DNA of 64,000 nt from Croceivirga sp. (lineage in GTDB: Bacteria; Bacteroidota; Bacteroidia; Flavobacteriales; Flavobacteriaceae), in the NCBI GenBank assembly GCA_028284665.1, contig JANQRG010000046.1:1-64000 (forward strand), read 5' to 3'. A program made the position numbers and the translations under genes. The notes beneath the pieces are model-generated. The model did not search any database, was not told the DNA's origin, and saw only the letters and a list, made by a program, of their open reading frames with translations. Below, in pieces: positions 1-64,000 of this stretch (its first letter is position 1; every line of letters begins with the position of its first letter).

Positions 1-1
1 T

Positions 2-1960
2 GATGGTTCCGGTGGTGGAAATCTACCTCCGGTAGCCATTGCAACGGCCTCTACCCAGTCAGGCACCGTTCCTTTAACGGTGGACTTTACTGGTAGCAAC
101 TCTATAGATGATGTAGGTGTTGTTTCCTATGCCTGGGATTTCAAGGACGGTACTACTTCTACAGAAGCAGATCCAACACATACTTTCAACACTGCCGGGA
201 GCTATATGGTAGAACTTACGGTTACTGATATTGGCGGATTAACAAATAGCGACCAGGTGGTTGTAGATGTTATGAATGAAGGCACTGGAGAGAACCTGCC
301 CCCATCTATTGTTAATCCTGGAACTCAAAACAACGAGGAATTTGATGTGATATCATTACAGATTGATTCCTCCGATCCAAATGGTGATGACGTAAGTTAT
401 CAGGCAACGGGTCTGCCCGATGGATTAGATATTGATCCCAATACTGGATTAATATCTGGGACCATATCAGGTGGCATTTCTGGAAATGGGGAATTCATTG
501 AAGAAAATGGTTTGGTAATCATCGAAGCCGAGTCTGCAAATATAGTTCCAAAATGGTCCATTTCTAATTTAGCAGGAGCGACAGGTATTTTGGCTGGGAC
601 CAATACTTTTAACTCCATAAGCCAAGGAACATTGCAGTACGAAATAAATATTACTAATGCTGGGATTTATAGGGTTAATTGGCGTTCCTTCTACAGTGGA
701 AGCAGTTCATCGGAGGAAAATGATAGTTGGTTACGATTTCCGAATGATGATAACGTTTGGTTTTTCGGTAGGCAAGGACCACCAGGTCCTGAATCATTCT
801 TAATTTCCGTGCTACAAGGGGATCAGGATAATATTGTTTTTCCAAAGGGAAGTACCAGGATAACCCCGCAAACCACACCTAACGGATCGGGCACAGATGG
901 TTATTTTAAAGTGTTTAGAACCTTTGGTCAATCTCAGGTTTACGACTGGCAGGCTGTAACAGGTGATGGTAATAGTCATGACATCTATGTATGGTTTGTA
1001 AATCCAGGGACATATACTATGGAGATTTCTGAGCGATCTAAAGGACACACCATTGATAAGATTGCCTTATACAAGGTAGATATTTACAGGTATGATAGTG
1101 ACAATTCAATTGCAGAATCCTTTACGAACCTTCCCGAATCTAATAGATCTGAAGCAACTGCTATGGAAGGAGCCAGTGCTAATAGTCCATATTTGGTTAC
1201 TATAACCGTTACGGACAATGGCAACCCTAGTATGTCTTCGTCAACACAGTTCGTTTGGAATGTTGGTGAAGATGCTGGTGGCCGTGGTGGTGTTCAAAGC
1301 GTTTCTTTGATGAATGCAGATACAAATTCTGAGCTAACCGAAATTTCTAATGGACAACAAATCAATCTGGCAGGTTTCGGTAACCCAAATGTAAATATTA
1401 GATACAATTCCAGTGAACCTATTGGAAGTGTTGCTTTAAGCTTAACGGGTACATTAAACATCAACAGGACGGAAAGCGTTGCTCCTTACAGCCTTTTTGG
1501 GGATAGTAATGGTAATTTTAATCCTGGAAGCTTACCATTAGGGAATTATACATTATCTGCAATTCCCTATTCAGGTACAGGGCTTTCGGGAGCAATGGGT
1601 ACCGAATTAATTGTTGATTTTTCAATTACTACCATTACTTCTGCAACTGGGGTCGTGCCAAATAATCAAGAGGTATTAATTTCAAATGATAATAACGGCT
1701 TTTATTTACATCCGAACCCCACCTCTAATGAAGTTAATGTCAATTTTAATGCTACTCCTTCGCCGCTATCGGAAATAATTCTTTTTGACATAACCGGGAA
1801 AAAAATAAAAGAAATTCTACTGTATGATAATTATGGGAGTGACTATCCCAATATGATCACTTTTAAAATGGGAGAAATCCCACGAGGCGTCTATTTTGTA
1901 AAACTGATATCAATTTTCGGAGAGGAGCTGGGAAGTCAAAGAATCATCAAAATCGATTAG
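2..1960 (+). CDS. PKD-domain surface protein with T9SS sorting tail (5' truncated by window)
   Basis: The frame is open to the left edge, so the N-terminus and signal peptide lie outside the window. Visible in order: a PKD domain (about positions 50-270, with YAWDFKDG and TFNTAGSYMVELTVTD), a putative Ig/cadherin-like repeat (LPDGLDIDPNTGLISGTI), a carbohydrate-binding-like beta-sandwich (EAESANIV ... VWFVNPGTYTMEISE, about 500-1070), another beta-rich part, and a C-terminal type A T9SS sorting domain (LHPNPTSNEVNV ... GVYFVKL ... QRIIKID, about 1700-1957). Family knowledge: such tails direct export through the outer membrane and surface attachment or release. PKD plus CBM-like modules suggest a polysaccharide-binding or adhesive protein; any catalytic domain would be upstream. 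Confident on export class, unsure of substrate. Confidence 0.88.
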   Translation, partial: DGSGGGNLPPVAIATASTQSGTVPLTVDFTGSNSIDDVGVVSYAWDFKDGTTSTEADPTHTFNTAGSYMVELTVTDIGGLTNSDQVVVDVMNEGTGENLPPSIVNPGTQNNEEFDVISLQIDSSDPNGDDVSYQATGLPDGLDIDPNTGLISGTISGGISGNGEFIEENGLVIIEAESANIVPKWSISNLAGATGILAGTNTFNSISQGTLQYEINITNAGIYRVNWRSFYSGSSSSEENDSWLRFPNDDNVWFFGRQGPPGPESFLISVLQGDQDNIVFPKGSTRITPQTTPNGSGTDGYFKVFRTFGQSQVYDWQAVTGDGNSHDIYVWFVNPGTYTMEISERSKGHTIDKIALYKVDIYRYDSDNSIAESFTNLPESNRSEATAMEGASANSPYLVTITVTDNGNPSMSSSTQFVWNVGEDAGGRGGVQSVSLMNADTNSELTEISNGQQINLAGFGNPNVNIRYNSSEPIGSVALSLTGTLNINRTESVAPYSLFGDSNGNFNPGSLPLGNYTLSAIPYSGTGLSGAMGTELIVDFSITTITSATGVVPNNQEVLISNDNNGFYLHPNPTSNEVNVNFNATPSPLSEIILFDITGKKIKEILLYDNYGSDYPNMITFKMGEIPRGVYFVKLISIFGEELGSQRIIKID

Positions 1961-2129
1961 TTTTACCTTAGTTCGGAGCTAATGGCGGAAAAAGTAGTAC
2001 CAATCCCTTATAAGGTAACCATAAGTACTCCGATGTCTATCTTTTTAATTAGAGAATTTTTTATTCCAGCCTTTTACCTACCGAACAGAATGATAATTGG
2101 TGACCTTGCCCAATAACAATGACATTTGA

Positions 2130-2381
2130 TTTTTTTGGATTTATAACGCTACGCCAGACCCTGAAAACAAAGCTACTATAATTTCCAACCTTCTGGACCC
2201 ACAGATCGATATTGTTTTTCCCAGGGGTAGCTCTGGAATTGCAGCTTCAACAAACCCATCGGTTCCGGCAGTAACGCATCGGAGGGAAACACCACACCAC
2301 ATAGATATAAATTGGCAATACCAAAATAAAAGAGGAGCTGAGTATTTAGTAGTCAAGTTAAATATTGGTGTAGATAATTGA
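2130..2381 (+). pseudogene. Decayed fragment in the 1961-2493 intergenic gap
   Basis: The 530-base stretch between the surface protein and the convergent sugar transferase has no intact gene. One forward frame stays open for 83 codons after a TGA at 2127 and has no good start. It contains DPQIDIVFPRGSSGI, which resembles QDNIVFPKGSTRI in the carbohydrate-binding-like domain of the upstream gene (near position 830). I infer a remnant of a related domain; chance resemblance is possible. Confidence 0.3.
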
Positions 2382-2493
2382 ATGAGCTACTTCAAAAATG
2401 TATTTGAAGAAAAGTCAATGCGGATTGTGCTTCAAAATGTACCGTTTAGGAATTAGGCAATTTTTAGCTGCTGGTCTTTGGTAATATGGGATC

Positions 2494-3864
2494 CTAAATT
2501 CCTCGAGAAAATAAGATGGTAGTTAGTGTTTTGAAGATTATTCTTAAATCCAGTACTATAGATTTGTTTTTAATATAGTACAAATCGTATTCTAATTTCC
2601 TAATGGAATCGTCAAGGTTTTCACCATATTTATATTTTACCTGTGCCCACCCTGTTATACCTGGCTTTACCAAATGTCTTACATTATAAAATGGGGTTAC
2701 CTCATTTAGCTTATCTACAAAAATCTTTCGTTCTGGACGTGGTCCGATAAAGGACATGTCACCGCGAATTACAGATAAAATTTGTGGTAATTCATCAATT
2801 CTAAATTTTCGAAGTACCTTACCAAATTTGGTTATCCTGGCATCGTTTTTTGTTGCCATTATAGCCCCCTTTTTTTCAGCATCAACAACCATGGATCTAA
2901 ACTTAAAAACCTTGTATTCCTTTCCGTGCTTCCCTACCCTTAATTGAGTGTAAAAAAGTGGACCGGGATTAAAAAAGAAATTTAATACCACTACAAAAGG
3001 GATTGAAATCAAAAATGCCGTCCCAGAAATGAGAGTTAATAATATATTGAACGAAAAATTGCTTATGCTCTGTAAATAGCGAATCTTGGAATTACTCAAT
3101 TGAAGTATTTCATATAGACTATCATTATGAGAATCAATGGGAAGCGCTTCATAAGTTGTTTCATAGAAGGAGGTATAGGTAAGCACTTCTTTGCCCGTTA
3201 ACAAGGAGTCAACCAAAGCGTTTTCCATTCGATTGGAAAAATGGTTGTAACTTCTGGTATTTATAATCCAGGAATCAATGTTTTTGCTAAGAAATTCTTC
3301 CTTTTGTGATAGATCTTCCTCGTCAGTGTTTAAATAGGTTGAAGCGACCTTGTAATACGTCTCATTTTCATCACCATTGATATGGTCAATGTTTTTTCGC
3401 AATGTGTCTTTGGTGGTCTGATCATAGATGTAAAGAACCTTCCTTATAGTAGGTACAAATTTAAATACGTAGTTAAAAAGTAAGCGCCAAAGTACTAATT
3501 GAATCGGGCAAAAAATGATGAAAATAATTAATGATATTCGCCAGTAGGCAAAATCAAAGAAAAAAGTAGTAATTACTATCATGGAGATAGCGAACAGGGA
3601 AACAATAGTGAAAATTCTTATAATTGAGGAAGTGGTGGATTTTGGTACCTTTTCTAAGTTGTAGAGTTCAAATATATAGGCAAGAACAAAATAGTTCAGT
3701 ATTCCTATACCAAAAATAGCCACTTGAAATAAGAAAGGTTCCTGATCTTGATAATCAACAGCCCTTAGCACAAAATTTCTGAGGGATATCCCTATAAGGG
3801 TTAAATCTCCAATAAATAGAATAGATTTTCTTTCTAAGGTGTTGAGAATGGATTTTGTTGCCAT
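2494..3864 (-). CDS. Exopolysaccharide polyprenyl glycosylphosphotransferase (initiating sugar transferase)
   Basis: Transfers a sugar-1-phosphate from a nucleotide sugar to undecaprenyl phosphate, the first step of capsule or exopolysaccharide assembly at the inner membrane. The N-terminal half holds four hydrophobic segments and a degenerate Rossmann-like region. A fifth membrane segment (FNILLTLISGTAFLISIPFV) precedes the bacterial sugar transferase domain, with KVFKFRSMVVDAE, RKFRIDELPQ, GDMSFIGPRPE and KPGITGWAQV. Length, about 456 residues, is normal for the WbaP/WcaJ-like family. The ATG at 3864 is preferred over a TTG three codons upstream. A TACCTTTG box lies about 37 bases upstream. 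Sugar specificity cannot be read from the sequence. Confidence 0.92.
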   Translation of the reverse strand: MATKSILNTLERKSILFIGDLTLIGISLRNFVLRAVDYQDQEPFLFQVAIFGIGILNYFVLAYIFELYNLEKVPKSTTSSIIRIFTIVSLFAISMIVITTFFFDFAYWRISLIIFIIFCPIQLVLWRLLFNYVFKFVPTIRKVLYIYDQTTKDTLRKNIDHINGDENETYYKVASTYLNTDEEDLSQKEEFLSKNIDSWIINTRSYNHFSNRMENALVDSLLTGKEVLTYTSFYETTYEALPIDSHNDSLYEILQLSNSKIRYLQSISNFSFNILLTLISGTAFLISIPFVVVLNFFFNPGPLFYTQLRVGKHGKEYKVFKFRSMVVDAEKKGAIMATKNDARITKFGKVLRKFRIDELPQILSVIRGDMSFIGPRPERKIFVDKLNEVTPFYNVRHLVKPGITGWAQVKYKYGENLDDSIRKLEYDLYYIKNKSIVLDLRIIFKTLTTILFSRGI

Positions 3865-3900
3865 TAGTTTCAAGTTTCAGCAGGGGAACTAAACCGCTTG

Positions 3901-3908
3901 CAAAGGTA
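3901..3908 (-). promoter_or_regulatory. Candidate -7 box (TACCTTTG) for the sugar transferase gene
   Basis: On the minus strand TACCTTTG matches the Bacteroidota housekeeping -7 consensus TAnnTTTG exactly, about 37 bases before the ATG at 3864. No TTG sits at the preferred 19-21 base spacing (the nearest is about 24 away), so this is a half-supported call. Confidence 0.35.
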
Positions 3909-4071
3909 ATTCCAATCCCCAATTGATGAAAACAATGTAATTAAAAGATTCATTTTTTTAGGGTATGAATACAAACATCCGATTTTTTTGAAGTTCGACG
4001 AAAAGTGTAGCCATAGTATTCTTCCCTACCCATTTAGTTATAATTTTAATCAATAAACAACCTTTTCTTCT

Positions 4072-4956
4072 ATGACTAAGAACATTCTGTATACCAATGA
4101 AATGTTCCCCGTAAGATTAGTTTTTTTAATTGATATATTGCTAACGGCTGTATCATTTATAGTTTCATATTATCTATGCTCCCTTATCCTACCGGATATC
4201 TGGAGCCATGGCATGCTGATACAACTTCCTATTATTGTGGCACTTACTTCTCTGATATTTCTGTTTATTGGAATTTACAAGGGATATGTAAAGTATGACA
4301 AGGTTAGGGAAGTTTATAGCATATTCAACGCAATTTGTATCACCAATATACTGACCATAATATTGGTTGTTGTGAATGGGAAATTGTTTATGGAAAAGGA
4401 ATTAATGGTTCCACTCTCCATAATTGTGGTGCATAGTATTCTAAGTTTTAGTGCCTTGGTAATATCCAGGCGGTTATACAAATATTTTACGGTGTCAAGA
4501 TCAAAGGGGCTGGGTTATCATACGAAATCGGTTTTTGTTTTTAACGAAACTGCTGCAAACCAAGAAGCCGAAACTATTCTTTCACTTCTTAAGAAAAGAG
4601 ACGGCGAAGACAATGCTCGCATTGTTGCCGAGAGGTTGGATTTCTTAAACAATCAAGCAACCGGCAAAGAAAATTGGTTGGATGTTGGCAATTTCTATCT
4701 ACATGATGATATGCGCCAAAACAATATGGAATACTTAAAATTGCTAGATAATATATCAAAGTACGAAAAGCCTATCTATTTGGTGAATTTCAGGACGGAA
4801 AATTGCGGTTCGGATTCTGGTGAATTAACCTTAACTAGAGTAGTATTATCCAACAATAAAATTAAGGAAAAGGATAAGCGGCATTTTCCCAGTAAGGAAA
4901 TTCTGGAAAATTCCCTTTCTTCCGAAGATAAATTAATTAAGCATCAAACAGTTTAA
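4072..4956 (+). CDS. FlaA1/CapD-like polysaccharide membrane protein lacking the dehydratase domain
   Basis: Four hydrophobic segments occupy roughly residues 15-145 (FLIDILLTAVSFIVSYYLCSL, LPIIVALTSLIFLFIGIYKG, ITNILTIILVVV, PLSIIVVHSILSFSALVISRRL). A hydrophilic segment of about 150 residues follows. The layout matches the N-terminal membrane plus nucleotide-binding-like region of FlaA1/CapD-type sugar dehydratases, but the protein stops at 294 residues and has no GxxGxxG or YxxxK SDR domain. It is divergent from the sugar transferase gene and beside a CpsB phosphatase, so a role in exopolysaccharide assembly or its regulation is likely. It could be a natural non-catalytic paralogue or a truncated enzyme; the next 200 bases show no continuation. 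Confidence 0.65.
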   Translation: MTKNILYTNEMFPVRLVFLIDILLTAVSFIVSYYLCSLILPDIWSHGMLIQLPIIVALTSLIFLFIGIYKGYVKYDKVREVYSIFNAICITNILTIILVVVNGKLFMEKELMVPLSIIVVHSILSFSALVISRRLYKYFTVSRSKGLGYHTKSVFVFNETAANQEAETILSLLKKRDGEDNARIVAERLDFLNNQATGKENWLDVGNFYLHDDMRQNNMEYLKLLDNISKYEKPIYLVNFRTENCGSDSGELTLTRVVLSNNKIKEKDKRHFPSKEILENSLSSEDKLIKHQTV

Positions 4957-5166
4957 TCCCTTTACTACTTGCAGGCGAGTCCTGGCGGAAAAGAACCTTA
5001 ATGTCTTTTCTAAAGCCAAAATGATACTTTAGCACCTAATTCGTCCAATTATATTGTGGATTTCGTAACCGTTAGGAATTGGAAAGTGTCTTAATCGTCA
5101 GATCAATTCACAAACGAACTTAGTTATAAAGATACCCTACAGCACATTAAGTATGTTTTCGACGAA

Positions 5167-5907
5167 TTAATGAAAGTGTTCTATGGTATTAACGATTATC
5201 GTATTGATCTTTTCTAAGAGATTTACGGGAAGGGTAGCATCTTTTATTACTTCTAATTGCGAAATATTATGCACATCGGATCCTAAAAAGTCTACGAATC
5301 CTTTATCCAGAAGTTTTATCGCCACGTTTTTTATTTCATTCCCATAATAACCAGTTAGGGATAATAGATTGGTTTGAAACAGAATATTCTGATTTTTTAG
5401 TCTTTGATAAGTTTGAAAATCGTTGTGAAAAAACAAATATCGTTCAGGATGTGCCAAAATAGGAAAGTAGTTTTTGAATAGTATTTTCTCTATTGCTGGG
5501 CCAAAGTTGATAGAAGGTTGTAAAAAAGACATTTCTACCAACAGATGATACTTTCTTAGGGGCATGACCTGAGCCTGGGCCAGGATTTGTTCAAAATTAT
5601 CATCAATCATGTGCTCAGCAGCAATATCAACCGAAACATCGATTATACCCTGATTGGCCATTACTTTCTTTAATAACTTAAAAGAAGCTTGTATGGTCTC
5701 AGGCGTGTTTTCATAATAATTGTGCATGATATGAGGGGTACAAACGAAATTTTTCACGCCGAACTCCGAAAAAGCTCTGATTAGGGCAATAGACTCTTCA
5801 ACGGTCTTTGCCCCATCATCTATTCCTGGTAGAATATGATTGTGTATGTCTACAAATCCGCTTAACTGATCTACCAAATAGCGTTTCCTCTGAAAAAAAC
5901 TAAACAT
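5167..5907 (-). CDS. CpsB/CapC-type tyrosine-protein phosphatase (PHP fold)
   Basis: A manganese-dependent phosphatase that in capsule systems dephosphorylates the polysaccharide co-polymerase tyrosine kinase. Family metal motifs are visible: DIHNHILPGIDDGA near the N-terminus, CTPHIMHNYY, AEHMIDDNF, LAHPERY and GSDVHN near the C-terminus. At about 246 residues the length is standard. The ATG at 5907 (MFSFFQRKR) follows AAGAAAGG and is preferred. A TTG at 5925 would add six residues and overlap the end of mnmE. The gene lies just downstream of mnmE and near the sugar transferase, consistent with exopolysaccharide control. Confidence 0.9.
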   Translation of the reverse strand: MFSFFQRKRYLVDQLSGFVDIHNHILPGIDDGAKTVEESIALIRAFSEFGVKNFVCTPHIMHNYYENTPETIQASFKLLKKVMANQGIIDVSVDIAAEHMIDDNFEQILAQAQVMPLRKYHLLVEMSFLQPSINFGPAIEKILFKNYFPILAHPERYLFFHNDFQTYQRLKNQNILFQTNLLSLTGYYGNEIKNVAIKLLDKGFVDFLGSDVHNISQLEVIKDATLPVNLLEKINTIIVNTIEHFH

Positions 5908-5914
5908 ACCTTTC

Positions 5915-7285
5915 TTATTTTCCAATACAAAAATTAGAAAAAATGTTGCCTAAAAGATCATCTGTAGTAACGGAACCAGTGATTTCGCCCAAATGATACA
6001 GGGCCTGCCGGATGTCTATAGCTAATAAATCCCCTGGGATTTCCATTTCCAGTCCTCCTATTACTTTTTCTATTTCAGCTAGGGCTTTTAGTAGAGCATC
6101 ATAATGCCTACTATTGGAGATGACAATGGCATTTTTCCCTAAACGCCCACTTAGCGCCAAAGTTGCTAACTCCTCTTTTAAAGTATCCAACCCTTTACCC
6201 GTTTTTGCAGATATCCAAAATACCTCTGGCATTTTTTCCCTAAAACTTTGGAGGGACGTTTCAGAGTGCTTTTCTGACTTATTTCCTATTGCAAGTATTC
6301 TTTTTGACGGATAACGTACTTTCAAGGTCTCGATTTCGCCGGATTTGTCATCACCGGCCTCAAAAAGATACAGTACCAGCTGCGCCTTTTCAATTTTTTC
6401 AAAGGCGCGTTCAATCCCAATTTTTTCAATAGTGTCCGAGGTTTCCCGAATACCAGCAGTATCAATAAAACGAAAACTGATCCCTTGAATACTGAGTTGA
6501 TCCTCAACGCTGTCCCGGGTCGTTCCCGGAATATCACTAACAATGGCTCTTTCCTCGTTTAACAGCGCATTAAGTAGTGTTGACTTCCCCACATTAGGTT
6601 CCCCTACAATCGCTACAGGAATCCCGTTCTTTAACACATTACCCAGGGCAAAAGAATCGATCAACGTTTTAAGTACCGTGGTGATCCTCTCCAGTAATTC
6701 CCGAAACGTCGCCCTATCCGCAAACTCCACATCCTCTTGAGAAAAATCCAGCTCAAGTTCAATTAAGGAGGCGAAATTCAACAACTCTTCCCGCAACTTT
6801 TTTATTTCAGTACTAAAGCCCCCTCGCATTTGCTGCATAGCAATTTGATGTGCCGCTTCGCTCTCACTGGCAATTAGATCTGCCACGGCCTCAGCCTGAC
6901 TCAGGTCCATTTTGCCATTTAGGAAAGCGCGAAGCGTAAATTCGCCCTCTTTAGCCGTCCTACACCCATTTTTAAGAAATAGCTGGATGATTTGCTGCTG
7001 TATATAAGTTGATCCGTGACAGGAGATTTCAACGATATTTTCACCGGTATACGAATTAGGTGCCCTAAAAATGGAAACCAGTACTTTATCCAATTTCCGA
7101 TCACCATCTTGAAGATATCCCAGATGTATCGTATGGGTTTTTTGTGTAACAAAATCCTTTTCACCATAGGGACTGAATTTCTTGGACACAATGGTAATTG
7201 CATCAGGACCGGATATTCTGATCACAGCGATCGCTCCGATCCCTGGCGGTGTAGCCAGTGCAATGATGTTGCCTTCTTCAAACAT
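5915..7285 (-). CDS. mnmE: tRNA modification GTPase MnmE
   Basis: With MnmG, installs the carboxymethylaminomethyl group on wobble uridine 34 of certain tRNAs. The N-terminal tetrahydrofolate-binding domain starts MFEEGNIIALATPPGIGAIAVIRISG. The G domain carries the P-loop GEPNVGKSTLLNALL, DIPGTTRD and DTAGIRET. The C-terminus is CIGK, the family's conserved CxGK end. Length is about 456 residues. A longer frame to 7363 exists, but the extra 26 residues are outside the family and would overlap the divergent promoter, so the ATG at 7285 is chosen. Confidence 0.97.
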   Translation of the reverse strand: MFEEGNIIALATPPGIGAIAVIRISGPDAITIVSKKFSPYGEKDFVTQKTHTIHLGYLQDGDRKLDKVLVSIFRAPNSYTGENIVEISCHGSTYIQQQIIQLFLKNGCRTAKEGEFTLRAFLNGKMDLSQAEAVADLIASESEAAHQIAMQQMRGGFSTEIKKLREELLNFASLIELELDFSQEDVEFADRATFRELLERITTVLKTLIDSFALGNVLKNGIPVAIVGEPNVGKSTLLNALLNEERAIVSDIPGTTRDSVEDQLSIQGISFRFIDTAGIRETSDTIEKIGIERAFEKIEKAQLVLYLFEAGDDKSGEIETLKVRYPSKRILAIGNKSEKHSETSLQSFREKMPEVFWISAKTGKGLDTLKEELATLALSGRLGKNAIVISNSRHYDALLKALAEIEKVIGGLEMEIPGDLLAIDIRQALYHLGEITGSVTTDDLLGNIFSNFCIGK

Positions 7286-7374
7286 GGCAGCAAAATTACA
7301 AATTACCCCTTGAGCTGTAACAATTTCTACAATTTTGCGACCTATAGATAGTTCATCAATCAATCAAGAATACC

Positions 7375-7737
7375 ATGGAATTAGTTAATAATAACAATGT
7401 TTTACGAAAAGACAATAACCTGCTGGTAATTATCCATTTGACTCAGTTATTGCACTATGTTACCGGATTTGGAGGTTTTTTAGTACCTCTGATCATTTGG
7501 ATCACTTCAAGAAATAGCGTGCAGGGAATGGACGAGCATGGTAAATCCATCATCAACTTACAATTAAGCCTTTTGTTATATATTGTAATCAGCATTCCCG
7601 CGATCTTGCTACTAGGTTTGGGAATACTAATGTTAATTGGTGTGGGGATTATAGGGTTTGTCCTGCCAATTATTAATGCGGCTAAGGCGGCCAATGGAGA
7701 GTCACCTTCATATTTTTTAACCATTAGGTTTTTCTAG
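7375..7737 (+). CDS. DUF4870 family small membrane protein
   Basis: A 120-residue protein with the DUF4870/Tic20-like layout: a polar start, then hydrophobic segments (LTQLLHYVTGFGGFLVPLIIW, LSLLLYIVISIPAILLLGLG, GVGIIGFVLPIINAAKAANG) and the conserved stretch GKSIINLQLSLLLY, typically written as K-x-x-x-N-F/L-Q. It is predicted in the inner membrane. It lies alone between divergent mnmE and convergent dnaN, 32 bases from the latter. No molecular function is established for the family. Confidence 0.85.
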   Translation: MELVNNNNVLRKDNNLLVIIHLTQLLHYVTGFGGFLVPLIIWITSRNSVQGMDEHGKSIINLQLSLLLYIVISIPAILLLGLGILMLIGVGIIGFVLPIINAAKAANGESPSYFLTIRFF

Positions 7738-7769
7738 AAGAGAGAAGCTTTTCCTCAGTTTACGTATGC

Positions 7770-8888
7770 CTAATTGTTGAGCATCACCGGCATTACCAAC
7801 ATAGTAACCTGTTCTCCTTCATCCAGACCATCTGAAGGGGTGAGGATCCCTGCTCTATTGGGTAGACTCATTTCTAAAGAAACTTCATCTGAAGATAGGT
7901 TATTAAGCATTTCCAACAAAAAGCGGGAATTAAATCCGATTTGCATATCGTCACCTTGATAGGAACAGGATAGGCGTTCTTCTGCCTTGTTGCTGTAATC
8001 AATATCCTCTGCAGAAATATTGAGTTCCGCCCCTGCAATTTTTAGTCGTATTTGATGGGTGGTCTTGTTGGAGAAAATGGCAACCCGACGTACTGAACTT
8101 AAAAACTGGCCTCGGGAAATACTCAATTTATTAGGGTTTTCTCGAGGAATGACCGCCTCGTAATTCGGATACTTACCATCGATTAGCCTACAGATCAGTT
8201 CAGAATTGTCAAAACTAAATTTCGCATTACTTTCGTTGTATTCAATTTTCACCTCGGTTTCCGAACCTGCCAGTATCCCTTTCAACAGATTTAAAGGCTT
8301 CTTTGGCATAATGAATTCTGCCACTTCAGAAGCACTGATATCCTTGCGTTGGTATTTCACCAATTTGTGGGCATCAGTAGATACAAAAGTCAAGTTTTCC
8401 GGGGAGAATTGGAAAAAAACACCGCTCATCACCGGACGAAGATCGTCATTCCCGGCAGCGAAAATCGTTTTGGAAATTGCATTGGCCAGAATATCCCCCA
8501 TGATAGTGGTTGCGCTGGGATTCGTGAGCTCTACTGCTTTAGGAAATTCATTCCCATCTGCATAGGCCAGGGAATATTTTCCGTGGCTGGAGCTGATCTC
8601 CACGGTATTATTATCAGAAACGACAAATGTAAGCGGTTGTTCCGGAAAGGTCTTTAGCGTGTCTAACAGCAGTCTCGCCGGAATTGCTATCAGCCCTTCG
8701 GTATCTGCATCTACCTCTAAAACCGTGCTCATAGTCGTCTCCAGGTCCGAGGCTGAAACTATAAGCTGCTTTTGTTTAAGGTCAAACAGGAAATTGTCCA
8801 AAATAGGCAAGGTGTTGCTGGTATTAATAACACCCCCCAGTACCTGCAGTTGTTTCAATAAGTATGTGCTGGATACAATAAATTTCAT
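7770..8888 (-). CDS. dnaN: DNA polymerase III subunit beta (sliding clamp)
   Basis: Forms the dimeric ring that tethers DNA polymerase III to DNA. The 372-residue protein begins MKFIVSSTYLLKQLQVLGGVI, ends in the family's MPVMLNN tail, and contains CRLIDGKYPNYEAVIP and GDDMQIGFNSRFLLEML, diagnostic of the third clamp domain. The ATG at 8888 is the only sensible start. Unlike in many bacteria, the gene is not beside dnaA here. It follows gldFG on the same strand with about 120 bases between, so it probably has its own promoter. Confidence 0.98.
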   Translation of the reverse strand: MKFIVSSTYLLKQLQVLGGVINTSNTLPILDNFLFDLKQKQLIVSASDLETTMSTVLEVDADTEGLIAIPARLLLDTLKTFPEQPLTFVVSDNNTVEISSSHGKYSLAYADGNEFPKAVELTNPSATTIMGDILANAISKTIFAAGNDDLRPVMSGVFFQFSPENLTFVSTDAHKLVKYQRKDISASEVAEFIMPKKPLNLLKGILAGSETEVKIEYNESNAKFSFDNSELICRLIDGKYPNYEAVIPRENPNKLSISRGQFLSSVRRVAIFSNKTTHQIRLKIAGAELNISAEDIDYSNKAEERLSCSYQGDDMQIGFNSRFLLEMLNNLSSDEVSLEMSLPNRAGILTPSDGLDEGEQVTMLVMPVMLNN

Positions 8889-9006
8889 GTAATCGGTTGT
8901 TAAGCTAAATAGATTTTATAAATATATGCCTTAAATCCATTTCCAAAGAAGGCTAAAGACAAATATATTTTAAAACTATTGGGGTCGGAAACTTAGTTAT
9001 CAACAC

Positions 9007-10674
9007 CTATACACGATACCGGCGTTTTCTTACAATGAATACCACTACCCCCACAAGCACTACGAGCCCCAGGGGCAACCCTAGTGTAACCCATTGCCAG
9101 GTTCCTTTTTCCAATGCGATTTTCTGAGGATCTAACAAGGGAATAGCTACTTTTTTGCTCCGCAATTGGAGTAATCCCGTATCGTCCAAAAGATAGTTGG
9201 TGCAATTGATAAGAAATTCTTTGTTGCCATAAAAGCTGTTGGTCCATTTATCATACCCCAGTTCTAGGGGTCGCCCATTGGTCAATTGATTTTTGATAAT
9301 ATCACCATCGCCAATTACGATCATTTTATTCCCGCTACCTTTTTCCTTAGTGTTTCTCAGTACAACCGGTTTAACACGATTGGTATACACCGATGTAAAG
9401 TCTCCTTCTATCAATACGCCTAAAGGAAACCCGTTGCCAGGCTGATAATCATTTTGACTAGGAAAGGTTTTTAACACTTCCAGGTGTATCGGTTTAGGTG
9501 TTCCCTCTTGTTTTGAAAATGGGGAAGACTGCAGAAGAATCGTTTTTTTGCTGGTGTTGGGTAGGGTGTCAATTGCATTTCCGAACCGTATTTGTACAGC
9601 TTCAATGTTGGCATTCACCGGATGATTCTCCTTTGAGAATACCATTGGATAATACACCCACGGAAGTGGATTATACTCGGTTGCGCTTGCCTCTCCCGTG
9701 GCCAGTACAATAGGAGTGTTGTAAAGGTCATTGAGCAACACCGGGTTAAGACGTATCCCATGTTTGAAGAAGAAGTCGGTTAGGTTCAGATCTCTGGGCA
9801 GTGCCACCGTAGCCCCCTGGGCATTAAACAAACTGTCCAATTCAATAGCTACCTGATCTACTAACCAAAGCGATTTTCCCCCGTGGAGTATAAACTGATC
9901 CAACACATATTTTTCAGCTTCGGTAAAGGCTTCGGTAGGTTTAGCCACCAAGGCGAGATCGAAAGTATTCAGTTGTTCCAGCACTTTGTCCGGTCGCTCA
10001 GCAACTTCGTCCAGGGTTATTGCGCCAATATTGTAGTACTCCCGAATTGTTGAGAGAAAATCCGCCAGGTAACGATCCTCCAATTCCCCATTGCCTTTTA
10101 GCACCGCTATTTTTTTCTTCTGCTCCAGCTTCAATTTCACAAAAGCATCGGTAAAGGCGTACTCAAGATTTTGAACTGAGTTATTGATGCGTTCTTCTGA
10201 AGACGCTCCTAATTTATTTTTCAACAAAGGAACCTTAACGGTCTTGTTTTTATAATTGACCATTGCCCAGGGAAATACCAATTCTTGAGTGGTTTTTCGG
10301 TTGTCTTCTATGGTAACAGTAGCGGGTTTCAGCCCCAACTGTTGTAAATCCAAAATGGTTTGATCCCGTTCCCGGGGGTCTTCCAATGGATTGACAAGGT
10401 TCACTTTGATCTTGGAATTTTTGGCTTGAAATTGTTCTAGCAGTAGTACTGTTTCAGATCGTAAGCGCGAAAATTCCGAAGGCAGTGGCCCATCCAATAA
10501 CACATCAACAATAATAGGGGAGTCAAGGTCGGATAGGGTAGAAAGAGAAGATTGTGAAAGCGTATACCGCTGGTCTTCTGTCAGATCAACGCGGAAGTAA
10601 AGCCTACTGGCTAAGGCGTTCATTGCAATCACAGCAAGTAAGGCTAAAAAAAATTGCACTATCCGCTGTTTCAT
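9007..10674 (-). CDS. gldG: Gliding motility ABC transporter auxiliary protein GldG
   Basis: GldG works with GldF and the ATPase GldA in an ABC-type transporter linked to gliding in Flavobacteria. One N-terminal membrane segment (VQFFLALLAVIAMNALASRLYF) is followed by a large exported region related to GldG/ABC-2 auxiliary domains (RYTLSQSSLSTLSDLDSPI, LVNPLEDPRERD). A C-terminal anchor (VTLGLPLGLVVLVGVVVFIV) precedes a basic end. At 555 residues the size is normal. The start overlaps the gldF stop by four bases, indicating translational coupling. gldA is not in the window. Confidence 0.93.
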   Translation of the reverse strand: MKQRIVQFFLALLAVIAMNALASRLYFRVDLTEDQRYTLSQSSLSTLSDLDSPIIVDVLLDGPLPSEFSRLRSETVLLLEQFQAKNSKIKVNLVNPLEDPRERDQTILDLQQLGLKPATVTIEDNRKTTQELVFPWAMVNYKNKTVKVPLLKNKLGASSEERINNSVQNLEYAFTDAFVKLKLEQKKKIAVLKGNGELEDRYLADFLSTIREYYNIGAITLDEVAERPDKVLEQLNTFDLALVAKPTEAFTEAEKYVLDQFILHGGKSLWLVDQVAIELDSLFNAQGATVALPRDLNLTDFFFKHGIRLNPVLLNDLYNTPIVLATGEASATEYNPLPWVYYPMVFSKENHPVNANIEAVQIRFGNAIDTLPNTSKKTILLQSSPFSKQEGTPKPIHLEVLKTFPSQNDYQPGNGFPLGVLIEGDFTSVYTNRVKPVVLRNTKEKGSGNKMIVIGDGDIIKNQLTNGRPLELGYDKWTNSFYGNKEFLINCTNYLLDDTGLLQLRSKKVAIPLLDPQKIALEKGTWQWVTLGLPLGLVVLVGVVVFIVRKRRYRV

Positions 10675-11405
10675 TTGGTATGTTTTTTTTTGATCCCCAC
10701 CATGGCCAGATAGAGGAAAAATCCGGTAAGCGATAAAAAATAGATGATATCCCGAGAATCCAGGATGCCTTTAGCCACACTGTCAAAATGAACTCTGGCG
10801 CCTAAATTTTTCAAAACCTCTTGAACCCTTCCGTCAAAGAACATTTCAGAAAGCGCATCCGGGATATATAACATGGAGAAGCATAAAAGTGTAGCGAGTA
10901 CAAAGGCAACGATCTGATTATTTGAAAGGGAAGAGCAAAAGATCCCAACGGACGTATATAACCCAATGAGGAAAAGCGTTCCAAAATAAGAACCCATTAT
11001 GACGCCCAGGTCGTAATTAGCCGTTGTCATTCCCAATGCCGATATGGCCGTGATATAAAGTCCGGTTGGAAGCAGTGCTACTACGCAAAGGAAGAAGGCA
11101 CCCAGAAACTTGGCAATGACAATGTTTCTTCTGGCGATAGGCTTGATTACTAAAAGTTCAAGGGTTCCCATTTTCTTTTCTTCAGCAAAACTTCGCATGG
11201 TAATGGCCGGGACTAGAAACAGAAATACCCAGGGCATAAGGAGGAAGAAATTGCTCAGATCCGCAAACCCTGCGGAAAAGATGTTGAAAGTATTGGGGAA
11301 AACCCAGAGAAACAATCCACTAAGGGTCAAAAAAATGATCAGGATCAAATACCCAATAGTAGCGTGGAAGAAAGCGTGTAACTCTTTAATAAAAATCGCG
11401 TACAT
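10671..11405 (-). CDS. gldF: Gliding motility ABC transporter permease GldF
   Basis: An ABC-2 type permease of about 244 residues with six hydrophobic segments. Family landmarks are FHATIGYLILIIFLTLSGLFLWVF near the start and the cytoplasmic loop RSFAEEKKMGTLELLVIKPIARRNIVIAKFLGA. It is first of the gldF-gldG pair (ATGA overlap), five bases downstream of a small monooxygenase-fold gene. In Flavobacterium, loss of GldF or GldG affects gliding; here it supports assignment to a gliding lineage together with the T9SS tail at the left edge. Confidence 0.94.
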   Translation of the reverse strand: MYAIFIKELHAFFHATIGYLILIIFLTLSGLFLWVFPNTFNIFSAGFADLSNFFLLMPWVFLFLVPAITMRSFAEEKKMGTLELLVIKPIARRNIVIAKFLGAFFLCVVALLPTGLYITAISALGMTTANYDLGVIMGSYFGTLFLIGLYTSVGIFCSSLSNNQIVAFVLATLLCFSMLYIPDALSEMFFDGRVQEVLKNLGARVHFDSVAKGILDSRDIIYFLSLTGFFLYLAMVGIKKKHTK

Positions 11406-11409
11406 AAGA

Positions 11410-11706
11410 TCAGGATAAAGCGGCCCTTTTATTTACACTCCATGCTTGTGGTTTTTCCTGGAAAAGCGCTTTTGTTTTCGACCAGACGGTTTTAAAGAAA
11501 TCGGAGTTGCGATAGGCTTCCAAAGCCGCTTCGTTTTCCCAATGGCTATAGGTAAAAAAGATGTTAGGATCTTGCATATCTTGGTAAAGCTCTAAACGGG
11601 AACATCCCTCAAAATTGATAATCTTCTCCTTGGTCTCTTCAAAAATTGCCTCAAAACTAGAAATATTTTCCTGTTTAAATGTCAGCTTTACAATTCGGAT
11701 GAGCAT
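11410..11706 (-). CDS. Antibiotic biosynthesis monooxygenase (ABM/YgiN-like) domain protein
   Basis: A 98-residue single-domain ferredoxin-like fold protein. The pattern MLIRIVKLTFKQENISSFEAIFEE ... FEGCSRLELYQDMQDPNIFFTYSHWENEAALEAYRNSDFF is typical of ABM proteins (quinol monooxygenase, heme-degrading and signalling relatives). No cofactor residues are diagnostic, so the reaction is open. It sits between a SAM-adenosyltransferase family gene (1 base) and gldF (4 bases) on one strand, so co-transcription is expected; a link to gliding is not implied by sequence. Confidence 0.85.
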   Translation of the reverse strand: MLIRIVKLTFKQENISSFEAIFEETKEKIINFEGCSRLELYQDMQDPNIFFTYSHWENEAALEAYRNSDFFKTVWSKTKALFQEKPQAWSVNKRAALS

Positions 11707-11707
11707 A

Positions 11708-12538
11708 TCAACGAAAATTGACGGTTATGGTATCTCTATAATTAAGGCCAATCAGGGAAGCCGCACCGCCAACCGTTTTCAAATCACTTTTATAGATGGC
11801 AAGTTCTAAATATCCGGCAGAATTAAATAGCGCCAGGAAATCGCTGGGACCTTTGCGCTGATTTTTTGGCAAGGTGTAGTCTATGATCTGATTATAGCTT
11901 TCATGTACTGAACCTAAGGTAGCAGTTCTTGCCAGGATTTCAAACTGCCTTCCATTTCTGTAGGCCTCAAACAGACTTCTTTGGATATTGGTGACAACAT
12001 TACCGTAATGATCAATATAGATAACGTTTCCAACTATTGTACTGCCATCATTAGTGATCCTCGGTACAAGATCTTTAACCTCTTTTAATTGTGTAAAAGG
12101 CTTGCCCACTACCTCTGGTTTCCCTCCACGTGCTAAATGACAGGCCACTTTGGTAAACACATCCAACTCCGGAAAAGCCGTGGGTAGTATGTTAGGAATA
12201 TCAATTTCTAAGAGCTTTTCGGGGGTAAGATCGTTGGCGAGCAAGCTAGGTACGCCATTGTTAGCGCTAATGAAATAATGTCCTTCGAGTTGGGTGATGA
12301 TATGTTGGTTTTCGGGAGAAACTTCGGAATCCATGCCAATAATGTGTATGGTTCCTATTGGAAATTCGGAATAGGAATTTTTAAGGACGTACGCACATTC
12401 ATGAATATCAAAAGGCGAAAGATCATGAGATATATCAACAACCGTAGTATCGGATACTTCAGACAAGATCCTTCCCTTAATGGCAGCCACAAAATAGTCC
12501 TTTCGCCCGAAATCAGTGGTTAATGTAATGATTGCCAT
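11708..12538 (-). CDS. SAM hydroxide adenosyltransferase family protein (DUF62)
   Basis: Family enzymes use hydroxide or halide ions to cleave S-adenosylmethionine to adenosine derivatives and methionine. Visible landmarks are the N-terminal ITLTTDFGRKDYFVAAIKG, VVDISHDLSPFDIHECAYVLKNSY, ANNGVPSLL and IYIDHYGNVVTNI. Length is 276 residues. The window does not allow a choice between hydrolase and halogenase; family frequency favours the hydroxide type. It is divergent from phoH with about 120 bases between starts, and heads the run toward gldFG. Confidence 0.92.
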   Translation of the reverse strand: MAIITLTTDFGRKDYFVAAIKGRILSEVSDTTVVDISHDLSPFDIHECAYVLKNSYSEFPIGTIHIIGMDSEVSPENQHIITQLEGHYFISANNGVPSLLANDLTPEKLLEIDIPNILPTAFPELDVFTKVACHLARGGKPEVVGKPFTQLKEVKDLVPRITNDGSTIVGNVIYIDHYGNVVTNIQRSLFEAYRNGRQFEILARTATLGSVHESYNQIIDYTLPKNQRKGPSDFLALFNSAGYLELAIYKSDLKTVGGAASLIGLNYRDTITVNFR

Positions 12539-12661
12539 AAAGTGCTGTTGATATGTTTTCGATCAGCAAAAATGATTTTTTGGTTAAGTTTGTGGTTAAA
12601 ATTACACAAAAAGCGAGAACAAGAAATTCTCGCTGTCCCCACAACCCTTAAATGCTGTTTT

Positions 12662-13621
12662 TTGAACGAATTAATTATTGAGCTTACCGAAATTAGTCCC
12701 AGGGAATTTTTTGGACTTCAGAATGAGAACATTGAGCTGTTAAAAAAGTATTTCCCAAAATTAAAGATCGTCGCTCGCGGAAATAAAATAAAGGTGTATG
12801 GCGATGAAGAAATGCTGGAGGAATTTGATCGTCGATTTGATAAGATCACGGGACACTTTGCCAAATACAACAAACTGGATGAAAATTCAATTGAAAGGTT
12901 GTTGACGAGTAATAGCGAGGACACCTATACTTCTTCTCAGGCCAGTGAAGAGGTCCTGGTCCATGGGGTAAGCGGAAGGTTAATTAAAGCCCAGACCGTA
13001 AATCAACGCAGGATGGTAGATGCTTGCCTGAAAGATGATATGGTTTTTGCCATAGGACCCGCAGGAACGGGAAAAACCTACACAGGTGTAGCCTTGGCGG
13101 TAAAAGCCCTGAAGGAAAAACAAGTGCGCCGGATTATTTTAACCCGACCCGCAGTGGAAGCGGGGGAGAATCTGGGATTTCTTCCCGGAGACCTAAAGGA
13201 AAAACTGGATCCCTATATGCAACCATTGTACGATGCTTTGCGCGATATGATTCCCTCAGAAAAACTGGAAAAGTACATTGAAGACGGCACCATCCAGATT
13301 GCTCCAATGGCATTTATGCGGGGGCGAACATTAGATAATGCTTTTGTTATATTGGATGAGGCCCAAAATACTACTCATGCCCAAATGAAAATGTTCCTGA
13401 CGCGGATGGGGAAAAATGCAAAGTTCCTCCTTACCGGAGACCCCGGTCAAATTGATCTGCCCAGGCGGGTCATTTCAGGATTGAAAGAGGCACTACTTAT
13501 TTTAAAGAACGTTAAAGGCATTAGTATTATTCATTTAGATGATAAAGACGTAATTCGCCATAAATTGGTCAAAAAAGTCATAGACGCGTACAAGAATATC
13601 GAGCATCAAAACCAATTCTAA
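12662..13621 (+). CDS. phoH: PhoH family ATPase
   Basis: A cytoplasmic PhoH-like P-loop ATPase; the family is linked to RNA metabolism and phosphate or stress responses, with no settled activity. Motifs: Walker A GPAGTGKT, Walker B VILDEAQNT, LTGDPGQIDLP, and RPAVEAGENLGFLPGDLKEK. The frame extends to 12542, but homologues begin near LNELIIELTEISPREFFG, and the only nearby start codon is a TTG at 12662, giving about 319 residues. The 40 extra upstream residues look like non-coding leader. purC starts four bases after the stop, so the two are probably an operon. Confidence 0.93.
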   Translation: MNELIIELTEISPREFFGLQNENIELLKKYFPKLKIVARGNKIKVYGDEEMLEEFDRRFDKITGHFAKYNKLDENSIERLLTSNSEDTYTSSQASEEVLVHGVSGRLIKAQTVNQRRMVDACLKDDMVFAIGPAGTGKTYTGVALAVKALKEKQVRRIILTRPAVEAGENLGFLPGDLKEKLDPYMQPLYDALRDMIPSEKLEKYIEDGTIQIAPMAFMRGRTLDNAFVILDEAQNTTHAQMKMFLTRMGKNAKFLLTGDPGQIDLPRRVISGLKEALLILKNVKGISIIHLDDKDVIRHKLVKKVIDAYKNIEHQNQF

Positions 13622-13624
13622 ACT

Positions 13625-14584
13625 ATGGCCAAGCACACTTTGATGCATACCGATTTTCATTTCCCCGGCCAACTTTCCGTCTACAAGGGAAAAGTGAGGG
13701 AAGTGTATACCCTTAAAAACGGCCTGTTGGTAATGGTGGCGACGGACCGTTTATCGGCCTTTGATGTAGTGATGCCAAGAGGGATTCCTTATAAAGGCCA
13801 GATACTTAACCAGATCGCCACAAAAATGATGGAAGCGACCGAACACCTTGTACCCAACTGGTTGCTGGCCACTCCTGATCCCAATGTCGCCATAGGGAAG
13901 GCTTGCGAACCCTTTAAAGTGGAAATGGTGATACGGGGCTACCTATCGGGGCATGCCGCTCGTGAATATACTGCGGGTAAGCGTATGCTGTGTGGGGTTC
14001 CAATGCCGGAAGGGATGCAAGAGAATGATAAGTTTCCGGAGGCGATTATTACCCCGGCCACAAAAGCAGAAGAAGGCGCTCATGACGAGGATATTTCAAA
14101 AGAAGACATTTTGAAAAAGGGTCTGGTATCTCCAGAAGATTACGAGATATTGGAACAGTACACCAAAACCCTGTTTTCTTATGGAACTGAAATCGCGTTA
14201 CAACAGGGGTTATTGTTAGTAGATACAAAATACGAATTTGGTAAAACCAGAGACGGGGAAATCGTTTTGATAGATGAAATTCATACGCCGGACTCTTCGC
14301 GTTATTTCTATGCAGAGGGCTATGAGGAGCGGCAAGCTCGCGGAGAAGCCCAAAAGCAGCTTTCTAAAGAATTTGTACGTCAGTGGCTTATCACCAATGG
14401 CTTCCAGGGGTTGGAAGGGCAACAGGTGCCAGAGATGAGAGATGATTACATCAACTCGGTTTCAGAACGGTATATAGAACTTTATGAAAACATCACCGGC
14501 GAAACATTTATTAAGGCCGATGTTTCTAACATTCATGAACGGATTGGAATGAATGTATTGAAATATCTAAAAAACGCGAATTAA
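13625..14584 (+). CDS. purC: Phosphoribosylaminoimidazole-succinocarboxamide synthase (SAICAR synthase)
   Basis: Catalyses ATP-dependent joining of aspartate to CAIR in purine synthesis. Landmarks: [57 protein letters not shown] and [11 protein letters not shown]. It is 319 residues, the longer form seen in Bacteroidota and yeast-like PurC. It follows phoH by three bases and is probably co-transcribed. Nothing unusual in active-site regions. Confidence 0.97.
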
Positions 14585-14682
14585 AATTGGCTAGCACCTG
14601 CCCTACTTTTCTAAATTCTTGAGAGGAAAAACCAAGACTTGTTAAACCAAGCCTTCCCATACTTAAACAGTTTTGTATTTAG

Positions 14683-14716
14683 ATGCTAAATTGATATATT
14701 TATGCTAAATAAATAT
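14683..14716 (+). promoter_or_regulatory. Tandem operator-like repeats before the transposase-like regulator
   Basis: Two direct copies of ATGCTAAATnnATAT, at 14683-14697 (nn = TG) and 14702-14716 (nn = AA), start 19 bases apart and end nine bases before the GTG start of the next gene. A third copy lies inverted just after that gene, before the porin operon. The placement is what an autoregulatory operator would show; no binding data. Confidence 0.5.
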
Positions 14717-14724
14717 AGTTAGGT

Positions 14725-15138
14725 GTGAATTCTTGTCCCAACTGCGGTTCTGATAGATTTATCAAGGCAGGTGTCATCAAAAACCGACAACGGTATAAAT
14801 GCAAACAATGCGGTTATTTCTTTACTGTAGGTAAACTTGGCAAGCAAATAGATGACTACTATGTGAACAAAGCGCTACAACTGTATTTAGAGGGCTTGAC
14901 TTATCGGGAGATTGAACGTATCCTGGGGGTGTCCCATGTTTCTGTAATGAATTGGGTGCGTAAGTATAACATTAAGCGACCCCATAATACGAGCTATCAT
15001 CCTACCTATAAAATTCTGAGCCGGGAAGAACTCTCTAAGTACTTTCAAGACCTTAACAACATTGTAGGCGCAGGGGTTCTTGTTACTGAACTGGGCGATA
15101 AATTTATGCTTATAAAATGGGAGCGCTTCCGAGGTTGA
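14725..15138 (+). CDS. Domesticated IS1-type zinc-ribbon/helix-turn-helix protein, putative regulator of the acid-uptake operon
   Basis: A 137-residue protein starting at GTG. Residues 4-31 form a zinc ribbon (CPNCG ... CKQCG) as in IS1 InsA-type proteins. Residues about 50-80 form a helix-turn-helix (GLTYREIERILGVSHVSVMNWVRKY). The C-terminal 50 residues have no DDE catalytic domain, and no terminal inverted repeats are seen around the gene. So it looks like a transposase DNA-binding half reused as a transcription factor. It lies immediately before the porin/DUF4212/symporter operon. Repeats TGCTAAATnnATAT on both sides suggest it regulates itself and that operon (inference). Confidence 0.75.
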   Translation: MNSCPNCGSDRFIKAGVIKNRQRYKCKQCGYFFTVGKLGKQIDDYYVNKALQLYLEGLTYREIERILGVSHVSVMNWVRKYNIKRPHNTSYHPTYKILSREELSKYFQDLNNIVGAGVLVTELGDKFMLIKWERFRG

Positions 15139-15140
15139 AT

Positions 15141-15154
15141 ATATCTATTTAGCA
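15141..15154 (-). promoter_or_regulatory. Third operator-like element, in the porin promoter region
   Basis: On the minus strand this reads TGCTAAATAGATAT, matching 13 of 14 bases with each of the two upstream copies. It starts two bases after the regulator's stop codon and lies about 83 bases before the porin ATG, in AT-rich DNA suited to a promoter. Confidence 0.5.
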
Positions 15155-15236
15155 ATAAAATATATTAACTTTTTTTTCACAATCATTTTTTTAGATGTTC
15201 GTTGAGCATGCAACTAACTGATAAACATCTACTAAA

Positions 15237-16466
15237 ATGAAAAAAATGTTTTATGTATTGGTCCTTGGCCTGGTAGTCATCTCCTTGGGATATTCCCAGG
15301 GAAATACAGAATACACCGGTGGGTACAAGGTCAAGTTTAATGAAGATGGTTCCAAGTATCTTAGGGTTATTGCTTGGGGACAGTTTTGGGCACAATATAG
15401 CGACAACGTCCCGGACGACGTAAGTCAATTGAATTTAAGCGTTCGTAGAGCGCGGTTTCTGACGTTTACACAACTTAATGAAAAGTTCATGATCTTAACC
15501 CACCTGGGTTTGAACTCTTTAAATGGTGAAAATCAGAGTGCCATTGGTACAGGGGCCAACTCGCAACTCTTCTTTCATGATTTTTGGGGGGAATGGTCCT
15601 TTGATAAAAACCATCAGATAGGCGCAGGATTGCACTACTGGAATGGGATTTCACGCTTAAGCAGTGCAAGTACACTGAATTTCATGACTTTAGATAACAA
15701 TCGGCAATCCTGGGCGGTACTGGGGTTATCAGATCAGTTTGCACGCCATATCGGGGTATATGTAAAAGGAAAGTTCGGTAAGTTCTTCTATAACCTTTCC
15801 CTGGATGAGGCTGTGGCCAACAATCTCCAGGAAAATACCGATCCTACTCCGGACGGGCCTGCGGTTTACGCCGGCCGTAGATTACTAGGGTCCAGGGACG
15901 CCGGGAAACTGGTACAGGGGTATTTTTCGTATAATTTTTTGGACGCAGAATCTAATTTTCTCCCCTACAAAGTAGGTACTTATCTGGGTAGCAAAACCGT
16001 ATTCAATATCGGTGCAGGATTTTTGGTACACCCTAACGGTGCTGTTATTGCGGATGCAGCGGGTAACCTGGAGGGAGAGGATGTAAGCATTTTGGCAGTA
16101 GATGCTTTTTACGATGCTCCCCTGGGGCAGGATGGCTCAGCTATAACGGCCTATGCAGTCTTTCAAAATAATGACTACGGACAGGATTTCACGCTGGGGA
16201 CCACCTACGATTCCGGTACAATGCTCTACGGTCACGTAGGCTATTTAATTCCGGGGCAAAAAGATAAAACCCGGTTACAACCGTATGTTTCGTATCAAAC
16301 CCGTTCGGTTGACGCCATAGACGATAATGCCAACCGGTTTGGAATAGGGGGGAACATATTCTTCACAGGACATCACTCTAAATTAAGCTTGGAATACAGC
16401 AACTTTAAATATGGCGACAATGACGGCGTGGGGACGGTGACATTGCAAGCCATGATATATCTATAA
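15237..16466 (+). CDS. Outer-membrane porin of the acid-uptake operon
   Basis: A signal peptide (MKKMFYVLVLGLVVISLGYSQG) precedes about 390 residues of alternating beta-strand sequence with aromatic girdles, ending in an amphipathic strand with a hydrophobic final residue (GTVTLQAMIYL), the signature of a beta-barrel. SVRRARFLTFTQLNEKFMIL is typical of phosphate-selective porin O/P-like proteins, but position before DUF4212 and a sodium:solute symporter argues for a carboxylate substrate. The gene is 10 bases from the next and is probably the first gene of the operon controlled by the element at 15141. Confidence 0.8.
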   Translation: MKKMFYVLVLGLVVISLGYSQGNTEYTGGYKVKFNEDGSKYLRVIAWGQFWAQYSDNVPDDVSQLNLSVRRARFLTFTQLNEKFMILTHLGLNSLNGENQSAIGTGANSQLFFHDFWGEWSFDKNHQIGAGLHYWNGISRLSSASTLNFMTLDNNRQSWAVLGLSDQFARHIGVYVKGKFGKFFYNLSLDEAVANNLQENTDPTPDGPAVYAGRRLLGSRDAGKLVQGYFSYNFLDAESNFLPYKVGTYLGSKTVFNIGAGFLVHPNGAVIADAAGNLEGEDVSILAVDAFYDAPLGQDGSAITAYAVFQNNDYGQDFTLGTTYDSGTMLYGHVGYLIPGQKDKTRLQPYVSYQTRSVDAIDDNANRFGIGGNIFFTGHHSKLSLEYSNFKYGDNDGVGTVTLQAMIYL

Positions 16467-16476
16467 CACCAACATT

Positions 16477-16740
16477 ATGACTGAAAAACAACAAAAGGCT
16501 ACGGCCTATTGGAAAGAAAACCTGAGATACCTGGTCATTTTACTGTCCATATGGTTTCTGGTTTCTTACGGAGCAGGTATCATCTTCAAAGATGCGTTGA
16601 ATGCCATTAGAGTTGGCGGATTTAAACTTGGATTTTGGTTCGCACAGCAAGGATCTATTTACGTTTTCGTGATCTTGATTTTCGTTTACGTGCGACTGAT
16701 GAACAAACTTGACAAAAAATACGGCTACGACGTCGATTAA
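16477..16740 (+). CDS. DUF4212 small subunit of sodium:solute symporter
   Basis: An 87-residue protein with two membrane segments (LVILLSIWFLVSYGAGIIF and WFAQQGSIYVFVILIFVYVRLM). The pattern YWKENLRYL ... GFKLGFWFAQQGSI and the end DKKYGYDVD are typical of DUF4212, which almost always precedes a VC_2705-type symporter, as here (20-base gap). It is thought to be an accessory subunit, comparable to YjcH beside ActP. Confidence 0.92.
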   Translation: MTEKQQKATAYWKENLRYLVILLSIWFLVSYGAGIIFKDALNAIRVGGFKLGFWFAQQGSIYVFVILIFVYVRLMNKLDKKYGYDVD

Positions 16741-16760
16741 CTAACCAAAAAACTACAATT

Positions 16761-18467
16761 ATGAGTGTACAACTTTGGACATATATTTTGGTAGGGATCA
16801 CCTTTGCCCTTTATATCGGGATAGCCATTTGGTCCCGGGCTGGCTCTACCAAAGAATTCTATGTAGCAGGAGGTGGTGTTTCACCATTGGCCAATGGGAT
16901 GGCAACGGCTGCTGACTGGATGTCTGCTGCTTCTTTCATCTCCATGGCTGGGATCATCTCTTTTGCAGGATATGATGGGGCAGTCTATCTGATGGGCTGG
17001 ACGGGAGGATACGTATTACTGGCCTTATTGCTGGCTCCGTATCTCCGGAAGTTTGGAAAATTTACGGTTCCCGATTTTATTGGTGAACGGTACTATTCTA
17101 AAACAGCACGTATTGTGGCGGTTATCTGTGCACTAATTGTTTCTTTTACTTATGTAGCAGGACAAATGCGTGGTGTAGGGATCGTTTTCTCCAGATTCCT
17201 GGAAGTGGATATCAATACCGGAGTGATCATCGGTATGGTGATTGTGTTGTTCTATGCGGTTTTAGGTGGAATGAAAGGGATTACCTATACTCAGGTTGCC
17301 CAGTATTGTGTGCTGATCTTTGCCTTTATGGTTCCGGCTATTTTTATTTCTATTCAAATGACCGGAAACCCTATTCCACAATTGGGTATGGGAGGAACCA
17401 TTTCAGACGGTACTTATCTTTTGGATAAACTGGATGGGTTATCGACCGAGTTGGGTTTTGCAGAGTATACAAATGGTTCAAAAAGCCTGATTGATGTATT
17501 TGCGATAACATTCGCTTTAATGGTAGGTACTGCGGGATTACCACACGTTATTGTCCGTTTCTTCACCGTAAAACGAGTTAAGGATGCCCGAAAATCTGCG
17601 GGGTTAGCATTATTGTTTATCGCTATACTGTATACTACTGCTCCGGCGGTTGCTGTATTTGCAAGAACCAATCTTATCGAAACCGTAAGCGGTAAAGAGT
17701 ACGCTGCTATGCCGGAATGGTTTAAGAATTGGGAGACAACCGGCTTAATAGGTCATGAAGATAAAAATGGAGATGGATTGATCCAATATGTCGCAAATGC
17801 CGAAATAAATGAATTGACAGTGGATCGGGATATCATGGTATTGGCAAATCCCGAAATAGCGAACTTACCCGCCTGGGTAATTGCATTGGTGGCTGCCGGT
17901 GGTCTGGCTGCTGCACTTTCTACTGCTGCGGGGCTCTTGCTGGTTATTTCCTCTTCGGTTTCACATGATTTGATCAAAAATGTGTTCAACCCGGATCTAT
18001 CTGAGAAAGGAGAGCTTTGGACTGCCCGGATTTCTGCAGTTGGTGCTGTCTGTATTGCAGGATACTTTGGTATAAATCCACCTGGTTTTGTTGCTGCCGT
18101 GGTCGCACTTGCATTCGGCCTTGCCGCAGCCTCTTTCTTCCCGGCTATTATACTCGGAATTTTCTACAAGAAAATGAACAGCAAAGGGGCAATTACCGGT
18201 ATGATCGTTGGGATTTCGTTAATGCTTTTCTATATGTTGAAATTTAAGTTTGGAATTTTTGACGGAGGAAAGGAAGCCGTTGGAGGTTTGAAAGGAAGCT
18301 GGTGGTTCGGGATATCCCCAGAAGGGTTTGGAACCATAGCAATGGTAGTGAACTTCCTGGTTGCCCTTGCGGTGAACAAGTTTACCGAAGAGCCGCCTGA
18401 AGATGTACAGGAAATTGTAGAGAATATCAGGATCCCTAGTGGTGCCGGCGAAGCCGTGTCTCACTGA
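16761..18467 (+). CDS. Sodium:solute symporter, VC_2705/ActP-like (probable acetate/short-chain acid permease)
   Basis: A 568-residue SSS-family transporter with about 13 hydrophobic segments. Early landmarks are STKEFYVAGGGVSPLANGMATAADWMSAASFISMAG; later ones are GGMKGITYTQVAQY and LAAALSTAAGLLLVISSSVSHDL. The VC_2705 subfamily is paired with DUF4212 and co-located with acs, the DUF294/CBS protein and the exonuclease in many Proteobacteria; all are present here. It probably brings acetate or propionate into the cell for the synthetases downstream. A rho-independent terminator follows. Confidence 0.92.
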   Translation: MSVQLWTYILVGITFALYIGIAIWSRAGSTKEFYVAGGGVSPLANGMATAADWMSAASFISMAGIISFAGYDGAVYLMGWTGGYVLLALLLAPYLRKFGKFTVPDFIGERYYSKTARIVAVICALIVSFTYVAGQMRGVGIVFSRFLEVDINTGVIIGMVIVLFYAVLGGMKGITYTQVAQYCVLIFAFMVPAIFISIQMTGNPIPQLGMGGTISDGTYLLDKLDGLSTELGFAEYTNGSKSLIDVFAITFALMVGTAGLPHVIVRFFTVKRVKDARKSAGLALLFIAILYTTAPAVAVFARTNLIETVSGKEYAAMPEWFKNWETTGLIGHEDKNGDGLIQYVANAEINELTVDRDIMVLANPEIANLPAWVIALVAAGGLAAALSTAAGLLLVISSSVSHDLIKNVFNPDLSEKGELWTARISAVGAVCIAGYFGINPPGFVAAVVALAFGLAAASFFPAIILGIFYKKMNSKGAITGMIVGISLMLFYMLKFKFGIFDGGKEAVGGLKGSWWFGISPEGFGTIAMVVNFLVALAVNKFTEEPPEDVQEIVENIRIPSGAGEAVSH

Positions 18468-18493
18468 TCTGATTTAGTTGGTTACCTCAAAAG

Positions 18494-18524
18494 CGGTGTG
18501 GTAGGGTTATGCCGCACCGTTTTT
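18494..18524 (+). terminator. Rho-independent terminator after the symporter gene
   Basis: CGGTGTGG (18494-18501) pairs with CCGCACCG (18512-18519) with one G-U pair over a 10-base loop, followed by TTTTT. It ends the porin-DUF4212-symporter unit about 27 bases after the stop codon and separates it from the signalling genes. Confidence 0.8.
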
Positions 18525-18546
18525 GTAATTTTAAAGAACCCAGAAT

Positions 18547-18747
18547 ATGAAAATGAAGAAACGGCATCAACAAAAACTTGTGTTGCTATCCATCCTTTTG
18601 TTCTTTGTATGGAATGTTCCTTTTATTTCCATTTTTGATGGCGCATCCCACTTTTTTGGTTTTCCGGTTTTCTTCATTTTTATTTTTATCAGCTGGGCGC
18701 TATCCATAGTGGTTGCTTACCTCATTCTGAAACGGTATTATGAATAA
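18547..18747 (+). CDS. Small two-helix membrane protein preceding the transporter-kinase
   Basis: A 66-residue protein with a basic start (MKMKKRHQQK) and two membrane segments (LVLLSILLFFVWNVPFISIF and FFIFIFISWALSIVVAYLIL). It overlaps the histidine kinase start by eight bases, so the two are translationally coupled. Small hydrophobic proteins (DUF3311-like) often precede SSS-type transporters, and the kinase has such a transporter domain, so it may be its accessory subunit. A start two codons in (18553) is also possible. Confidence 0.72.
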   Translation: MKMKKRHQQKLVLLSILLFFVWNVPFISIFDGASHFFGFPVFFIFIFISWALSIVVAYLILKRYYE

Positions 18748-21424
18748 TTATACGCTGATATTCATTATCGTTTCCTATTTGGCGATGTTGTTCTTTTTGG
18801 CCTATTATGTGGAGCGCAAGGCCAGGAGGAATTGGGTGAAGAATCCCTATGTCTATGTTCTGACTTTAGGGGTCTATTGTACAGCCTGGACCTATTATGG
18901 AAGTATTGGGATCGCTTCCCAGTCCGGGGTTAGTTTTCTTGGGATCTATTTAGGTCCTGTTATTGCCATGCCTTTATGGATCATTCTCATGAGAAAGGTC
19001 ATCAAAATATCCAAGCAACATAAAATATCGAGTGTTGCGGATTTTATCTCATTACGGTACGGTAATAACAGGCTTTTAGGTGCTTTTGTTACGCTTACCT
19101 GTCTTTTTGGGGTGATACCGTACATTGCCCTTCAATTGAAGGCGGTTTCCGAAACATTTTCACTTTTATCGGATCGGAACAGCTATTACACCACCGGTAT
19201 TTTGGGGGATTCCACCTTCTATATTGCCATATTGATTGCAATTTTTGTAGCGTTCTTCGGAACACGATCTACCGATGCTTCTCAGGGTAAAAAAGGGATA
19301 ATGGCCACTGTAGCCCTGGAATCAATACTCAAGTTGATCTTTTTCCTGATCGTCGGAATATTTGTTGTGTATTATCTTTTTGATGGGACAACAGATATCT
19401 ATGCAAAAGCTTCACAGACAGCAGGTTTTCAGCAATTAAGCTCCCTGGGCGGTCTTGAAAACGGGTTCAATTGGTTGTTTACCATCTGCCTGTCCTTTTT
19501 TGCTATTTTCCTGTTGCCAAGGCAGTTCCACGCCGGGGTGGTTGAAAATCAAAGCGAAAAACATCTGGCTAAAGCCATATGGCTTTTTCCGCTTTACCTG
19601 TTGTTGTTTAATGTATTCGTAATTTTTATCGCCTGGGCCGGAAATCTTAAACTAGCCGGTACGGCCAACCCGGACTATTACTCCTTGCTGTTACCGCTTC
19701 AAGAAGGAAATCTCTTCCTCTCGCTATTAGTTTTTATAGGCGGATTTTCCGCAGTAATATCAATGATCGTGGTTTCTACCCTGGCGCTGTCTACCATGGT
19801 GAGCAACAATATTGTCATTCCTTATGGATTTCTTAAAAAACTGGTTGAGGGCAATCCAGAAGAAAATGCGAACAGTATAAAGACGATCCGAAGGTTGGCT
19901 ATTGTGCTATTGATCATGATATCCTATTTCTTTTATATTCAGTTCTCCCTGCAACTTTCCCTCTTTTCAATTGGTTTGATCTCCTTTGTCATTATCGCGC
20001 AACTGGCACCTTCCTTCTTTTTAGGTCTTTTTTGGCGAAGAGGTACCGCCAGGGCCGCCAAAATGGGTATTGCCATTGGATTACTGGTCGTGGCCTATCT
20101 TTTGGTATTGCCCATCATCGTTAATGCCGTTGCACCTGATGCCGACGTTCTGAATGGTGGAAATACATACTGGTGGCTTACCCCCTCGCAACTTCTGCGG
20201 TTAGACTATCTATCGCTTGAAAGCAATGCTTTTTTATGGAGTATTAGCAGCAACTTCCTGGCATTTGTTGGACTTTCTTTATTGACAAAAGGGAACTACA
20301 GGGAGCGGAATTATGCGGAGATGTTCGTAAACAATGAGAACTATGAAAACCTTCAGGAAGGCGCCTTTATTTGGAAAGGCGAGGCGTATGTAACGGACAT
20401 TAAACGGCTGCTCACCCGTTTTTTAGGAGAGTCGCGTACCACTCGGGCGCTGAAACTGTTTAATCGAAAATATGATATTTCAGAAAGCGAAGAAAAAGCA
20501 GATGCCCGTTTAATCAATTTTTCGGAAAAGTTACTCACCGGAACTATAGGAAGTGCTTCTGCCAAAATTTTACTGGCCTCGGTGGCAAAGGAAAAACCAA
20601 TCAGCCTGGTTGAGGTACTGAGCATATTAGAGGAGAATAAAGAAACCAAAGCCAATAATAAACTGCTCGTGGAGAAATCGCAAGAACTTTCTGCCATGGC
20701 CACACGGCTACGACTAGCTAATGAAGAATTGTTGCAACAGGATCGGCTAAAAGACGAATTCCTGGATACTGTAGCTCACGAACTCAAAACACCAATTACC
20801 TCTATTAAAGCCTCCTCGGAAGTCCTGGAGGATGAAGAGATGCCGGCAGTATTGCGGCGACAATTCCTGGAAAATATCAGCAAGGATACAGATCGACTTA
20901 CAAAGCTTATTCATGACATTCTGGATCTGGAGAAACTCTCTTCGCAACGGGCAGAATTGGATATTAAAAGCAGAAGAATTAGCGCTACCATTCGTAAGGC
21001 TGTGAAGGGAATAGAACAGATCGCAGCAAAAAGGAGAATTCGTATCGAGTTTAAGGAGGAAGCGTATTTGAATGGGATGTACGATGAAGATCGTATCCTC
21101 CAAGTGTTAACAAATCTATTGTCCAATTCCCTAAAATTTACGGAGGCGGAAAAAGGGATCATACGCATTCTGTTGGAAGACAAGGAGGAGGAAATTGCTG
21201 TCGCGGTTGAAGATAATGGGCGGGGCATCCCAGAAGAAGACCTCAACTATATTTTTGAAAAGTTCTATCAATCCAAAAATCAGAATACCAAAAAGCCCCA
21301 GGGAAGTGGATTTGGCCTGGCCATTTGCAAGAAGATTGTGGAAAGCCATAAAGGAACTATCTGGGCGGATAAAGATTATGTACAAGGGGCACGACTGGTA
21401 TTTACAATTCCAAAAGGGAAATGA
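18740..21424 (+). CDS. Sodium:solute-symporter-fused sensor histidine kinase (CbrA-like)
   Basis: 894 residues. The first 510 or so are an SSS transporter domain with about 13 membrane segments (YVYVLTLGVYCTAWTYYGSIG, SVADFISLRYGNNRLLGAFV). A cytoplasmic linker and coiled region (LLVEKSQELSAMATRLRLANEELLQQDRLKDEF) follow, then HisKA with phospho-acceptor His in DTVAHELKTPITSIKAS and an HATPase domain (NLLSNSLKFTEAEKG, DNGRGIPEEDL, GSGFGLAICKKIV). CbrA-type kinases sense or transport a nutrient to control carbon use. The overlap with a receiver gene and proximity to acetate genes support a role in sensing short-chain acids (inference). Confidence 0.92.
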   Translation: MNNYTLIFIIVSYLAMLFFLAYYVERKARRNWVKNPYVYVLTLGVYCTAWTYYGSIGIASQSGVSFLGIYLGPVIAMPLWIILMRKVIKISKQHKISSVADFISLRYGNNRLLGAFVTLTCLFGVIPYIALQLKAVSETFSLLSDRNSYYTTGILGDSTFYIAILIAIFVAFFGTRSTDASQGKKGIMATVALESILKLIFFLIVGIFVVYYLFDGTTDIYAKASQTAGFQQLSSLGGLENGFNWLFTICLSFFAIFLLPRQFHAGVVENQSEKHLAKAIWLFPLYLLLFNVFVIFIAWAGNLKLAGTANPDYYSLLLPLQEGNLFLSLLVFIGGFSAVISMIVVSTLALSTMVSNNIVIPYGFLKKLVEGNPEENANSIKTIRRLAIVLLIMISYFFYIQFSLQLSLFSIGLISFVIIAQLAPSFFLGLFWRRGTARAAKMGIAIGLLVVAYLLVLPIIVNAVAPDADVLNGGNTYWWLTPSQLLRLDYLSLESNAFLWSISSNFLAFVGLSLLTKGNYRERNYAEMFVNNENYENLQEGAFIWKGEAYVTDIKRLLTRFLGESRTTRALKLFNRKYDISESEEKADARLINFSEKLLTGTIGSASAKILLASVAKEKPISLVEVLSILEENKETKANNKLLVEKSQELSAMATRLRLANEELLQQDRLKDEFLDTVAHELKTPITSIKASSEVLEDEEMPAVLRRQFLENISKDTDRLTKLIHDILDLEKLSSQRAELDIKSRRISATIRKAVKGIEQIAAKRRIRIEFKEEAYLNGMYDEDRILQVLTNLLSNSLKFTEAEKGIIRILLEDKEEEIAVAVEDNGRGIPEEDLNYIFEKFYQSKNQNTKKPQGSGFGLAICKKIVESHKGTIWADKDYVQGARLVFTIPKGK

Positions 21425-21789
21425 GCACAAAAAAAATATTGATTGTTGACGATGAACCAAACATTGTAATGTCTCTGGAATACGCTTTCAAGAAGAAGAA
21501 TTTTGAGGTTTTTATTGCCAGGGATGGCACAGAAGCGCTTGAAATAGCAAGGCAGCAAGCACCAAATGTCATTTTGCTGGACATTATGATGCCCAAAATG
21601 GACGGTTATGAAACACTGAAAAAAATAAAGGAAAACAAACTGTTAGCGGATACAAAGGTCATCTTCCTTTCTGCCAAAAGTAAATTGGCGGATGTTGAAA
21701 AAGGCTTAAAACTTGGTGCTGACAGCTACATTACCAAACCTTTTTCGATAAAAAAGGTAATTACCGATGTTGAAAAAATGATAGTCTGA
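21421..21789 (+). CDS. Single-domain response regulator (receiver only)
   Basis: A 122-residue CheY-like receiver. The acidic pocket is in ILIVDDEPNI, the phospho-acceptor Asp in VILLDIMMPKMDG, a Ser in IFLSAKSK, and the Lys in YITKPFSIKK. The ATG overlaps the kinase stop by four bases, so the two form a coupled pair. There is no output domain, so the signal must pass to another protein; in this window no partner is evident, unlike the sigma-54 activator CbrB of Pseudomonas. Confidence 0.93.
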   Translation: MSTKKILIVDDEPNIVMSLEYAFKKKNFEVFIARDGTEALEIARQQAPNVILLDIMMPKMDGYETLKKIKENKLLADTKVIFLSAKSKLADVEKGLKLGADSYITKPFSIKKVITDVEKMIV

Positions 21790-21795
21790 TGTATT

Positions 21796-23703
21796 ATGAG
21801 TTACAATGAGTTGTATTTAGAAAGTATCCAAAACCCGGAAGGTTTTTGGAAAAAGCAGGCCCAAGAATTGCCGTGGTATAGTTTTCCCACGGAAATCCTG
21901 ATGAATGCCCCAAATGGCGGAAGTCATTGGTTTGCTGATGGGACACTCAATATGAGCTATTTATGTATTGATAGGCATGTTGAGGCAGGATATGGCGATC
22001 AAGTGGCTATTTATTATGACTCCCCGGTAACCAATACCAGGTCTGGCATTACCTTTCTCCAACTGCAGAACGAAGTATCCAAATTAGCAGGAGGACTTCA
22101 ACGGTTGGGCTTACAAAAAGGGGATACGGCTATTGTATATATGCCTATGATCCCACAGGCCATTTATGCCATGTTGGCTTGCGCCCGACTCGGCGTAGTG
22201 CATTCTGTGGTTTTTGGCGGATTTGCCCCTCATGAGCTGGCCATACGAATTGATGATTGCAAACCCAAGGCCATAATTACGGCTTCCAATGGGATAGAGA
22301 TCAATAAGATTATTCCTTATAAGCCCTTTGTAGATGAGGCGATTACTTTGGCAAAGCATCAACCGGAAAAGGTTGTTATCTATGACAGGAAGTTAGGCGT
22401 GCATATTCCTTCACAAGATTACGATGTAGATTACGATAGCCTGGTGGAAACATCCGAACCAGTTGAACCGGTTCCGTTAGAGGCCACCCATCCCCTTTAC
22501 ATTTTGTACACCTCTGGCACTACGGGCACACCAAAAGGAATTGTCAGGGATACCGGCGGATATGCAACAGCATTGAAATTTTCCATGAAATATGTCTATG
22601 GGGTGGGGCCCGGAGAGGTCTATTGGGCCGCCAGCGATGTGGGGTGGGTTGTTGGGCATAGTTATATCGTATATGGCCCGCTTTTGAACCGAAATACTAC
22701 GGTACTCTTTGAGGGAAAACCCATAAAAACTCCCGATGCTTCCACATTTTGGCGGGTAATTGCTGAGTACAAGGTCGGTGTTATGTTCACTGCTCCTACA
22801 GCCATTAGGGCCATTAAAAAGGAAGACCCCACAGGAGCATTACTTGAGAAGTACGATCTGAGTTCTTTAAAATATCAGTTTTTGGCCGGCGAACGCTGCG
22901 ATATTTCTACCCTGGAATGGACCAAAGAAAAATTGAATGTCCCGGTAATTGACCATTGGTGGCAAACGGAATCGGGTTGGCCCATGTTGGCGAACATGGT
23001 GGGCGTAGAACTGCAGTCCGTGAAGCCTGGTTCGGCCAGTTTTCCGGTTTGTGGATATGACATTCAGATCATTGGGGTAGATGGGAATCCATGTGCTGCT
23101 AACGAAGAGGGTTTTGTGGTAGCAAAACTTCCTTTACCCCCTGGGTGCCTTTTGGATGTTTGGAACAACACCCCACGTTTTATATCCGGGTATTTGGAAC
23201 GGTTTCCCGGATACTATTTTTCAGGCGACGGAGGGTATAGAGATGAGGAAGGCTATGTGTATATCACGGGTCGGGTAGATGATATTATCAATGTCGCGGG
23301 CCATCGCCTTTCTACTGCCGAAATGGAGGAAATTGTAGCTTCCCATCCTGCGATAGCAGAATGTGCGGTTTTTGGCATCTATTGTGAGTTAAAAGGCCAA
23401 AGGCCTTTAGGACTTGCCGTTTTAAAATCGGGAATGGAAATATCTTCGGAAAGGCTGGAAAAAGAAGTCGTCCAGGACGTACGGAACGAAATAGGGGCGG
23501 TAGCTTCATTCAAACAATTGCTGGTGGTAAAGCGATTACCAAAAACACGTTCCGGAAAAATCCTGCGAAAACTACTTAGGAATATCGCCGATACATCGGA
23601 ATATTCCGTTCCATCCACAATTGATGATGTAGCTATTATCGATAAAATAAAAGAAATATATAGATTAAACAACCTAGGAAACTTTAAACAACAAGCCGTA
23701 TGA
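21796..23703 (+). CDS. Acyl-CoA synthetase, PrpE/ACSS3-like (probable propionate-CoA ligase)
   Basis: A 635-residue AMP-forming ligase activating a short-chain acid with ATP and CoA. Motifs: LYTSGTTGTPKGIVRDTGGYA (about residues 235-255), WWQTESGWP, the FSGDGGYRDEEGYVYITGRVDD hinge region, and catalytic Lys in RSGKILRKLLRN. The PKGIVRDTGGYA form resembles PrpE/ACSS3 rather than Acs (PKGMLHTTGGY), so propionate is the favoured substrate, though acetate cannot be excluded. The start is six bases after the receiver gene, and its stop overlaps the acs start by four bases. Confidence 0.88.
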   Translation: MSYNELYLESIQNPEGFWKKQAQELPWYSFPTEILMNAPNGGSHWFADGTLNMSYLCIDRHVEAGYGDQVAIYYDSPVTNTRSGITFLQLQNEVSKLAGGLQRLGLQKGDTAIVYMPMIPQAIYAMLACARLGVVHSVVFGGFAPHELAIRIDDCKPKAIITASNGIEINKIIPYKPFVDEAITLAKHQPEKVVIYDRKLGVHIPSQDYDVDYDSLVETSEPVEPVPLEATHPLYILYTSGTTGTPKGIVRDTGGYATALKFSMKYVYGVGPGEVYWAASDVGWVVGHSYIVYGPLLNRNTTVLFEGKPIKTPDASTFWRVIAEYKVGVMFTAPTAIRAIKKEDPTGALLEKYDLSSLKYQFLAGERCDISTLEWTKEKLNVPVIDHWWQTESGWPMLANMVGVELQSVKPGSASFPVCGYDIQIIGVDGNPCAANEEGFVVAKLPLPPGCLLDVWNNTPRFISGYLERFPGYYFSGDGGYRDEEGYVYITGRVDDIINVAGHRLSTAEMEEIVASHPAIAECAVFGIYCELKGQRPLGLAVLKSGMEISSERLEKEVVQDVRNEIGAVASFKQLLVVKRLPKTRSGKILRKLLRNIADTSEYSVPSTIDDVAIIDKIKEIYRLNNLGNFKQQAV

Positions 23704-25607
23704 GTAATTATCACATAAAACATCTGGAAGAATACTATCAAATTTACCGTAAATCTGTGCGAAACCCCGAAAGCTTCTGGGAAGAGGTGGCGGAAGAACA
23801 CTTTGAATGGCGGAAACGTTGGGATAAGGTGTTGGATTGGGACTTCACCAAACCCGAGATACAATGGTTTAAAGGCGCTAAGCTGAATATCACGGAAAAC
23901 TGTATCGATCGTCATTTACATATCAGGGGCAACAAAACCGCCATTCTTTTTGAGCCAAATGATCCTAAGGAAGAGGCAGAGCATATTACCTACCGTCAAC
24001 TGCATGAAAAAGTATGCAGATTTGCGAATGTTTTGCGGGATAAAGGAATTGGAAAAGGGGATAGGGTCATTGTTTATCTCCCTATGATCCCCGAACTGGC
24101 AGTTGCTGTGCTAGCCTGTGCCAGGATTGGTGCAATTCACTCTGTTGTTTTTGCAGGGTTCTCTTCCACCGCACTGTCAACACGTATCAATGATTGTGGC
24201 GCAAAAATGGTCTTAACCTCAGACGGCTCTTTCCGGGGTGGTAAAACCATAGATCTAAAAGGTATTGTGGATGAAGCCTTAAAAAGCTGCAAAAGCGTAG
24301 AAAAAGTCCTGGTGGCCAAACGTATCGATTCCGATATTCATATGGAGGAAGGTCGGGATGAATGGCTTCAACCTCTTTTAGATGTGGCCTATAGCGATTG
24401 CAGTGCTGAGGTCATGGATGCAGAAGATCCTTTGTTCATTCTGTATACCTCCGGTTCTACGGGTAGGCCTAAGGGCATGCTACACACTACGGGAGGCTAT
24501 ATGGTGTATACGGCCTATACGTTTAAAAATGTGTTCCAATATCGTGAAGAGGATATCTATTGGTGCACGGCGGACATTGGTTGGATTACCGGACACTCCT
24601 ATATCGTCTATGGCCCTTTAGCGAATGGTGCCACAACCGTTATGTTTGAGGGTGTTCCGTCCTATCCGGATTTTGGCCGGTTCTGGGAAGTGGTTGAGAA
24701 ACACAAGATCAACCAGTTTTACACAGCACCGACTGCGATCCGGGCCTTAGCCAAGGAAAACCTGGATTTTGTGAATACCTATGACCTTTCCAGTTTAAAA
24801 GTACTGGGAACCGTTGGAGAACCGATAAATGAGGAAGCCTGGCACTGGTATAACGACCATGTTGGCGAAAAGAAATGCCCCATTGTAGATACCTGGTGGC
24901 AAACGGAAACCGGAGGTATCCTGATCTCTCCGATCCCATTTTCAACGCCTACCAAGCCCACCTATGCCACCTTACCTTTGCCCGGGGTACAACCGGCCTT
25001 AATGGACGAAAATGGAGAAGAACTTAAAGGTAATCCGGCAGATGGAAGACTCTGTATCAAATTCCCATGGCCCTCTATGGCGCGAAGTATCTGGGGAGAT
25101 CATCAACGCTACAAAGACACCTATTTTTCGGCCTATGAGAATAAATACTTCACCGGGGACGGAGCCTTGCGCGATGAAGTGGGGTACTACAGAATAACCG
25201 GCCGTGTTGATGATGTGATCATCGTTTCCGGGCATAATCTCGGAACGGCACCTATCGAAGATGCGATTAATGAGCACCCTGCAGTGGCAGAGTCGGCAAT
25301 TGTTGGGTTTCCTCATGATATCAAAGGGAATGCCCTTTACGGTTATGTAATTCTTAAGGAAACCGGTGAAAGCCGGGTAAAAGACAACCTGAGAAAGGAG
25401 ATCAATCAGGTAATTACCGAACATATTGGGCCCATTGCCAAATTGGACAAAATTCAATTCGTTCCGGGCCTACCGAAAACACGAAGTGGTAAAATAATGC
25501 GTAGGATCCTGAGAAAAATAGCTTCTAAAGATACCGGTAATTTGGGCGATACTTCTACCTTGTTGAATCCGGAAGTGGTGGAAGACATTATGCAGGAGGC
25601 GCTTTAA
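23700..25607 (+). CDS. acs: Acetate-CoA ligase (acetyl-CoA synthetase)
   Basis: A 635-residue AMP-forming acetyl-CoA synthetase. Motifs: LYTSGSTGRPKGMLHTTGGY, CTADIGWITGHSYIVYGPL, WWQTETGGILISP with the Trp that limits the pocket to acetate in this family, TGDGALRDEVGYYRITGRVDDVI, and catalytic Lys in TRSGKIMRRILRK, the residue acetylated by Pat-type regulators in other bacteria. ATGA overlap with the PrpE-like gene. It converges with the exonuclease gene with only five bases between stop codons. Confidence 0.95.
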   Translation: MSNYHIKHLEEYYQIYRKSVRNPESFWEEVAEEHFEWRKRWDKVLDWDFTKPEIQWFKGAKLNITENCIDRHLHIRGNKTAILFEPNDPKEEAEHITYRQLHEKVCRFANVLRDKGIGKGDRVIVYLPMIPELAVAVLACARIGAIHSVVFAGFSSTALSTRINDCGAKMVLTSDGSFRGGKTIDLKGIVDEALKSCKSVEKVLVAKRIDSDIHMEEGRDEWLQPLLDVAYSDCSAEVMDAEDPLFILYTSGSTGRPKGMLHTTGGYMVYTAYTFKNVFQYREEDIYWCTADIGWITGHSYIVYGPLANGATTVMFEGVPSYPDFGRFWEVVEKHKINQFYTAPTAIRALAKENLDFVNTYDLSSLKVLGTVGEPINEEAWHWYNDHVGEKKCPIVDTWWQTETGGILISPIPFSTPTKPTYATLPLPGVQPALMDENGEELKGNPADGRLCIKFPWPSMARSIWGDHQRYKDTYFSAYENKYFTGDGALRDEVGYYRITGRVDDVIIVSGHNLGTAPIEDAINEHPAVAESAIVGFPHDIKGNALYGYVILKETGESRVKDNLRKEINQVITEHIGPIAKLDKIQFVPGLPKTRSGKIMRRILRKIASKDTGNLGDTSTLLNPEVVEDIMQEAL

Positions 25608-25612
25608 TGCCT

Positions 25613-26284
25613 CTAGAACGACTTCCAAAACTCCCACGGCCTGTCCTTTTTGAGCAATTGCTTGAGTGAGGCAGGCCGTAGTCTGTTCAGGATGTGTAAA
25701 AAGGCGATAGCCGTGATGTACGCATCCCCTAAAGCCGTATGGCGATCAGTTTTGGGTATATGGTATTTTTCGGCCAGAGCATCTAAAGAATAGTGGCCTT
25801 CGGTTTTCCGTTCGTTTCGCGTTAAAATTTTGTTGTAAAGGATGGCGGTGTCCAAAGAGGGGTTCTTTAATTTGGGCAACCCATTTCGTTGTAAAGCATG
25901 GTTTAACATTCCCACATCAAAGGCGGTATGATGCGCTACTAAAACTGCATTTTCCAATAGTGCTAGTAGTACTTTTAGCGCCTCAATTTCAGAGAGTTGT
26001 TGTGCTTTTTCCTGCTTGATAATACCATGGATCTCCACAGTTTGGGAGGCAAAGATCTCCTGCTTTACGAACACTTCAAAGGCGTCCTTGGGTTGTATTA
26101 CCGCATTTTTTATCCGCAAGGCCCCAATACTCAAGATCCGGTCTCTTTTGAAATCAAATCCCGTGGTCTCCGTATCCAACACCACAAACCTGGTTTCCTC
26201 AACCTTTTCCGGAAAACCATTCGCAAAGGATTGGACATATGCCTTCCAGAAATCCGGAGAATTGTTGTGGGGTTGTGATCTCAT
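25613..26284 (-). CDS. DnaQ-like 3'-5' exonuclease of the acetate locus
   Basis: A 223-residue DEDDh exonuclease. Exo I is VVLDTETTGFDFKRDRILSIGAL, Exo II AHHTAFDVGMLNHAL, and Exo III HTALGDAYITAIAFL with the HxxxxD spacing. These resemble the DNA polymerase III epsilon subunit, but the protein lacks the C-terminal polymerase-binding region. The gene starts four bases after the CBS/DUF294 gene and is co-oriented. The same pair accompanies VC_2705 symporters and acs in Proteobacteria; the reason is unknown. Confidence 0.9.
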   Translation of the reverse strand: MRSQPHNNSPDFWKAYVQSFANGFPEKVEETRFVVLDTETTGFDFKRDRILSIGALRIKNAVIQPKDAFEVFVKQEIFASQTVEIHGIIKQEKAQQLSEIEALKVLLALLENAVLVAHHTAFDVGMLNHALQRNGLPKLKNPSLDTAILYNKILTRNERKTEGHYSLDALAEKYHIPKTDRHTALGDAYITAIAFLHILNRLRPASLKQLLKKDRPWEFWKSF

Positions 26285-26287
26285 AGG

Positions 26288-28207
26288 TCAACGAATCCGG
26301 GAAACCATAAATCGAACATTTAACAGCTCCTGGATCTCTTTTATGGTCTTAAAGGTGCGCTTCAACTTCATTTTTTCCTCTTTGTTCAACTGCTCCAGGG
26401 AAATATAGCGACCCGTATCATTGTGCTGCAACCCTTGTTTCGTCCTGAACCGCAACAACGCCTTGCTGGCATAACTGCAGGCCATGAAAATTTCAATATT
26501 GTTCGGTTCCAGTTCCGCAAGTTTTTCGAAACGTTCCCATGTATTGCTGATCCCGGTAACATTGTGCGCAAGGATCAACACCCGGGCAGCATCAATGAGG
26601 GGCATCAGGGCGCGTTGCTTCAAATCAAAAAAGTCCTTATGCTCTCCATCCTGTTCTACCAAAAACTGCCTGAAAAAGCCTGTAGGGGAGGGATTCATTA
26701 GGGCACTTTTGGCCAGATGACTTAAAAAAATAGGGTATTTTTCTACGGTGTTAAAAATATAAGTAGACAAAGCAGCCACCAGTTCCTTATCGCCGTAACT
26801 CCTGTTATAGTCAAAAAAGATCGAGGAGAGTAATACTTCGTCCGGGCCTGGGCTGGTAATCCATTTTGCCGTCATTTTTTTGTAACCGGACAAGGATTGA
26901 CACCATTTTGGATTGGAGGCCATCATGTCTGCGGGGCAATACGCATAACCGATGGTGTGCAAGCCGACGGTAATATGCCGGGATAACTCCAGGAAATACT
27001 TTTGTGTTTCCGCAAAGGAGGCCTCGGCTACGTCTTCAAATAAAAGGGCATTGTCTTGATCGGTGTGCAATAACTGTTCGCTTCGTCCCTGACTTCCCAT
27101 GGCCAACCACGCAAATTTAACCGGGGGAGGGGAGGGCATTTTTTGTAAGGCGAGATGTATGATCTGTTGGGTACACGTATCGTTCAGTTCTGAAATTATT
27201 TTGGCCGTTAAGGCCATAGGAATATTTTGTCGCAAATACCCCCTCAAAAGGTTTTGTACGCCATTTCTAATAGGCTTGATCTCTTCAAAGGTCCTGGCGC
27301 GTTTAACCGCCTTTACCATAACAGCGGGATTATTGCCAAGTGAGAGCATGATATCATGCTTGGAGAGGATACCAATGGCTTTGGTATTCAGAGTGCCGTC
27401 CTCGGTGAGTACTAAATGGCTTATGTTGCTTTTCATCATGGCCATTTGCGCTTGTGTAACCGTTAATTTGGCAGGATAGGTAATTACCGGTGAGGACATA
27501 ATGCTTTGGGCCGTCGTTGAAATAGGGAACTTACCGGTAGCAATTTTATTGCGAATATCCTTATCGGTAATGATCCCCTGGGGTAAGCCCTCTTTTTCGA
27601 TGAGCATAGCGCCAATACCTTTTTCAGACATCCGTTCTGCAATGGTTTTAATCGTGGTAGTCGTAGTACTGGCAACAATTTCCTTGGAGTATTGTACAGC
27701 CTGAAGGTCCAAAAGTCGGGCGCCGGCAGTATCGGGATGAAACCCTATGGCGTCTCCAAGGAGTTGTCCTTTGTGATTTTTGGAATAGGGATTCCGGGTA
27801 TTGGAAGCGAAACTCTCCACTAAAAAATCACTTATCCGTTGATTTTTAGTGGCAAAAGGGCGAAACTTTTCGATAGGTACGGCATATAAGATACTTTCTT
27901 CCTCGGTTTTTGCCATTAGCTTGTAGGTTTCGTTGGCCATCAGGGGGCGGAGCCCAAAAATATCGCCCTCATCACAGATATCCAGTACCAGATCATCATG
28001 GGTATTCCATAGGGCAACAGCACCCTTGTGTACTACATAAAAATGAGAATGCGGTACGTCATCCATATCAAATACGACAGCATCCTTTTCCTTGTAGACA
28101 ATGGCGATTTCTTGTGAAAATTCCGCTAGCTCGTTTTGAGGAAAATTGGAAAAAGGAGGATAATGTTGAAGGAAATCCGCAATCCGAAAAGAAATAGTAT
28201 TCCGCAT
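26288..28207 (-). CDS. cNMP-binding/CBS/DUF294 nucleotidyltransferase-like protein
   Basis: 639 residues in four parts: an N-terminal cyclic-nucleotide-binding fold (VFDMDDVPHSHFYVVHKGAVALW), a CBS pair (MSEKGIGAMLIEKEGLPQGIITDKDIRNKI; ISHLVLTEDGTLNTKAIGILSKHDIM), a DUF294 nucleotidyltransferase-like domain (WLAMGSQGRSEQLLHTDQDNALLF, with the GSxxRxExxxxxDxD pattern), and a C-terminal DUF294 substrate-binding helix bundle. It is modelled on GlnD-like enzymes and likely senses adenylate or cyclic nucleotides, possibly tuning acid uptake or Acs. Function is not established. Confidence 0.9.
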   Translation of the reverse strand: MRNTISFRIADFLQHYPPFSNFPQNELAEFSQEIAIVYKEKDAVVFDMDDVPHSHFYVVHKGAVALWNTHDDLVLDICDEGDIFGLRPLMANETYKLMAKTEEESILYAVPIEKFRPFATKNQRISDFLVESFASNTRNPYSKNHKGQLLGDAIGFHPDTAGARLLDLQAVQYSKEIVASTTTTTIKTIAERMSEKGIGAMLIEKEGLPQGIITDKDIRNKIATGKFPISTTAQSIMSSPVITYPAKLTVTQAQMAMMKSNISHLVLTEDGTLNTKAIGILSKHDIMLSLGNNPAVMVKAVKRARTFEEIKPIRNGVQNLLRGYLRQNIPMALTAKIISELNDTCTQQIIHLALQKMPSPPPVKFAWLAMGSQGRSEQLLHTDQDNALLFEDVAEASFAETQKYFLELSRHITVGLHTIGYAYCPADMMASNPKWCQSLSGYKKMTAKWITSPGPDEVLLSSIFFDYNRSYGDKELVAALSTYIFNTVEKYPIFLSHLAKSALMNPSPTGFFRQFLVEQDGEHKDFFDLKQRALMPLIDAARVLILAHNVTGISNTWERFEKLAELEPNNIEIFMACSYASKALLRFRTKQGLQHNDTGRYISLEQLNKEEKMKLKRTFKTIKEIQELLNVRFMVSRIR

Positions 28208-28389
28208 ACTCTAAATTTAGGGCAAATGCGGTTATATTCTAAAGAAAAGTAGTGAAAAGACAGTGCTATAACCTTCCGGTGATGCTTTTAAGCCACGGCC
28301 TAATATAGCCACCAGTACGGGAAAATACCATATTCCGAAAGTTGGTAACTTCCGGTTGCCACAATCAAGTTGTCCGATCCAGGATATCC

Positions 28390-28797
28390 TTAATTCAAAA
28401 TGGGCAGCATATCATGAAAGCTTTGCTTGTATTCCAACACTTTAAAAACGGCAGGAGTTTCACCAATATTCTCCAGATCGTTGATCAGGTTTTTGTTTTG
28501 ATTGTCAAAATACTCGGTATCACCCTGTTCCACTTTGATGAGCGTAATTTTCCCGTTGCCAAACCTACTCTTTAAAAAGGAATCCGACTCCGATATCCAG
28601 GAATAGTTTTTGTTGTGGCGGCAAAACGGCATCCGTTCGCCTACTTCCAATTTTAGATTCCAAAGTTTTATGGCCTTATCTTCAAACAGCAAGGTGTTCC
28701 CAAGGGCTTCTTTGAATTCCAGTGCATTAAGTTCTTCAATATATTGTTCCTCCCACTGGGAAAAGTCGTGGGCGGGATTCAGTACTAAACAGTTCAT
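28390..28797 (-). CDS. Hypothetical protein, small cytoplasmic
   Basis: A 135-residue soluble protein starting MNCLVLNPAHDFSQWEEQYIEELN. No family is firmly recognised. The middle (KLWNLKLEVGERMPFCRHNKNYSWI) and (GKITLIKVEQGDTEYFD) read like the strands of a small cupin, but metal ligands are not clear. The reading frame, acidic composition and ATG at 28797 support a real gene. It is 180 bases upstream of nothing on its strand and probably single. The 28208-28389 interval shows no gene. Confidence 0.6.
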   Translation of the reverse strand: MNCLVLNPAHDFSQWEEQYIEELNALEFKEALGNTLLFEDKAIKLWNLKLEVGERMPFCRHNKNYSWISESDSFLKSRFGNGKITLIKVEQGDTEYFDNQNKNLINDLENIGETPAVFKVLEYKQSFHDMLPILN

Positions 28798-29406
28798 TTT
28801 TTGATATTTGCGGCGGCAAAATTACGCAGTTTTTTGTAAGTAAAACCTTCAAAAACAGGGTTTAACCAAAAATTTAACTTCTGTATATTTCTGTCTCTCA
28901 AAATTGTGATAACTACAAAAAAAGAAAGCGTTTTTTATGCAAGTGGTAATGTATTTGCCAATTCCCGGAAGTAGGGTATGGGGTTGTTCATAGCATGAAT
29001 CGAAAAACAGCATCACCAAAGTGGCAAGGGCCCGTAGCTCGGAGGGACTTCACAAAACAAAAAGCCCAGGAGTAGTTATATAGATAGGGGAAATCCTCCT
29101 GGCGGGCCATCAGCAGTTGGTTGGTATACCTTTTCAGTAAAATCGTGTAGGGAACTGTATATTTTTTGCGAATAATAGTCAACGTGGTGTAACGTCCTGT
29201 AAAAACTACAAAATTTTTAAAATAGTTCATTTTATTATAATAACCTGAATATCACTTTCTTATAGTCTGAATTCGTAGTTACGGATACTTTTAATTCTTA
29301 AAATTTCCATAAAATAGTACCTTTTTATACATAGTACTGTAACAAAATGATTTTTGTGGCGTCTATCCAGTGTAATCAAATTAAAACAACATCAAAAATT
29401 AGTATA
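28798..29406. other. AT-rich gap before the mini-gene locus
   Basis: A 609-base stretch with no convincing gene. A minus-strand frame of 80 codons at 28988-29230 starts at ATG (MNYFKNFVVFTGRYTTLT), but its C-terminal half has no recognisable character and it lacks context, so I do not call it as a gene. The last 150 bases should hold the promoter of the mini-genes; the best -7-like string is GATTTTTG near 29349, a 7 of 8 match to TAnnTTTG, and no matching -33 was found. Confidence 0.4.
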
Positions 29407-29520
29407 ATGAAAGCATCACTCAACAGAACAGCAACCGAATCAAAAACAGGACAGTATTTCTCAACCCTTAGTGGCAGCAAAAGATCGCTATGGGCACAGT
29501 ACAGAAATTTTAATCGTTGA
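29407..29520 (+). CDS. Mini-gene A: 37-residue basic peptide, paralogue of mini-gene B
   Basis: Too short for ordinary gene calling. The ATG follows an A-rich leader typical of Bacteroidota; stop TGA. The peptide begins MKASLNRTATESKTG and ends SKRSLWAQYRNFNR. It matches mini-gene B at 29 of 37 residues with no gaps. Of the 37 codons, 13 differ only synonymously, and the last nine residues (WAQYRNFNR) are identical despite five or six silent changes, which is strong evidence that the peptide is translated and selected. It has no signal peptide or membrane segment, is strongly basic, and has no family I recognise. After the stop the frame stays open for another 33 codons. Confidence 0.82.
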   Translation: MKASLNRTATESKTGQYFSTLSGSKRSLWAQYRNFNR

Positions 29521-29651
29521 AATTCTGGTAGCTACGGCAAGAAAAACAATTGGGGAGGCATTTATAACAACTCGGAAAGTAATCTTCCCATCCAAAACGA
29601 AAAACAAAGCACATTTGCATAGCATTAATCAAAAAAGAAAAAAATACAATC

Positions 29652-29765
29652 ATGAAAGCAACAAGTAATCTAACAGCAACGGAATCTAGAACAGGTACAT
29701 ACTTTTCAGCCCTGAGTGGAACTAAAAGAGCACTATGGGCCCAGTATAGGAATTTTAACCGCTAG
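29652..29765 (+). CDS. Mini-gene B: 37-residue basic peptide, paralogue of mini-gene A
   Basis: Starts MKATSNLTATESRTG, ends TKRALWAQYRNFNR; ATG after an A-rich leader (AAAAAAATACAATC), stop TAG. Same length and register as mini-gene A, 131 bases downstream of its stop. Differences from A are conservative (S/T, K/R, S/A) apart from positions 5, 7 and 16. Conserved features are TATES near position 10, YFS.LSG at 17-23, KR.LW at 25-29 and the invariant C-terminus. Together with A and C it lies in a unit closed by a terminator at 29927. Function unknown; candidates include an antimicrobial or signalling peptide, a regulator of a cellular machine, or an RNA- or membrane-binding basic peptide. Confidence 0.83.
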   Translation: MKATSNLTATESRTGTYFSALSGTKRALWAQYRNFNR

Positions 29766-29787
29766 CCATAGCATAATCAATCAAAAA

Positions 29788-29901
29788 ATGAAACCCATCA
29801 TCATCAATCAATCAACAATGGATTCAAAAAAGGCTGCCCTGTTCATCAACGTAATGAGCAGCAAGCGGATCCGCTGGACAGCATCGGTCCAGTGCTTTTA
29901 A
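29788..29901 (+). CDS. Mini-gene C: 37-residue peptide, possible distant relative of A and B
   Basis: Starting at the ATG at 29788 (after AATCAATCAAAAA) the frame is exactly 37 codons plus TAA, the same length as A and B. It begins MKPIIINQST and ends SKRIRWTASVQCF. Shared with A and B are the MK start, a Thr-x-x-Ser element near position 10, an aromatic at 18-19 and S-x-KR-x-x-W (here SSKRIRW) at 24-30, one position shifted. The end after Trp is different and contains a single Cys. An ATG at 29818 would give 27 residues. It lies 22 bases after mini-gene B and 25 before the terminator stem. Homology to A and B is suggestive, not proven. Confidence 0.55.
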   Translation: MKPIIINQSTMDSKKAALFINVMSSKRIRWTASVQCF

Positions 29902-29926
29902 CAACTACCTGACATACAGGAATAAA

Positions 29927-29961
29927 GGGGGGTGTAGTAATCAGTATACATCCCTTTTTTT
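29927..29961 (+). terminator. Rho-independent terminator closing the mini-gene unit
   Basis: GGGGTGTA (29929-29936) pairs with TACATCCC (29947-29954), one G-U pair, 10-base loop, then seven T. It lies 25 bases after mini-gene C and supports transcription of A-B-C on the plus strand as one unit. Confidence 0.8.
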
Positions 29962-30084
29962 GATTCTTTCACGGCCTCCACTTTTTAGAATTTCAAAGGC
30001 AATTACTAAGACAGAGATGATGTAGCAAGGTGCACCCACCGCAACCGGGCAGTTGGAAACGCTATGGCATCGCTATGGCCGGTT

Positions 30085-30744
30085 TTATACTATTTTCAGA
30101 CTTTCAATTCGCATTTGGATTGATTCTTTTGTCATTCTGTACGATTTTGTTTTTCGCCCAACTAGCATTTTTTTGGCAAATTCTTCCATTGCTTTAATAC
30201 CGCGTTCCGAAAATTCTTTCGCCTTGTCCAATCTTCCGATATGAAGGTTTATATCTTTTAACATCATCATAAAATCGATAGGATTGTCAATATGATATTT
30301 TCCCATCAGCAGGTAATTTTTTTCATAAACCTCTTCGGCTTTGATATTCTCAAAGGGTTCTGGAAAATTCTCGAAGTCAGCATAAAATAATTTTCCAGCG
30401 GTCAGAAACGCATTTAAAATTCCCTCGACTTGTTCAATATTCTTTTCTTTTTCCTCATAGAAATTCCATGTCCCTACTGAAAGTCTTGGTCTAATCAAAC
30501 ATTCAGTAACCAATATCTTTTCAATTGAATTGTTTTTTCCATAATACATTGGAAGAAAGTCGTAGTGTATTCCTGTTTCACAATAAACGCAGCCGCCCAT
30601 CCAACTACCATACATTCCAAAAACCTTTATTAAATGGTTTTCTTCAAATTTTCGGTAATTGAAATCGCTTCCTGTCCAGCCAATTTTTTCAACTTCTGGC
30701 TTAAAGTGTTTGTTCACTAATCTTTTGAATTTAGCAGCGGTCAT
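30085..30744 (-). CDS. DUF4304-like protein
   Basis: A 219-residue soluble protein. The N-terminal half (MTAAKFKRLVNKHFKPEVEKIGWTGSDFNYRKFEENHLIKVFGMYGSW) has the DUF4304 layout: a short helix, then strands around a polar substrate-free groove. The C-terminal half is helical (LKDINLHIGRLDKAKEFSERGIKAMEEFAKKML). DUF4304 proteins are scattered in accessory regions and have no known function. It is isolated, antisense to its neighbours, and preceded by GCCTATACC ... CGTTATAA, a sequence type seen at gene-cassette-like junctions in this phylum, suggesting recent acquisition. Confidence 0.68.
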   Translation of the reverse strand: MTAAKFKRLVNKHFKPEVEKIGWTGSDFNYRKFEENHLIKVFGMYGSWMGGCVYCETGIHYDFLPMYYGKNNSIEKILVTECLIRPRLSVGTWNFYEEKEKNIEQVEGILNAFLTAGKLFYADFENFPEPFENIKAEEVYEKNYLLMGKYHIDNPIDFMMMLKDINLHIGRLDKAKEFSERGIKAMEEFAKKMLVGRKTKSYRMTKESIQMRIESLKIV

Positions 30745-31081
30745 TTAAATTGCCTATACCTTGTTTATATCGTTATAAAGCACATCCCTCTGCTTCAAAT
30801 CTAGTACAAAACCTATAAAAGGGCGATTTTTTGTTGTGAACCTCAACATCTTTAAATAAGCTTATTGCATAAAAAAAGATGGTAATTACCATCCTCCGGG
30901 TTGATTGGACGATTCCGAACTAAGTCCCGGAAAAAATTTAAGTGCGGAACAGTGAAGTACTACCAAAAACAATTCCGGATACATTTCCCATTTCACAGAT
31001 ATGATTTCCGGTTATACAGATTAGATTCTTTAAAGGAAAAATACATTCTGAATTTTGGGGAAACAATTAAAATTAGAAATC
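30745..31081. other. Intergenic stretch with a perfect palindrome
   Basis: No gene seen in 337 bases. It contains the cassette-junction-like sequence at 30752-30778 and a perfect palindrome at 30878-30893, and ends in an A-rich leader before the lipoprotein gene. A short plus-strand frame at 30901-31173 overlaps the lipoprotein start in another frame and is not supported. Confidence 0.5.
30878..30893. repeat. Perfect 16-base palindrome GATGGTAATTACCATC
   Basis: The sequence is its own reverse complement and is preceded on the plus strand by a run of A, so on the minus strand it forms a hairpin followed by T7, like a terminator. No minus-strand gene lies upstream of it, so it is either a remnant terminator or a dimeric protein's operator. 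Confidence 0.5.
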
Positions 31082-31597
31082 ATGAAAAAAACGAATCGAA
31101 ACAAAAAGAGGAGCTTGAGACCTTTTATCGGTATGTTAATAATGGTTGCTGTGTCATTTTTCGTATCCTGTGAAAAGAATGAAGAATTACCAACTGATCA
31201 GGCCATCAGTGAGAGTTCAATTATTGGTGATTATGTCAGATTAGATGTCACCATAGTTAATTCAGACCGTGGGACTCCGCAACGCCTTGAAACCCTTGAA
31301 ACTTTTTTGGGAGATGAGCTGCAATTACTGGAGGATGGTTTATTTAAAAACGCAACAGTAGAAGGGAGTTGGAGTAAAGAACGGCAAACACTTTTTCTTT
31401 ACACAAAAGAGGGCGCTTCAATGCAACTTGAGATAGAAGAAATGGATGATCAACGTTTGGAGTTGTCACATAAATATCGCTCCTATGGTAATTATTCAGA
31501 TGGAACCGTAACCTACACTTTTGTTAAAAAAGGAAGTGAAGCTGATTTTGATCACGATTTACTATCTTCTTTCAATACTTGGCTAAAGAAGCTTTAA
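31082..31597 (+). CDS. Lipoprotein of unknown function
   Basis: About 171 residues from the ATG at 31082 (an ATG-less extension to 31055 is less likely). A basic n-region (MKKTNRNKKRSLRPF) precedes a hydrophobic stretch (IGMLIMVAVSFFVSC) ending in a lipobox Cys, so it should be a lipoprotein. The mature part (SIIGDYVRLDVTIVN ... LQLLEDGLFKNATVEGSWSKERQTLFLYTKEG) has the strand pattern of a small lipocalin-like or META-like beta-barrel that measures deviation of a model, but no family is certain. It precedes a LytS-type kinase by 30 bases and may be its cell-envelope partner. Confidence 0.72.
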   Translation: MKKTNRNKKRSLRPFIGMLIMVAVSFFVSCEKNEELPTDQAISESSIIGDYVRLDVTIVNSDRGTPQRLETLETFLGDELQLLEDGLFKNATVEGSWSKERQTLFLYTKEGASMQLEIEEMDDQRLELSHKYRSYGNYSDGTVTYTFVKKGSEADFDHDLLSSFNTWLKKL

Positions 31598-31627
31598 ATA
31601 GTTTTCAAGGGAAATAGGATCCAAACG

Positions 31628-32668
31628 ATGCAAAACACAAAAAAAGTTTTAAGGCATTTAGTTATTTGGTTATGCGTACCCTTCATTGTGTCTTTCGTCG
31701 TTTGGATATTTTTCAGAAGTCTTTTCTCTATAGAAAATGAGAGCATAGGCTTTCTTGACGTGTTTTTGGATAAGGGGAATATTCTTAGCAACGTTATAAT
31801 AGTCCTTATTGGCGCATTAGGATTTTATGCTGCCAATTCTTCAATTGTACCTTATTTTCTTCAAAGGGAAAAAACGATCAAAATCGTTTTGGGTATTGGT
31901 ATGCTTCTTGTAACACCGCTCATTTTTTTATATGTGTTGGGTTTTTTCTTTGAGGAAGTCGACCAAATCTCGTTTATCATTGCATACCCCGTGCTTTTAT
32001 TTTTCTTTATTGTTGGCGCCTTATTCCGTGTTTTGGAATATAGCCGGATTAAGGATTTGGAGCGTGTACAACTAGAGCGAAAAAGAATGGAAACCCAGTT
32101 GCATCTTTTAAAAACCCAAATTAATCCACATTTCTTATTCAATACCATCAATAATATAGATGTATTGATCGAAAACGATCCCAAGGTCGCTTCCAATTAT
32201 TTAAGAAAACTTGGTGACTTGCTACGGTTTATGTTATACCGTGTCAACGAGGAGGATATGATTCTTTTAAAAGATGAGATTGAGTATTTGAAAAAATATA
32301 TTGATCTTCAAAAAATACGATCGGTAAATCCGAATTTTGTGGATTTTACGATTAAAGGCGATCCGGCTTCGATAGCCATTACACCAATGGTCTTTATCGT
32401 ATTTGTTGAAAACGCCTTTAAACACGTTGCTGGTAAAAAAGAAGATGGCGCAATTGTAATTTACATGGAAATATCGACTCACAAGGTATCTTTTAGATGT
32501 AGAAATACCACAGAGAAAAGAGCCGCTGAAAAGCCTGCCAAAGAAGGAGGAATTGGTTTAACTTCCGTTAAACGTAGATTGGATTTGATGTATAAGGATA
32601 ATTATAACTTGAATATTTTCTCAAATAGTGGCTATTACGAAGCCTTACTGGAAATTGAACTACCATAA
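31628..32668 (+). CDS. LytS/YehU-type sensor histidine kinase
   Basis: 346 residues. Four membrane segments in the first 135 residues (HLVIWLCVPFIVSFVVWIFF, NVIIVLIGALGFYAANSSIV, VLGIGMLLVTPLIFLYVLGF, FIIAYPVLLFFFIVGALF) precede the His_kinase domain with LKTQINPHFLFNTINNIDVLI (phospho-acceptor in NPHFLFN) and an HATPase domain (VFIVFVENAFKHVAGKK, GIGLTSVKRRLDLMY). The stop and the regulator start share bases (ATGA-type coupling). It is a standard kinase of LytTR systems; the stimulus is unknown, with an adjacent lipoprotein and a protease as possible partners. Confidence 0.93.
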   Translation: MQNTKKVLRHLVIWLCVPFIVSFVVWIFFRSLFSIENESIGFLDVFLDKGNILSNVIIVLIGALGFYAANSSIVPYFLQREKTIKIVLGIGMLLVTPLIFLYVLGFFFEEVDQISFIIAYPVLLFFFIVGALFRVLEYSRIKDLERVQLERKRMETQLHLLKTQINPHFLFNTINNIDVLIENDPKVASNYLRKLGDLLRFMLYRVNEEDMILLKDEIEYLKKYIDLQKIRSVNPNFVDFTIKGDPASIAITPMVFIVFVENAFKHVAGKKEDGAIVIYMEISTHKVSFRCRNTTEKRAAEKPAKEGGIGLTSVKRRLDLMYKDNYNLNIFSNSGYYEALLEIELP

Positions 32669-33360
32669 TGATTGATTGCATTGTCATTGAGGATGAGCCT
32701 TTGGCCATGAAACGAACAAAAAGCTATGTACAAAAGATTCCGTACCTTAATTTAATCGGTGAATTTAACCATAGCCTTCTTGCTCTTGCGTTCATGAAAT
32801 CAAATCAGGTAGACTTGATTTTTCTTGACATTGAAATGGATGATTTGACAGGAATCGAATTCGTAAAAGCCTTGGAAAATCCACCAAAGGTGATTATGAC
32901 CACAGCCTATGAAAATTACGCCTTACAGGGGTATGAAATGGATATTGTGGATTATTTGTTGAAACCTTATAGTTTCGAAAGGTTTCTGCAGGCTGTAGAA
33001 AAGGCCTACAACAGCCTTCAAAGCAATAGGTTTAATGATAAGGATTACGTATTTGTGAAGACAGAGTATAGGATGGAAAGGATATCCTTCGTTGACATTT
33101 TGTTTGTAGAAGGAATGGGAGATTATAGAAACATTCAGACCTCAAACAAAAAGATTTTAACCTTGCAGACCTTTGGAGAATTGGAAATGCACCTGCCAAA
33201 GGATAGATTCTGCCGGGTTCATAAATCCTATTTAGTTGCAATTGACAAAATAGAATTTGTAGAGCGGAATAGGATCAAAATTGGAGAAAAAAGAATACCC
33301 ATTGGCGAAACCTACAAGAACAATTTTCTTGAACGCATTGGATTTTCAAATAGGAAGTAA
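32668..33360 (+). CDS. LytTR-family response regulator
   Basis: 230 residues. A receiver domain (CIVIEDEPLAMKRTKSYV, phospho-acceptor in DLIFLDIEMDDLTGIEF, Lys in DYLLKPYSFERF) is joined to a LytTR DNA-binding domain (DYVFVKTEYRMERISFVDILFVEGMGDY ... FCRVHKSYLVAIDKIEFVERNRIKIGEKRIPIGETY). Its partner kinase is immediately upstream. LytTR regulators commonly control exported peptides, toxins and surface proteins, so nearby targets such as the protease at 33438 or the mini-genes at 29407 deserve testing. Confidence 0.95.
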   Translation: MIDCIVIEDEPLAMKRTKSYVQKIPYLNLIGEFNHSLLALAFMKSNQVDLIFLDIEMDDLTGIEFVKALENPPKVIMTTAYENYALQGYEMDIVDYLLKPYSFERFLQAVEKAYNSLQSNRFNDKDYVFVKTEYRMERISFVDILFVEGMGDYRNIQTSNKKILTLQTFGELEMHLPKDRFCRVHKSYLVAIDKIEFVERNRIKIGEKRIPIGETYKNNFLERIGFSNRK

Positions 33361-33397
33361 ATGTTTGTCGCAACCCTAAAAAACCGGATTACTTTAC

Positions 33398-33423
33398 CTA
33401 ACAACGTGTATGACCCGTTGCGG
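33398..33423 (+). repeat. Cassette-junction-like inverted repeat
   Basis: CTAACAACG ... CGTTGCGG contains CAACG and CGTTG as an inverted pair over a nine-base loop, and has the RYYYAAC/GTTRRRY-like outline of integron attC sites. Such sequences occur around accessory genes in Bacteroidota. It lies 14 bases before the protease ATG. Only one copy of this form is in the window. Confidence 0.3.
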
Positions 33424-33437
33424 AAATTGAACAAACT

Positions 33438-34769
33438 ATGAAATGGATTAAGATCTTACCCGCTTTAGTTTTACTATCGCTTTCATCATGCAATGAAAAA
33501 CTAAAAGAAAGAAATGACGATCAAAAGACACGAATAGAAAAATGGATTGAGGATATAGACTATTTCGAACACCAATATCTTACGGAATCCAGTACTTTTT
33601 CTAAAGATTCAATCGCATCTTGTAAGCAACTATTAGCGGATTTAAAGCCAGCATTAGACTCCTTAACGGACAACCAAATAATCCTACAACTATCCAGGTG
33701 CGTTGCTATGGCCAATAATGGACATACCACTATACATCTTAGCCGGATGGATAAAGTACCTTTACGTTTCTATTGGTTTGAAGACGGGCTATATGTAATA
33801 AAAACGGACAGTTCTTTACAAAGCTATCTTGGGGCCAAAGTTTTAAAGATTAATGCTATTGAAATTGAAGATGTCCAAAAAAAGCTTAACCCTTATTTAT
33901 CCGGTATAGAACGTTGGAAAAAGTATACAGCATCCAACTATTTATCCAGTCCGGAAATTCTGAACGGAATTGGATTAACGGAAAGGGATTCGATGAACAT
34001 GACCTTGTTAATGGCAAAAGATACCATAAATGTTGTTTTTGGAACAAAAGAAATGGGTAATCATAAATACGAATACGAGACCTGGTCCGACCTGTATCCT
34101 GATTCCACCGAAACAGGTTGGACGCACCTGCTAAACACGAGCGTGAATCAACCCCTATATCTGAAGCACATGAATGATGGTGTATTTCACACTTTTCTTG
34201 ATTCAGTTAAGATTGCCTATTTCAGTATTAATGCGCTATGGTATAAATGTTCAGATTTTGAAGATAAGGTTGAAAAGTTCATTGATAAATTAAAGACCAA
34301 GACAGCTTATGATGTCGTTTTTGATTTACGGTACTATACAGGTGGGGACTATACGATTCCCCTGGATTTAGCAACTAAACCGCCCAAAATAATTGATGAT
34401 GACAGAAGGATTTATTTGATAACCAGCAGAATGACGTTTTCCGCTGGTCTGGTTACCGCAGCTCGTATTAAATATTTTGGTAAGGATAAGGTTGTGGTCG
34501 TTGGAGAAGAAGTGGGAGACAACATGAAGTTTTGGGCTGAAGGCGATTATTACAATTTACCAAACTCTAAAATTGAGATACAAGATTCGAAGTTTGAACA
34601 TGACTGGCAGGACGACAAGTTTACGCTTGGCAAAACATATTGGATTAACGCCTTTTATGGTGTTCCGGCTGGGGATTTGAATGTAGATAAAAGGATACAA
34701 TTAAACTTTGCGCAATTCATCAACGGGAAAGACCCAGTTTTAGACTGGATAATCAATGAGGTAGAATGA
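33438..34769 (+). CDS. S41-type (C-terminal processing) protease-like lipoprotein
   Basis: 443 residues. A signal sequence (MKWIKILPALVLLSLSSC) ends in a lipobox Cys. The distal half has the S41 core: VVFDLRYYTGGDY, ITSRMTFSAGLVTAAR with the nucleophile Ser in FSAGL, and VVVVGEEVGDNMKFWAEG. The region around residues 115-150 (DGLYVIKTDSSLQSYLGAKVLKINAIEIEDV) resembles a PDZ-like loop. Family members cleave peptides or C-termini, usually on the periplasmic side. The order lipoprotein, LytS, LytTR, protease suggests a regulated envelope module, though the cassette-like junction before it points to separate acquisition. Confidence 0.8.
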   Translation: MKWIKILPALVLLSLSSCNEKLKERNDDQKTRIEKWIEDIDYFEHQYLTESSTFSKDSIASCKQLLADLKPALDSLTDNQIILQLSRCVAMANNGHTTIHLSRMDKVPLRFYWFEDGLYVIKTDSSLQSYLGAKVLKINAIEIEDVQKKLNPYLSGIERWKKYTASNYLSSPEILNGIGLTERDSMNMTLLMAKDTINVVFGTKEMGNHKYEYETWSDLYPDSTETGWTHLLNTSVNQPLYLKHMNDGVFHTFLDSVKIAYFSINALWYKCSDFEDKVEKFIDKLKTKTAYDVVFDLRYYTGGDYTIPLDLATKPPKIIDDDRRIYLITSRMTFSAGLVTAARIKYFGKDKVVVVGEEVGDNMKFWAEGDYYNLPNSKIEIQDSKFEHDWQDDKFTLGKTYWINAFYGVPAGDLNVDKRIQLNFAQFINGKDPVLDWIINEVE

Positions 34770-34824
34770 GGAGTTTGTTAAGTTCTGAGCGGCAAATTTC
34801 ATAACTTGCGAAGCCGAGTAAGCG

Positions 34825-34886
34825 CTATTCATTAAACTTTAATAGCATTTTCAAACACCCGCTAGCGCTCGTCTGTGACGGGTGCC
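34825..34886 (+). repeat. RAYT left-flank repeat unit and hairpin
   Basis: 34825-34856 (starting CTATTCATTAAAC, ending CATTTTCAAAC) is repeated at 35545-35576 with 28 of 32 bases identical. Next, CACCCG (34857-34862) pairs with CGGGTG (34879-34884) around GCTAGCGCTCGT (34861-34872), which reappears inverted at 35527-35538. These bracket the RAYT gene as in REP/BIME-type arrangements. Confidence 0.7.
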
Positions 34887-34941
34887 CTACCAGAAAACAT
34901 GGTTCTGAGTAAAAGTCATTGTTTTGTATTTTTAGGTCTGC

Positions 34942-35498
34942 ATGAGCAGAAAATACAAATTCAGGAATCCGACGGCCGCTTACTTTGTAAGCTTTGCCAC
35001 TGTATATTGGTTGGATGTTTTTGTACGACAGGAATACTTTCAGGTTTTGGCTACCAGTGTTGATTATTGTCGAAAGGAAAAAGGGTTGGAACTATATGCC
35101 TACTGTTTTATGCCAAGCCACGTTCATTTCATATTTCGGGATTCCAATGAGAATCCAACAGCTTTGTTAAGGGATTTCAAAAAACACACTGCAAAGAAGA
35201 TGATCCGTGCCATTGAGGAAAATCCACAAGAGAGTAGAAAAGAATGGTTGCTTTGGATGTTTGAACGTGCCGGAAAAAAGAAGGCAACATATCAAAATAT
35301 CAATTTTGGCAACACCATAACAAACCCATTGAGCTTTGGAGCACATCTGTGATTAAACAAAAACTTGATTATGTTCACAACAATCCGGTTGAATCTGGTT
35401 TTGTCATGGAATCAACGGAATGGAAATATAGTAGTGCACGGAATTTTGCTGGTGATCATACTATTCTGGAAATAGACGAGATTGGTTTTCTAGCATAA
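34942..35498 (+). mobile_element. REP-associated tyrosine transposase (RAYT, IS200/Y1-like) split by a -1 frameshift
   Basis: Frame one (34942-35352) encodes MSRKYKFRNPTAAYFVSF and the HUH motif in YCFMPSHVHFIF, continuing to FERAGKK. The family continuation KYQFWQHHNKPIELWS and LDYVHNNPVESGF, with the catalytic Tyr, lies in the -1 frame and ends at TAA 35498. The switch falls on A AAA AAG (35274-35280) in the correct phase for -1 ribosomal slippage, giving AGKK-EGNISKYQFW and a 185-residue product of normal RAYT length. Restoring A7 instead of A6 would also join the frames, so a one-base deletion or sequencing error is the alternative. RAYTs are single-copy Y1-type transposases that mobilise nearby REP sequences. 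Matching repeats flank the gene. Confidence 0.82.
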
Positions 35499-35526
35499 AT
35501 TGTTGTTACTATAGCACTCGTTGCAA

Positions 35527-35576
35527 ACGAGCGCTAGCAGGGGGCTACTCATTACACTTTAACGGCATTTTCAAAC
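35527..35576 (+). repeat. RAYT right-flank repeat unit
   Basis: ACGAGCGCTAGC at 35527-35538 is the exact inverse of GCTAGCGCTCGT at 34861-34872. It is preceded by CACTCGTTGCAAACGAG, a small hairpin (CTCGTT/AACGAG). 35545-35576 is the second copy of the 32-base direct repeat (4 mismatches). The repeats mark the limits of the RAYT-associated unit. Confidence 0.7.
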
Positions 35577-35594
35577 CCCTATAGCTACTATAAT

Positions 35595-35726
35595 AGTGAC
35601 GTACGGACAGATGCACGCGCATATACCACTTTGAGGATTGCGGTTATCGGACTTTTTGTTGGGATGATCTTGGTAGCAGTTGATCTGCCACTGAATAACC
35701 TGAACAATGTCCTGGCATACCAATAA
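35595..35726 (+). pseudogene. C-terminal remnant of a membrane protein gene
   Basis: A forward frame reads SDVRTDARAYTTLRIAVIG then LFVGMILVAVDLPLNNLN and ends NNVLAYQ at TAA 35726, with a clear membrane segment. The frame is open back through the RAYT right repeat, and no start codon or N-terminal part is present. It looks like the 3' end of a gene whose 5' part was lost when the RAYT unit arrived. Parent family not recognised. Confidence 0.4.
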
Positions 35727-35749
35727 ACTATTGCAGATAATTCAAACAA

Positions 35750-35773
35750 AAAAGCCGTCGTTTGACGGCTTTT
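35750..35773. terminator. Bidirectional terminator between gene remnant and tRNA-Met
   Basis: AAAAGCCGTC pairs with GACGGCTTTT over a GTTT loop. Flanking A and T runs allow it to work in both directions. On the minus strand it starts two bases after the tRNA-Met 3' end. Confidence 0.8.
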
Positions 35774-35774
35774 G

Positions 35775-35848
35775 TAGCGAGAGGGAGACTTGAACTCCCG
35801 ACCTCAGGGTTATGAATCCTGCGCTCTAACCACCTGAGCTACCTCGCC
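35775..35848 (-). tRNA. tRNA-Met (CAU), elongator type
   Basis: The minus strand folds as a cloverleaf: acceptor GGCGAGG/TCTCGCT, D stem GCTC/GAGC, anticodon loop TTCATAA, T arm GGGAG-TTCAAGT-CTCCC, discriminator A. CCA is not encoded. The Watson-Crick closed 1-72 end (G-U) and D-loop AGGTGGTTA are elongator-like; tRNA-Ile2, which also has a CAT gene anticodon, cannot be strictly excluded. A partial second copy lies upstream on the same strand. Confidence 0.93.
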
Positions 35849-35885
35849 ATTACGCTTATTTTGTCAGTTTATGAATTCTGCGCTC

Positions 35886-35961
35886 CCCACCCGAACGTGC
35901 CCCGCCGGAATGATATCGTCGGGCCGGCGTTCGGTACGCCCGCCTGAACAGAACGGGCAGG
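35886..35961. repeat. 76-base palindrome-rich insertion in the tRNA copy
   Basis: GC-rich, unlike its surroundings. CCGAACG (35891-35897) pairs with CGTTCGG (35928-35934), and GCCCG pairs with CGGGC near 35938-35957. It sits between the halves of the D-loop region of the tRNA copy. Confidence 0.7.
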
Positions 35962-35974
35962 TAACCACCTGAGC

Positions 35975-35994
35975 CCTGCCTGACGGCAGGCAGG
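35975..35994. repeat. 20-base hairpin insertion CCTGCCTGACGGCAGGCAGG
   Basis: A perfect eight-base stem (CCTGCCTG/CAGGCAGG) with an ACGG loop, inserted cleanly between GAGC and TACC of the tRNA copy. Removal restores the tRNA sequence exactly, which shows that this is an insertion. Similar GC-rich palindromes are dispersed in some flavobacterial genomes. Confidence 0.75.
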
Positions 35995-36135
35995 TACCTC
36001 GCCAAATTCTGTTTAAGCGGGGGCAAATATAAAGGTTAATTTCCGCCTGTTCAAAATTCGTTATTATTTTATTTTTTGGAATTTATTTTTTTATATTTCC
36101 CAATTATAACTGTTAATACGTAAAAGGCGTTACGC

Positions 36136-36519
36136 ATGGGTGATAAAGTTAAGTTTGAAATGGAGTTTGTGATTCAGTCATCACCACAGCTACTCTACCA
36201 ATATATTTCTACGCCTTCAGGGCTGTCCGAATGGTTCGCGGATAATGTCAATTCCAGGGGAGAGATCTTTACCTTTATTTGGGATGGAGCAGAAGAAGCA
36301 GCAAAATTGTTAAAACGCAAAACAGATGATTTTGTGCGCTTCGCCTGGGAGGAAAACGATGATTCCAGTTTTTTTGAAATGCGGATCATTGTGGATGAAA
36401 TTACTAAGGACGTTTCTTTGTTCATATCCGATTTTTCCGAAGAAGATGAGATGGAAGAGGCTAAAATGCTTTGGCGTAATCAGATTGCCGATTTAAAACA
36501 AGTACTGGGTTCTTCCTAG
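36136..36519 (+). CDS. START-like domain protein
   Basis: A 127-residue helix-grip protein: MGDKVKFEMEFVIQSSPQLLYQYISTPSGLSEWFADNVN is the typical AHSA1/START-like opening, followed by strands (IFTFIWDGAEEAAKLLKRKTDDFVRFAWEEN) and a C-terminal helix (EEAKMLWRNQIADLKQVLG). The family in Bacteroidota is a conserved single-copy cytoplasmic protein with no established ligand. It lies 48 bases before a class IV aminotransferase gene and is probably co-transcribed. Confidence 0.85.
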   Translation: MGDKVKFEMEFVIQSSPQLLYQYISTPSGLSEWFADNVNSRGEIFTFIWDGAEEAAKLLKRKTDDFVRFAWEENDDSSFFEMRIIVDEITKDVSLFISDFSEEDEMEEAKMLWRNQIADLKQVLGSS

Positions 36520-36567
36520 GAACAGTGGATTGTACCCCATCGCTCAAAGACGAAATGGCTAGACTTT

Positions 36568-37416
36568 ATGGTTAATTACAACGGGGAATTACTTTCCGAT
36601 GCTACCGATTTTTTTAATCACACCAACAGGGGTTTTCGATTTGGAGATGCTCTTTTTGAAGAAGTTCGGGTAATTCATGAACAACCGATATTTCTGGAAG
36701 CGCATTATTTTCGACTCATGGCCGCCATGCGTATGCTACGGATGGAGATTCCTATGAATTTTACCATGGAGTATCTGGAGCAAGAGCTTCTAAGAACGAT
36801 TCGTGCCAATGTCTGGGAGACCAGCCCGGTCTTAGCCAGGATCACTTTCTTTCGAAAGGGCGGGACCGAGCTTGCCGCCGTTTCTGATGAAGTAGCTTTT
36901 TTAATAACGGGAAGTGTCCTGAATTCTCCCTTTTATACATTATCCAGCTCTCCCTATCCTGTAGAACTTTATAAGGATTTTTACGTAAATGCGGATCTAC
37001 TGTCCAATTTAGACAGCTGTAACAAGTTACTGAACACCCTGGCAAGCATCTATGCCAAAGAAAATGGCTATACGGATTGTTTACTGATAAATGGCAATAA
37101 AAATGTAGTAGCCAGCATTTACGGGAATCTTTTTTTGGTCAGTGGGAATGAGATTAAGACCCCACCCTTACAAGATGGGTGCACCAATAGCGTGATTAGA
37201 AAAGAGCTCATAGCCATTATTCAGGCCTCCGATCCGTTTGAATTGCGGGAAGATTCAATTTCCCCCTTTGAACTACAAAAAGCCGACGAACTCTTCGTAG
37301 TAAATGTCAAGGACGGGATACTTCCCATCACGAAATACCGAAAAAAGGAATATTCAACAACAGTAGCCGGCAACCTGCTTGGAAAACTGAATGCTAAAGC
37401 GCGATTGTCTAATTGA
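36568..37416 (+). CDS. Class IV aminotransferase (branched-chain aminotransferase/aminodeoxychorismate lyase-like)
   Basis: 282 residues of PLP fold-type IV. It begins MVNYNGELLSDATDFFNHTNRGFRFGDALFEEVRV. The PLP Lys position is in LLSNLDSCNKLLNTLASIYAKENGYTDCLLIN, and the later substrate loop is VVASIYGNLFLVSGNEIKTPPLQDGCTNSVIRKELI. The GxLxGxxR signature is not intact, so the substrate is uncertain; a 4-amino-4-deoxychorismate lyase or a D-amino-acid enzyme is possible. Its 3' end overlaps the convergent yqgE gene by eight bases. Confidence 0.85.
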   Translation: MVNYNGELLSDATDFFNHTNRGFRFGDALFEEVRVIHEQPIFLEAHYFRLMAAMRMLRMEIPMNFTMEYLEQELLRTIRANVWETSPVLARITFFRKGGTELAAVSDEVAFLITGSVLNSPFYTLSSSPYPVELYKDFYVNADLLSNLDSCNKLLNTLASIYAKENGYTDCLLINGNKNVVASIYGNLFLVSGNEIKTPPLQDGCTNSVIRKELIAIIQASDPFELREDSISPFELQKADELFVVNVKDGILPITKYRKKEYSTTVAGNLLGKLNAKARLSN

Positions 37417-37969
37417 GAATAGGGTTTTCGGGAGAATTCGACCAGATGAGATAATCACCCCCCAATTCGATCATTTTTTCTTTCCAGAATGCAGATGACG
37501 ATTTTCGAATAATATCGCTCTGATATTGGTTGGGAGCCACTACCCAGGATTTTGATAGTAATTCCTGATCCAATTGCAGCGAAGCCCAACCGGAGTAGCC
37601 CAGAAAGAAACGAATATCGTTTTCTGTTATCGTGAGATCATTAATGAGTTCAATGGTACGTTCAAAATTTCCACCCCAATAAATACCATCAGAAATCTCA
37701 ACACTCCCTTCGATCAACTCGGGTACCTTATGAATAAAGTAGAGATTATCTTGTTCTACCGGTCCCCCGTTGAACACCTTAAAAGAAACTTTGATTTCAG
37801 TCACCAAATCACAAATGTCATATTCCAGGGGTTTGTTCAGGATAAACCCTACCGACCCCTCTTCGTTGTGTTCAGCGAGTAAGACCACAGACCGGTTGAA
37901 AGAAACATCTCCGGTTAATGCAGGTTCAGCAATCAATAATTTGCCTTTTTTTGGTGTTGGAGCGGCCAT
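37409..37969 (-). CDS. YqgE/AlgH family protein
   Basis: About 186 residues of the DUF179 family. Landmarks: KKGKLLIAEPALTGDVSFNRSVVLLAEHNEEGSVGFILNKPL, VFNGGPVEQDNLYFIH, IYWGGNFERTIELI and RFFLGYSGWASLQLDQELLSKSWVV. The ATG at 37969 is preferred to a TTG six codons upstream. The biochemical role is unknown; AlgH in Pseudomonas is linked to regulation. It is 3'-overlapping with the aminotransferase and followed on its strand by nothing close. Confidence 0.93.
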   Translation of the reverse strand: MAAPTPKKGKLLIAEPALTGDVSFNRSVVLLAEHNEEGSVGFILNKPLEYDICDLVTEIKVSFKVFNGGPVEQDNLYFIHKVPELIEGSVEISDGIYWGGNFERTIELINDLTITENDIRFFLGYSGWASLQLDQELLSKSWVVAPNQYQSDIIRKSSSAFWKEKMIELGGDYLIWSNSPENPILN

Positions 37970-38033
37970 TATGTAATCCAATTGCAATTAAATGTAATGT
38001 AATATAGCATAAAATCAAAAAACAGCCCTAAAC

Positions 38034-38061
38034 AAAAAAGCACCCCAATTTTGAGGTGCTT
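38034..38061 (-). terminator. Rho-independent terminator of the HU gene
   Basis: On the minus strand AAGCACC pairs with GGTGCTT over a 10-base loop and continues into TTTTTT. It lies about 20 bases after the HU stop codon. Confidence 0.85.
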
Positions 38062-38082
38062 AAGAAACTGAAAGCATATTTT

Positions 38083-38355
38083 TTAGTTTACCGCGTCGCT
38101 GAGCTCAGAACCCGCTTTAAACTTTACAACATTTTTTGCAGCAATTTGAATAGTCTGCCCGGTTTGAGGATTTCTACCTTCTCTGGCGTTTCTTTTAGAA
38201 ACAGCCCATGAACCGAAACCTACCAAAGACACCCTGTTACCTTTTTTAAGGGATCCCTCAACATTGCCCAAGAAAGATTCCAATGCTTTTTTAGCTGCTG
38301 CCTTAGTAATCCCTGCGTCAGCCGCCATTGCATCGATTAATTCTGTTTTGTTCAT
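38083..38355 (-). CDS. HU family DNA-binding protein
   Basis: A 90-residue histone-like protein that bends and compacts DNA as a dimer. MNKTELIDAMAADAGITKAAAKKALESFL is the helical start; VSLVGFGSWAVSKRNAREGRNPQTGQTIQI is the beta-arm region with the RNP-type (RNPQTG) tip; KAGSELSDAVN ends it. It is monocistronic, with a strong promoter at 38400-38429 and a terminator, as expected for an abundant nucleoid protein. Confidence 0.97.
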   Translation of the reverse strand: MNKTELIDAMAADAGITKAAAKKALESFLGNVEGSLKKGNRVSLVGFGSWAVSKRNAREGRNPQTGQTIQIAAKNVVKFKAGSELSDAVN

Positions 38356-38399
38356 AATTGAATTAAATTAATTGTTGTTAAAAAAACTTTAATGCTGAA

Positions 38400-38429
38400 C
38401 AAATTTATACGGAATTGGCGTTGAACCAA
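38400..38429 (-). promoter_or_regulatory. Bacteroidota-type promoter for the HU gene
   Basis: On the minus strand TTG (38427-38429) is followed, after 19 bases, by TAAATTTG (38400-38407), an exact match to the TTG/TAnnTTTG consensus. Transcription would start near 38393, leaving a leader of about 38 bases before the HU ATG. Confidence 0.8.
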
Positions 38430-38532
38430 GTAAAATCAAGGGAATTCAGGGTTTTTGTTGATAACTTGGAGTGTTTGTTGATAAAAGCCCCAATTTTTGC
38501 GCTACTTCCGGTAACCCAGTAATCGTCTGGCT

Positions 38533-39495
38533 TCAGAAGACATAGGCACCTGAATGTATTTGAAATCCATTTAAAACCTCCGATACATGCATTCTACGTT
38601 TTCCCGGAAGTTGAATTTCTTTGAGTTCTAAAAACCCATCTTTTACCGCAACTTTCATGTTCCTATCCGCTATAAGAATCTGCCCGATCCGCAACTGATG
38701 GTGGGCAACAATTGCAGTAGCCTGATAGATTTTTACGACCATCGTGGTTTCTCCATTTTTAAGAGAGGTCCATGCGGTAGGGTAAGGACTTAGTCCCCTA
38801 ATATGATTATGGATTTCCTCCAGGGTAAGGGTCCAGTCAATTTTACAGGTCTCACGATGGATCTTTGGTGCGGCCTGGAGTTCTCCCTTCATAGGTTGTG
38901 CAACAGGGGTTATCGTATTAGCCGCGATCGCTTTTACGGTTTCAATAATCAGGTCAGCGCCAACAACCATTAATCGATCATGTAATCCACCGGCGGTCTC
39001 TTCCGGAGCTATTCCAATTTTTTTTTGAAGGAGTAAGGCACCGGTGTCAATTTTTTCATCAATAAAAAAGGTAGTTACCCCTGTTTCGGTTTCTCCGTTA
39101 ATAATAGCCCAGTTGATTGGTGCCGCCCCCCGATATTGGGGAAGCAATGAGGCGTGTAAGTTAAATGTACCGTATTCCGGCATGCTCCACACTGCTCTGG
39201 GCAACATTCGAAAAGCGACAACGATTTGTAAGTTGGCTTGTAAGCCGCGAAGCGTTTCGAGAAATACAGGGTCCTTAAGATTGGTGGGCTGTAATACCTG
39301 GAGTCCTTTGGCCTTTGCATAGGTCTTAACCGCAGATTCCTTCAACTTTCTTCCTCTCCCTGCCGGGCGGTCTGGTGCAGTGATCACCCCAACGACCGAA
39401 TAACCCTCTTCTAGTAGTCTTCGCAACCCTTCCACAGCAAATTCCGGGGTTCCCATGAATACAATCCGCAAAGCTTCATCAGTGTTTAATGCCAT
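38533..39495 (-). CDS. fmt: Methionyl-tRNA formyltransferase
   Basis: Transfers a formyl group from 10-formyl-tetrahydrofolate to initiator Met-tRNA. 320 residues. Landmarks: LRIVFMGTPEFAVEGLRRLLEEGY, DRPAGRGRKLKESAVK, FNLHASLLPQYRGAAPINWAIINGETETGVTTFFIDEKIDTG with the catalytic Asn, His and Asp, and a C-terminal OB-fold (FLELKEIQLPGKRRM). Its start overlaps the recQ stop by 17 bases, so the two are coupled. Confidence 0.97.
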   Translation of the reverse strand: MALNTDEALRIVFMGTPEFAVEGLRRLLEEGYSVVGVITAPDRPAGRGRKLKESAVKTYAKAKGLQVLQPTNLKDPVFLETLRGLQANLQIVVAFRMLPRAVWSMPEYGTFNLHASLLPQYRGAAPINWAIINGETETGVTTFFIDEKIDTGALLLQKKIGIAPEETAGGLHDRLMVVGADLIIETVKAIAANTITPVAQPMKGELQAAPKIHRETCKIDWTLTLEEIHNHIRGLSPYPTAWTSLKNGETTMVVKIYQATAIVAHHQLRIGQILIADRNMKVAVKDGFLELKEIQLPGKRRMHVSEVLNGFQIHSGAYVF

Positions 39496-41377
39496 ATCTG
39501 TTCTGTTTTCCTAATATAAGTTTTCCATCCTCTAGCATCCGCCGTATTGTTTCCAATAGCTGTTTTTCCTCAATATCAAGGGCTGCTGCAATACCCCTGG
39601 AGGTCTTTTCTCCACCTTCCAAAACACCTAATATTTGAGGTTCCAAACTAAGAATAGGGGAGGTCTTACCCATTTTAACCTTACAAATATCACATTGTCC
39701 ACAGTCTTTTGTAGTTTTTTCCCCAAAATAATCCAACAAATACCGGGGCCTGCAATAGGTGGTGTTTTCAGCATACTCCAGCATCCGATCCAATTTGCTC
39801 CTTTTAGTGCGATTTAACCCCTGGATACGATTGGCAATTGCATTGATGGTAGCATCATCTTCCCTGGGCGTTAGAAAACTTATTTGCAAGTCGTTGTGGT
39901 GGGCGGTAAAAACAGCCATCTCATCCCGGTGCAAATGTTCCAAGGTCTGCATAATGTACTGCTCCGGAACACCGGTTTTCTTTGCCATACGCGGAATATT
40001 GATTTTGGTATCAAAATCAAATAGTCCGCCATAGGTGCGTAGCAGACTTTGTACTATCCCCGCCCTTTTTTGGTGCTTACTCATCCAGTGGAACAAGGAT
40101 GCTTTGGGCGCTGTGATTTTCAAGGTCGTGTTTTGTTGGGAGGATAGCGATAACATAAGCACTCCGTTTTGATCCAATAGTCGCAAAGCTGACCATGATT
40201 TTGAGGTAGGAAGTTGATAGCTTTGGCAAAATCGATCAAGGTTGAGGCCAAACACTTCGTCACTTCGTTCCCCAAAAGCGATTTGAAAATAGCTACACAG
40301 TTTTCGGTATAACAGCTTAATAAAGTTGAGATCCGGTATATTTTCCAGGAACTGACGTCTGATATTTGCACAATCGGCTTTATTTGTCAACAAGATGGCC
40401 TGTGCAGTAGTACCATCCCTTCCTGCCCTGCCGGCTTCTTGAAAGTAGTTTTCAATACTTTCCGGAATTTGATAATGAAGCACCATACGTACATCGGGCT
40501 TATCCACACCCATGCCAAAAGCGTTGGTTGCTATCATTATTTGCACGGTATTACTCAGCCAAGCCGTTAGTTTTTCCTTTTTTTCGATCCGGGAAAGGCC
40601 TCCATGGAAGTGAGTAGCGGTTTTTCCCTTTGTATTTAAATAGTTGCTCAGGTCCAGGGTGTCTCTACGGCGTCGGACGTATACAATGGCGCTGTCGGTA
40701 GTATTTTGCAATCGCCTATGTAATTGATACCGTTTGTCCTCCACCTCGTTAACCTGAAAGATGATGTTGCTTCTGGAAAACGAATCCCGAAATACTTTGG
40801 CTTCCTGTATTTGAAGATTTGCCAGGACGTCCAGAACGACTTGAGAAGTTGCTGTAGCGGTAAGCGCTATAAGGGGTATCCCGGGCTGAATTTCTTTAAG
40901 AACGGCACATTTTCGATACGCTGGCCTGAAATCATGTCCCCACTCCGAGATACAATGGGCTTCATCTATTGCAATCAGGTTAACATTCATATGGCGAATG
41001 CGTTCCTGTACCAAAGGCTGTTCCAACCGTTCCGGAGAGAGATATAGAAATTTTGTTTTTCCATAGATACAATTGTCCAAAAGGATGTCCAGTTCTTTCA
41101 GGGATATCCCTGCGGTGATGGAAACCGCTTTTATTCCTTTGGCTTTTAAATTGCTTACCTGGTCTTCTATCAATGCCACCAGTGGAGAAACTACAATACA
41201 CAGTCCATCCTGTGCCATGGCCGGGATTTGGAAGCACACAGACTTACCTCCTCCTGTAGGGAGCAGTGCCATTACGTCCGCACCGTCCAGCAGAGTGTTA
41301 ATGATGCTTTCCTGGGATCCCTTAAAAGAAGTGTAGCCCCAATATTGCTGTAAAATGGCCTTCGGTGACAGTAGCAC
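39479..41377 (-). CDS. recQ: ATP-dependent DNA helicase RecQ
   Basis: 632 residues. 3'-5' helicase for recombination and replication repair. Motifs: FQIPAMAQDGLCIVVSPLVALIEDQV, Walker A LPTGGGKSVC, Walker B AIDEAHCISEWGHDFRP, TATATSQV, TNAFGMGVDKPDVRMVLHYQIPESIENYFQEAGRAGRDG. The zinc-binding RQC region reads CRPRYLLDYFGE and CGQCDIC. An HRDC domain is not evident, which fits the shorter of the two RecQ types usual in Bacteroidota. It sits between the NTPase gene and fmt. Confidence 0.95.
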   Translation of the reverse strand: MLLSPKAILQQYWGYTSFKGSQESIINTLLDGADVMALLPTGGGKSVCFQIPAMAQDGLCIVVSPLVALIEDQVSNLKAKGIKAVSITAGISLKELDILLDNCIYGKTKFLYLSPERLEQPLVQERIRHMNVNLIAIDEAHCISEWGHDFRPAYRKCAVLKEIQPGIPLIALTATATSQVVLDVLANLQIQEAKVFRDSFSRSNIIFQVNEVEDKRYQLHRRLQNTTDSAIVYVRRRRDTLDLSNYLNTKGKTATHFHGGLSRIEKKEKLTAWLSNTVQIMIATNAFGMGVDKPDVRMVLHYQIPESIENYFQEAGRAGRDGTTAQAILLTNKADCANIRRQFLENIPDLNFIKLLYRKLCSYFQIAFGERSDEVFGLNLDRFCQSYQLPTSKSWSALRLLDQNGVLMLSLSSQQNTTLKITAPKASLFHWMSKHQKRAGIVQSLLRTYGGLFDFDTKINIPRMAKKTGVPEQYIMQTLEHLHRDEMAVFTAHHNDLQISFLTPREDDATINAIANRIQGLNRTKRSKLDRMLEYAENTTYCRPRYLLDYFGEKTTKDCGQCDICKVKMGKTSPILSLEPQILGVLEGGEKTSRGIAAALDIEEKQLLETIRRMLEDGKLILGKQNRYGIKH

Positions 41378-41381
41378 AGGT

Positions 41382-41981
41382 TTAGTTTATGGTCTCTAAC
41401 AAAATGGCAACCCGTTCACTTACGGTTGTTTTTGGTAAGATATTAATTTGATAGCCAAATTGTTGATAGGTGGCCATTAGGTGTTCATGCAAGTCCAAAG
41501 CTTGCTGAAAGCTCTCCATACGTTCATTGTCGGAAGTGAAAATATCCTCCCAGGGCGGTAGTATAAAGATATGCGTATAGCGATGTTCCTCACAGGTTTT
41601 GATGAACTCCTCGGGGTAGGATTGTCCAAAATAATCCATATACGCCAGGACATCTGGCATACCGCGATCAAAAAAGCAAAGGGATTCTGATAATCCCAAT
41701 GCGATTTCAAAATGCGCCTTGCGTCCCTCCAGAAGCGCTTTATTAAATTGCATAGGATCATCAACAAAAACCAGGGGATTCGTCGTCACCGGCTTAGCCG
41801 TCGTTCCCTTTTTGGCGGCTGCCGTCATATCGCGAATAACTTCCGGAAAGCAATAGTATCCCTTGGCTTCCAGGGTTTTTACCAATAGCGTTTTTCCGGT
41901 CCCGGGGGCTCCTGTAATGACAATTTTATTTTTTATCGACCTAAATTTTGAGGCAAATTTATGAATTAGTGGTAAGCCCAA
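41382..41981 (-). CDS. AAA_28-type ATP-binding protein (putative nucleotide kinase)
   Basis: About 199 residues with Walker A TGAPGTGKTLLVKTL followed by GYYCFPEVIRDMTAAAKKG, and CFFDRGMPDVLAYMDYFG as the Walker B/substrate region, the layout of NadR/AAA_28-type small kinases and thymidylate-like folds. No substrate can be assigned. The frame starts at a TTG (41981); no ATG precedes the P-loop, so the start is uncertain. Four bases separate it from recQ, and its 5' end is only 37 bases from the divergent DUF493 gene. Confidence 0.82.
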   Translation of the reverse strand: MGLPLIHKFASKFRSIKNKIVITGAPGTGKTLLVKTLEAKGYYCFPEVIRDMTAAAKKGTTAKPVTTNPLVFVDDPMQFNKALLEGRKAHFEIALGLSESLCFFDRGMPDVLAYMDYFGQSYPEEFIKTCEEHRYTHIFILPPWEDIFTSDNERMESFQQALDLHEHLMATYQQFGYQINILPKTTVSERVAILLETIN

Positions 41982-42018
41982 AATCGTTTACTTCCCATTA
42001 TATTTGCAAAAACAGCTT

Positions 42019-42306
42019 ATGGAAGAAAGCGATTCTAAGGAGTTTTACGATCGGTTGCGGGAGCAACTTTGGGAAGATACGACCTGGCCATCTAATTATT
42101 TGTATAAGTTTATTGTGCCCACTGATACCGAAAAGATCAACTTCATCAACAAGATCTTTGATAATACCGGAGCGGTTATCGAGTCCAAAAAATCAAAAAA
42201 TGGCAACTATACCAGTATTTCTATAACCGTTAACCTAAAAGACCCGGATGAAGTTATTGCAAAATACAAGGAGGTAGCAGTCATTGAAGGGGTAATTTCG
42301 TTGTAG
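42019..42306 (+). CDS. DUF493 (YbeD-like) family protein
   Basis: A 95-residue ferredoxin-like ACT-related protein: FYDRLREQLWEDTTWPSNYLYKFIVPTDTEKIN, SKKSKNGNYTSISITVNLKDPDEVIAKYKEVAVIEGVISL. The ATG at 42019 gives MEESDSKEF; an earlier TTG at 42004 is less likely. E. coli YbeD has no defined role. It is followed by DUF4290 and murA on the same strand. Confidence 0.92.
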   Translation: MEESDSKEFYDRLREQLWEDTTWPSNYLYKFIVPTDTEKINFINKIFDNTGAVIESKKSKNGNYTSISITVNLKDPDEVIAKYKEVAVIEGVISL

Positions 42307-42371
42307 CGCGTGACCGGACTACAACAATTTTCTTATTTTGCAGGAGTTTACAATACTATAAAATCACTATT

Positions 42372-43019
42372 TTGAATTTAGTTGACAACCTAGAATACAA
42401 CACGGAACGTCCAAAATTGTTCATCCCTGAGTACGGGAGGCATTTTCAGAAAATGGTAGATCATGCCGTATCTATTGAAGACCGGGAAGAGCGAAACAAG
42501 GTGGCAAAGGCCATTATTAGCGTGATGGGGAATCTTCAACCCCACCTTCGGGATGTGCCGGATTTTCAACATAAACTTTGGGATCAATTGTTTATCATGT
42601 CCAATTTTGAATTGGATGTAGATTCTCCTTTTCCAATCACTTCAAAAGAAGTACTACAGCAACGGCCGGATCCTCTGGAATATCCCCAGAATCATCCAAA
42701 ATACCGTTTTTACGGGAACAACATAAAAAGGATGATAGATGTTGCCGTACAATGGGAAAAAGGGGACATGCGGGATGGACTCGAATATGCCATTGCCAAT
42801 CACATGAAAAAATGCTACCTCAACTGGAACAAGGATTCTGTTGAGGATAGCGTGATCTTTGATCATTTAAAAGAGTTGAGCGATGGTGCAATAGATCTGG
42901 CGCCTGACGGCGAAAGTCTTACGGATAGCGGTCAGTTTTTGAAGAACAAAAGCCAAAAGTCCAATAGGAATGGCGGAAAAAAAGGCCAGCGCGGGCACCG
43001 CAACAAAAAAAGACATTAA
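42372..43019 (+). CDS. DUF4290 family protein
   Basis: 215 residues; TTG start (MNLVDNLEYNTERPKLFIPEYGRHFQKMVDHAVSIEDREERN) as expected for this Bacteroidota-specific family. The folded part ends near residue 180. A low-complexity basic tail follows (KSQKSNRNGGKKGQRGHRN), likely disordered and possibly RNA-binding. The gene regularly precedes murA in Bacteroidota; here the gap is 16 bases, so they are co-transcribed. Confidence 0.92.
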   Translation: MNLVDNLEYNTERPKLFIPEYGRHFQKMVDHAVSIEDREERNKVAKAIISVMGNLQPHLRDVPDFQHKLWDQLFIMSNFELDVDSPFPITSKEVLQQRPDPLEYPQNHPKYRFYGNNIKRMIDVAVQWEKGDMRDGLEYAIANHMKKCYLNWNKDSVEDSVIFDHLKELSDGAIDLAPDGESLTDSGQFLKNKSQKSNRNGGKKGQRGHRNKKRH

Positions 43020-43035
43020 ACGGCGTCGTAGTTAA

Positions 43036-44343
43036 ATGAGTACATTTAGAATAGAAGGAGGGAACCCGCTTCATGGCGAAATAACCCCTCAAGGTGCTAA
43101 GAACGAAGCGTTACAAATTCTTTGTGCCGTACTCCTTACCTCGGAAAAAGTCACCCTGCACAACATTCCGGATATAGTAGATGTGAACAAACTCATTTTC
43201 CTTTTGGAAGATCTTGGGGTAAAGATCCAAAAAAGGGGAAAAGGGTCGTACACCTTTAAAGCAGATGATGTCAACCTGGACTATTTGCAATCTGAAAGTT
43301 TCAAACAGGACGGACGTGGCCTTAGAGGCTCTATTATGCTGGTAGGCCCTTTGTTGGGAAGGTTTGGAAAAGGATATATCCCCAAACCAGGGGGAGATAA
43401 GATCGGGAGAAGACGATTGGATACGCACTTTGAAGGTTTTATTAAACTGGGCGCAAAGTTTCGTTACAATCGGGAAGAATACTTTTATGGTGTTGAAGCC
43501 AAAAAGCTTACCGGTACGTACTTGCTTTTGGATGAAGCTTCAGTGACCGGAACCGCAAATATTGTAATGGCCGCTGTACTCGCGGAAGGTACCACTACGA
43601 TCTACAATGCAGCTTGTGAGCCCTATTTGCAGCAATTGTGCAAAATGCTGGTGCGAATGGGTGCAAAGATCTCAGGTATAGGGTCCAACTTATTGGTCAT
43701 TGAAGGGGTAGATTCCCTGGGTGGTACGGAGCATACGATGCTTCCGGATATGATCGAAATTGGCAGTTGGATTGGATTAGCCGCTATGACCCGCAGCGAG
43801 TTAACCATTAAGAATGTAAGTTGGGAGAACCTTGGTCAGATCCCAAGGGCCTTTAACCGGTTGGGTGTGCAACTGGAATTAAGAGGCGATGATATTTACA
43901 TCCCTAAACACGAAAAAGGGTATGAAGTGCAGAATTTTATCGACGGCTCCATAATGACCATTGCTGATGCCCCCTGGCCCGGGCTAACACCGGATCTTTT
44001 AAGTATTTTGTTGGTAGTGGCAACCCAGGCCAGAGGAGAAGTAGTCATTCATCAAAAGATGTTTGAAAGCAGGCTGTTCTTTGTCGATAAACTTCTGGAT
44101 ATGGGCGCAAAAATAATCCTGTGCGATCCGCATCGTGCCACGGTTATTGGCCACGATTTCAAATCTACCTTAAAAGCCACTACAATGACCTCCCCGGATA
44201 TTCGGGCGGGCGTTTCCTTGTTAATTGCAGCACTTTCGGCAAAGGGAACTTCTACGATACATAATATCGAACAGATCGATAGGGGGTATGAAGATATCGA
44301 TGCCCGTCTTCGTGCTATTGGAGCAAATATTGTACGAGTATAG
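43036..44343 (+). CDS. murA: UDP-N-acetylglucosamine 1-carboxyvinyltransferase (MurA), Asp-type active site
   Basis: First committed step of peptidoglycan synthesis: transfers enolpyruvate from PEP to UDP-GlcNAc. 435 residues, start MSTFRIEGGNPLHGEITPQGAKNEALQ with catalytic Lys22. The loop that carries catalytic Cys in E. coli (PGGCAIG) here reads PGGDKIGRRR, with Asp121 (43396-43398). In known enzymes Cys-to-Asp at this position keeps activity but prevents covalent inactivation by fosfomycin. C-terminal landmarks TSPDIRAGVSLLIAALSAKG and IDRGYEDIDARL are intact. Confidence 0.97.
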   Translation: MSTFRIEGGNPLHGEITPQGAKNEALQILCAVLLTSEKVTLHNIPDIVDVNKLIFLLEDLGVKIQKRGKGSYTFKADDVNLDYLQSESFKQDGRGLRGSIMLVGPLLGRFGKGYIPKPGGDKIGRRRLDTHFEGFIKLGAKFRYNREEYFYGVEAKKLTGTYLLLDEASVTGTANIVMAAVLAEGTTTIYNAACEPYLQQLCKMLVRMGAKISGIGSNLLVIEGVDSLGGTEHTMLPDMIEIGSWIGLAAMTRSELTIKNVSWENLGQIPRAFNRLGVQLELRGDDIYIPKHEKGYEVQNFIDGSIMTIADAPWPGLTPDLLSILLVVATQARGEVVIHQKMFESRLFFVDKLLDMGAKIILCDPHRATVIGHDFKSTLKATTMTSPDIRAGVSLLIAALSAKGTSTIHNIEQIDRGYEDIDARLRAIGANIVRV

Positions 44344-44361
44344 GCATTCTACCTTTCGCTC

Positions 44362-46422
44362 CTAAGGGGTAACCGCTTGCTTCCCGGTAAATAGCAGTTC
44401 GTTGAGCGCATTGTGAAGATAGTCTCCACTATTGCTATTGGTGAATACTACAAAACCGGCTCCTAGTTCCGGATACATCTTGAACTCGCATTTGAAGTCA
44501 CCATTGTTTCCTCCGTGCCCAAAAGTCGGGCCAAATGGGGTTTCTTCCATGTGTATTCCCAAGCCAAAATAGTCTTCCCAGCCTTCCCGGACCTCTTCGT
44601 CCTCTCTGGGAATAAGCGTTTCTTTTGTAAACATCTTGGTATAGGTTGCTGCCTTCATTCCTTTCTTGTTGAGAAGGCCCAAAGCAAATTGGGTAAAGGA
44701 TTTGGCTTCGGTATGCATACTCCAGGCCATTCCTGCAGCGTTGGGGAGCTGGGCTCTTGTGGGGTATGGCCCGAAGTGACCATTGGAAACGACACGCTGT
44801 AAGTGGTCGTTTTTGGAGAAATACGTGTTTTCCAGTTCCAGAGGTTGCAACACCTCTTCCTCCAAAATGGTTTGGATGTCCTTGCCCGTAATTTCAACGA
44901 CAACACGTTTTAAGTATTCAAATCCTTCGCCGGAATACCCGTAGTCTGTCCCGGGGGTAAATTTGATATCAATTTTCCCGTCCTCATTCATCCATGCCCA
45001 GTTCGGAAAACCGGTTTTATGGGATAATACATGTCGTGCCGTAATGAGTTTGTAGCGCTCGTCATGAGCGATGTCTTCAAAAGGCAGATAGGTGTATAAG
45101 GGTTTGTCCAGATCGAGAATTCCACGTTCCACTAACCGACAGACAGCGAAGGCAAATACGGGCTTTGTAACGGAAGCCGCTTCAAACAGTGTTTCTTCTT
45201 TAACATTTTCCCGGGTATAGGCGTTTTTTACACCATAGGTCTTGTGGTAAATCACTTTTCCTTCCTTTATTAATGCCAGTGAAACCCCCGGAATTACATA
45301 ATACTCCTGGTATTGGGTAATAAAATTGTCCAATTGGGAAGGGTCTTTGGGATTAAAGTTCGCCAGTATTCCTTTCTCAGGAATAAGGTCCAAAGATTTG
45401 CGGGTTAAAAGCTCGAGATCTTTGGCGTTAGTACTTTTCCCGGGGATCACCGTAATTTCTGTCCCGCTGTTGACCAAATCAATGCGATGTTCATTTCGTT
45501 GGTGCCAAAAGGGAGCAATCTTAAAATCACCCTCCGGCAGGGTTGTAGCATAGTTTCCTAAACTATCTACTTGGGCAATCGTCCACAGATCGGGATTTTC
45601 GTTGGAAGTCAATTTAATTCGGTTTGTCATTTCCGTTATGGAGGTGTCTTTCCATTTCACTTTTCCAACCACCTTACCGGTCGTTGTCTTTGGATCCAAA
45701 GGAATTACATCTCCCAGGCGGACAGGGGATTGACTTTTTCCGCCGTCCATACCCCAGGCAATGAATTGTCCAGTATCTTCATCCTCCGAATCCCTATCGA
45801 TCAAAACATGGTCTATGCCAATGGGCTTTCCTATTTTTAGGTCTTCTCCCAGGAACACCCGTACCTCATAAAGCGTAGCAGTGCCCTCTCTGGTAGTTGC
45901 TATGGTAACCTGGTCCCAGCTAAATCCTGCAGCTTCGGGATCCCAACTGGTAGAGACATCTGCAGTTTCTTTTAGATTTGAAGCGAATTGAAAAAGATTT
46001 ACCCCTGAACCTTTTGAAGAGTGCTTCCGATCCACATAGAGATTGTAGGTATCTTGAGTATTCCAGTCCCGATCATCAGAGCTATCCACAAAGTGATCCT
46101 CATCCTGCACGGAAATCAAGAAATATAAAGCCTGATCCTCCGTATTGTAGCCTACCTGAAAGAATGCTTGAAAGTCCTCTTGAGTTGAAGGAGTGCTATA
46201 TGGGGTAATGGCTATTGGGTACTTGGTGAGATCGGTAGGCCAGTCCTCAGAATTACCATCGGCAATGATGCTGGAAATGGGATAGGCATAGGCCACAGCG
46301 CCATTGGAAAATGGAGGAACTTCAAAGCTGTTGGCAGTACCAATCTGAGACATGAAAATAGTGGTAAAAACCGCGAGGAATTCCCTCATTCGTTTTAGGC
46401 TGGCAAAAAGTGACATGGACAT
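44362..46422 (-). CDS. Exported serine hydrolase (class C beta-lactamase fold) with N-terminal CBM9-like domain
   Basis: 686 residues. A hydrophobic start with signal-like region (FLAVFTTIFMSQIGTANS). Residues about 45-235 form a beta-sandwich (IADGNSEDWPTDLTKYPIAI, DDRDWNTQDTYNLYVDRKH, YEVRVFLGEDLKIGK) resembling family 9 carbohydrate-binding/DOMON modules. Residues about 375-680 form a serine-hydrolase domain: nucleophile in EAASVTKPVFAFAV (SxxK), YSGEGFEYL (Y-x-x) and GHGGNNGDF. Probably periplasmic or surface. Substrate is unknown; members include peptidases and esterases as well as beta-lactamases. It converges with murA, 18 bases apart. Confidence 0.85.
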   Translation of the reverse strand: MSMSLFASLKRMREFLAVFTTIFMSQIGTANSFEVPPFSNGAVAYAYPISSIIADGNSEDWPTDLTKYPIAITPYSTPSTQEDFQAFFQVGYNTEDQALYFLISVQDEDHFVDSSDDRDWNTQDTYNLYVDRKHSSKGSGVNLFQFASNLKETADVSTSWDPEAAGFSWDQVTIATTREGTATLYEVRVFLGEDLKIGKPIGIDHVLIDRDSEDEDTGQFIAWGMDGGKSQSPVRLGDVIPLDPKTTTGKVVGKVKWKDTSITEMTNRIKLTSNENPDLWTIAQVDSLGNYATTLPEGDFKIAPFWHQRNEHRIDLVNSGTEITVIPGKSTNAKDLELLTRKSLDLIPEKGILANFNPKDPSQLDNFITQYQEYYVIPGVSLALIKEGKVIYHKTYGVKNAYTRENVKEETLFEAASVTKPVFAFAVCRLVERGILDLDKPLYTYLPFEDIAHDERYKLITARHVLSHKTGFPNWAWMNEDGKIDIKFTPGTDYGYSGEGFEYLKRVVVEITGKDIQTILEEEVLQPLELENTYFSKNDHLQRVVSNGHFGPYPTRAQLPNAAGMAWSMHTEAKSFTQFALGLLNKKGMKAATYTKMFTKETLIPREDEEVREGWEDYFGLGIHMEETPFGPTFGHGGNNGDFKCEFKMYPELGAGFVVFTNSNSGDYLHNALNELLFTGKQAVTP

Positions 46423-46508
46423 GTTGAAATTTAAGAGTTGATATCGAAGATAAAGACAACTAAAAAATCAGATCGTTACGGTAGGCTTAACTTTTTTTGT
46501 ACTGTTTA

Positions 46509-46934
46509 TTACGATACCAATAGTTCTGTTATCGTAATAGCAAACAGTAGCGTCCAAAGTGTGGTTCTACTCCAATTTTTTCGCACCAATTTTTGGACAA
46601 TAGGTTGTTGGAGGCTAGCGGTCTCCAAAGCCCGGTGTAAAGGCACAAAAACTACAAACGTCAAGACCCAGGTCATTGCGATGAGTACTACCCTCAATAA
46701 GGTGATCGTGGTAAAATCGATAATAACATCAATACTTCCACAAATCAGTTGCCCCAACATTAAGGGTAACACAATCCAGGTGACCAAGAACGTATATTTT
46801 TTATGCCACTGTAGCAATTGTGGGCCAGGGTAATAACGGAAACCTGGATAAACCACCAACTGTACCATCCAGATGAGCACCAAACATCCGGTATCAAATA
46901 CCAGGGTTAGCGTTTCTAAAAAGCTAAACTGCAA
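46509..46934 (-). CDS. Four-helix membrane protein following the BLUF gene
   Basis: 141 residues, TTG start (MQFSFLETLTLVFDTGCLVLIWMVQLVVYPGFRYYPG), four hydrophobic segments (VTWIVLPLMLGQLICGSIDVII, VLIAMTWVLTFVVFVPLHRALE, TTLWTLLFAITITELLV). The charged loop WHKKY and PLHRALE resemble DUF1772-like small membrane proteins. The start codon lies inside the 3' end of the BLUF gene (11-base overlap), so expression is coupled and a functional link to light sensing is plausible. Confidence 0.75.
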   Translation of the reverse strand: MQFSFLETLTLVFDTGCLVLIWMVQLVVYPGFRYYPGPQLLQWHKKYTFLVTWIVLPLMLGQLICGSIDVIIDFTTITLLRVVLIAMTWVLTFVVFVPLHRALETASLQQPIVQKLVRKNWSRTTLWTLLFAITITELLVS

Positions 46935-47349
46935 ACAGGATATCTTTTACATTGGAAAAAAACTGTAAAGCCAGTGTACTCTTCTTGCTGAAAATATTGG
47001 ACTCGCTTAGAAATGTATCGATTTGACGTAGTTTAAAATGGGCGGAAAGGCCATTTTGCCCATAGTCATAAAACGCCATACTCCAGGTGGTGAAGAGCCG
47101 CATATCCGATTCATCATTTTCAATTACTGCTACACTATGGTGCCTGGGATCCTGGAGTATTTTTTGAAAGAGTTGTTCTACTTCCTCCTTTTCGCCTTCC
47201 AGGAGCTGCAGGAATTGAGAATTGTGGTACAAAAGGCATCCTGTGATGCCATGTTCGGCATTGTAATCCTTTGCGCGGCTGAGCATGCTATAAATTTCAG
47301 GCAATTCAAAGGACTCATTCGCCACCGAACGGTAAACGAGCGAATGCAT
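46924..47349 (-). CDS. BLUF-domain blue-light photoreceptor
   Basis: A 141-residue FAD-binding sensor. The key BLUF residues are present: Tyr6 in LVYRS, Asn30 in DYNAEHGITGCLLYHNSQF, Gln48 in FLQLLEG, and Trp89/Met91 in TTWSMAFYDYG. The ferredoxin-like core is followed by a short C-terminal extension of two helices (RQIDTFLSESNIFSKKSTLALQFFSN) and no output domain, the short-BLUF type that signals through partners. It overlaps the membrane-protein gene downstream. In flavobacteria, blue-light sensors often lie near photolyase and carotenoid genes; a photolyase operon starts 3.6 kb away. Confidence 0.93.
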   Translation of the reverse strand: MHSLVYRSVANESFELPEIYSMLSRAKDYNAEHGITGCLLYHNSQFLQLLEGEKEEVEQLFQKILQDPRHHSVAVIENDESDMRLFTTWSMAFYDYGQNGLSAHFKLRQIDTFLSESNIFSKKSTLALQFFSNVKDILFAV

Positions 47350-47430
47350 AAGAATTCAATTTATTGGTTTTAGGTCACCTAAATATAATGAACTCCCATG
47401 AAAACTCCGGGCAGTATTCCCTACAAATTC

Positions 47431-47817
47431 TCAAGATTTCCTTACAGTCCAAACCCAAAAAAGCAGTAAGGGATGTATTACAAATAACCGCAACCAGCCA
47501 ATCCATTCGGGAACACAAAGACCGTCCAGAATACAACTTCCCAGTTTGATGAAGTATACATGTGAAGGGATGAAAAGCAATAACAGGACTAAAAGCCCAT
47601 AGCAAGCCAATAACCGGTATTTCCTGAAAAATAATACTCCTCCGAATAGCAGTTCAAGGACACCGGAACCCCAGTTGATAATCTCCGGAAAGGGGAAATA
47701 CGGCGGAATCAGGGGAAGATAAAAAATAGGGTCCCTAAAATGATTGGCACCTGCTACCATAAAAAAAATGGCCAATACATAGCGCGACAGGCGGTTTATG
47801 TTATAATTTCCAGGCAT
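47431..47817 (-). CDS. DoxX-like membrane protein
   Basis: 128 residues with four hydrophobic segments and the DoxX-family opening RYVLAIFFMVAGANHFRDPIFYLPLIPPYFPFPEIINWGSGVLELLFGGVLFF. Members are associated with redox or thiol processes, with no set activity. The start overlaps the preceding membrane-protein gene's stop by 17 bases. It forms a run with that gene and the pirin gene, all on the minus strand. Confidence 0.85.
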   Translation of the reverse strand: MPGNYNINRLSRYVLAIFFMVAGANHFRDPIFYLPLIPPYFPFPEIINWGSGVLELLFGGVLFFRKYRLLACYGLLVLLLLFIPSHVYFIKLGSCILDGLCVPEWIGWLRLFVIHPLLLFWVWTVRKS

Positions 47818-48181
47818 GCTCCAAATGGACCTTGCGCAGGATCAGTGCGAAAGGGATCCACCAAATAAAATCGTTGGTAATTAAAGTGTAGAAAAAGCCA
47901 AAAGGGACATTCCCTTCCCAATAGTTGATCAAAAAACCCAAAGGGCCAAATAATTTTCCGAGAGCACCCACAGCAACAATGGGCCAGTGCTTTAGAGGAT
48001 TGTGAGAAGCCCACCAATAGCCCAATCCATATACTCCGATCACCATTCCCATCCCTTGCCACACCATAGGATGGTTGAGCGGTTGCATCCCGACCAGTTC
48101 AAAGAAGTGATCGGGAAAGAGTACTACCCAGGTACCCCAAAGCACATTATAAACTGCAGCGAGCCGGAGGGTAAGTCTCAT
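47801..48181 (-). CDS. Small four-helix membrane protein
   Basis: 126 residues: MRLTLRLAAVYNVLWGTWVVLFPDHFFELVGMQPLNHPMVWQGMGMVIGVYGLGYWWAS, GKLFGPLGFLINYW and DFIWWIPFALIL are membrane segments. The opening with FPDHFFELVGM recurs in small alkyl-hydroperoxide-reductase-annotated membrane proteins of Bacteroidota, without proven function. It shares four bases with the pirin stop and 17 with the DoxX gene, so the three are one operon. Confidence 0.78.
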   Translation of the reverse strand: MRLTLRLAAVYNVLWGTWVVLFPDHFFELVGMQPLNHPMVWQGMGMVIGVYGLGYWWASHNPLKHWPIVAVGALGKLFGPLGFLINYWEGNVPFGFFYTLITNDFIWWIPFALILRKVHLEHAWKL

Positions 48182-49179
48182 CGCTCTTCAAGTCGTCCGT
48201 CAGGGTATTTGGCAAATCGACCTCTTGTTTTTTCATGCACATTATCCGGGTAGGGCCAGGGCCATCCGCCAAATTGGGTTAAACTATATTCTTCAAAAGC
48301 CTGCCGTAGCTCCTCCTGCGTATTCATCACAAAGGGACCTTGCTGGGCTACAGGTTCATTGATCGGTTTCCCCTGCAACAGTAAAAAAAGAGCATTCTTT
48401 GCGCCTACTTGAATGTTTATCTCTTCTTCAGGGTCAAGGGTAACACCAAAATCGACCCCTATCTTTTGTGTTCCGATCTGGATCTCGTCTCCTTGATAGA
48501 AATACAGCGTTCGATGTACTGTGGGGATTGCTTTTGGCAAAAGAAAGGTGCTATCCGCTTCCGTTTCAATGTTCCAAATTGCCACAGTGTTTTCGTCGGT
48601 TGCCGCCCAGGAATCGGGAGCGGGAGGAACGGCTATGGCATTTTTGTAATTACCGGCAATAACTTTTATGGTGCTGTGAGCTTCCCGAACAACCGGAATA
48701 TCTTCATGCCATAGCATTTTAAAGTGAGGCTGAACAAACTTACTTTGCTTTGGTAGGTTCAACCAGATTTGAAATAATTCCAGGGTGTTTTCGGTATCGG
48801 TATTTAATAACGGGAACATTTCCGAATGTTGCACGCCGCTTCCGGCGGTCATCCATTGCACATCGCCCTGGCCAAAACGGCCGGCGGCGCCCAGGGAATC
48901 CGAATGATCACAGAATCCCTTATTTACTATAGTAATGGTTTCAAACCCCCGATGAGGATGGTAGGGAAAACCTGGAATATTCTGTCCATGGTACATACGC
49001 CAACCATCTTTAAGCACAAAATCGTTACCCAGCGGTCTTCCCTGGAGTAGGGTAGGATCTGGTCCCATGTTTTCCTCTCCTTTGGGATAATGGTCCAAAT
49101 GATGAACACAAAACAAGAACGGATCTTGGGTGCGCCATGGAAAACCAAGAGGAAATGTATTTAGAACAGGTTTGCTCAT
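48178..49179 (-). CDS. Pirin family protein
   Basis: About 333 residues with two cupin domains. The N-terminal cupin has the pirin iron-site pattern: FPYHPHRGFETITIVNKG, DSLGAAGRFGQGDVQWMTAGSGVQHSEMFP. The ATG at 49179 (MSKPVLNTF) is chosen over an upstream 17-residue extension that has no family match. Pirins are non-heme iron proteins, some with quercetinase activity, some redox-linked regulators. First gene of the run with two small membrane proteins. Confidence 0.93.
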   Translation of the reverse strand: MSKPVLNTFPLGFPWRTQDPFLFCVHHLDHYPKGEENMGPDPTLLQGRPLGNDFVLKDGWRMYHGQNIPGFPYHPHRGFETITIVNKGFCDHSDSLGAAGRFGQGDVQWMTAGSGVQHSEMFPLLNTDTENTLELFQIWLNLPKQSKFVQPHFKMLWHEDIPVVREAHSTIKVIAGNYKNAIAVPPAPDSWAATDENTVAIWNIETEADSTFLLPKAIPTVHRTLYFYQGDEIQIGTQKIGVDFGVTLDPEEEINIQVGAKNALFLLLQGKPINEPVAQQGPFVMNTQEELRQAFEEYSLTQFGGWPWPYPDNVHEKTRGRFAKYPDGRLEER

Positions 49180-49323
49180 GCTAAAACTTTTTCCAAAGGT
49201 AAGCCTTGTAGTACGAATCCATGGGGCCAACAGCTACGATATAAAACGATACCTCATAAATTATGTTAAAATGATGTAGGGTTTTAAAGGGAGTAACGTC
49301 CTAATAGTGAAAATGCGCTTTGT

Positions 49324-50598
49324 ATGTATAAAAGGATCCCTCTGGTCGTACTGCTTTTAACATCCCTTATGTATGGTCAAAACACTGTAGACGAATTGGA
49401 GTTTTCCGGCTTAAAAAGGACCAAAGAGCGATTTTTAAGGCGACTGATCAAAGTAAAACCAAATACCCCTTTGGATACGGTTAAAATTGCAGAGGATGTT
49501 GAACGATTGAAACGACTTCCGGGAATTGCAAGCGCTTCGTATTCGTTAAGGGAAGTGAATGAAAAGACGCTCGTTCGCTATGACATTGTAGAAAACTTTA
49601 CCATTATTCCGGGATTGCGAATTTCCAATGATGTTAATGGGGATTTTGCTTTTCGGGTTTCCGCCTTTGAATTTAATCTTTTAGGAAACAACCAATTGTT
49701 GGGAGGGTTTTACGCGCGAAATGTTTTTGACTCTTTTGGGTTTTTCTATGAACATCCTTTCCTGTTTAGCGATAAATTGGGGATAGGTTTCAGTTATCAG
49801 GATCAGACTACCCAGGAACCTGTATTTTTTGACGAAGGAGACAAAGACTACCGGTTCAACAACCGGGCTTTTGAAGGAAGCCTGCTTTTCTTTTTCGATT
49901 TTAACAACGAGGCTGAGGTGGGTGTCAGTTTTATCAATGAATCCTATGATTTTATTGGTGATACTCCCATTCCCGGGGAGCCTACGCAACTAGCAGCAGA
50001 TAAAATTGCGTATCGTCTTTTATATCGCTATGTTAATGTTGATATCGATTATCAATATATTGACGGCATAAGTAGTGAGTTTACTGGCCAATACTTCACC
50101 TTTACGGATGGGAATGAGGAGTCACAAAGGTTTCTGGGCGATTTTCTTTCCCTGCGCAATGACTTCATTTACTACAAAAAGATCCAGGAGAATGGAAATT
50201 GGGCAAGCCGGCTGCGATTAGCCGGCGCAATAGGCAATGCCAATTCCCCATTTGCTCCTTTTACATTGGATAATCAACTGAACATACGAGGAGTAGGCAA
50301 TACCGTGGATCGAGGAATAGCCTCGATCGTGTTAAACACAGAGTACAGGCATACGTTTTACGAGAAAGGATGGTTTGCGGTTCAAGGTAATGCTTTTGTA
50401 GATGCAGGTTCCTGGCAAAAACCTGGGGAAGACTTCTCAGAACTGTTTTCCGGCAGCAATCTAAGGGTCTTCCCGGGACTCGGTTTTCGTTTAATACACA
50501 AGCGTATCTTCAATGCCGTATTCCGGTTGGACTATGGATTTGGGGTTGCTGAAGACGGTTCCAATGGAATAGTTTTTGGGATCGGACAATATTTCTGA
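49324..50598 (+). CDS. Short BamA/TamA-like outer-membrane protein with one POTRA domain
   Basis: 424 residues. Signal peptide MYKRIPLVVLLLTSLMYG, then a single POTRA-like domain (VDELEFSGLKRTKERFLRRLIKVKPNTPLDTVKIAEDVERLKRLPGI), then a surface-antigen-type beta-barrel with NQLNIRGVGNTVDRGIASIVLNTEYRHTF and a final strand ending FGIGQYF. BamA has five POTRA domains, so this is a shorter relative, likely inserting or translocating proteins or lipids at the outer membrane. It is monocistronic and followed by a terminator. Confidence 0.82.
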   Translation: MYKRIPLVVLLLTSLMYGQNTVDELEFSGLKRTKERFLRRLIKVKPNTPLDTVKIAEDVERLKRLPGIASASYSLREVNEKTLVRYDIVENFTIIPGLRISNDVNGDFAFRVSAFEFNLLGNNQLLGGFYARNVFDSFGFFYEHPFLFSDKLGIGFSYQDQTTQEPVFFDEGDKDYRFNNRAFEGSLLFFFDFNNEAEVGVSFINESYDFIGDTPIPGEPTQLAADKIAYRLLYRYVNVDIDYQYIDGISSEFTGQYFTFTDGNEESQRFLGDFLSLRNDFIYYKKIQENGNWASRLRLAGAIGNANSPFAPFTLDNQLNIRGVGNTVDRGIASIVLNTEYRHTFYEKGWFAVQGNAFVDAGSWQKPGEDFSELFSGSNLRVFPGLGFRLIHKRIFNAVFRLDYGFGVAEDGSNGIVFGIGQYF

Positions 50599-50643
50599 AA
50601 AAGCATGTTCGCGTCTTTAGCGCTGTTTGCCATTAGCGAGGAT

Positions 50644-50673
50644 AAAAAAGGGCTTTCCTGCTAAGAAAACCCC
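50644..50673. terminator. Bidirectional terminator between BamA-like and Lacal_2735 genes
   Basis: GGGCTTTC (50650-50657) pairs with GAAAACCCC (50665-50673) with one bulge or G-U pair. A-rich and T-rich flanks on each side suit convergent transcription from both neighbours. Confidence 0.7.
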
Positions 50674-50711
50674 TCTTATTTTTTAACCGTCTGGAAGTGG
50701 TGAACTGCCAG

Positions 50712-50879
50712 CTATTTTGAAAGCGCTTCAATTTGCTTTTGAATCGTATCTGCTTCAGCGTATTTTTCGTCACTTGCAGAGCGATTTATTTTTGAAAGGT
50801 CGAAGGCCTCTTTCATAAGTTTTTCATACCGTTCTTGCAGTTTTTCTGCTTCCGATTTTTTCTTGAATAATCCAAACAT
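50712..50879 (-). CDS. Lacal_2735 family small protein
   Basis: A 55-residue charged helical protein beginning MFGLFKKKSEAEKLQERYEK and ending IQKQIEALSK. The pattern MFGLFKKKxExEKLxxxYEKLMKEAF-LSKINRxASDxKYAEAD is the Lacal_2735 family of Flavobacteriia, whose function is unknown. It has an A-rich leader and lies between the terminator and the photolyase gene. Confidence 0.85.
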   Translation of the reverse strand: MFGLFKKKSEAEKLQERYEKLMKEAFDLSKINRSASDEKYAEADTIQKQIEALSK

Positions 50880-50967
50880 AGCAATAGTTTTAGGGTTTAA
50901 TTATATCGTGTTAATGGCAGGCTAGATTGCCATATACTTTTTATCTCCTTCTGCATACAAAAAAACA

Positions 50968-52278
50968 TCATCCAACGGCTTCCTTGTAGACTTTCAAACA
51001 GCGTTCCCGAGCGTGCCTGTGATCTACCATTTTCGGAGGGTAGGAGAGCTCTTGTAATTCCGGGACCCAAGTAGTAATGTATTTTTTGTCCTTATCAAAT
51101 TTGTCCACCTGGGTCATGGGATTGAAGATCCTGAAATAGGGGGCGGCGTCTACTCCGCTTCCCGCAGCCCATTGCCAATTGCCCACGTTACTCGCCATTT
51201 CATAATCCAACAGTTTTTCCGCAAAATAGGCCTCTCCCCAACGCCAGTCGATCAAAAGATGTTTGCAAAGAAAACTAGCTACCAGCATTCGCACCCGGTT
51301 GTGCATATATCCTGTTTGGTTAAGTTCACGCATCCCGGCGTCTACAAGGGCATAGCCTGTTTGTCCGTTTTTCCACTTTTCAAACTCTTCCTCATTATTA
51401 CGCCATTCGATCCGATCGTATTTTGGCTTAAAAGCCTTATCGATAGTGTGTGGGAAATGCCAAAGGATCTGCATAAAAAACTCTCGCCAGATCAATTCAT
51501 TCCAAAAGGTTTGGTTTTCTGTGGTTATGGCTTTTCGTACAATTTGACGCACTGATACTGTTCCAAATCTAAGATGTGGGCCCAATCGGGAGGTCCCCTG
51601 TTCTTCCCCGGGGTAATTGCGGGTGGCTTCGTAATTCCCGATCAGCATTTGGGTAGTGGTGTAGTCCGGAACTTTGATCGCTGAAGGCCGGAATCCCATC
51701 TCCGAAAGGGAACGATTTGGTAATTCCGTCTCCTTTATGAAATTGGCAGAGTGAGGTTGCGTATCATATTCTACCAGGTGTATGGACGCCTTAAAGCTTT
51801 CTTTCCACTTCTTCATGTAAGGCGTATACACCACATAGGGAGTTCCGTTGTCTTTCGCCACTTCATCTTTTTCAAAGATTACCTGGTCCTTGAAACTTTT
51901 GACAGTAATTCCTGCCTCGGAGAGGTACTTGGTAATGGCGGCATCTCGTTCTAGGGCATAAGGTTCATAATCGTGGTTGAAGAACACCGTAGTAATAGTG
52001 TAGCGCTGGATCAAATCCTGAAAGATGGCTTCAGGAGTACCGTAGAAGATCGCCAAACTACTATTTGCCTGATGCTGTAATGTAGTTCTTATGTTTTGAA
52101 GCGTACCGTGAATAAAACTTACCCGAGCATCATCACTGGGAAGGGCGTCCAGTATTTCCGTATCGAAAATAAAAATTGGAAGTACCGGATGATCACTTCT
52201 AAGGGCGTGGTGTAAGCCTACGTTGTCCTGCAGTCGTAAATCTCTACGGAACCAAAAAATGTTAATGTTTTCAGGCAT
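50968..52278 (-). CDS. Cryptochrome/photolyase family protein (class I CPD photolyase type)
   Basis: 436 residues. The N-terminal photolyase-related domain is NIFWFRRDLRLQDNVGLHHAL. The FAD domain contains FGTVSVRQIVRKAI, WNELIWREFFMQILWHFP, GMRELNQTGYMHNRVRMLVASFLCKHLLIDWRWGE and YEMASNVGNWQWAAGSGVDAAPYFRIFNP, the class I CPD photolyase pattern, with the electron-transfer Trp positions retained. It repairs UV dimers using blue light; a purely sensory role cannot be excluded. The ATG abuts the SDR stop (shared base), last gene of a three-gene operon. Confidence 0.93.
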   Translation of the reverse strand: MPENINIFWFRRDLRLQDNVGLHHALRSDHPVLPIFIFDTEILDALPSDDARVSFIHGTLQNIRTTLQHQANSSLAIFYGTPEAIFQDLIQRYTITTVFFNHDYEPYALERDAAITKYLSEAGITVKSFKDQVIFEKDEVAKDNGTPYVVYTPYMKKWKESFKASIHLVEYDTQPHSANFIKETELPNRSLSEMGFRPSAIKVPDYTTTQMLIGNYEATRNYPGEEQGTSRLGPHLRFGTVSVRQIVRKAITTENQTFWNELIWREFFMQILWHFPHTIDKAFKPKYDRIEWRNNEEEFEKWKNGQTGYALVDAGMRELNQTGYMHNRVRMLVASFLCKHLLIDWRWGEAYFAEKLLDYEMASNVGNWQWAAGSGVDAAPYFRIFNPMTQVDKFDKDKKYITTWVPELQELSYPPKMVDHRHARERCLKVYKEAVG

Positions 52279-52973
52279 TAATTCACATTCAAGGTAGATA
52301 AACCGCCATCAACACCAATAACCTGGCCCGTAATCCAGGAACTTTGGTCACCGAGAAGGAAAGCACTCAAATGGGCTATATCTTCAGGATTTCCGAAGCG
52401 TTTCAATGGATGGCGTTCGGCCATCATTTCCCGTTTTTTATCGTTGTTCAATAGCCGTTTCGCCAGAGGAGTATCAACAAGTGATGGAGCAATACAGTTG
52501 ACACGGATGTTTGGTGCATATTCAGCGGCCAGGGATTTGGTAAAGCCTTCCAATGCCCCCTTCGCGGCAGCTACACTGGTGTGAAACGGCATGCCTGTAC
52601 CTACAGCGATCGTGCTGTAAAATACAAGACTAGAGCCTTTCGCCATAAGCGGCAAGACCTTTTTCAGGATTTTAATAAGCCCGAAAAAATTGAGTTCCAT
52701 ATCTTCTTGAAAGGTCTCCAAAGTGAGCATTTTGAACGGTTTTAAATTAATGCTACCCGGCAAATACACAAATCCATCTAAACTGTCCGGCAGTGTGCTG
52801 TGATCCAGTGTTTCCGTACTGACATCAAAAGGGATATGTGTTACAGTTAAGCCTTCCAATTGCTCCTTGGTTCTCGAAGCAATATAGACCACATGATTAT
52901 TTTCTATTAGGTTTTTGGCTAAAGCGTAACCTATACCATGGGAACCTCCGATCAATAAAATAGTTTTGGACAT
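52278..52973 (-). CDS. Short-chain dehydrogenase/reductase of the photolyase operon
   Basis: 231 residues. Rossmann motif LLIGGSHGIGYALAKNLI, VYLPGSINLKPF in the NNAG region, catalytic Ser in LVFYSTIAVGTG and an atypical catalytic stretch with TSVAAAKGALEGFTKSLAAEY, where the usual Tyr of YxxSK is replaced (SVAAAK). The Lys is retained, so activity may be altered. The gene lies between SRPBCC and photolyase genes on one strand. This trio recurs in flavobacterial photolyase loci. Confidence 0.9.
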   Translation of the reverse strand: MSKTILLIGGSHGIGYALAKNLIENNHVVYIASRTKEQLEGLTVTHIPFDVSTETLDHSTLPDSLDGFVYLPGSINLKPFKMLTLETFQEDMELNFFGLIKILKKVLPLMAKGSSLVFYSTIAVGTGMPFHTSVAAAKGALEGFTKSLAAEYAPNIRVNCIAPSLVDTPLAKRLLNNDKKREMMAERHPLKRFGNPEDIAHLSAFLLGDQSSWITGQVIGVDGGLSTLNVN

Positions 52974-52978
52974 CTCTT

Positions 52979-53470
52979 TTAATTTAAAACCAATACGTTA
53001 TTGTAGCCCTTAAGCGTTCCAAACAATTCTTTCAACTTCGCTTCGCGAAAGGCAAAAATTTGTTGTAACTGCTTTTTTACAATTAGGGGTTGCATCCATT
53101 GCCCGACAAATCCGAAAGGAATTTTGTAATCGATAAGATCTTCCATTTCAACACCACCTTCAATTTCTTTTATAAAGTGTTTGTGATGCCACAAAGCGTA
53201 GGGACCAAAACGTTGCTCATCTACAAAATACGCTCCTTGCGTAACATGTGTGATCTCGGAAACCCATTTCGTGGTGAACCCCGAAAAAGGAGTGACCTTA
53301 TATTGAATGATCTGTCCGGCAAACATCGGCCTATCTGCTCCGCTTATAATCTTAAAGCCCATATGCTCTGGTGTAATTACCTGAAGGTTTTTAGGATCTG
53401 ATAAAAATTCCCAGGCTTGCATTTTAGAAATGGGTAGTGCCTGTTTGGCTTGGAGCTGATACAACTTCAT
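52979..53470 (-). CDS. SRPBCC ligand-binding protein of the photolyase operon
   Basis: About 163 residues of the START/Bet v1-like fold: MKLYQLQAKQALPISKMQAWEFLSDPKNLQVITPEHMGFKII, FTTKWVSEITHV, YFVDEQRFGPYALWHHKHFIKEI and MEDLIDYKIPFGFVGQWM. The ATG at 53470 is preferred over a TTG at 53482. It binds an unknown hydrophobic ligand. First gene of the operon with SDR and photolyase; five bases separate it from the SDR gene. Confidence 0.9.
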   Translation of the reverse strand: MKLYQLQAKQALPISKMQAWEFLSDPKNLQVITPEHMGFKIISGADRPMFAGQIIQYKVTPFSGFTTKWVSEITHVTQGAYFVDEQRFGPYALWHHKHFIKEIEGGVEMEDLIDYKIPFGFVGQWMQPLIVKKQLQQIFAFREAKLKELFGTLKGYNNVLVLN

Positions 53471-53478
53471 CTTTTTTA

Positions 53479-53533
53479 ACAAAAATATCTGTAAAATTGT
53501 TCAATAAAAAACAAAAATAGTTAAACAAAAATA
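53479..53533 (-). promoter_or_regulatory. Repeated TATTTTTGT boxes upstream of the photolyase operon
   Basis: TATTTTTGT occurs three times on the minus strand (53479-53487, 53511-53519, 53525-53533), two of them followed by TTAAA or TTTAAC. Each contains a TAnnTTTG -7 match, and the most downstream copy is right for a start near 53472. The repetition may mean overlapping promoters or a regulator site. Confidence 0.4.
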
Positions 53534-53638
53534 AATTTTAAGCGTTTCAGTGCCTTCTTTTATTTATTTATCGGAAATCCAGTGCCTTCTGCTGAAAAAT
53601 TAGCGCTACCATTTAAGGATTTGTAATTTGCCAGGGAA

Positions 53639-54790
53639 ATGAGCAGAAACGGTCAGCTATTTTTGGTAATTGCTTTGGTGACAACACTTTTTGGCAGTGC
53701 GCAATCTGATATTGGCGTTGTGGGTACATTACCGGAGCAGCTTGCTGAGACCTCGGGCCTTATCTATTACAATGGTAGATTGATTACCCACAATGATTCG
53801 GGCAGTAGCACCGAATTATATGAATTGGATCCGGAGACTTTGGCAATAACAAGGGTGGTGCTGATAGCCAATGCGGAAAATACAGATTGGGAAGATATTA
53901 CCCAGGATGAACAGTTCATTTACATTGGTGATTTTGGGAACAATACTGGTAGCCGCCAGGATTTGGTAATATATAAGATAAGGAAATCGGACTATGATAG
54001 TACGACCGAAGTGCAAGCCGAGCGCATTAATTTCATTTATGAAGATCAGACGGAATTCGAGCCTACTGAAAATAGCGATTTTGATGCAGAAGCCTTGTTC
54101 GCTCTTGAAGATAATTTAATACTATTGACCAAGCAATGGCAAAGCCAGGGGACTGTGGCCTATAGGATACCTAAACTTTCCGGAGCATTTCTGGCAGAAC
54201 GTTTGGAGGAGTACCCTGTTAACGGACTGGTGACCGGGGCTACATTAGATCCGAGGACAAATAGTCTCTATCTTGTGGGGTATTCTACTCTTTTAAATCC
54301 CTTTTTTGTACAAATAAAAAGCGTTTCGGTGAATGCTATTTTTGATGGGGAAATAAGCAAAGTCAGTTTGGAAATCGGACCAGCGCAAGTTGAGGCCATT
54401 ACGCAATCCGTTGATGGCACATTTTATATAAGTTCGGAGCGCTTTTCCAATTCACTTGTAAATTCCGCTTCAAGAGTGTTTGTTTTTGGTCTTGATGAGA
54501 ATGAACCGGAGGAGCCGGAGGAACCTGAAGAACCGGAACAAGAACTCCCGGATGACACCCTTATTGTTTACAAGTCCGCAGGTTCTAATGTGTTGAATTA
54601 TCGCCTAAATTCGGAACGTGCTATTTTTGGTAGAGGAATATTTAATAGCGTTGGAAGGATGGTAAGCTTCACACCACCTGAAGACATCACCGCTCAACCG
54701 ATTGATATTTCCGGATTGCCACAGGCGCTATATTATCTGGTATTTTTTTATTCCAACAGCATTGTTCACGCTCCATTTTTTAAAGACTGA
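53639..54790 (+). CDS. Secreted protein with beta-propeller-like N-terminus and acidic linker
   Basis: 383 residues. Signal peptide MSRNGQLFLVIALVTTLFGSAQS, then repeated strand motifs (LAETSGLIYYNGRLITHNDSGSSTELYELD, NTDWEDITQDEQFIYIGDFGNN) typical of SdiA-regulated/NHL-like propellers, to about residue 285. A low-complexity linker of EPE repeats (EEPEEPEEPEQELPDD) follows, then a C-terminal beta-domain of about 80 residues (TLIVYKSAGSNVLNYRLNSE ... LYYLVFFYS) that may act as a T9SS-type sorting tail. Function unknown. Confidence 0.75.
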   Translation: MSRNGQLFLVIALVTTLFGSAQSDIGVVGTLPEQLAETSGLIYYNGRLITHNDSGSSTELYELDPETLAITRVVLIANAENTDWEDITQDEQFIYIGDFGNNTGSRQDLVIYKIRKSDYDSTTEVQAERINFIYEDQTEFEPTENSDFDAEALFALEDNLILLTKQWQSQGTVAYRIPKLSGAFLAERLEEYPVNGLVTGATLDPRTNSLYLVGYSTLLNPFFVQIKSVSVNAIFDGEISKVSLEIGPAQVEAITQSVDGTFYISSERFSNSLVNSASRVFVFGLDENEPEEPEEPEEPEQELPDDTLIVYKSAGSNVLNYRLNSERAIFGRGIFNSVGRMVSFTPPEDITAQPIDISGLPQALYYLVFFYSNSIVHAPFFKD

Positions 54791-54880
54791 TCATTCTATT
54801 TAAGGATTCATTAACAACAGCAACCTAACAATATGGCTAGTTTTGCTGCACTAATCGATTTTTTAAAACACTAAATCACA

Positions 54881-55729
54881 ATGAAAAAATTAGCTTTACT
54901 AGGTTTTACCGCACTATTGTACTTTTCAGTAGGTGCACAACTGCAAACCCCACAACCCAGTCCCTCAGCAGAAGTGGAGCAAATGGTTGGATTGACGGAG
55001 GTTGAAGTAGAATACAACAGGCCTTCTATGAGGGGAAGAACCATTTTTGGGGATTTGGTTCCCTATGATAAACTTTGGAGAACGGGAGCAAACAAAAATA
55101 CCGTCGTTACCTTTAGCGATGACGTGGTAGTTGAAGGCAAAACGTTAGAAGCCGGATCTTACGCAATCTTTACCAGACCGGGAGAAGCCGTTTGGGAGGT
55201 AATTTTTTACTCCGATACGGAGAACTGGGGAGTACCACAGGAATGGGATGCTTCCAAAGTGGCTGCTACCGTGAAAACCGAAGTGTTTCCCATAGAAATG
55301 CCGATAGAAACGTTTACCATTAGCTTTGATGACCTGCACAACAATGGCGCTACCCTTGGGATGATGTGGGAAAAGGCCTATGTTGGCGTTAAGTTTGAAG
55401 TGCCTACCTTGGAAAAGGCCAGCAAAAGTATTGATGCTGTGATGGCCGGACCAGGCGCCGGGGAGTATTACGCTGCTGCTTCCTACTACCTGGATGAAGG
55501 AAAGGATTTGGAAAAGGCTAAGGAGTGGATTGGCAAAGCGGTGGCAATGGACACCGAAGGCAGGATGTTTTGGGTGATGCGTAAGCAATCCCTGATTCAT
55601 GCAAAACTCGGGGATACCAAAGGTGCCATTGAGGCGGCTAAAAAGTCGTTGGCATCAGCAGAGAAAGCAGGCAATGCGGATTACGTAAAAATGAACAAAG
55701 ATTCCTTAAAGGAGTGGGGGGCACTGTAA
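54881..55729 (+). CDS. DUF2911 domain protein with TPR-like tail
   Basis: 282 residues. Signal peptide MKKLALLGFTALLYFSVGAQ, DUF2911 domain with VEYNRPSMRGRTIFGDLVPYDKLWRTGANKNTVVTFS and YAIFTRPGEAVWEVIFYSDTENWG, and a C-terminal helical part (DLEKAKEWIGKAVAMDTEGRMFW, DTKGAIEAAKKSLASAEKAG) like one or two tetratricopeptide repeats. Common in Bacteroidota, function unknown, probably periplasmic. A strong terminator follows. Confidence 0.9.
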   Translation: MKKLALLGFTALLYFSVGAQLQTPQPSPSAEVEQMVGLTEVEVEYNRPSMRGRTIFGDLVPYDKLWRTGANKNTVVTFSDDVVVEGKTLEAGSYAIFTRPGEAVWEVIFYSDTENWGVPQEWDASKVAATVKTEVFPIEMPIETFTISFDDLHNNGATLGMMWEKAYVGVKFEVPTLEKASKSIDAVMAGPGAGEYYAAASYYLDEGKDLEKAKEWIGKAVAMDTEGRMFWVMRKQSLIHAKLGDTKGAIEAAKKSLASAEKAGNADYVKMNKDSLKEWGAL

Positions 55730-55762
55730 CGAGGTAACCCACAGATTACGGATATAACAGTT

Positions 55763-55793
55763 AACCCTGGTGGTATTGTCGCCAGGGTTTTTT
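55763..55793 (+). terminator. Rho-independent terminator after the DUF2911 gene
   Basis: AACCCTGG (55763-55770) pairs with CCAGGGTT (55782-55789) over 11 bases and runs into TTTTTT. It reaches the 3' end of the convergent symporter gene. Confidence 0.85.
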
Positions 55794-57495
55794 ATGTTTT
55801 TATAGGAGGTCGCCCTAACATCTTATCCAGGCCTTCCAGGAGTAAGGCCAGCACAATGACCAGGATACAACCGAAAGCATTTAGCCACAGGTAGGACATC
55901 CAATCCTGACTCCAGCCCATGATAACTATGATTTGAGTAATGATTGCTGCAATAAACACGGCATTACCTTTCACCATTCTGAAGAAAAAGGCCAGTAAAA
56001 ATATCCCCAGCACATTTCCGTAAAAAATGGATCCAATAATATTGACCAGTTGAATCAGATTATCAAAGAGGTCGGCAATGCACGCTATTAGGATGGCGAT
56101 TATACCCCAGAGTAAGGTAAATCCCTTTGTTGCTATGACATAGTGTTTTTGGGTAAAATCCTCCCGCTTGTTCCGCTTGTACAGGTCCAAAGCAGTAATG
56201 GTGCCCAATGCGTTCAACTCCGAAGCGGTAGAAGACATCGCTGCCGAAAGAATGACTGCAAGTAATAAGCCAATAAGACCCCTTGGGAGATTATTCAAGA
56301 TGAAATGAATGAAGACATAATCTTTGTCGTTGGTCTCAACGGAAGGATCGGCGGCGGTAATTACATTTCGGGCAGCTTCTCGGTTGTTCAATTCTTCCCT
56401 GTTGATATTTCTTAGATTGATCTTGGCCTGCTCAATGGCATTGTAATCCTTCAGCTTTAGGGCGGCTACAAAATCATTTTGCAGCATGCGCTTTTCTTTT
56501 TCAATAGTAGCATGACTTTGCTCCAAAATGGCATAATCCTCGGCATAAACAGATGATTTTACAGCTTCATCTGCTGCGGGATTGAAATGTAAAGGGGAAG
56601 AATTGTATTGGTAGAAGACAAAGACCATTACCCCAACCAGTAGTATAAAAAATTGCATGGGGATTTTGAATATTCCGTTGAACACTAAACCCAGTTGTTG
56701 CTCGCGAATGGATTTTCCGGAAAGATAACGCTGCACCTGGCTTTGATCGGTTCCAAAATAGGCGAGCGCTAAAAAGAATCCTCCTGTAATACCACTCCAA
56801 AAGGTATACCTGTTTTGGGTGTCGAAATCAAAATTTAAAATTTCCAGTTTCTCATTTGCCCCGGCGATCTTTAAGGCTTCCCCAAAAGAAATATCGGTGG
56901 GGAGACTTCCCAAAATAAAGAAAAAGGCAAAGAACATCCCGACCATGATCACAAACATCTGTTGTTTTTGTGTTATGCTAACAGCCCTGGTACCACCGGT
57001 AACCGTGTAGATAATGACCAGAATTCCTATAATAATATTCAGGGTTTGCAAATCCCAGCCTAATACCGCAGAAAGGATAATAGAGGGTGCAAAAATGGTG
57101 ATTCCCGCTGCTAGCCCGCGCTGAATCAAAAATAGAATGGCGGTTAACGTTCGGGTTTTCAGGTCAAACCTTTTTTCGAGCATTTCGTAAGCCGTATAGA
57201 CCTTCAACTTGTGATAGATGGGAATGAAAACAGCACAAATCACGATCATCGCCAAGGGAAGTCCAAAATAGAACTGAACAAATCCCATTCCGTCATGAAA
57301 GGCCTGCCCCGGTGTAGATAAAAAAGTTATGGCACTTGCCTGAGTAGCCATAACGGAAAGGCCAATGGTCCACCATTTTGTTGTACCTCCTTTTATATAA
57401 TCCTCTACGCTCTTACTGCCTCTTGTTTTCCAGACTCCAAAACCTACAATAAATAAAAGGGTGCCCGTCAGAACAATCCAATCAAGAATAGCCAT
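55792..57495 (-). CDS. Sodium:solute symporter of the PIG-L operon
   Basis: 567-residue SSS transporter with about 13 membrane segments. Landmarks: SKSVEDYIKGGTTKWWTIGLSVMATQASAITFLSTPGQA, GGTRAVSITQKQQMFVI, DQSQVQRYLSGKSIREQQLGL, LSAAMSSTASELNALGT. It resembles sodium/glucose or sialic-acid type members. A polar insert of about 90 residues (VYAEDYAILEQSHATIEKEKRMLQN) lies between later helices. It follows a PIG-L deacetylase gene and a 39-residue membrane peptide on one strand, suggesting uptake of an N-acetylated sugar derivative (inference). Confidence 0.92.
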   Translation of the reverse strand: MAILDWIVLTGTLLFIVGFGVWKTRGSKSVEDYIKGGTTKWWTIGLSVMATQASAITFLSTPGQAFHDGMGFVQFYFGLPLAMIVICAVFIPIYHKLKVYTAYEMLEKRFDLKTRTLTAILFLIQRGLAAGITIFAPSIILSAVLGWDLQTLNIIIGILVIIYTVTGGTRAVSITQKQQMFVIMVGMFFAFFFILGSLPTDISFGEALKIAGANEKLEILNFDFDTQNRYTFWSGITGGFFLALAYFGTDQSQVQRYLSGKSIREQQLGLVFNGIFKIPMQFFILLVGVMVFVFYQYNSSPLHFNPAADEAVKSSVYAEDYAILEQSHATIEKEKRMLQNDFVAALKLKDYNAIEQAKINLRNINREELNNREAARNVITAADPSVETNDKDYVFIHFILNNLPRGLIGLLLAVILSAAMSSTASELNALGTITALDLYKRNKREDFTQKHYVIATKGFTLLWGIIAILIACIADLFDNLIQLVNIIGSIFYGNVLGIFLLAFFFRMVKGNAVFIAAIITQIIVIMGWSQDWMSYLWLNAFGCILVIVLALLLEGLDKMLGRPPIKT

Positions 57496-57498
57496 GGC

Positions 57499-57618
57499 TT
57501 AGATGTACGCTATCATTAAGTATCCAAAATAGAGGATATACAGGGTGTTCAAAATAAGCACTACGGTGTACTCTTTTTTCCAAACAAGTTTTTCTAAAAA
57601 TTTATTTTCCTTTGACAT
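57499..57618 (-). CDS. 39-residue single-helix membrane peptide
   Basis: MSKENKFLEKLVWKKEYTVV continues into one membrane segment (LILNTLYILYFGYLMIAYI). The ATG at 57618 overlaps the end of the PIG-L gene by 17 bases, and the stop is three bases before the symporter start, so it is coupled to both. It may be an auxiliary subunit of the symporter, as small single-helix proteins are for other SSS carriers. Upstream start codons in the same frame lie inside the PIG-L gene and are less likely. Confidence 0.7.
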   Translation of the reverse strand: MSKENKFLEKLVWKKEYTVVLILNTLYILYFGYLMIAYI

Positions 57619-60145
57619 CATTTCGTTTTGTGTCATTTGCCTTCTCTTTACCCAGGGAGAGCATATTGGCAAAGAGTTTGTATGCACCGGGTACTCCTGC
57701 GGGCAGCTCTCTGAAGAAGCTCAAACCGGTGTAGATGTAATAACCGTTACCATAGGGGGCGACTAGAAGGCTACCTTGTTTTGGCGTTTCTCCCTTATCT
57801 TTCATGGCAAGAATAGGTGTAAATTCATTACCCCAGCTATTGGGAAAATAAAGTCCCCGTTCCTGTACCCACCCGTCAAAATCTTTAGCACCAATTTCGT
57901 TGGGGAAATTTACCAGTTCATGATCCTTTGCCAGGATCTCAACGTTGGCATTTTCATCGGTTACACGATCTCTGGAGATCGTTAGCGGATAAGGGGCAAT
58001 ATTTGCAAACTGGGAACGCCATCGGTTCGCAGTATTGTACTGCACCACCATATTGCCTCCATTTTTGACGTACTCCAGTAAATAAGGCTGCTTAAATTGT
58101 AAAGCTTCTACCACGTTATACGCCCGGATACCTAAAACAATCCCGTCAAATTTGTCCAAAGAACCTTCTTCTATGGCGTTAACATCGATAGTCTCCACAG
58201 CATACCCTATTTGGGACAAGCTCTCCGGAACTTTGTCACCGGCGCCAACTATATAGCCGATATTTTTACCTACTTTTTTGATGTCCATACGTACCACTTT
58301 GGCAGCGGAAGGGAGCAGAATAGATTGTTTTGGAATATGTTTGTAACTGATTTCTACCAGTTGTTGACGAAACTCCTCATTGTCAACAGTAAGCACCGGT
58401 TCGATGGCTCCCACGCTTTCCGTGGGTGGAGGCAAAACTTCAAAGGCAACATTTTGAACAGCTCCTTTCTTTTGAATGTCAAAGTTGATCGCGGCCGGAT
58501 GTGCGACCCATCCCGCCGGAAGGTTCAATCTCGCAATTCCTTTTACGTTATCAGTGCCTGCCCGAACAGCCAAATCAATAGTTATAGGGTCTGGGGTGTT
58601 AAAAAGAAAAACGTCTTCAGAGAAACTTGCGGTAACCTTAGGTAAAACCACAAAAGGCTCGTAGAGCTCGCCGACGTCAGGCTTGGAAAAACGACGTACT
58701 ACGGGTTTTGAGAATTGCATTGCAACTCCATTTATCGAAAGATTGAAGCTAACCGAAAATGCGTTTGCGGTTTCCGGATCTCCAATTAACGACCTGTCGG
58801 TAACGGAATACATCCCTAAGGTGCCCTCGGTATTTAACCAATACGGAGTACTTAAGGCTTTATTCTGAGGAACTGAAAAGTTTAGCTCATAATTCTTCTT
58901 TACATTTTGAAAGAGTTCTTCTGCGGGAGTGATAGCAGTGTCCGTATCCGATACCGAAATGCTGTGTAAAGTAATAGTGGCATCACTTCTGCTGAGCACC
59001 TCTACATCCAGGGTGACCGATTCGCCGGGGATCGCTGAAGCGCTTTGAGCATTTGCTTCAAGATAAATACCACCACAGGCTAAGATAATTTGTTTTAAGT
59101 GCTCCAGTTTAATCTGTTTCCAATGCTCATCATTAACTTTTTGGAGCAAATCATACGCACGTAATAATTCGGGTAGGTGCGTAGCTGGGTTTGTAAAGTC
59201 AAAGTTCTTTTCAACAGCATAAAGGATGTCTCCTATTGCTTTTCCTCCGGCAATCCTTGACCAGGACGTGTCTATTCCGTCAAAGATATTGCTGCGATCT
59301 GTGGGCAAGTCTCCCTTAAGGAGTTCAAGGTATTCCGGCTGGGAACCCCGGGACAACAATCTTCCAAATCCTTGACATTTATGCTGACTACTGGCCAAAC
59401 TGGCCATTTCATTGTTGGATACCCCAAGGCTCGGATAGTATACGCCCACGTCAAACTCAAGCAGTTTGGATTTGTCCGCTTTTGCAAAATTCTCCCTGCT
59501 CCCGTAAAACCACCATGAGGTATTAAAAAAAAGACGCTTTGGTTGCCATACGCTTGTTTCGGAAAGCTGCTCCGGATAACTGTTGGGATTGTTAGTCAAT
59601 TCAAAAGCCTCATGGCTTAGCATGGCTGAAGCTGTGTGATGACCATGGGTGGTCCCCGGACTTCTATGGTCAAACCGATTAACGATTACATCAGGTTTTA
59701 GCGTACGAATGGCCCAAACCACATCACTTAATACTTCTTCTTTACTCCAGATCTGCAAAGTTTCATCGGGATGTTTCGAATACCCAAAATCATTTGCCCT
59801 GGAGAAACGCTGCTCTCCACCATCTATTCTTCGTGCAGCCAGCAACTCCTGCGTACGGAGTACCCCGAGCAGCTCCCGTAATTCCGGCCCGATAAGATTT
59901 TGCCCTCCATCTCCTCTGGTGAGTGAAAGATAAAGTGTTCTGGCTTTTACTTCATTGGAGAGATAGGAAATCAATCGTGTGTTTTCATCATCGGGATGTG
60001 CAGCTACGTAGAGCGCAGTCCCGAGAAAGTTGAGTTTTTGAAGTTCATGATGAATTTCGGAAGCGGTATATTTTTTTGGCGATTGTGCGGTGGAAGGAAG
60101 AGTAAAGAGCAATAGAAGCGCACAACAAGCCCATATAATTCGCAT
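57602..60145 (-). CDS. PIG-L family deacetylase (LmbE-like), exported
   Basis: About 847 residues. Signal peptide MRIIWACCALLLLFTLPSTAQ from the ATG at 60145. The LmbE/PIG-L zinc site follows: YVAAHPDDENTRLISYLSNE with the AHPDD motif, VIVNRFDHRSPGTTHGHHTASAML with the HxxH, and LSLTRGDGGQN. The remaining 500 residues are beta-rich repeats plus a trimmed Rossmann-like region (GIVLGIRAYNVVEALQFKQPYLLEYVKNGGNMVVQYNT). PIG-L enzymes remove N-acetyl groups from GlcNAc-type molecules. Operon with the membrane peptide and SSS transporter. Confidence 0.88.
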   Translation of the reverse strand: MRIIWACCALLLLFTLPSTAQSPKKYTASEIHHELQKLNFLGTALYVAAHPDDENTRLISYLSNEVKARTLYLSLTRGDGGQNLIGPELRELLGVLRTQELLAARRIDGGEQRFSRANDFGYSKHPDETLQIWSKEEVLSDVVWAIRTLKPDVIVNRFDHRSPGTTHGHHTASAMLSHEAFELTNNPNSYPEQLSETSVWQPKRLFFNTSWWFYGSRENFAKADKSKLLEFDVGVYYPSLGVSNNEMASLASSQHKCQGFGRLLSRGSQPEYLELLKGDLPTDRSNIFDGIDTSWSRIAGGKAIGDILYAVEKNFDFTNPATHLPELLRAYDLLQKVNDEHWKQIKLEHLKQIILACGGIYLEANAQSASAIPGESVTLDVEVLSRSDATITLHSISVSDTDTAITPAEELFQNVKKNYELNFSVPQNKALSTPYWLNTEGTLGMYSVTDRSLIGDPETANAFSVSFNLSINGVAMQFSKPVVRRFSKPDVGELYEPFVVLPKVTASFSEDVFLFNTPDPITIDLAVRAGTDNVKGIARLNLPAGWVAHPAAINFDIQKKGAVQNVAFEVLPPPTESVGAIEPVLTVDNEEFRQQLVEISYKHIPKQSILLPSAAKVVRMDIKKVGKNIGYIVGAGDKVPESLSQIGYAVETIDVNAIEEGSLDKFDGIVLGIRAYNVVEALQFKQPYLLEYVKNGGNMVVQYNTANRWRSQFANIAPYPLTISRDRVTDENANVEILAKDHELVNFPNEIGAKDFDGWVQERGLYFPNSWGNEFTPILAMKDKGETPKQGSLLVAPYGNGYYIYTGLSFFRELPAGVPGAYKLFANMLSLGKEKANDTKRNDVKGK

Positions 60146-60220
60146 AGTTGGAAAATTAGTCAAAATCAAAGATAGAAAGATTGTAAGCGATGCTTTTTTT
60201 TTTAGAACTTCTTTAACAGC

Positions 60221-60763
60221 TTAAAGATCGATCTCTAAATCCTCATTATTGGCCACCTGTTTTTTGACGAGGATCACCCCTTTTTGCAACAAAAGACTAT
60301 TGGGATAGGTCAATAGTTCACCATTATCTCGAAGCAGATTAATGTTAAATGCCTGTATGTCTACTATAATAGCTTCTTCCGGAAAATCCTTGTCCAGGAT
60401 ACGAATACGATCTCCTATTTTGAATGGGAAATAAAAGAATAGGATGATCCCTGAGGTGACATTACTTAAAATGGACCAGGTAGCAAAAAGCGCTACACCA
60501 AGCACCGCAAAAACAGAAGAAATGATAAGCCCGATTTCGCGGATATTTACACCCCAAACCAGCACTAAAGCCACTAAAAGAATAATCAGCAAGCCAAAGC
60601 TTACATAGCGGATGACCAGTTTGGTCCTTACATAATTGATCTCGCTGGAACGGCCAATTTTCTTAATAGCTTTAACCAGGGCATACCGAAGCACTAAAAA
60701 AAGAGCAAAACCAATCAGCGTACTCAACAACTCAGTTTGGTAAGCGCTAATAAAATCCGTCAT
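60221..60763 (-). CDS. MscS-type mechanosensitive channel (short form)
   Basis: 180 residues: three hydrophobic segments (LLSTLIGFALFLVLRYALV, LVIRYVSFGLLIILLVALVLVWG, IGLIISSVFAVLGVALFATWSILSNVTSGIILFFYFPFKIGDRIRI, the last being the pore-lining and beta domain entry) and a beta-domain ending LTYPNSLLLQKGVIL. The full MscS alpha/beta vestibule is absent, giving a short form common in Bacteroidota. One base separates it from the lipoprotein gene. Confidence 0.9.
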   Translation of the reverse strand: MTDFISAYQTELLSTLIGFALFLVLRYALVKAIKKIGRSSEINYVRTKLVIRYVSFGLLIILLVALVLVWGVNIREIGLIISSVFAVLGVALFATWSILSNVTSGIILFFYFPFKIGDRIRILDKDFPEEAIIVDIQAFNINLLRDNGELLTYPNSLLLQKGVILVKKQVANNEDLEIDL

Positions 60764-60764
60764 A

Positions 60765-61727
60765 CTACAATTGTAAGCTATCCCGTAACCCTACAAATTC
60801 ATTGGAATTCTGTCGCCAGTACGGTGTTTTTAAGCTGCTGAGCTTGGTCCCCTTAGAAATCATTGTCTTTGCCTTTGGTCCGTAACCGCTCTTAAATTCT
60901 TCTTCCCAACTTTCTATTTCATGAGGGAAAGCCGCCCTGAAATTAATGGTAAGCTTTCGTGAGGTGCTTTTATATTCAATGCGGTACGTACTGATTGGGC
61001 CATTAGTGGTTAGGCTTGCATGAGCATCATAGGCCTGGACGGGCTGATGTTGCACCCTGAAATATTCCAAAGAAGGGATAATTGAAATATCACCTTGGGG
61101 CAAACCTTCCGGATGTATTCTGATTTTATTCCAAACCTCATTTTCAAGAAGTGCTTTATCCAATCGCAAGGTTTGGTCTGCTTCACCTTCAAAATAGCTG
61201 TGAGAGGTAAATTCAAACTGTTCCCGGTTGTTCAGTTGGGAATAGACGTGACCACACCATTCTTGTACGGACAGACTGGTCTTTATAGCATTTTGATTAT
61301 CATGTACCGGATAAAAGGTGCTGCTCATTATGGAATAGGGATAAATTCCGGTGAGGTATTTTTTGGTCGCATTTAGCTTTAGCACAGGAACGTTCTCAGG
61401 GCCATTGTTATCCGCTTTTACCTGTTCCGCCGGAAGAAAGGGTTCTGTAACATAGATAAGGACTGCCTTTCCCTCACGCAGTTCCCCATACCGGGCTTGT
61501 TCTAATCGGTAGGAGGTAATTTCGGCATTGCCGGCGTACCAATACGCTTTAAAATCTGCCGATAGTGGCTTTTTCGGACTACTTTCATAAGAAGGAGAAG
61601 GCACGGTGGCTGCGGCTAAGGTTGGATTCTTTACCGCAGTATTCTTATTTTCTGAACAGCCCATTACAACTACAGCGAAAATAAAAAGTAGCGATGACCG
61701 TGTTACAAGGTGTGAAGGGATCTTCAT
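60765..61727 (-). CDS. Lipoprotein beside maf (often misnamed septum formation inhibitor)
   Basis: About 320 residues from the ATG at 61727. A signal sequence (MKIPSHLVTRSSLLFIFAVVVMGC) ends in a lipobox Cys. The mature protein contains LSADFKAYWYAGNAEITSYRLEQARYGELREGKAVLIYVTEPF, a pattern conserved in Bacteroidota homologues sitting next to maf. Function unknown; the maf-derived name in databases comes only from position. It lies between maf (36 bases) and mscS. Confidence 0.8.
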   Translation of the reverse strand: MKIPSHLVTRSSLLFIFAVVVMGCSENKNTAVKNPTLAAATVPSPSYESSPKKPLSADFKAYWYAGNAEITSYRLEQARYGELREGKAVLIYVTEPFLPAEQVKADNNGPENVPVLKLNATKKYLTGIYPYSIMSSTFYPVHDNQNAIKTSLSVQEWCGHVYSQLNNREQFEFTSHSYFEGEADQTLRLDKALLENEVWNKIRIHPEGLPQGDISIIPSLEYFRVQHQPVQAYDAHASLTTNGPISTYRIEYKSTSRKLTINFRAAFPHEIESWEEEFKSGYGPKAKTMISKGTKLSSLKTPYWRQNSNEFVGLRDSLQL

Positions 61728-61763
61728 AATCACGAAGTTTTTATCAAAATTAACCAACGCTGA

Positions 61764-62363
61764 CTAAGCAACCATATTCATTAACGTTTTGTAAACCAAA
61801 TGGGAAGGTAAACCTACTACGTTGTTGTAAGAACCTTGAATTTCCTCTATGCCCACAGCGCCAAGCCATTCCTGGATACCATACGCTCCGGCTTTATCAA
61901 ACGGTTGATAGTTGGCAACATAATACGCTATTTCGCCATGGGTCAGGCTCCGGAACTTCACCCGGGTGATACAGTGTTCCGTATTTTGTGCAGCAACCGT
62001 GGTAAAACAAACCGAAGTGATCACTTGATGCCATTTGCCGGAGAGTTTTTGCAGCATTTCCTCAGCTTCCTTGGTAGTGGACGCTTTGGCAAGGGAGGTA
62101 TTCTCGTGCCATACCACGGTATCCGAGGTGATTAGAATTTCACCCGGGTTTAAATCCGAATGCAACGCGCTTGCTTTTAGTTCGGCGAGATAGTTCGAAA
62201 TCTCAGCAGCTTGTAAGTGATCCGGATACACCTCATTTACATCCGGGATACGGATTTCAAAAGGGATGCCCATCTCTTCAAAGAATCGTTTTCTTCGCGG
62301 TGATCCCGATGCCAATATAATGCTACGATCTTCTAATTTTTTGGCCAGAGGGTTTTCAATCAT
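61764..62363 (-). CDS. Maf family nucleoside triphosphate pyrophosphatase
   Basis: 199 residues; hydrolyses non-canonical or modified dNTP/NTP to monophosphates. Motifs: IILASGSPRRKRFFEEMGI, VITSDTVVWHENTSLAKASTTKEAEEMLQKLSGKWHQVITSV, KAGAYGIQEWLGAVGIEEIQGSYNNVVGLP. Start MIENPLAKKLEDRS at 62363 overlaps the HAD phosphatase stop by eight bases, so the two are coupled. Confidence 0.95.
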   Translation of the reverse strand: MIENPLAKKLEDRSIILASGSPRRKRFFEEMGIPFEIRIPDVNEVYPDHLQAAEISNYLAELKASALHSDLNPGEILITSDTVVWHENTSLAKASTTKEAEEMLQKLSGKWHQVITSVCFTTVAAQNTEHCITRVKFRSLTHGEIAYYVANYQPFDKAGAYGIQEWLGAVGIEEIQGSYNNVVGLPSHLVYKTLMNMVA

Positions 62364-62883
62364 TTTTCGAACTATAGTTGGTATTCCAATCCCCCCTTAC
62401 CTTCAATACCTGTTCAATAATATCCCGCACACAACCTTCCCCTCCATTTTTGTGACTCACATAATCACAAATAGCTTTTACTTCCGCAACCGCATTCTGT
62501 GGGCAACTGGCAAGCGCTACCCTCCTCATAGGAGGAATATCCGGGAGATCATCACCCATATAGATCACCTGCTCCGGAGCGATCTTGTGACGCTCCAGAT
62601 ACTCCATAAGCGGTTGCTCTTTATGATGCGCTCCAAGGTAGACATCCGTTACCCCCAGTCCTTTTAGGCGGTCTCGTACGCCTTCATTACTTCCTCCGGT
62701 AATAATGCAAATATTGTAACCCTGTAACAACGCAGTTTTTATGGCATAACCGTCCTTCACATTCATTTTTCGAAGCATTTCTCCATTGGTGGTTACCAGG
62801 ATAGAACCGTCGGTTAATACGCCATCCACATCCAATATAAACGTGTTGATATCCTTAAGGTATTCTTTATAGTTTTTTTTCAT
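62356..62883 (-). CDS. KdsC-type HAD phosphatase (KDO-8-phosphate phosphatase family)
   Basis: 175 residues. HAD motif I FILDVDGVLTDGSILV, motif II IITGGSNEG, motif III Lys in YLGAHHKEQPL, motif IV MGDDLPDIPPMRR. The C1-type KdsC/YrbI family removes phosphate from KDO-8-phosphate in LPS synthesis. Homologues may act on sialic-acid-like phosphates. It overlaps maf by eight bases and the DUF2520 gene by 17, forming a three-gene run. Confidence 0.92.
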   Translation of the reverse strand: MKKNYKEYLKDINTFILDVDGVLTDGSILVTTNGEMLRKMNVKDGYAIKTALLQGYNICIITGGSNEGVRDRLKGLGVTDVYLGAHHKEQPLMEYLERHKIAPEQVIYMGDDLPDIPPMRRVALASCPQNAVAEVKAICDYVSHKNGGEGCVRDIIEQVLKVRGDWNTNYSSKND

Positions 62884-63628
62884 AGAGTTCTTGTATTGAA
62901 TGGCTCATCACTTCATAGATATTTCGGTGTGTAGGATTTTTGAGCATTTCCAGATGTTTTTGCATCGTAGCGGCATCTTGCCGTCTTGCCGGTCCCGTTT
63001 GCGCCTTCTTAGGCGGCAAAAATCGCATTTTATTGGCAGTTTCCAGGATTAGCGGATGCAATAGTTCAAAATTAATCTCCTGCTCCTTGCAGATCTCCTG
63101 AGCCAAATAATACAAGTAGTTGCTGAAATTGTTGGCAAAAATAGCCGCAAGATGCAGCTGTAAACGTTGTTGAGAGTCCATTCTACACACAGTACGAGAA
63201 AGGGATTTAGCCAATACCTCCAATACCTGAAAATCTTTCTCGTGTTCCGCCTCCAGGCAAATGGGAATGGTGGTAAAATTGACGGGGATATCCCGGGTAA
63301 AGGATTGCAACGGATAGAAAACCGCTCTTCTGCTGTTCGGTAAGCTCGTAATGGGAACAGCTCCCGAAGTATGTGCGACGAGACCTTTCTTTTGTCTAAT
63401 ACCTGCGGCTACCTCAGGGATAGCGTCATCGTTTACCGCAATAAGATAAAGATCGGCATCAACAATAGTTTCTGCTGACGTGGTCACCAAAGTGTTGTAT
63501 TCAAAATCCTTTAACCCTTGCTCATTTCTTCCGTACACTTGAACTACGCGTACGGTAGCAGAGGAGTTAATAGCCTGGTATAGATGATGTGCAACATTTC
63601 CGTTTCCTAGTAATACAATAGTGAGCAT
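62867..63628 (-). CDS. Rossmann-fold DUF2520-containing oxidoreductase-like protein
   Basis: About 253 residues from the ATG at 63628 (MLTIVLLGNGNVAHHLYQAI). The GxGNVAxHL dinucleotide motif is followed by LYLIAVNDDAIPEVAAGIRQKKGLVAHTSGAVPI and a C-terminal DUF2520 helical domain (LHLAAIFANNFSNYLYYLAQEI, LIL-ETANKMRFLPPKKAQTGPARRQDAATM). It resembles ketopantoate/pyrroline reductases but no substrate is known. First gene of the run with KdsC-like and maf. Confidence 0.92.
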   Translation of the reverse strand: MLTIVLLGNGNVAHHLYQAINSSATVRVVQVYGRNEQGLKDFEYNTLVTTSAETIVDADLYLIAVNDDAIPEVAAGIRQKKGLVAHTSGAVPITSLPNSRRAVFYPLQSFTRDIPVNFTTIPICLEAEHEKDFQVLEVLAKSLSRTVCRMDSQQRLQLHLAAIFANNFSNYLYYLAQEICKEQEINFELLHPLILETANKMRFLPPKKAQTGPARRQDAATMQKHLEMLKNPTHRNIYEVMSHSIQELYEKKL

Positions 63629-63761
63629 GACCAAAGGTATAAACTTCAACAGATTCATTTTATCAAAGAATTAACAAAATTGTTGAGCCTTTTACATGTA
63701 AAACTATCCTGTAAAATCACCTAAAACGCTGTAATTTTGCAAGCCAAACGACCAGAGCATT

Positions 63762-64000
63762 ATGATCGAGGTAATAAAGAAGACCTTGTTTTCCACTAAA
63801 CTTATGGCAGCGCTCTTTTTGGTTTTTGCTGCTGCTATGGGAATAGGGACATTCATTGAGAGTAGGTACAGTACAGAAACGGCTAGAATCTACATTTACA
63901 ATGCTACCTGGTTTGAGGCCATTATGGTCTTCTTTGTACTCAATTTTATCGGCAATATTTTCAGGTACCGTTTGCTACGTTGGAAAAAGTGGCCCGTCCT
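63762..64000 (+). CDS. CcsA/ResB-type cytochrome c biogenesis protein (3' end outside window)
   Basis: The ATG at 63762 opens a frame continuing past the right edge: MIEVIKKTLFSTKLMAALFL, then FAAAMGIGTFIESRYSTETARIYIYNATWFEAIMVFFVLNFIGNIFRY. The signature G-T-x-I-x-S with YNA-WFE is that of ResB N-terminal regions, which in Bacteroidota are fused to CcsA in a large system II cytochrome c synthetase. Only 79 residues are visible, so the fusion is inferred. Confidence 0.8.
   Translation, partial: MIEVIKKTLFSTKLMAALFLVFAAAMGIGTFIESRYSTETARIYIYNATWFEAIMVFFVLNFIGNIFRYRLLRWKKWPV

Follow-up and report, generated by a model that had tools for sequence, protein, structure and literature searches.

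Introduction

The enterobacterial small RNAs MicA, RybB, and MicL depend on sigma-E and limit the synthesis of outer-membrane proteins, and the Flavobacteriaceae rely little on the enterobacterial small RNA machinery. Promoters in which a TGTAAC element is followed, about 16 bases further on, by a CGTC -10 box have the form of ECF sigma promoters. In F. psychrophilum SM6, ECF promoters contain a -10 CGT box, and one of these promoters is located ahead of an ECF/anti-sigma pair (PMC9723704, in its accessible part). In P. gingivalis, two operons (PG_0214-0216 and PG_0985-0987) show the gene order sigma/anti-sigma/DUF4252, and their genes are up in a peroxide-stressed mutant (accessible part of PMC10101095). 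A different type of upstream site is found at LytTR-controlled genes (HdrRM and BrsRM of S. mutans), where 9-bp direct repeats 12 bp apart precede the promoter; according to the accessible text of that report (PMC6193735), LytTR repeats are usually spaced by 12 bp.

Here we describe a cassette of three mini-genes (A, B, and C) in a 64,000-nucleotide stretch of Croceivirga sp. DNA, referred to below as the window. The cassette and its relatives resembled ECF regulons of the sigma/anti-sigma/DUF4252 type in having an autoregulatory-looking promoter and matching target sites, and they shared the -10 CGT box of the F. psychrophilum promoters and the gene order of the P. gingivalis loci. In contrast to those regulons, the most conserved target that we found was an array of genes for 24 to 48 residues with an extra upstream element; the accessible part of the F. 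psychrophilum report makes no mention of mini-gene arrays. As with MicA, RybB, and MicL, a sigma factor appeared to have very small conserved outputs, but those outputs are RNAs, whereas the mini-genes showed coding selection. The 9-bp repeats 12 bp apart that precede HdrRM and BrsRM also occurred here; however, no export or leader features were seen, and the LytTR-type site looked like an optional second input. One conserved promoter, present in 113/299 Flavobacteriaceae genomes sampled, predicts a class of micro-proteins that is absent from the family libraries searched, and the promoter/array system offers a direct handle on very small bacterial proteins and on the ECF stress response in Bacteroidota.

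Results

Mini-genes A (29407..29520), B (29652..29765), and C (29788..29901) were located on the + strand of the window, with 131 bases between A and B and 22 bases between B and C. Each encoded 37 residues; A and B were repeat-type units, and C was a terminal-type unit. An earlier note on this DNA had reported three 37-codon frames on one strand with this spacing, and their coordinates were verified. The note had also described A and B as gap-free paralogues with 29 identical residues, 13 codons that differed only synonymously, and an invariant WAQYRNFNR despite five or six silent changes. Our recount agreed (29/37 residues identical, 13 synonymous-only codons, and 8 residue-changing codons), and the number of silent codon changes in WAQYRNFNR was 5.

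The note had proposed that the peptides were conserved as proteins, and dN/dS values (Nei-Gojobori) pointed the same way. The value was 0.070 for A versus B, 0.03 to 0.19 for A versus five orthologous or paralogous units of relatives, 0.06 to 0.10 for B versus four units (one pair was saturated), and 0.13 to 0.33 for C versus five units. When the 37-codon units were pooled (4377 pairs), dN/dS was 0.32 in frame, and the two shifted frames gave 1.31 and 0.96. The sequence-based refuting conditions of the note did not apply: homologues with a conserved KR-x-x-W and C-terminus were found, and dN/dS was well below 1. Judged by these substitution patterns, A, B, and C are protein-coding genes under coding-level selection.

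The placement of C as a third relative also stood. Models built without any C matched it at E 2.3e-5 and 1.8e-9 in a test that scored two sequences as one, and reversed C gave 0.2. A C-like unit was kept behind A/B-type units in genomes G001, G003, G008, and G400, and a further strong relative was found in the window's own genome (C8:65112). As noted previously, the peptides were basic and had no visible signal sequence; the median net charge of the mini-proteins was +6. AlphaFold predicted two helices (residues 9-21 and 25-35) with moderate confidence (pLDDT 73, pTM 0.35).

The cassette was closed by a predicted intrinsic terminator (29924..29962, + strand). The stem, formed by 29924-29936 and 29947-29959 with the U run inside the 3' arm, had a folding energy of -15 kcal/mol (z -3.4), and 0/200 shuffles were equally stable, which confirmed the stem of the shared terminator placed after C in the earlier note. 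Among the three window stretches that were folded, the terminator alone was stable. The mini-gene leaders were 57% A over the last 20 bases, compared to 40% in a set of 512 neighbour genes; the starts of these genes were taken as the longest ATG frames and are surely wrong in some cases. An A was found at -12 in 92% of the leaders and at -3 in 80%. In Flavobacterium johnsoniae, an A in the latter position promotes initiation (PMC6847099, in its accessible part).

In the genomes sampled, the mini-genes are widespread within one family, the Flavobacteriaceae. An HMM search (E 0.01) identified the 37-aa family in 70/397 Flavobacteriaceae genomes and in 4/11 genomes of the window's genus; the carriers included Maribacter, Ulvibacterium, Croceivirga, Arenibacter, Muriicola, Pricia, Zeaxanthinibacter, and Saonia (65 loci). 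When 60 relatives were searched via tblastn, four genomes (G001, G003, G008, and G028) had strong tandem matches, and the matches in G035 and G036 were weaker; the tally of 13/60 at E 1 takes in chance-level matches. The order sample yielded 5/296 matches, all in Flavobacteriaceae. The phylum sample yielded 4/296, of which three were in Flavobacteriaceae and one, a weak match outside the family (G785, E 7.7e-4), had an internal stop and was taken as chance.

In all, 178 units were located in 79 regions, which contained one unit (24 regions), two (21), three (25), four (8), or five (1); thus, 54/79 regions had two to four units. A frequent layout was one to three repeat-type units of the A and B kind followed by one divergent terminal unit of the C kind. 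The alignment of 54 representative units omitted nine divergent ones and gained one relative from the window's own genome. In G008, two cassettes were present in a single genome about 2.7 kb apart (L111, G008:C13:86000-104000), and locus L259 (G285:C12:141700-146300) carried the 24-aa unit MRTTIFNNSKRVRWSAHRNYAIKS, a shortened form of the 37-aa type, in four identical tandem copies.

The mini-proteins matched no known family above the cut-offs of Pfam and NCBIfam, as the earlier note had supposed; the best sub-threshold E values were 0.096 (DUF6968) and 0.15. Searches of PHROGs and PDB with 18 members gave weak matches only. A search by terms and sequence strings, in which subscription journals were thinly covered, found no published description of the mini-genes. 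The system was absent from the family libraries and literature searched, in keeping with the note's view of it as undescribed.

Two regulatory features were additional to those in the earlier note, and the first was an ECF-type promoter ahead of A (29313-29365). It consisted of an upstream element, AATAGTACC-TTTTTATACA-TAGTAC, which includes an AGTAC element (29313..29337, + strand), a putative -35 box, TGTAACA, of the ECF-sigma type (29338..29344, + strand), and a putative -10 box, CGTCTA (29360..29365, + strand), 15 bases 3' of the -35 box. The consensus upstream of first units was TAAAA.AGTACCTTTTTATACATAGTAC-TGTAACA-N15-CGTCTA or near. A similar upstream element preceded most 37-aa arrays with an ECF site, and a related one preceded arrays of 28-aa units (see below). 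Promoter scores of at least 11/13 were obtained in 57/79 regions, corresponding to 59/98 upstream stretches, compared to 18/1960 shuffled stretches. A good ECF site was absent from 22/79 array regions, and 15/79 had neither this promoter type nor the LytTR type described below.

The strict pattern AGTACTGTAACA-N15/16-CGTCT was found in 113 of the 299 family genomes (131 listed sites), with 0 matches in the reversed control; because the pattern misses variants, such genome counts are lower bounds. In a phylum sample, 7/395 genomes had the pattern, and all seven were Flavobacteriaceae. Looser patterns were less specific. In three genomes, the shorter TGTAACA-N15/16-CGTCT had 4, 3, and 3 sites, and the reversed control matched once in each genome, which indicated that some shorter-pattern sites were due to chance. 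The long pattern with 3 mismatches had 5 sites in the window's own genome versus 7 control matches. A two-mismatch site (L216) lay ahead of a 40-aa mini-ORF with NWKNYRRH, and this relative is possibly a chance find because the control matches exceeded the sites. The other exact sites in the window's own genome preceded genes for an exported CarboxypepD_reg protein, a secreted 110-aa protein, and an exported 450-aa protein. The gene for the secreted 110-aa protein lay near one that resembled Hsp20 by eye.

A candidate for the sigma factor came from G065, where a short-pattern site was located ahead of an ECF sigma gene (Pfam Sigma70_r2/r4), followed by a gene in the anti-sigma position that matched nothing in Pfam and then by a DUF4252 gene. 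The corresponding gene in the window's genome was at G000:C3:29301-29807. Orthologues were present in 35/37 picked genomes: 25/25 with arrays or promoter and 10/12 picked as negative, with the promoter status checked for all but two. Since the sigma gene was also present in 10/12 negative picks, its presence does not discriminate. The promoter of the sigma gene was read in 30 of the 35 orthologue-bearing genomes. TGTAACA-N15-CGTC was found 67 to 82 bases 5' of the sigma gene at 30/30 loci, 29 with an exact TGTAACA and one with AGTAACA, and a shuffled stretch equalled it in at most 2/200. The array and sigma-gene promoters agreed in -35 box, -10 box, and spacing, as members of one ECF regulon do. 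The 25 bases displayed ahead of the sigma gene lacked the AGTAC element. Because the same boxes and spacing occur at its own gene, the sigma factor looks autoregulated, with the arrays as an optional output. Other ECF sigma factors may share these boxes. The ECF genes near 4 arrays were considered as the cognate sigma gene and rejected; by eye, they were unlike one another and also unlike the sigma gene chosen here.

The promoter led to mini-proteins beyond the 37-aa type. Only 29 of the 113 promoter-positive genomes had a 37-aa HMM match, and 84 did not. The downstream arrays often contained one to four 28-aa copies (consensus MRTLNNNQLT.....SKS..WN.KRRYR) followed by a 42-45-aa unit, many of which ended in W.G.KRYAH, and variants of 24, 29, 30, 41, 43, and 48 residues were also seen. 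In addition, a 39-aa unit, RPKIYF.IGFGWNTDR.YD, was found before or between 37-aa units (L064, L063, L069/L315, L072, L078, L083, L087, and others), and the one member tested had no Pfam or NCBIfam match. The three 37-codon genes of the earlier note were real, but the family was much bigger than the note had it, and 37 residues was merely one size. At L304, three 28-aa units were accompanied by a unit that resembled the 37-aa terminal type by eye.

The element common to the size types was W-x3-[RK]-x-[YFH]. A-led mini-ORFs with this element were located within 750 bases downstream of 157/164 distinct promoter sites, compared to 1/164 on the reverse strand and 2/1794 random windows; the 164 were the sites with 600 bases downstream, and part of them had been chosen because they contained 37-aa units. 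For sites known through the promoter search alone, 78/84 led into motif-bearing mini-ORFs. This downstream reading covered part of the 131 strict-pattern sites. In hhalign comparisons of four types, the core W aligned on W in 6/6 pairs, with E values of 7e-6 (28/39 aa), 1.8e-5 (28/44), 3.7e-4 (37/44), 0.003 (37/28), 0.16 (37/39), and 0.2 (44/39) and uneven probabilities (84 to 0.3%). The types probably constitute a superfamily or share a common docking element.

Of the seven exceptions, two (L105 and L245) had mini-ORFs in which the exact element was missing, four (L239 twice, L275, and L276) led into secreted proteins, and one (L254) led into a protein that was CarboxypepD_reg-like by eye. 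At L305, which had 568 bases downstream and was outside the 164, the promoter was also located ahead of a secreted protein. The secreted proteins at L239, L275, L276, and L305 were about 130 to 190 aa with an EIEE-type stretch, and two partial sequences tested had no Pfam match. Secreted proteins of about 110 aa followed the sigma promoter or lay behind 28-aa units at L319, L252, and L229; none had a Pfam family above the cut-off.

Discussion

We consider that A, B, and C probably belong to a cassette of basic cytoplasmic effectors of 24 to 48 residues that would be the output of an autoregulated ECF sigma factor and would dock via W...R.Y. The regulatory part of this proposal appears well supported by the promoter sequences. 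An anti-sigma factor would release the ECF sigma factor, and the array would be switched on. Because of the other promoter targets, the trigger is probably envelope or oxidative stress. The dose of mini-proteins would rise with tandem copy number, and in a minority of arrays, B included, a LytTR regulator would provide a second input. More tentatively, the mini-proteins may remain intracellular and use W...R.Y to dock on a single target common to them all. This target would most likely be RNA or the ribosome, or else a membrane-associated protein, and envelope synthesis might be retuned during stress.

A common neighbour gene was considered as a partner of the arrays and rejected; when up to 8 neighbours per region were clustered, the largest cluster covered 16/79 regions. 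Ten neighbour queries, one of which was a mini-protein, included a methyltransferase, DUF4251, an EF-G-like protein, PCMT, AraC/TPR, S15, and an M19 peptidase, and two were familyless. The recurrent neighbours on the opposite strand were an exported methyltransferase-fold protein (16/79), PCMT (12/79), and an EF-G-like GTPase (12/79), the last being upstream and on the opposite strand in 10/12 regions. The EF-G-like neighbour may hint at the ribosome, and it is a hint rather than proof because many regions share one gene order. Loci with EF-G-like, PCMT, or methyltransferase-fold neighbours included L097, L099, L100, L105, L107, L110, L136, L137, and others, many of them with one gene order.

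A bolder version of the effector proposal, which we find doubtful, is that the arrays are a protein counterpart of the sigma-E small RNAs. A core ECF sigma factor would then control a fast-evolving battery of mini-proteins of 24 to 48 residues that have only the W-x3-[RK]-x-[YFH] docking element in common and display it on different scaffolds; jointly, these mini-proteins would throttle the synthesis of envelope proteins at the ribosome or mRNA during stress.

Two alternatives to cytoplasmic effectors fare best, and we regard both as unlikely. The arrays might be regulatory RNAs or leader peptides that control a downstream gene such as exbD, the peptides themselves not being effectors. Tandem short ORFs with conserved C-termini would suit such a role, and an ExbD-type ORF was located within 1.3 kb downstream in 29/87 promoter-found sites. 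An ExbD/TolR-type gene followed the array at L224, L225, L234, L242, L261, L262, L303, L306, and others; inspection of ten such loci by eye revealed no ExbB gene. Moreover, in 25/79 of the 37-aa regions the last unit was followed within 300 bases by the start of a co-directional ORF of at least 60 aa, so not every array stands alone. The remaining 54/79 regions had no such close gene, however, and in the window the terminator follows the cassette and the next + strand gene candidate is >1 kb beyond it. Purifying selection acted on the coding frame and not on the shifted frames, the A-B spacer was no more structured than shuffled sequence (z -0.14), and an Rfam scan of the window had no match at the cassette. 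These observations argue against such a role.

The second of these alternatives places the mini-proteins at the membrane surface, where a C-terminal basic/aromatic helix might stabilise the inner membrane under stress with no nucleic-acid target. The predicted helix 25-35 bears W29, Y32, and F35 along with basic residues, and the envelope is suggested both by the sigma targets and by exbD. On the other hand, the confidence of the structure is low, and by inspection the 28-aa form, which ends in WN.KRRYR, offers little hydrophobic surface.

The second regulatory feature, a LytTR-type direct repeat before B, bears on a third alternative. The repeat, ACAATTGGG-N12-ACAACTCGG (29546..29575, + strand), has LytTR-type operator geometry and was the sole site in the 64-kb window with a score of at least 15/18. 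A -7-box-like sequence for B, GCACATTTGCAT (29609..29620, + strand), starts 33 bases after the repeat and is an approximate match to the TAnnTTTG box given in the accessible part of PMC9723704. Similar inter-unit spacers of about 130 bases contained ACAAYTSRG-N12-ACAAYTSGG and a -7-like box. Scores of at least 16/18 were obtained with N12 in 17/98 stretches, with N13 in one, and with no further spacing between 8 and 16, compared to 2/4900 shuffles and 0/2566 random windows; the consensus was derived from the tested spacers, which makes this test partly circular. Repeats of 9 bp at a distance of 12 bp were located upstream of the promoter for B but not for A. Since A has an ECF-type promoter and B its own LytTR-type one, a single transcript is not required.

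These repeats, their usual LytTR spacing, and the LytS/LytTR pair in the window would suit LytTR-controlled peptide bacteriocins or cell-cell signals, as in com/blp/agr-type regulons. The pair comprises a LytS-type histidine kinase (PF06580) and a LytTR response regulator (PF00072, PF04397) at 31628..33360 (+ strand), and it may possibly regulate the 29546-29575 site. LytTR genes were near 4/19 regions with a site (score of at least 15) versus 3/60 without (Fisher p 0.053). However, the pair is not a conserved neighbour, 45/57 ECF-promoter regions had no LytTR-type site, and inspection by eye revealed neither a signal or double-glycine leader nor an exporter or immunity gene beside the cassette. 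We find such bacteriocins or signals very unlikely. In a check for RiPP genes, no modification enzyme or exporter was recognised beside the window cassette; elsewhere, methyltransferase-fold and PCMT genes recurred on the opposite strand.

Small size, tandem copies, and flanks that vary among G000, G003, G008, and G400 might suggest tandemly multiplied toxins from type I toxin-antitoxin systems or from other defence/selfish modules, but this idea is barely tenable. By inspection, the mini-proteins are basic and not membrane-spanning; A to C had no PADLOC match (searched with A to C and four window genes); and the PHROGs matches of 18 members were weak (best E 0.055). Viral contigs, phages, and plasmids contained no match to the 37-aa type, and phages and plasmids contained none to a 28-aa unit. 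A phage or plasmid origin was rejected because these searches were empty.

By blastn, the cassette alone (about 29210-29966) was common to the window and G003, G008, and G400, and G001 added the left flank (26337-28936). The window segment 30000-35770 contained a DUF4304 gene, a lipoprotein-like gene, the LytS/LytTR pair, and an S41-like protease. The earlier note had pointed to the LytS/LytTR pair and S41 protease downstream; the pair is present, but blastn and tRNA positions indicated that S41, DUF4304, and LytS/LytTR are not conserved neighbours. A tRNA-Met gene (35774..35848, - strand) at the far end of this segment adjoins the cassette in G003, where 228 bases separate the two, compared to 2.7 kb in G400 and 5.9 kb in the window. 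These differences suggest that the block between the cassette and the tRNA was probably inserted later. Insertion linked to a tRNA was rejected as a general rule, since any tRNA was found in 7/79 regions and within 1 kb in 2. A small ORF in 30000-35770 resembled a REP-associated transposase by eye. In G001, a 38-base match to tRNA-Met was located about 0.2 kb from the cassette, where ARAGORN called no tRNA, and about 7.3 kb (L112, 2594-9891) separated the common left flank from the cassette, compared to about 0.3 kb in the window.
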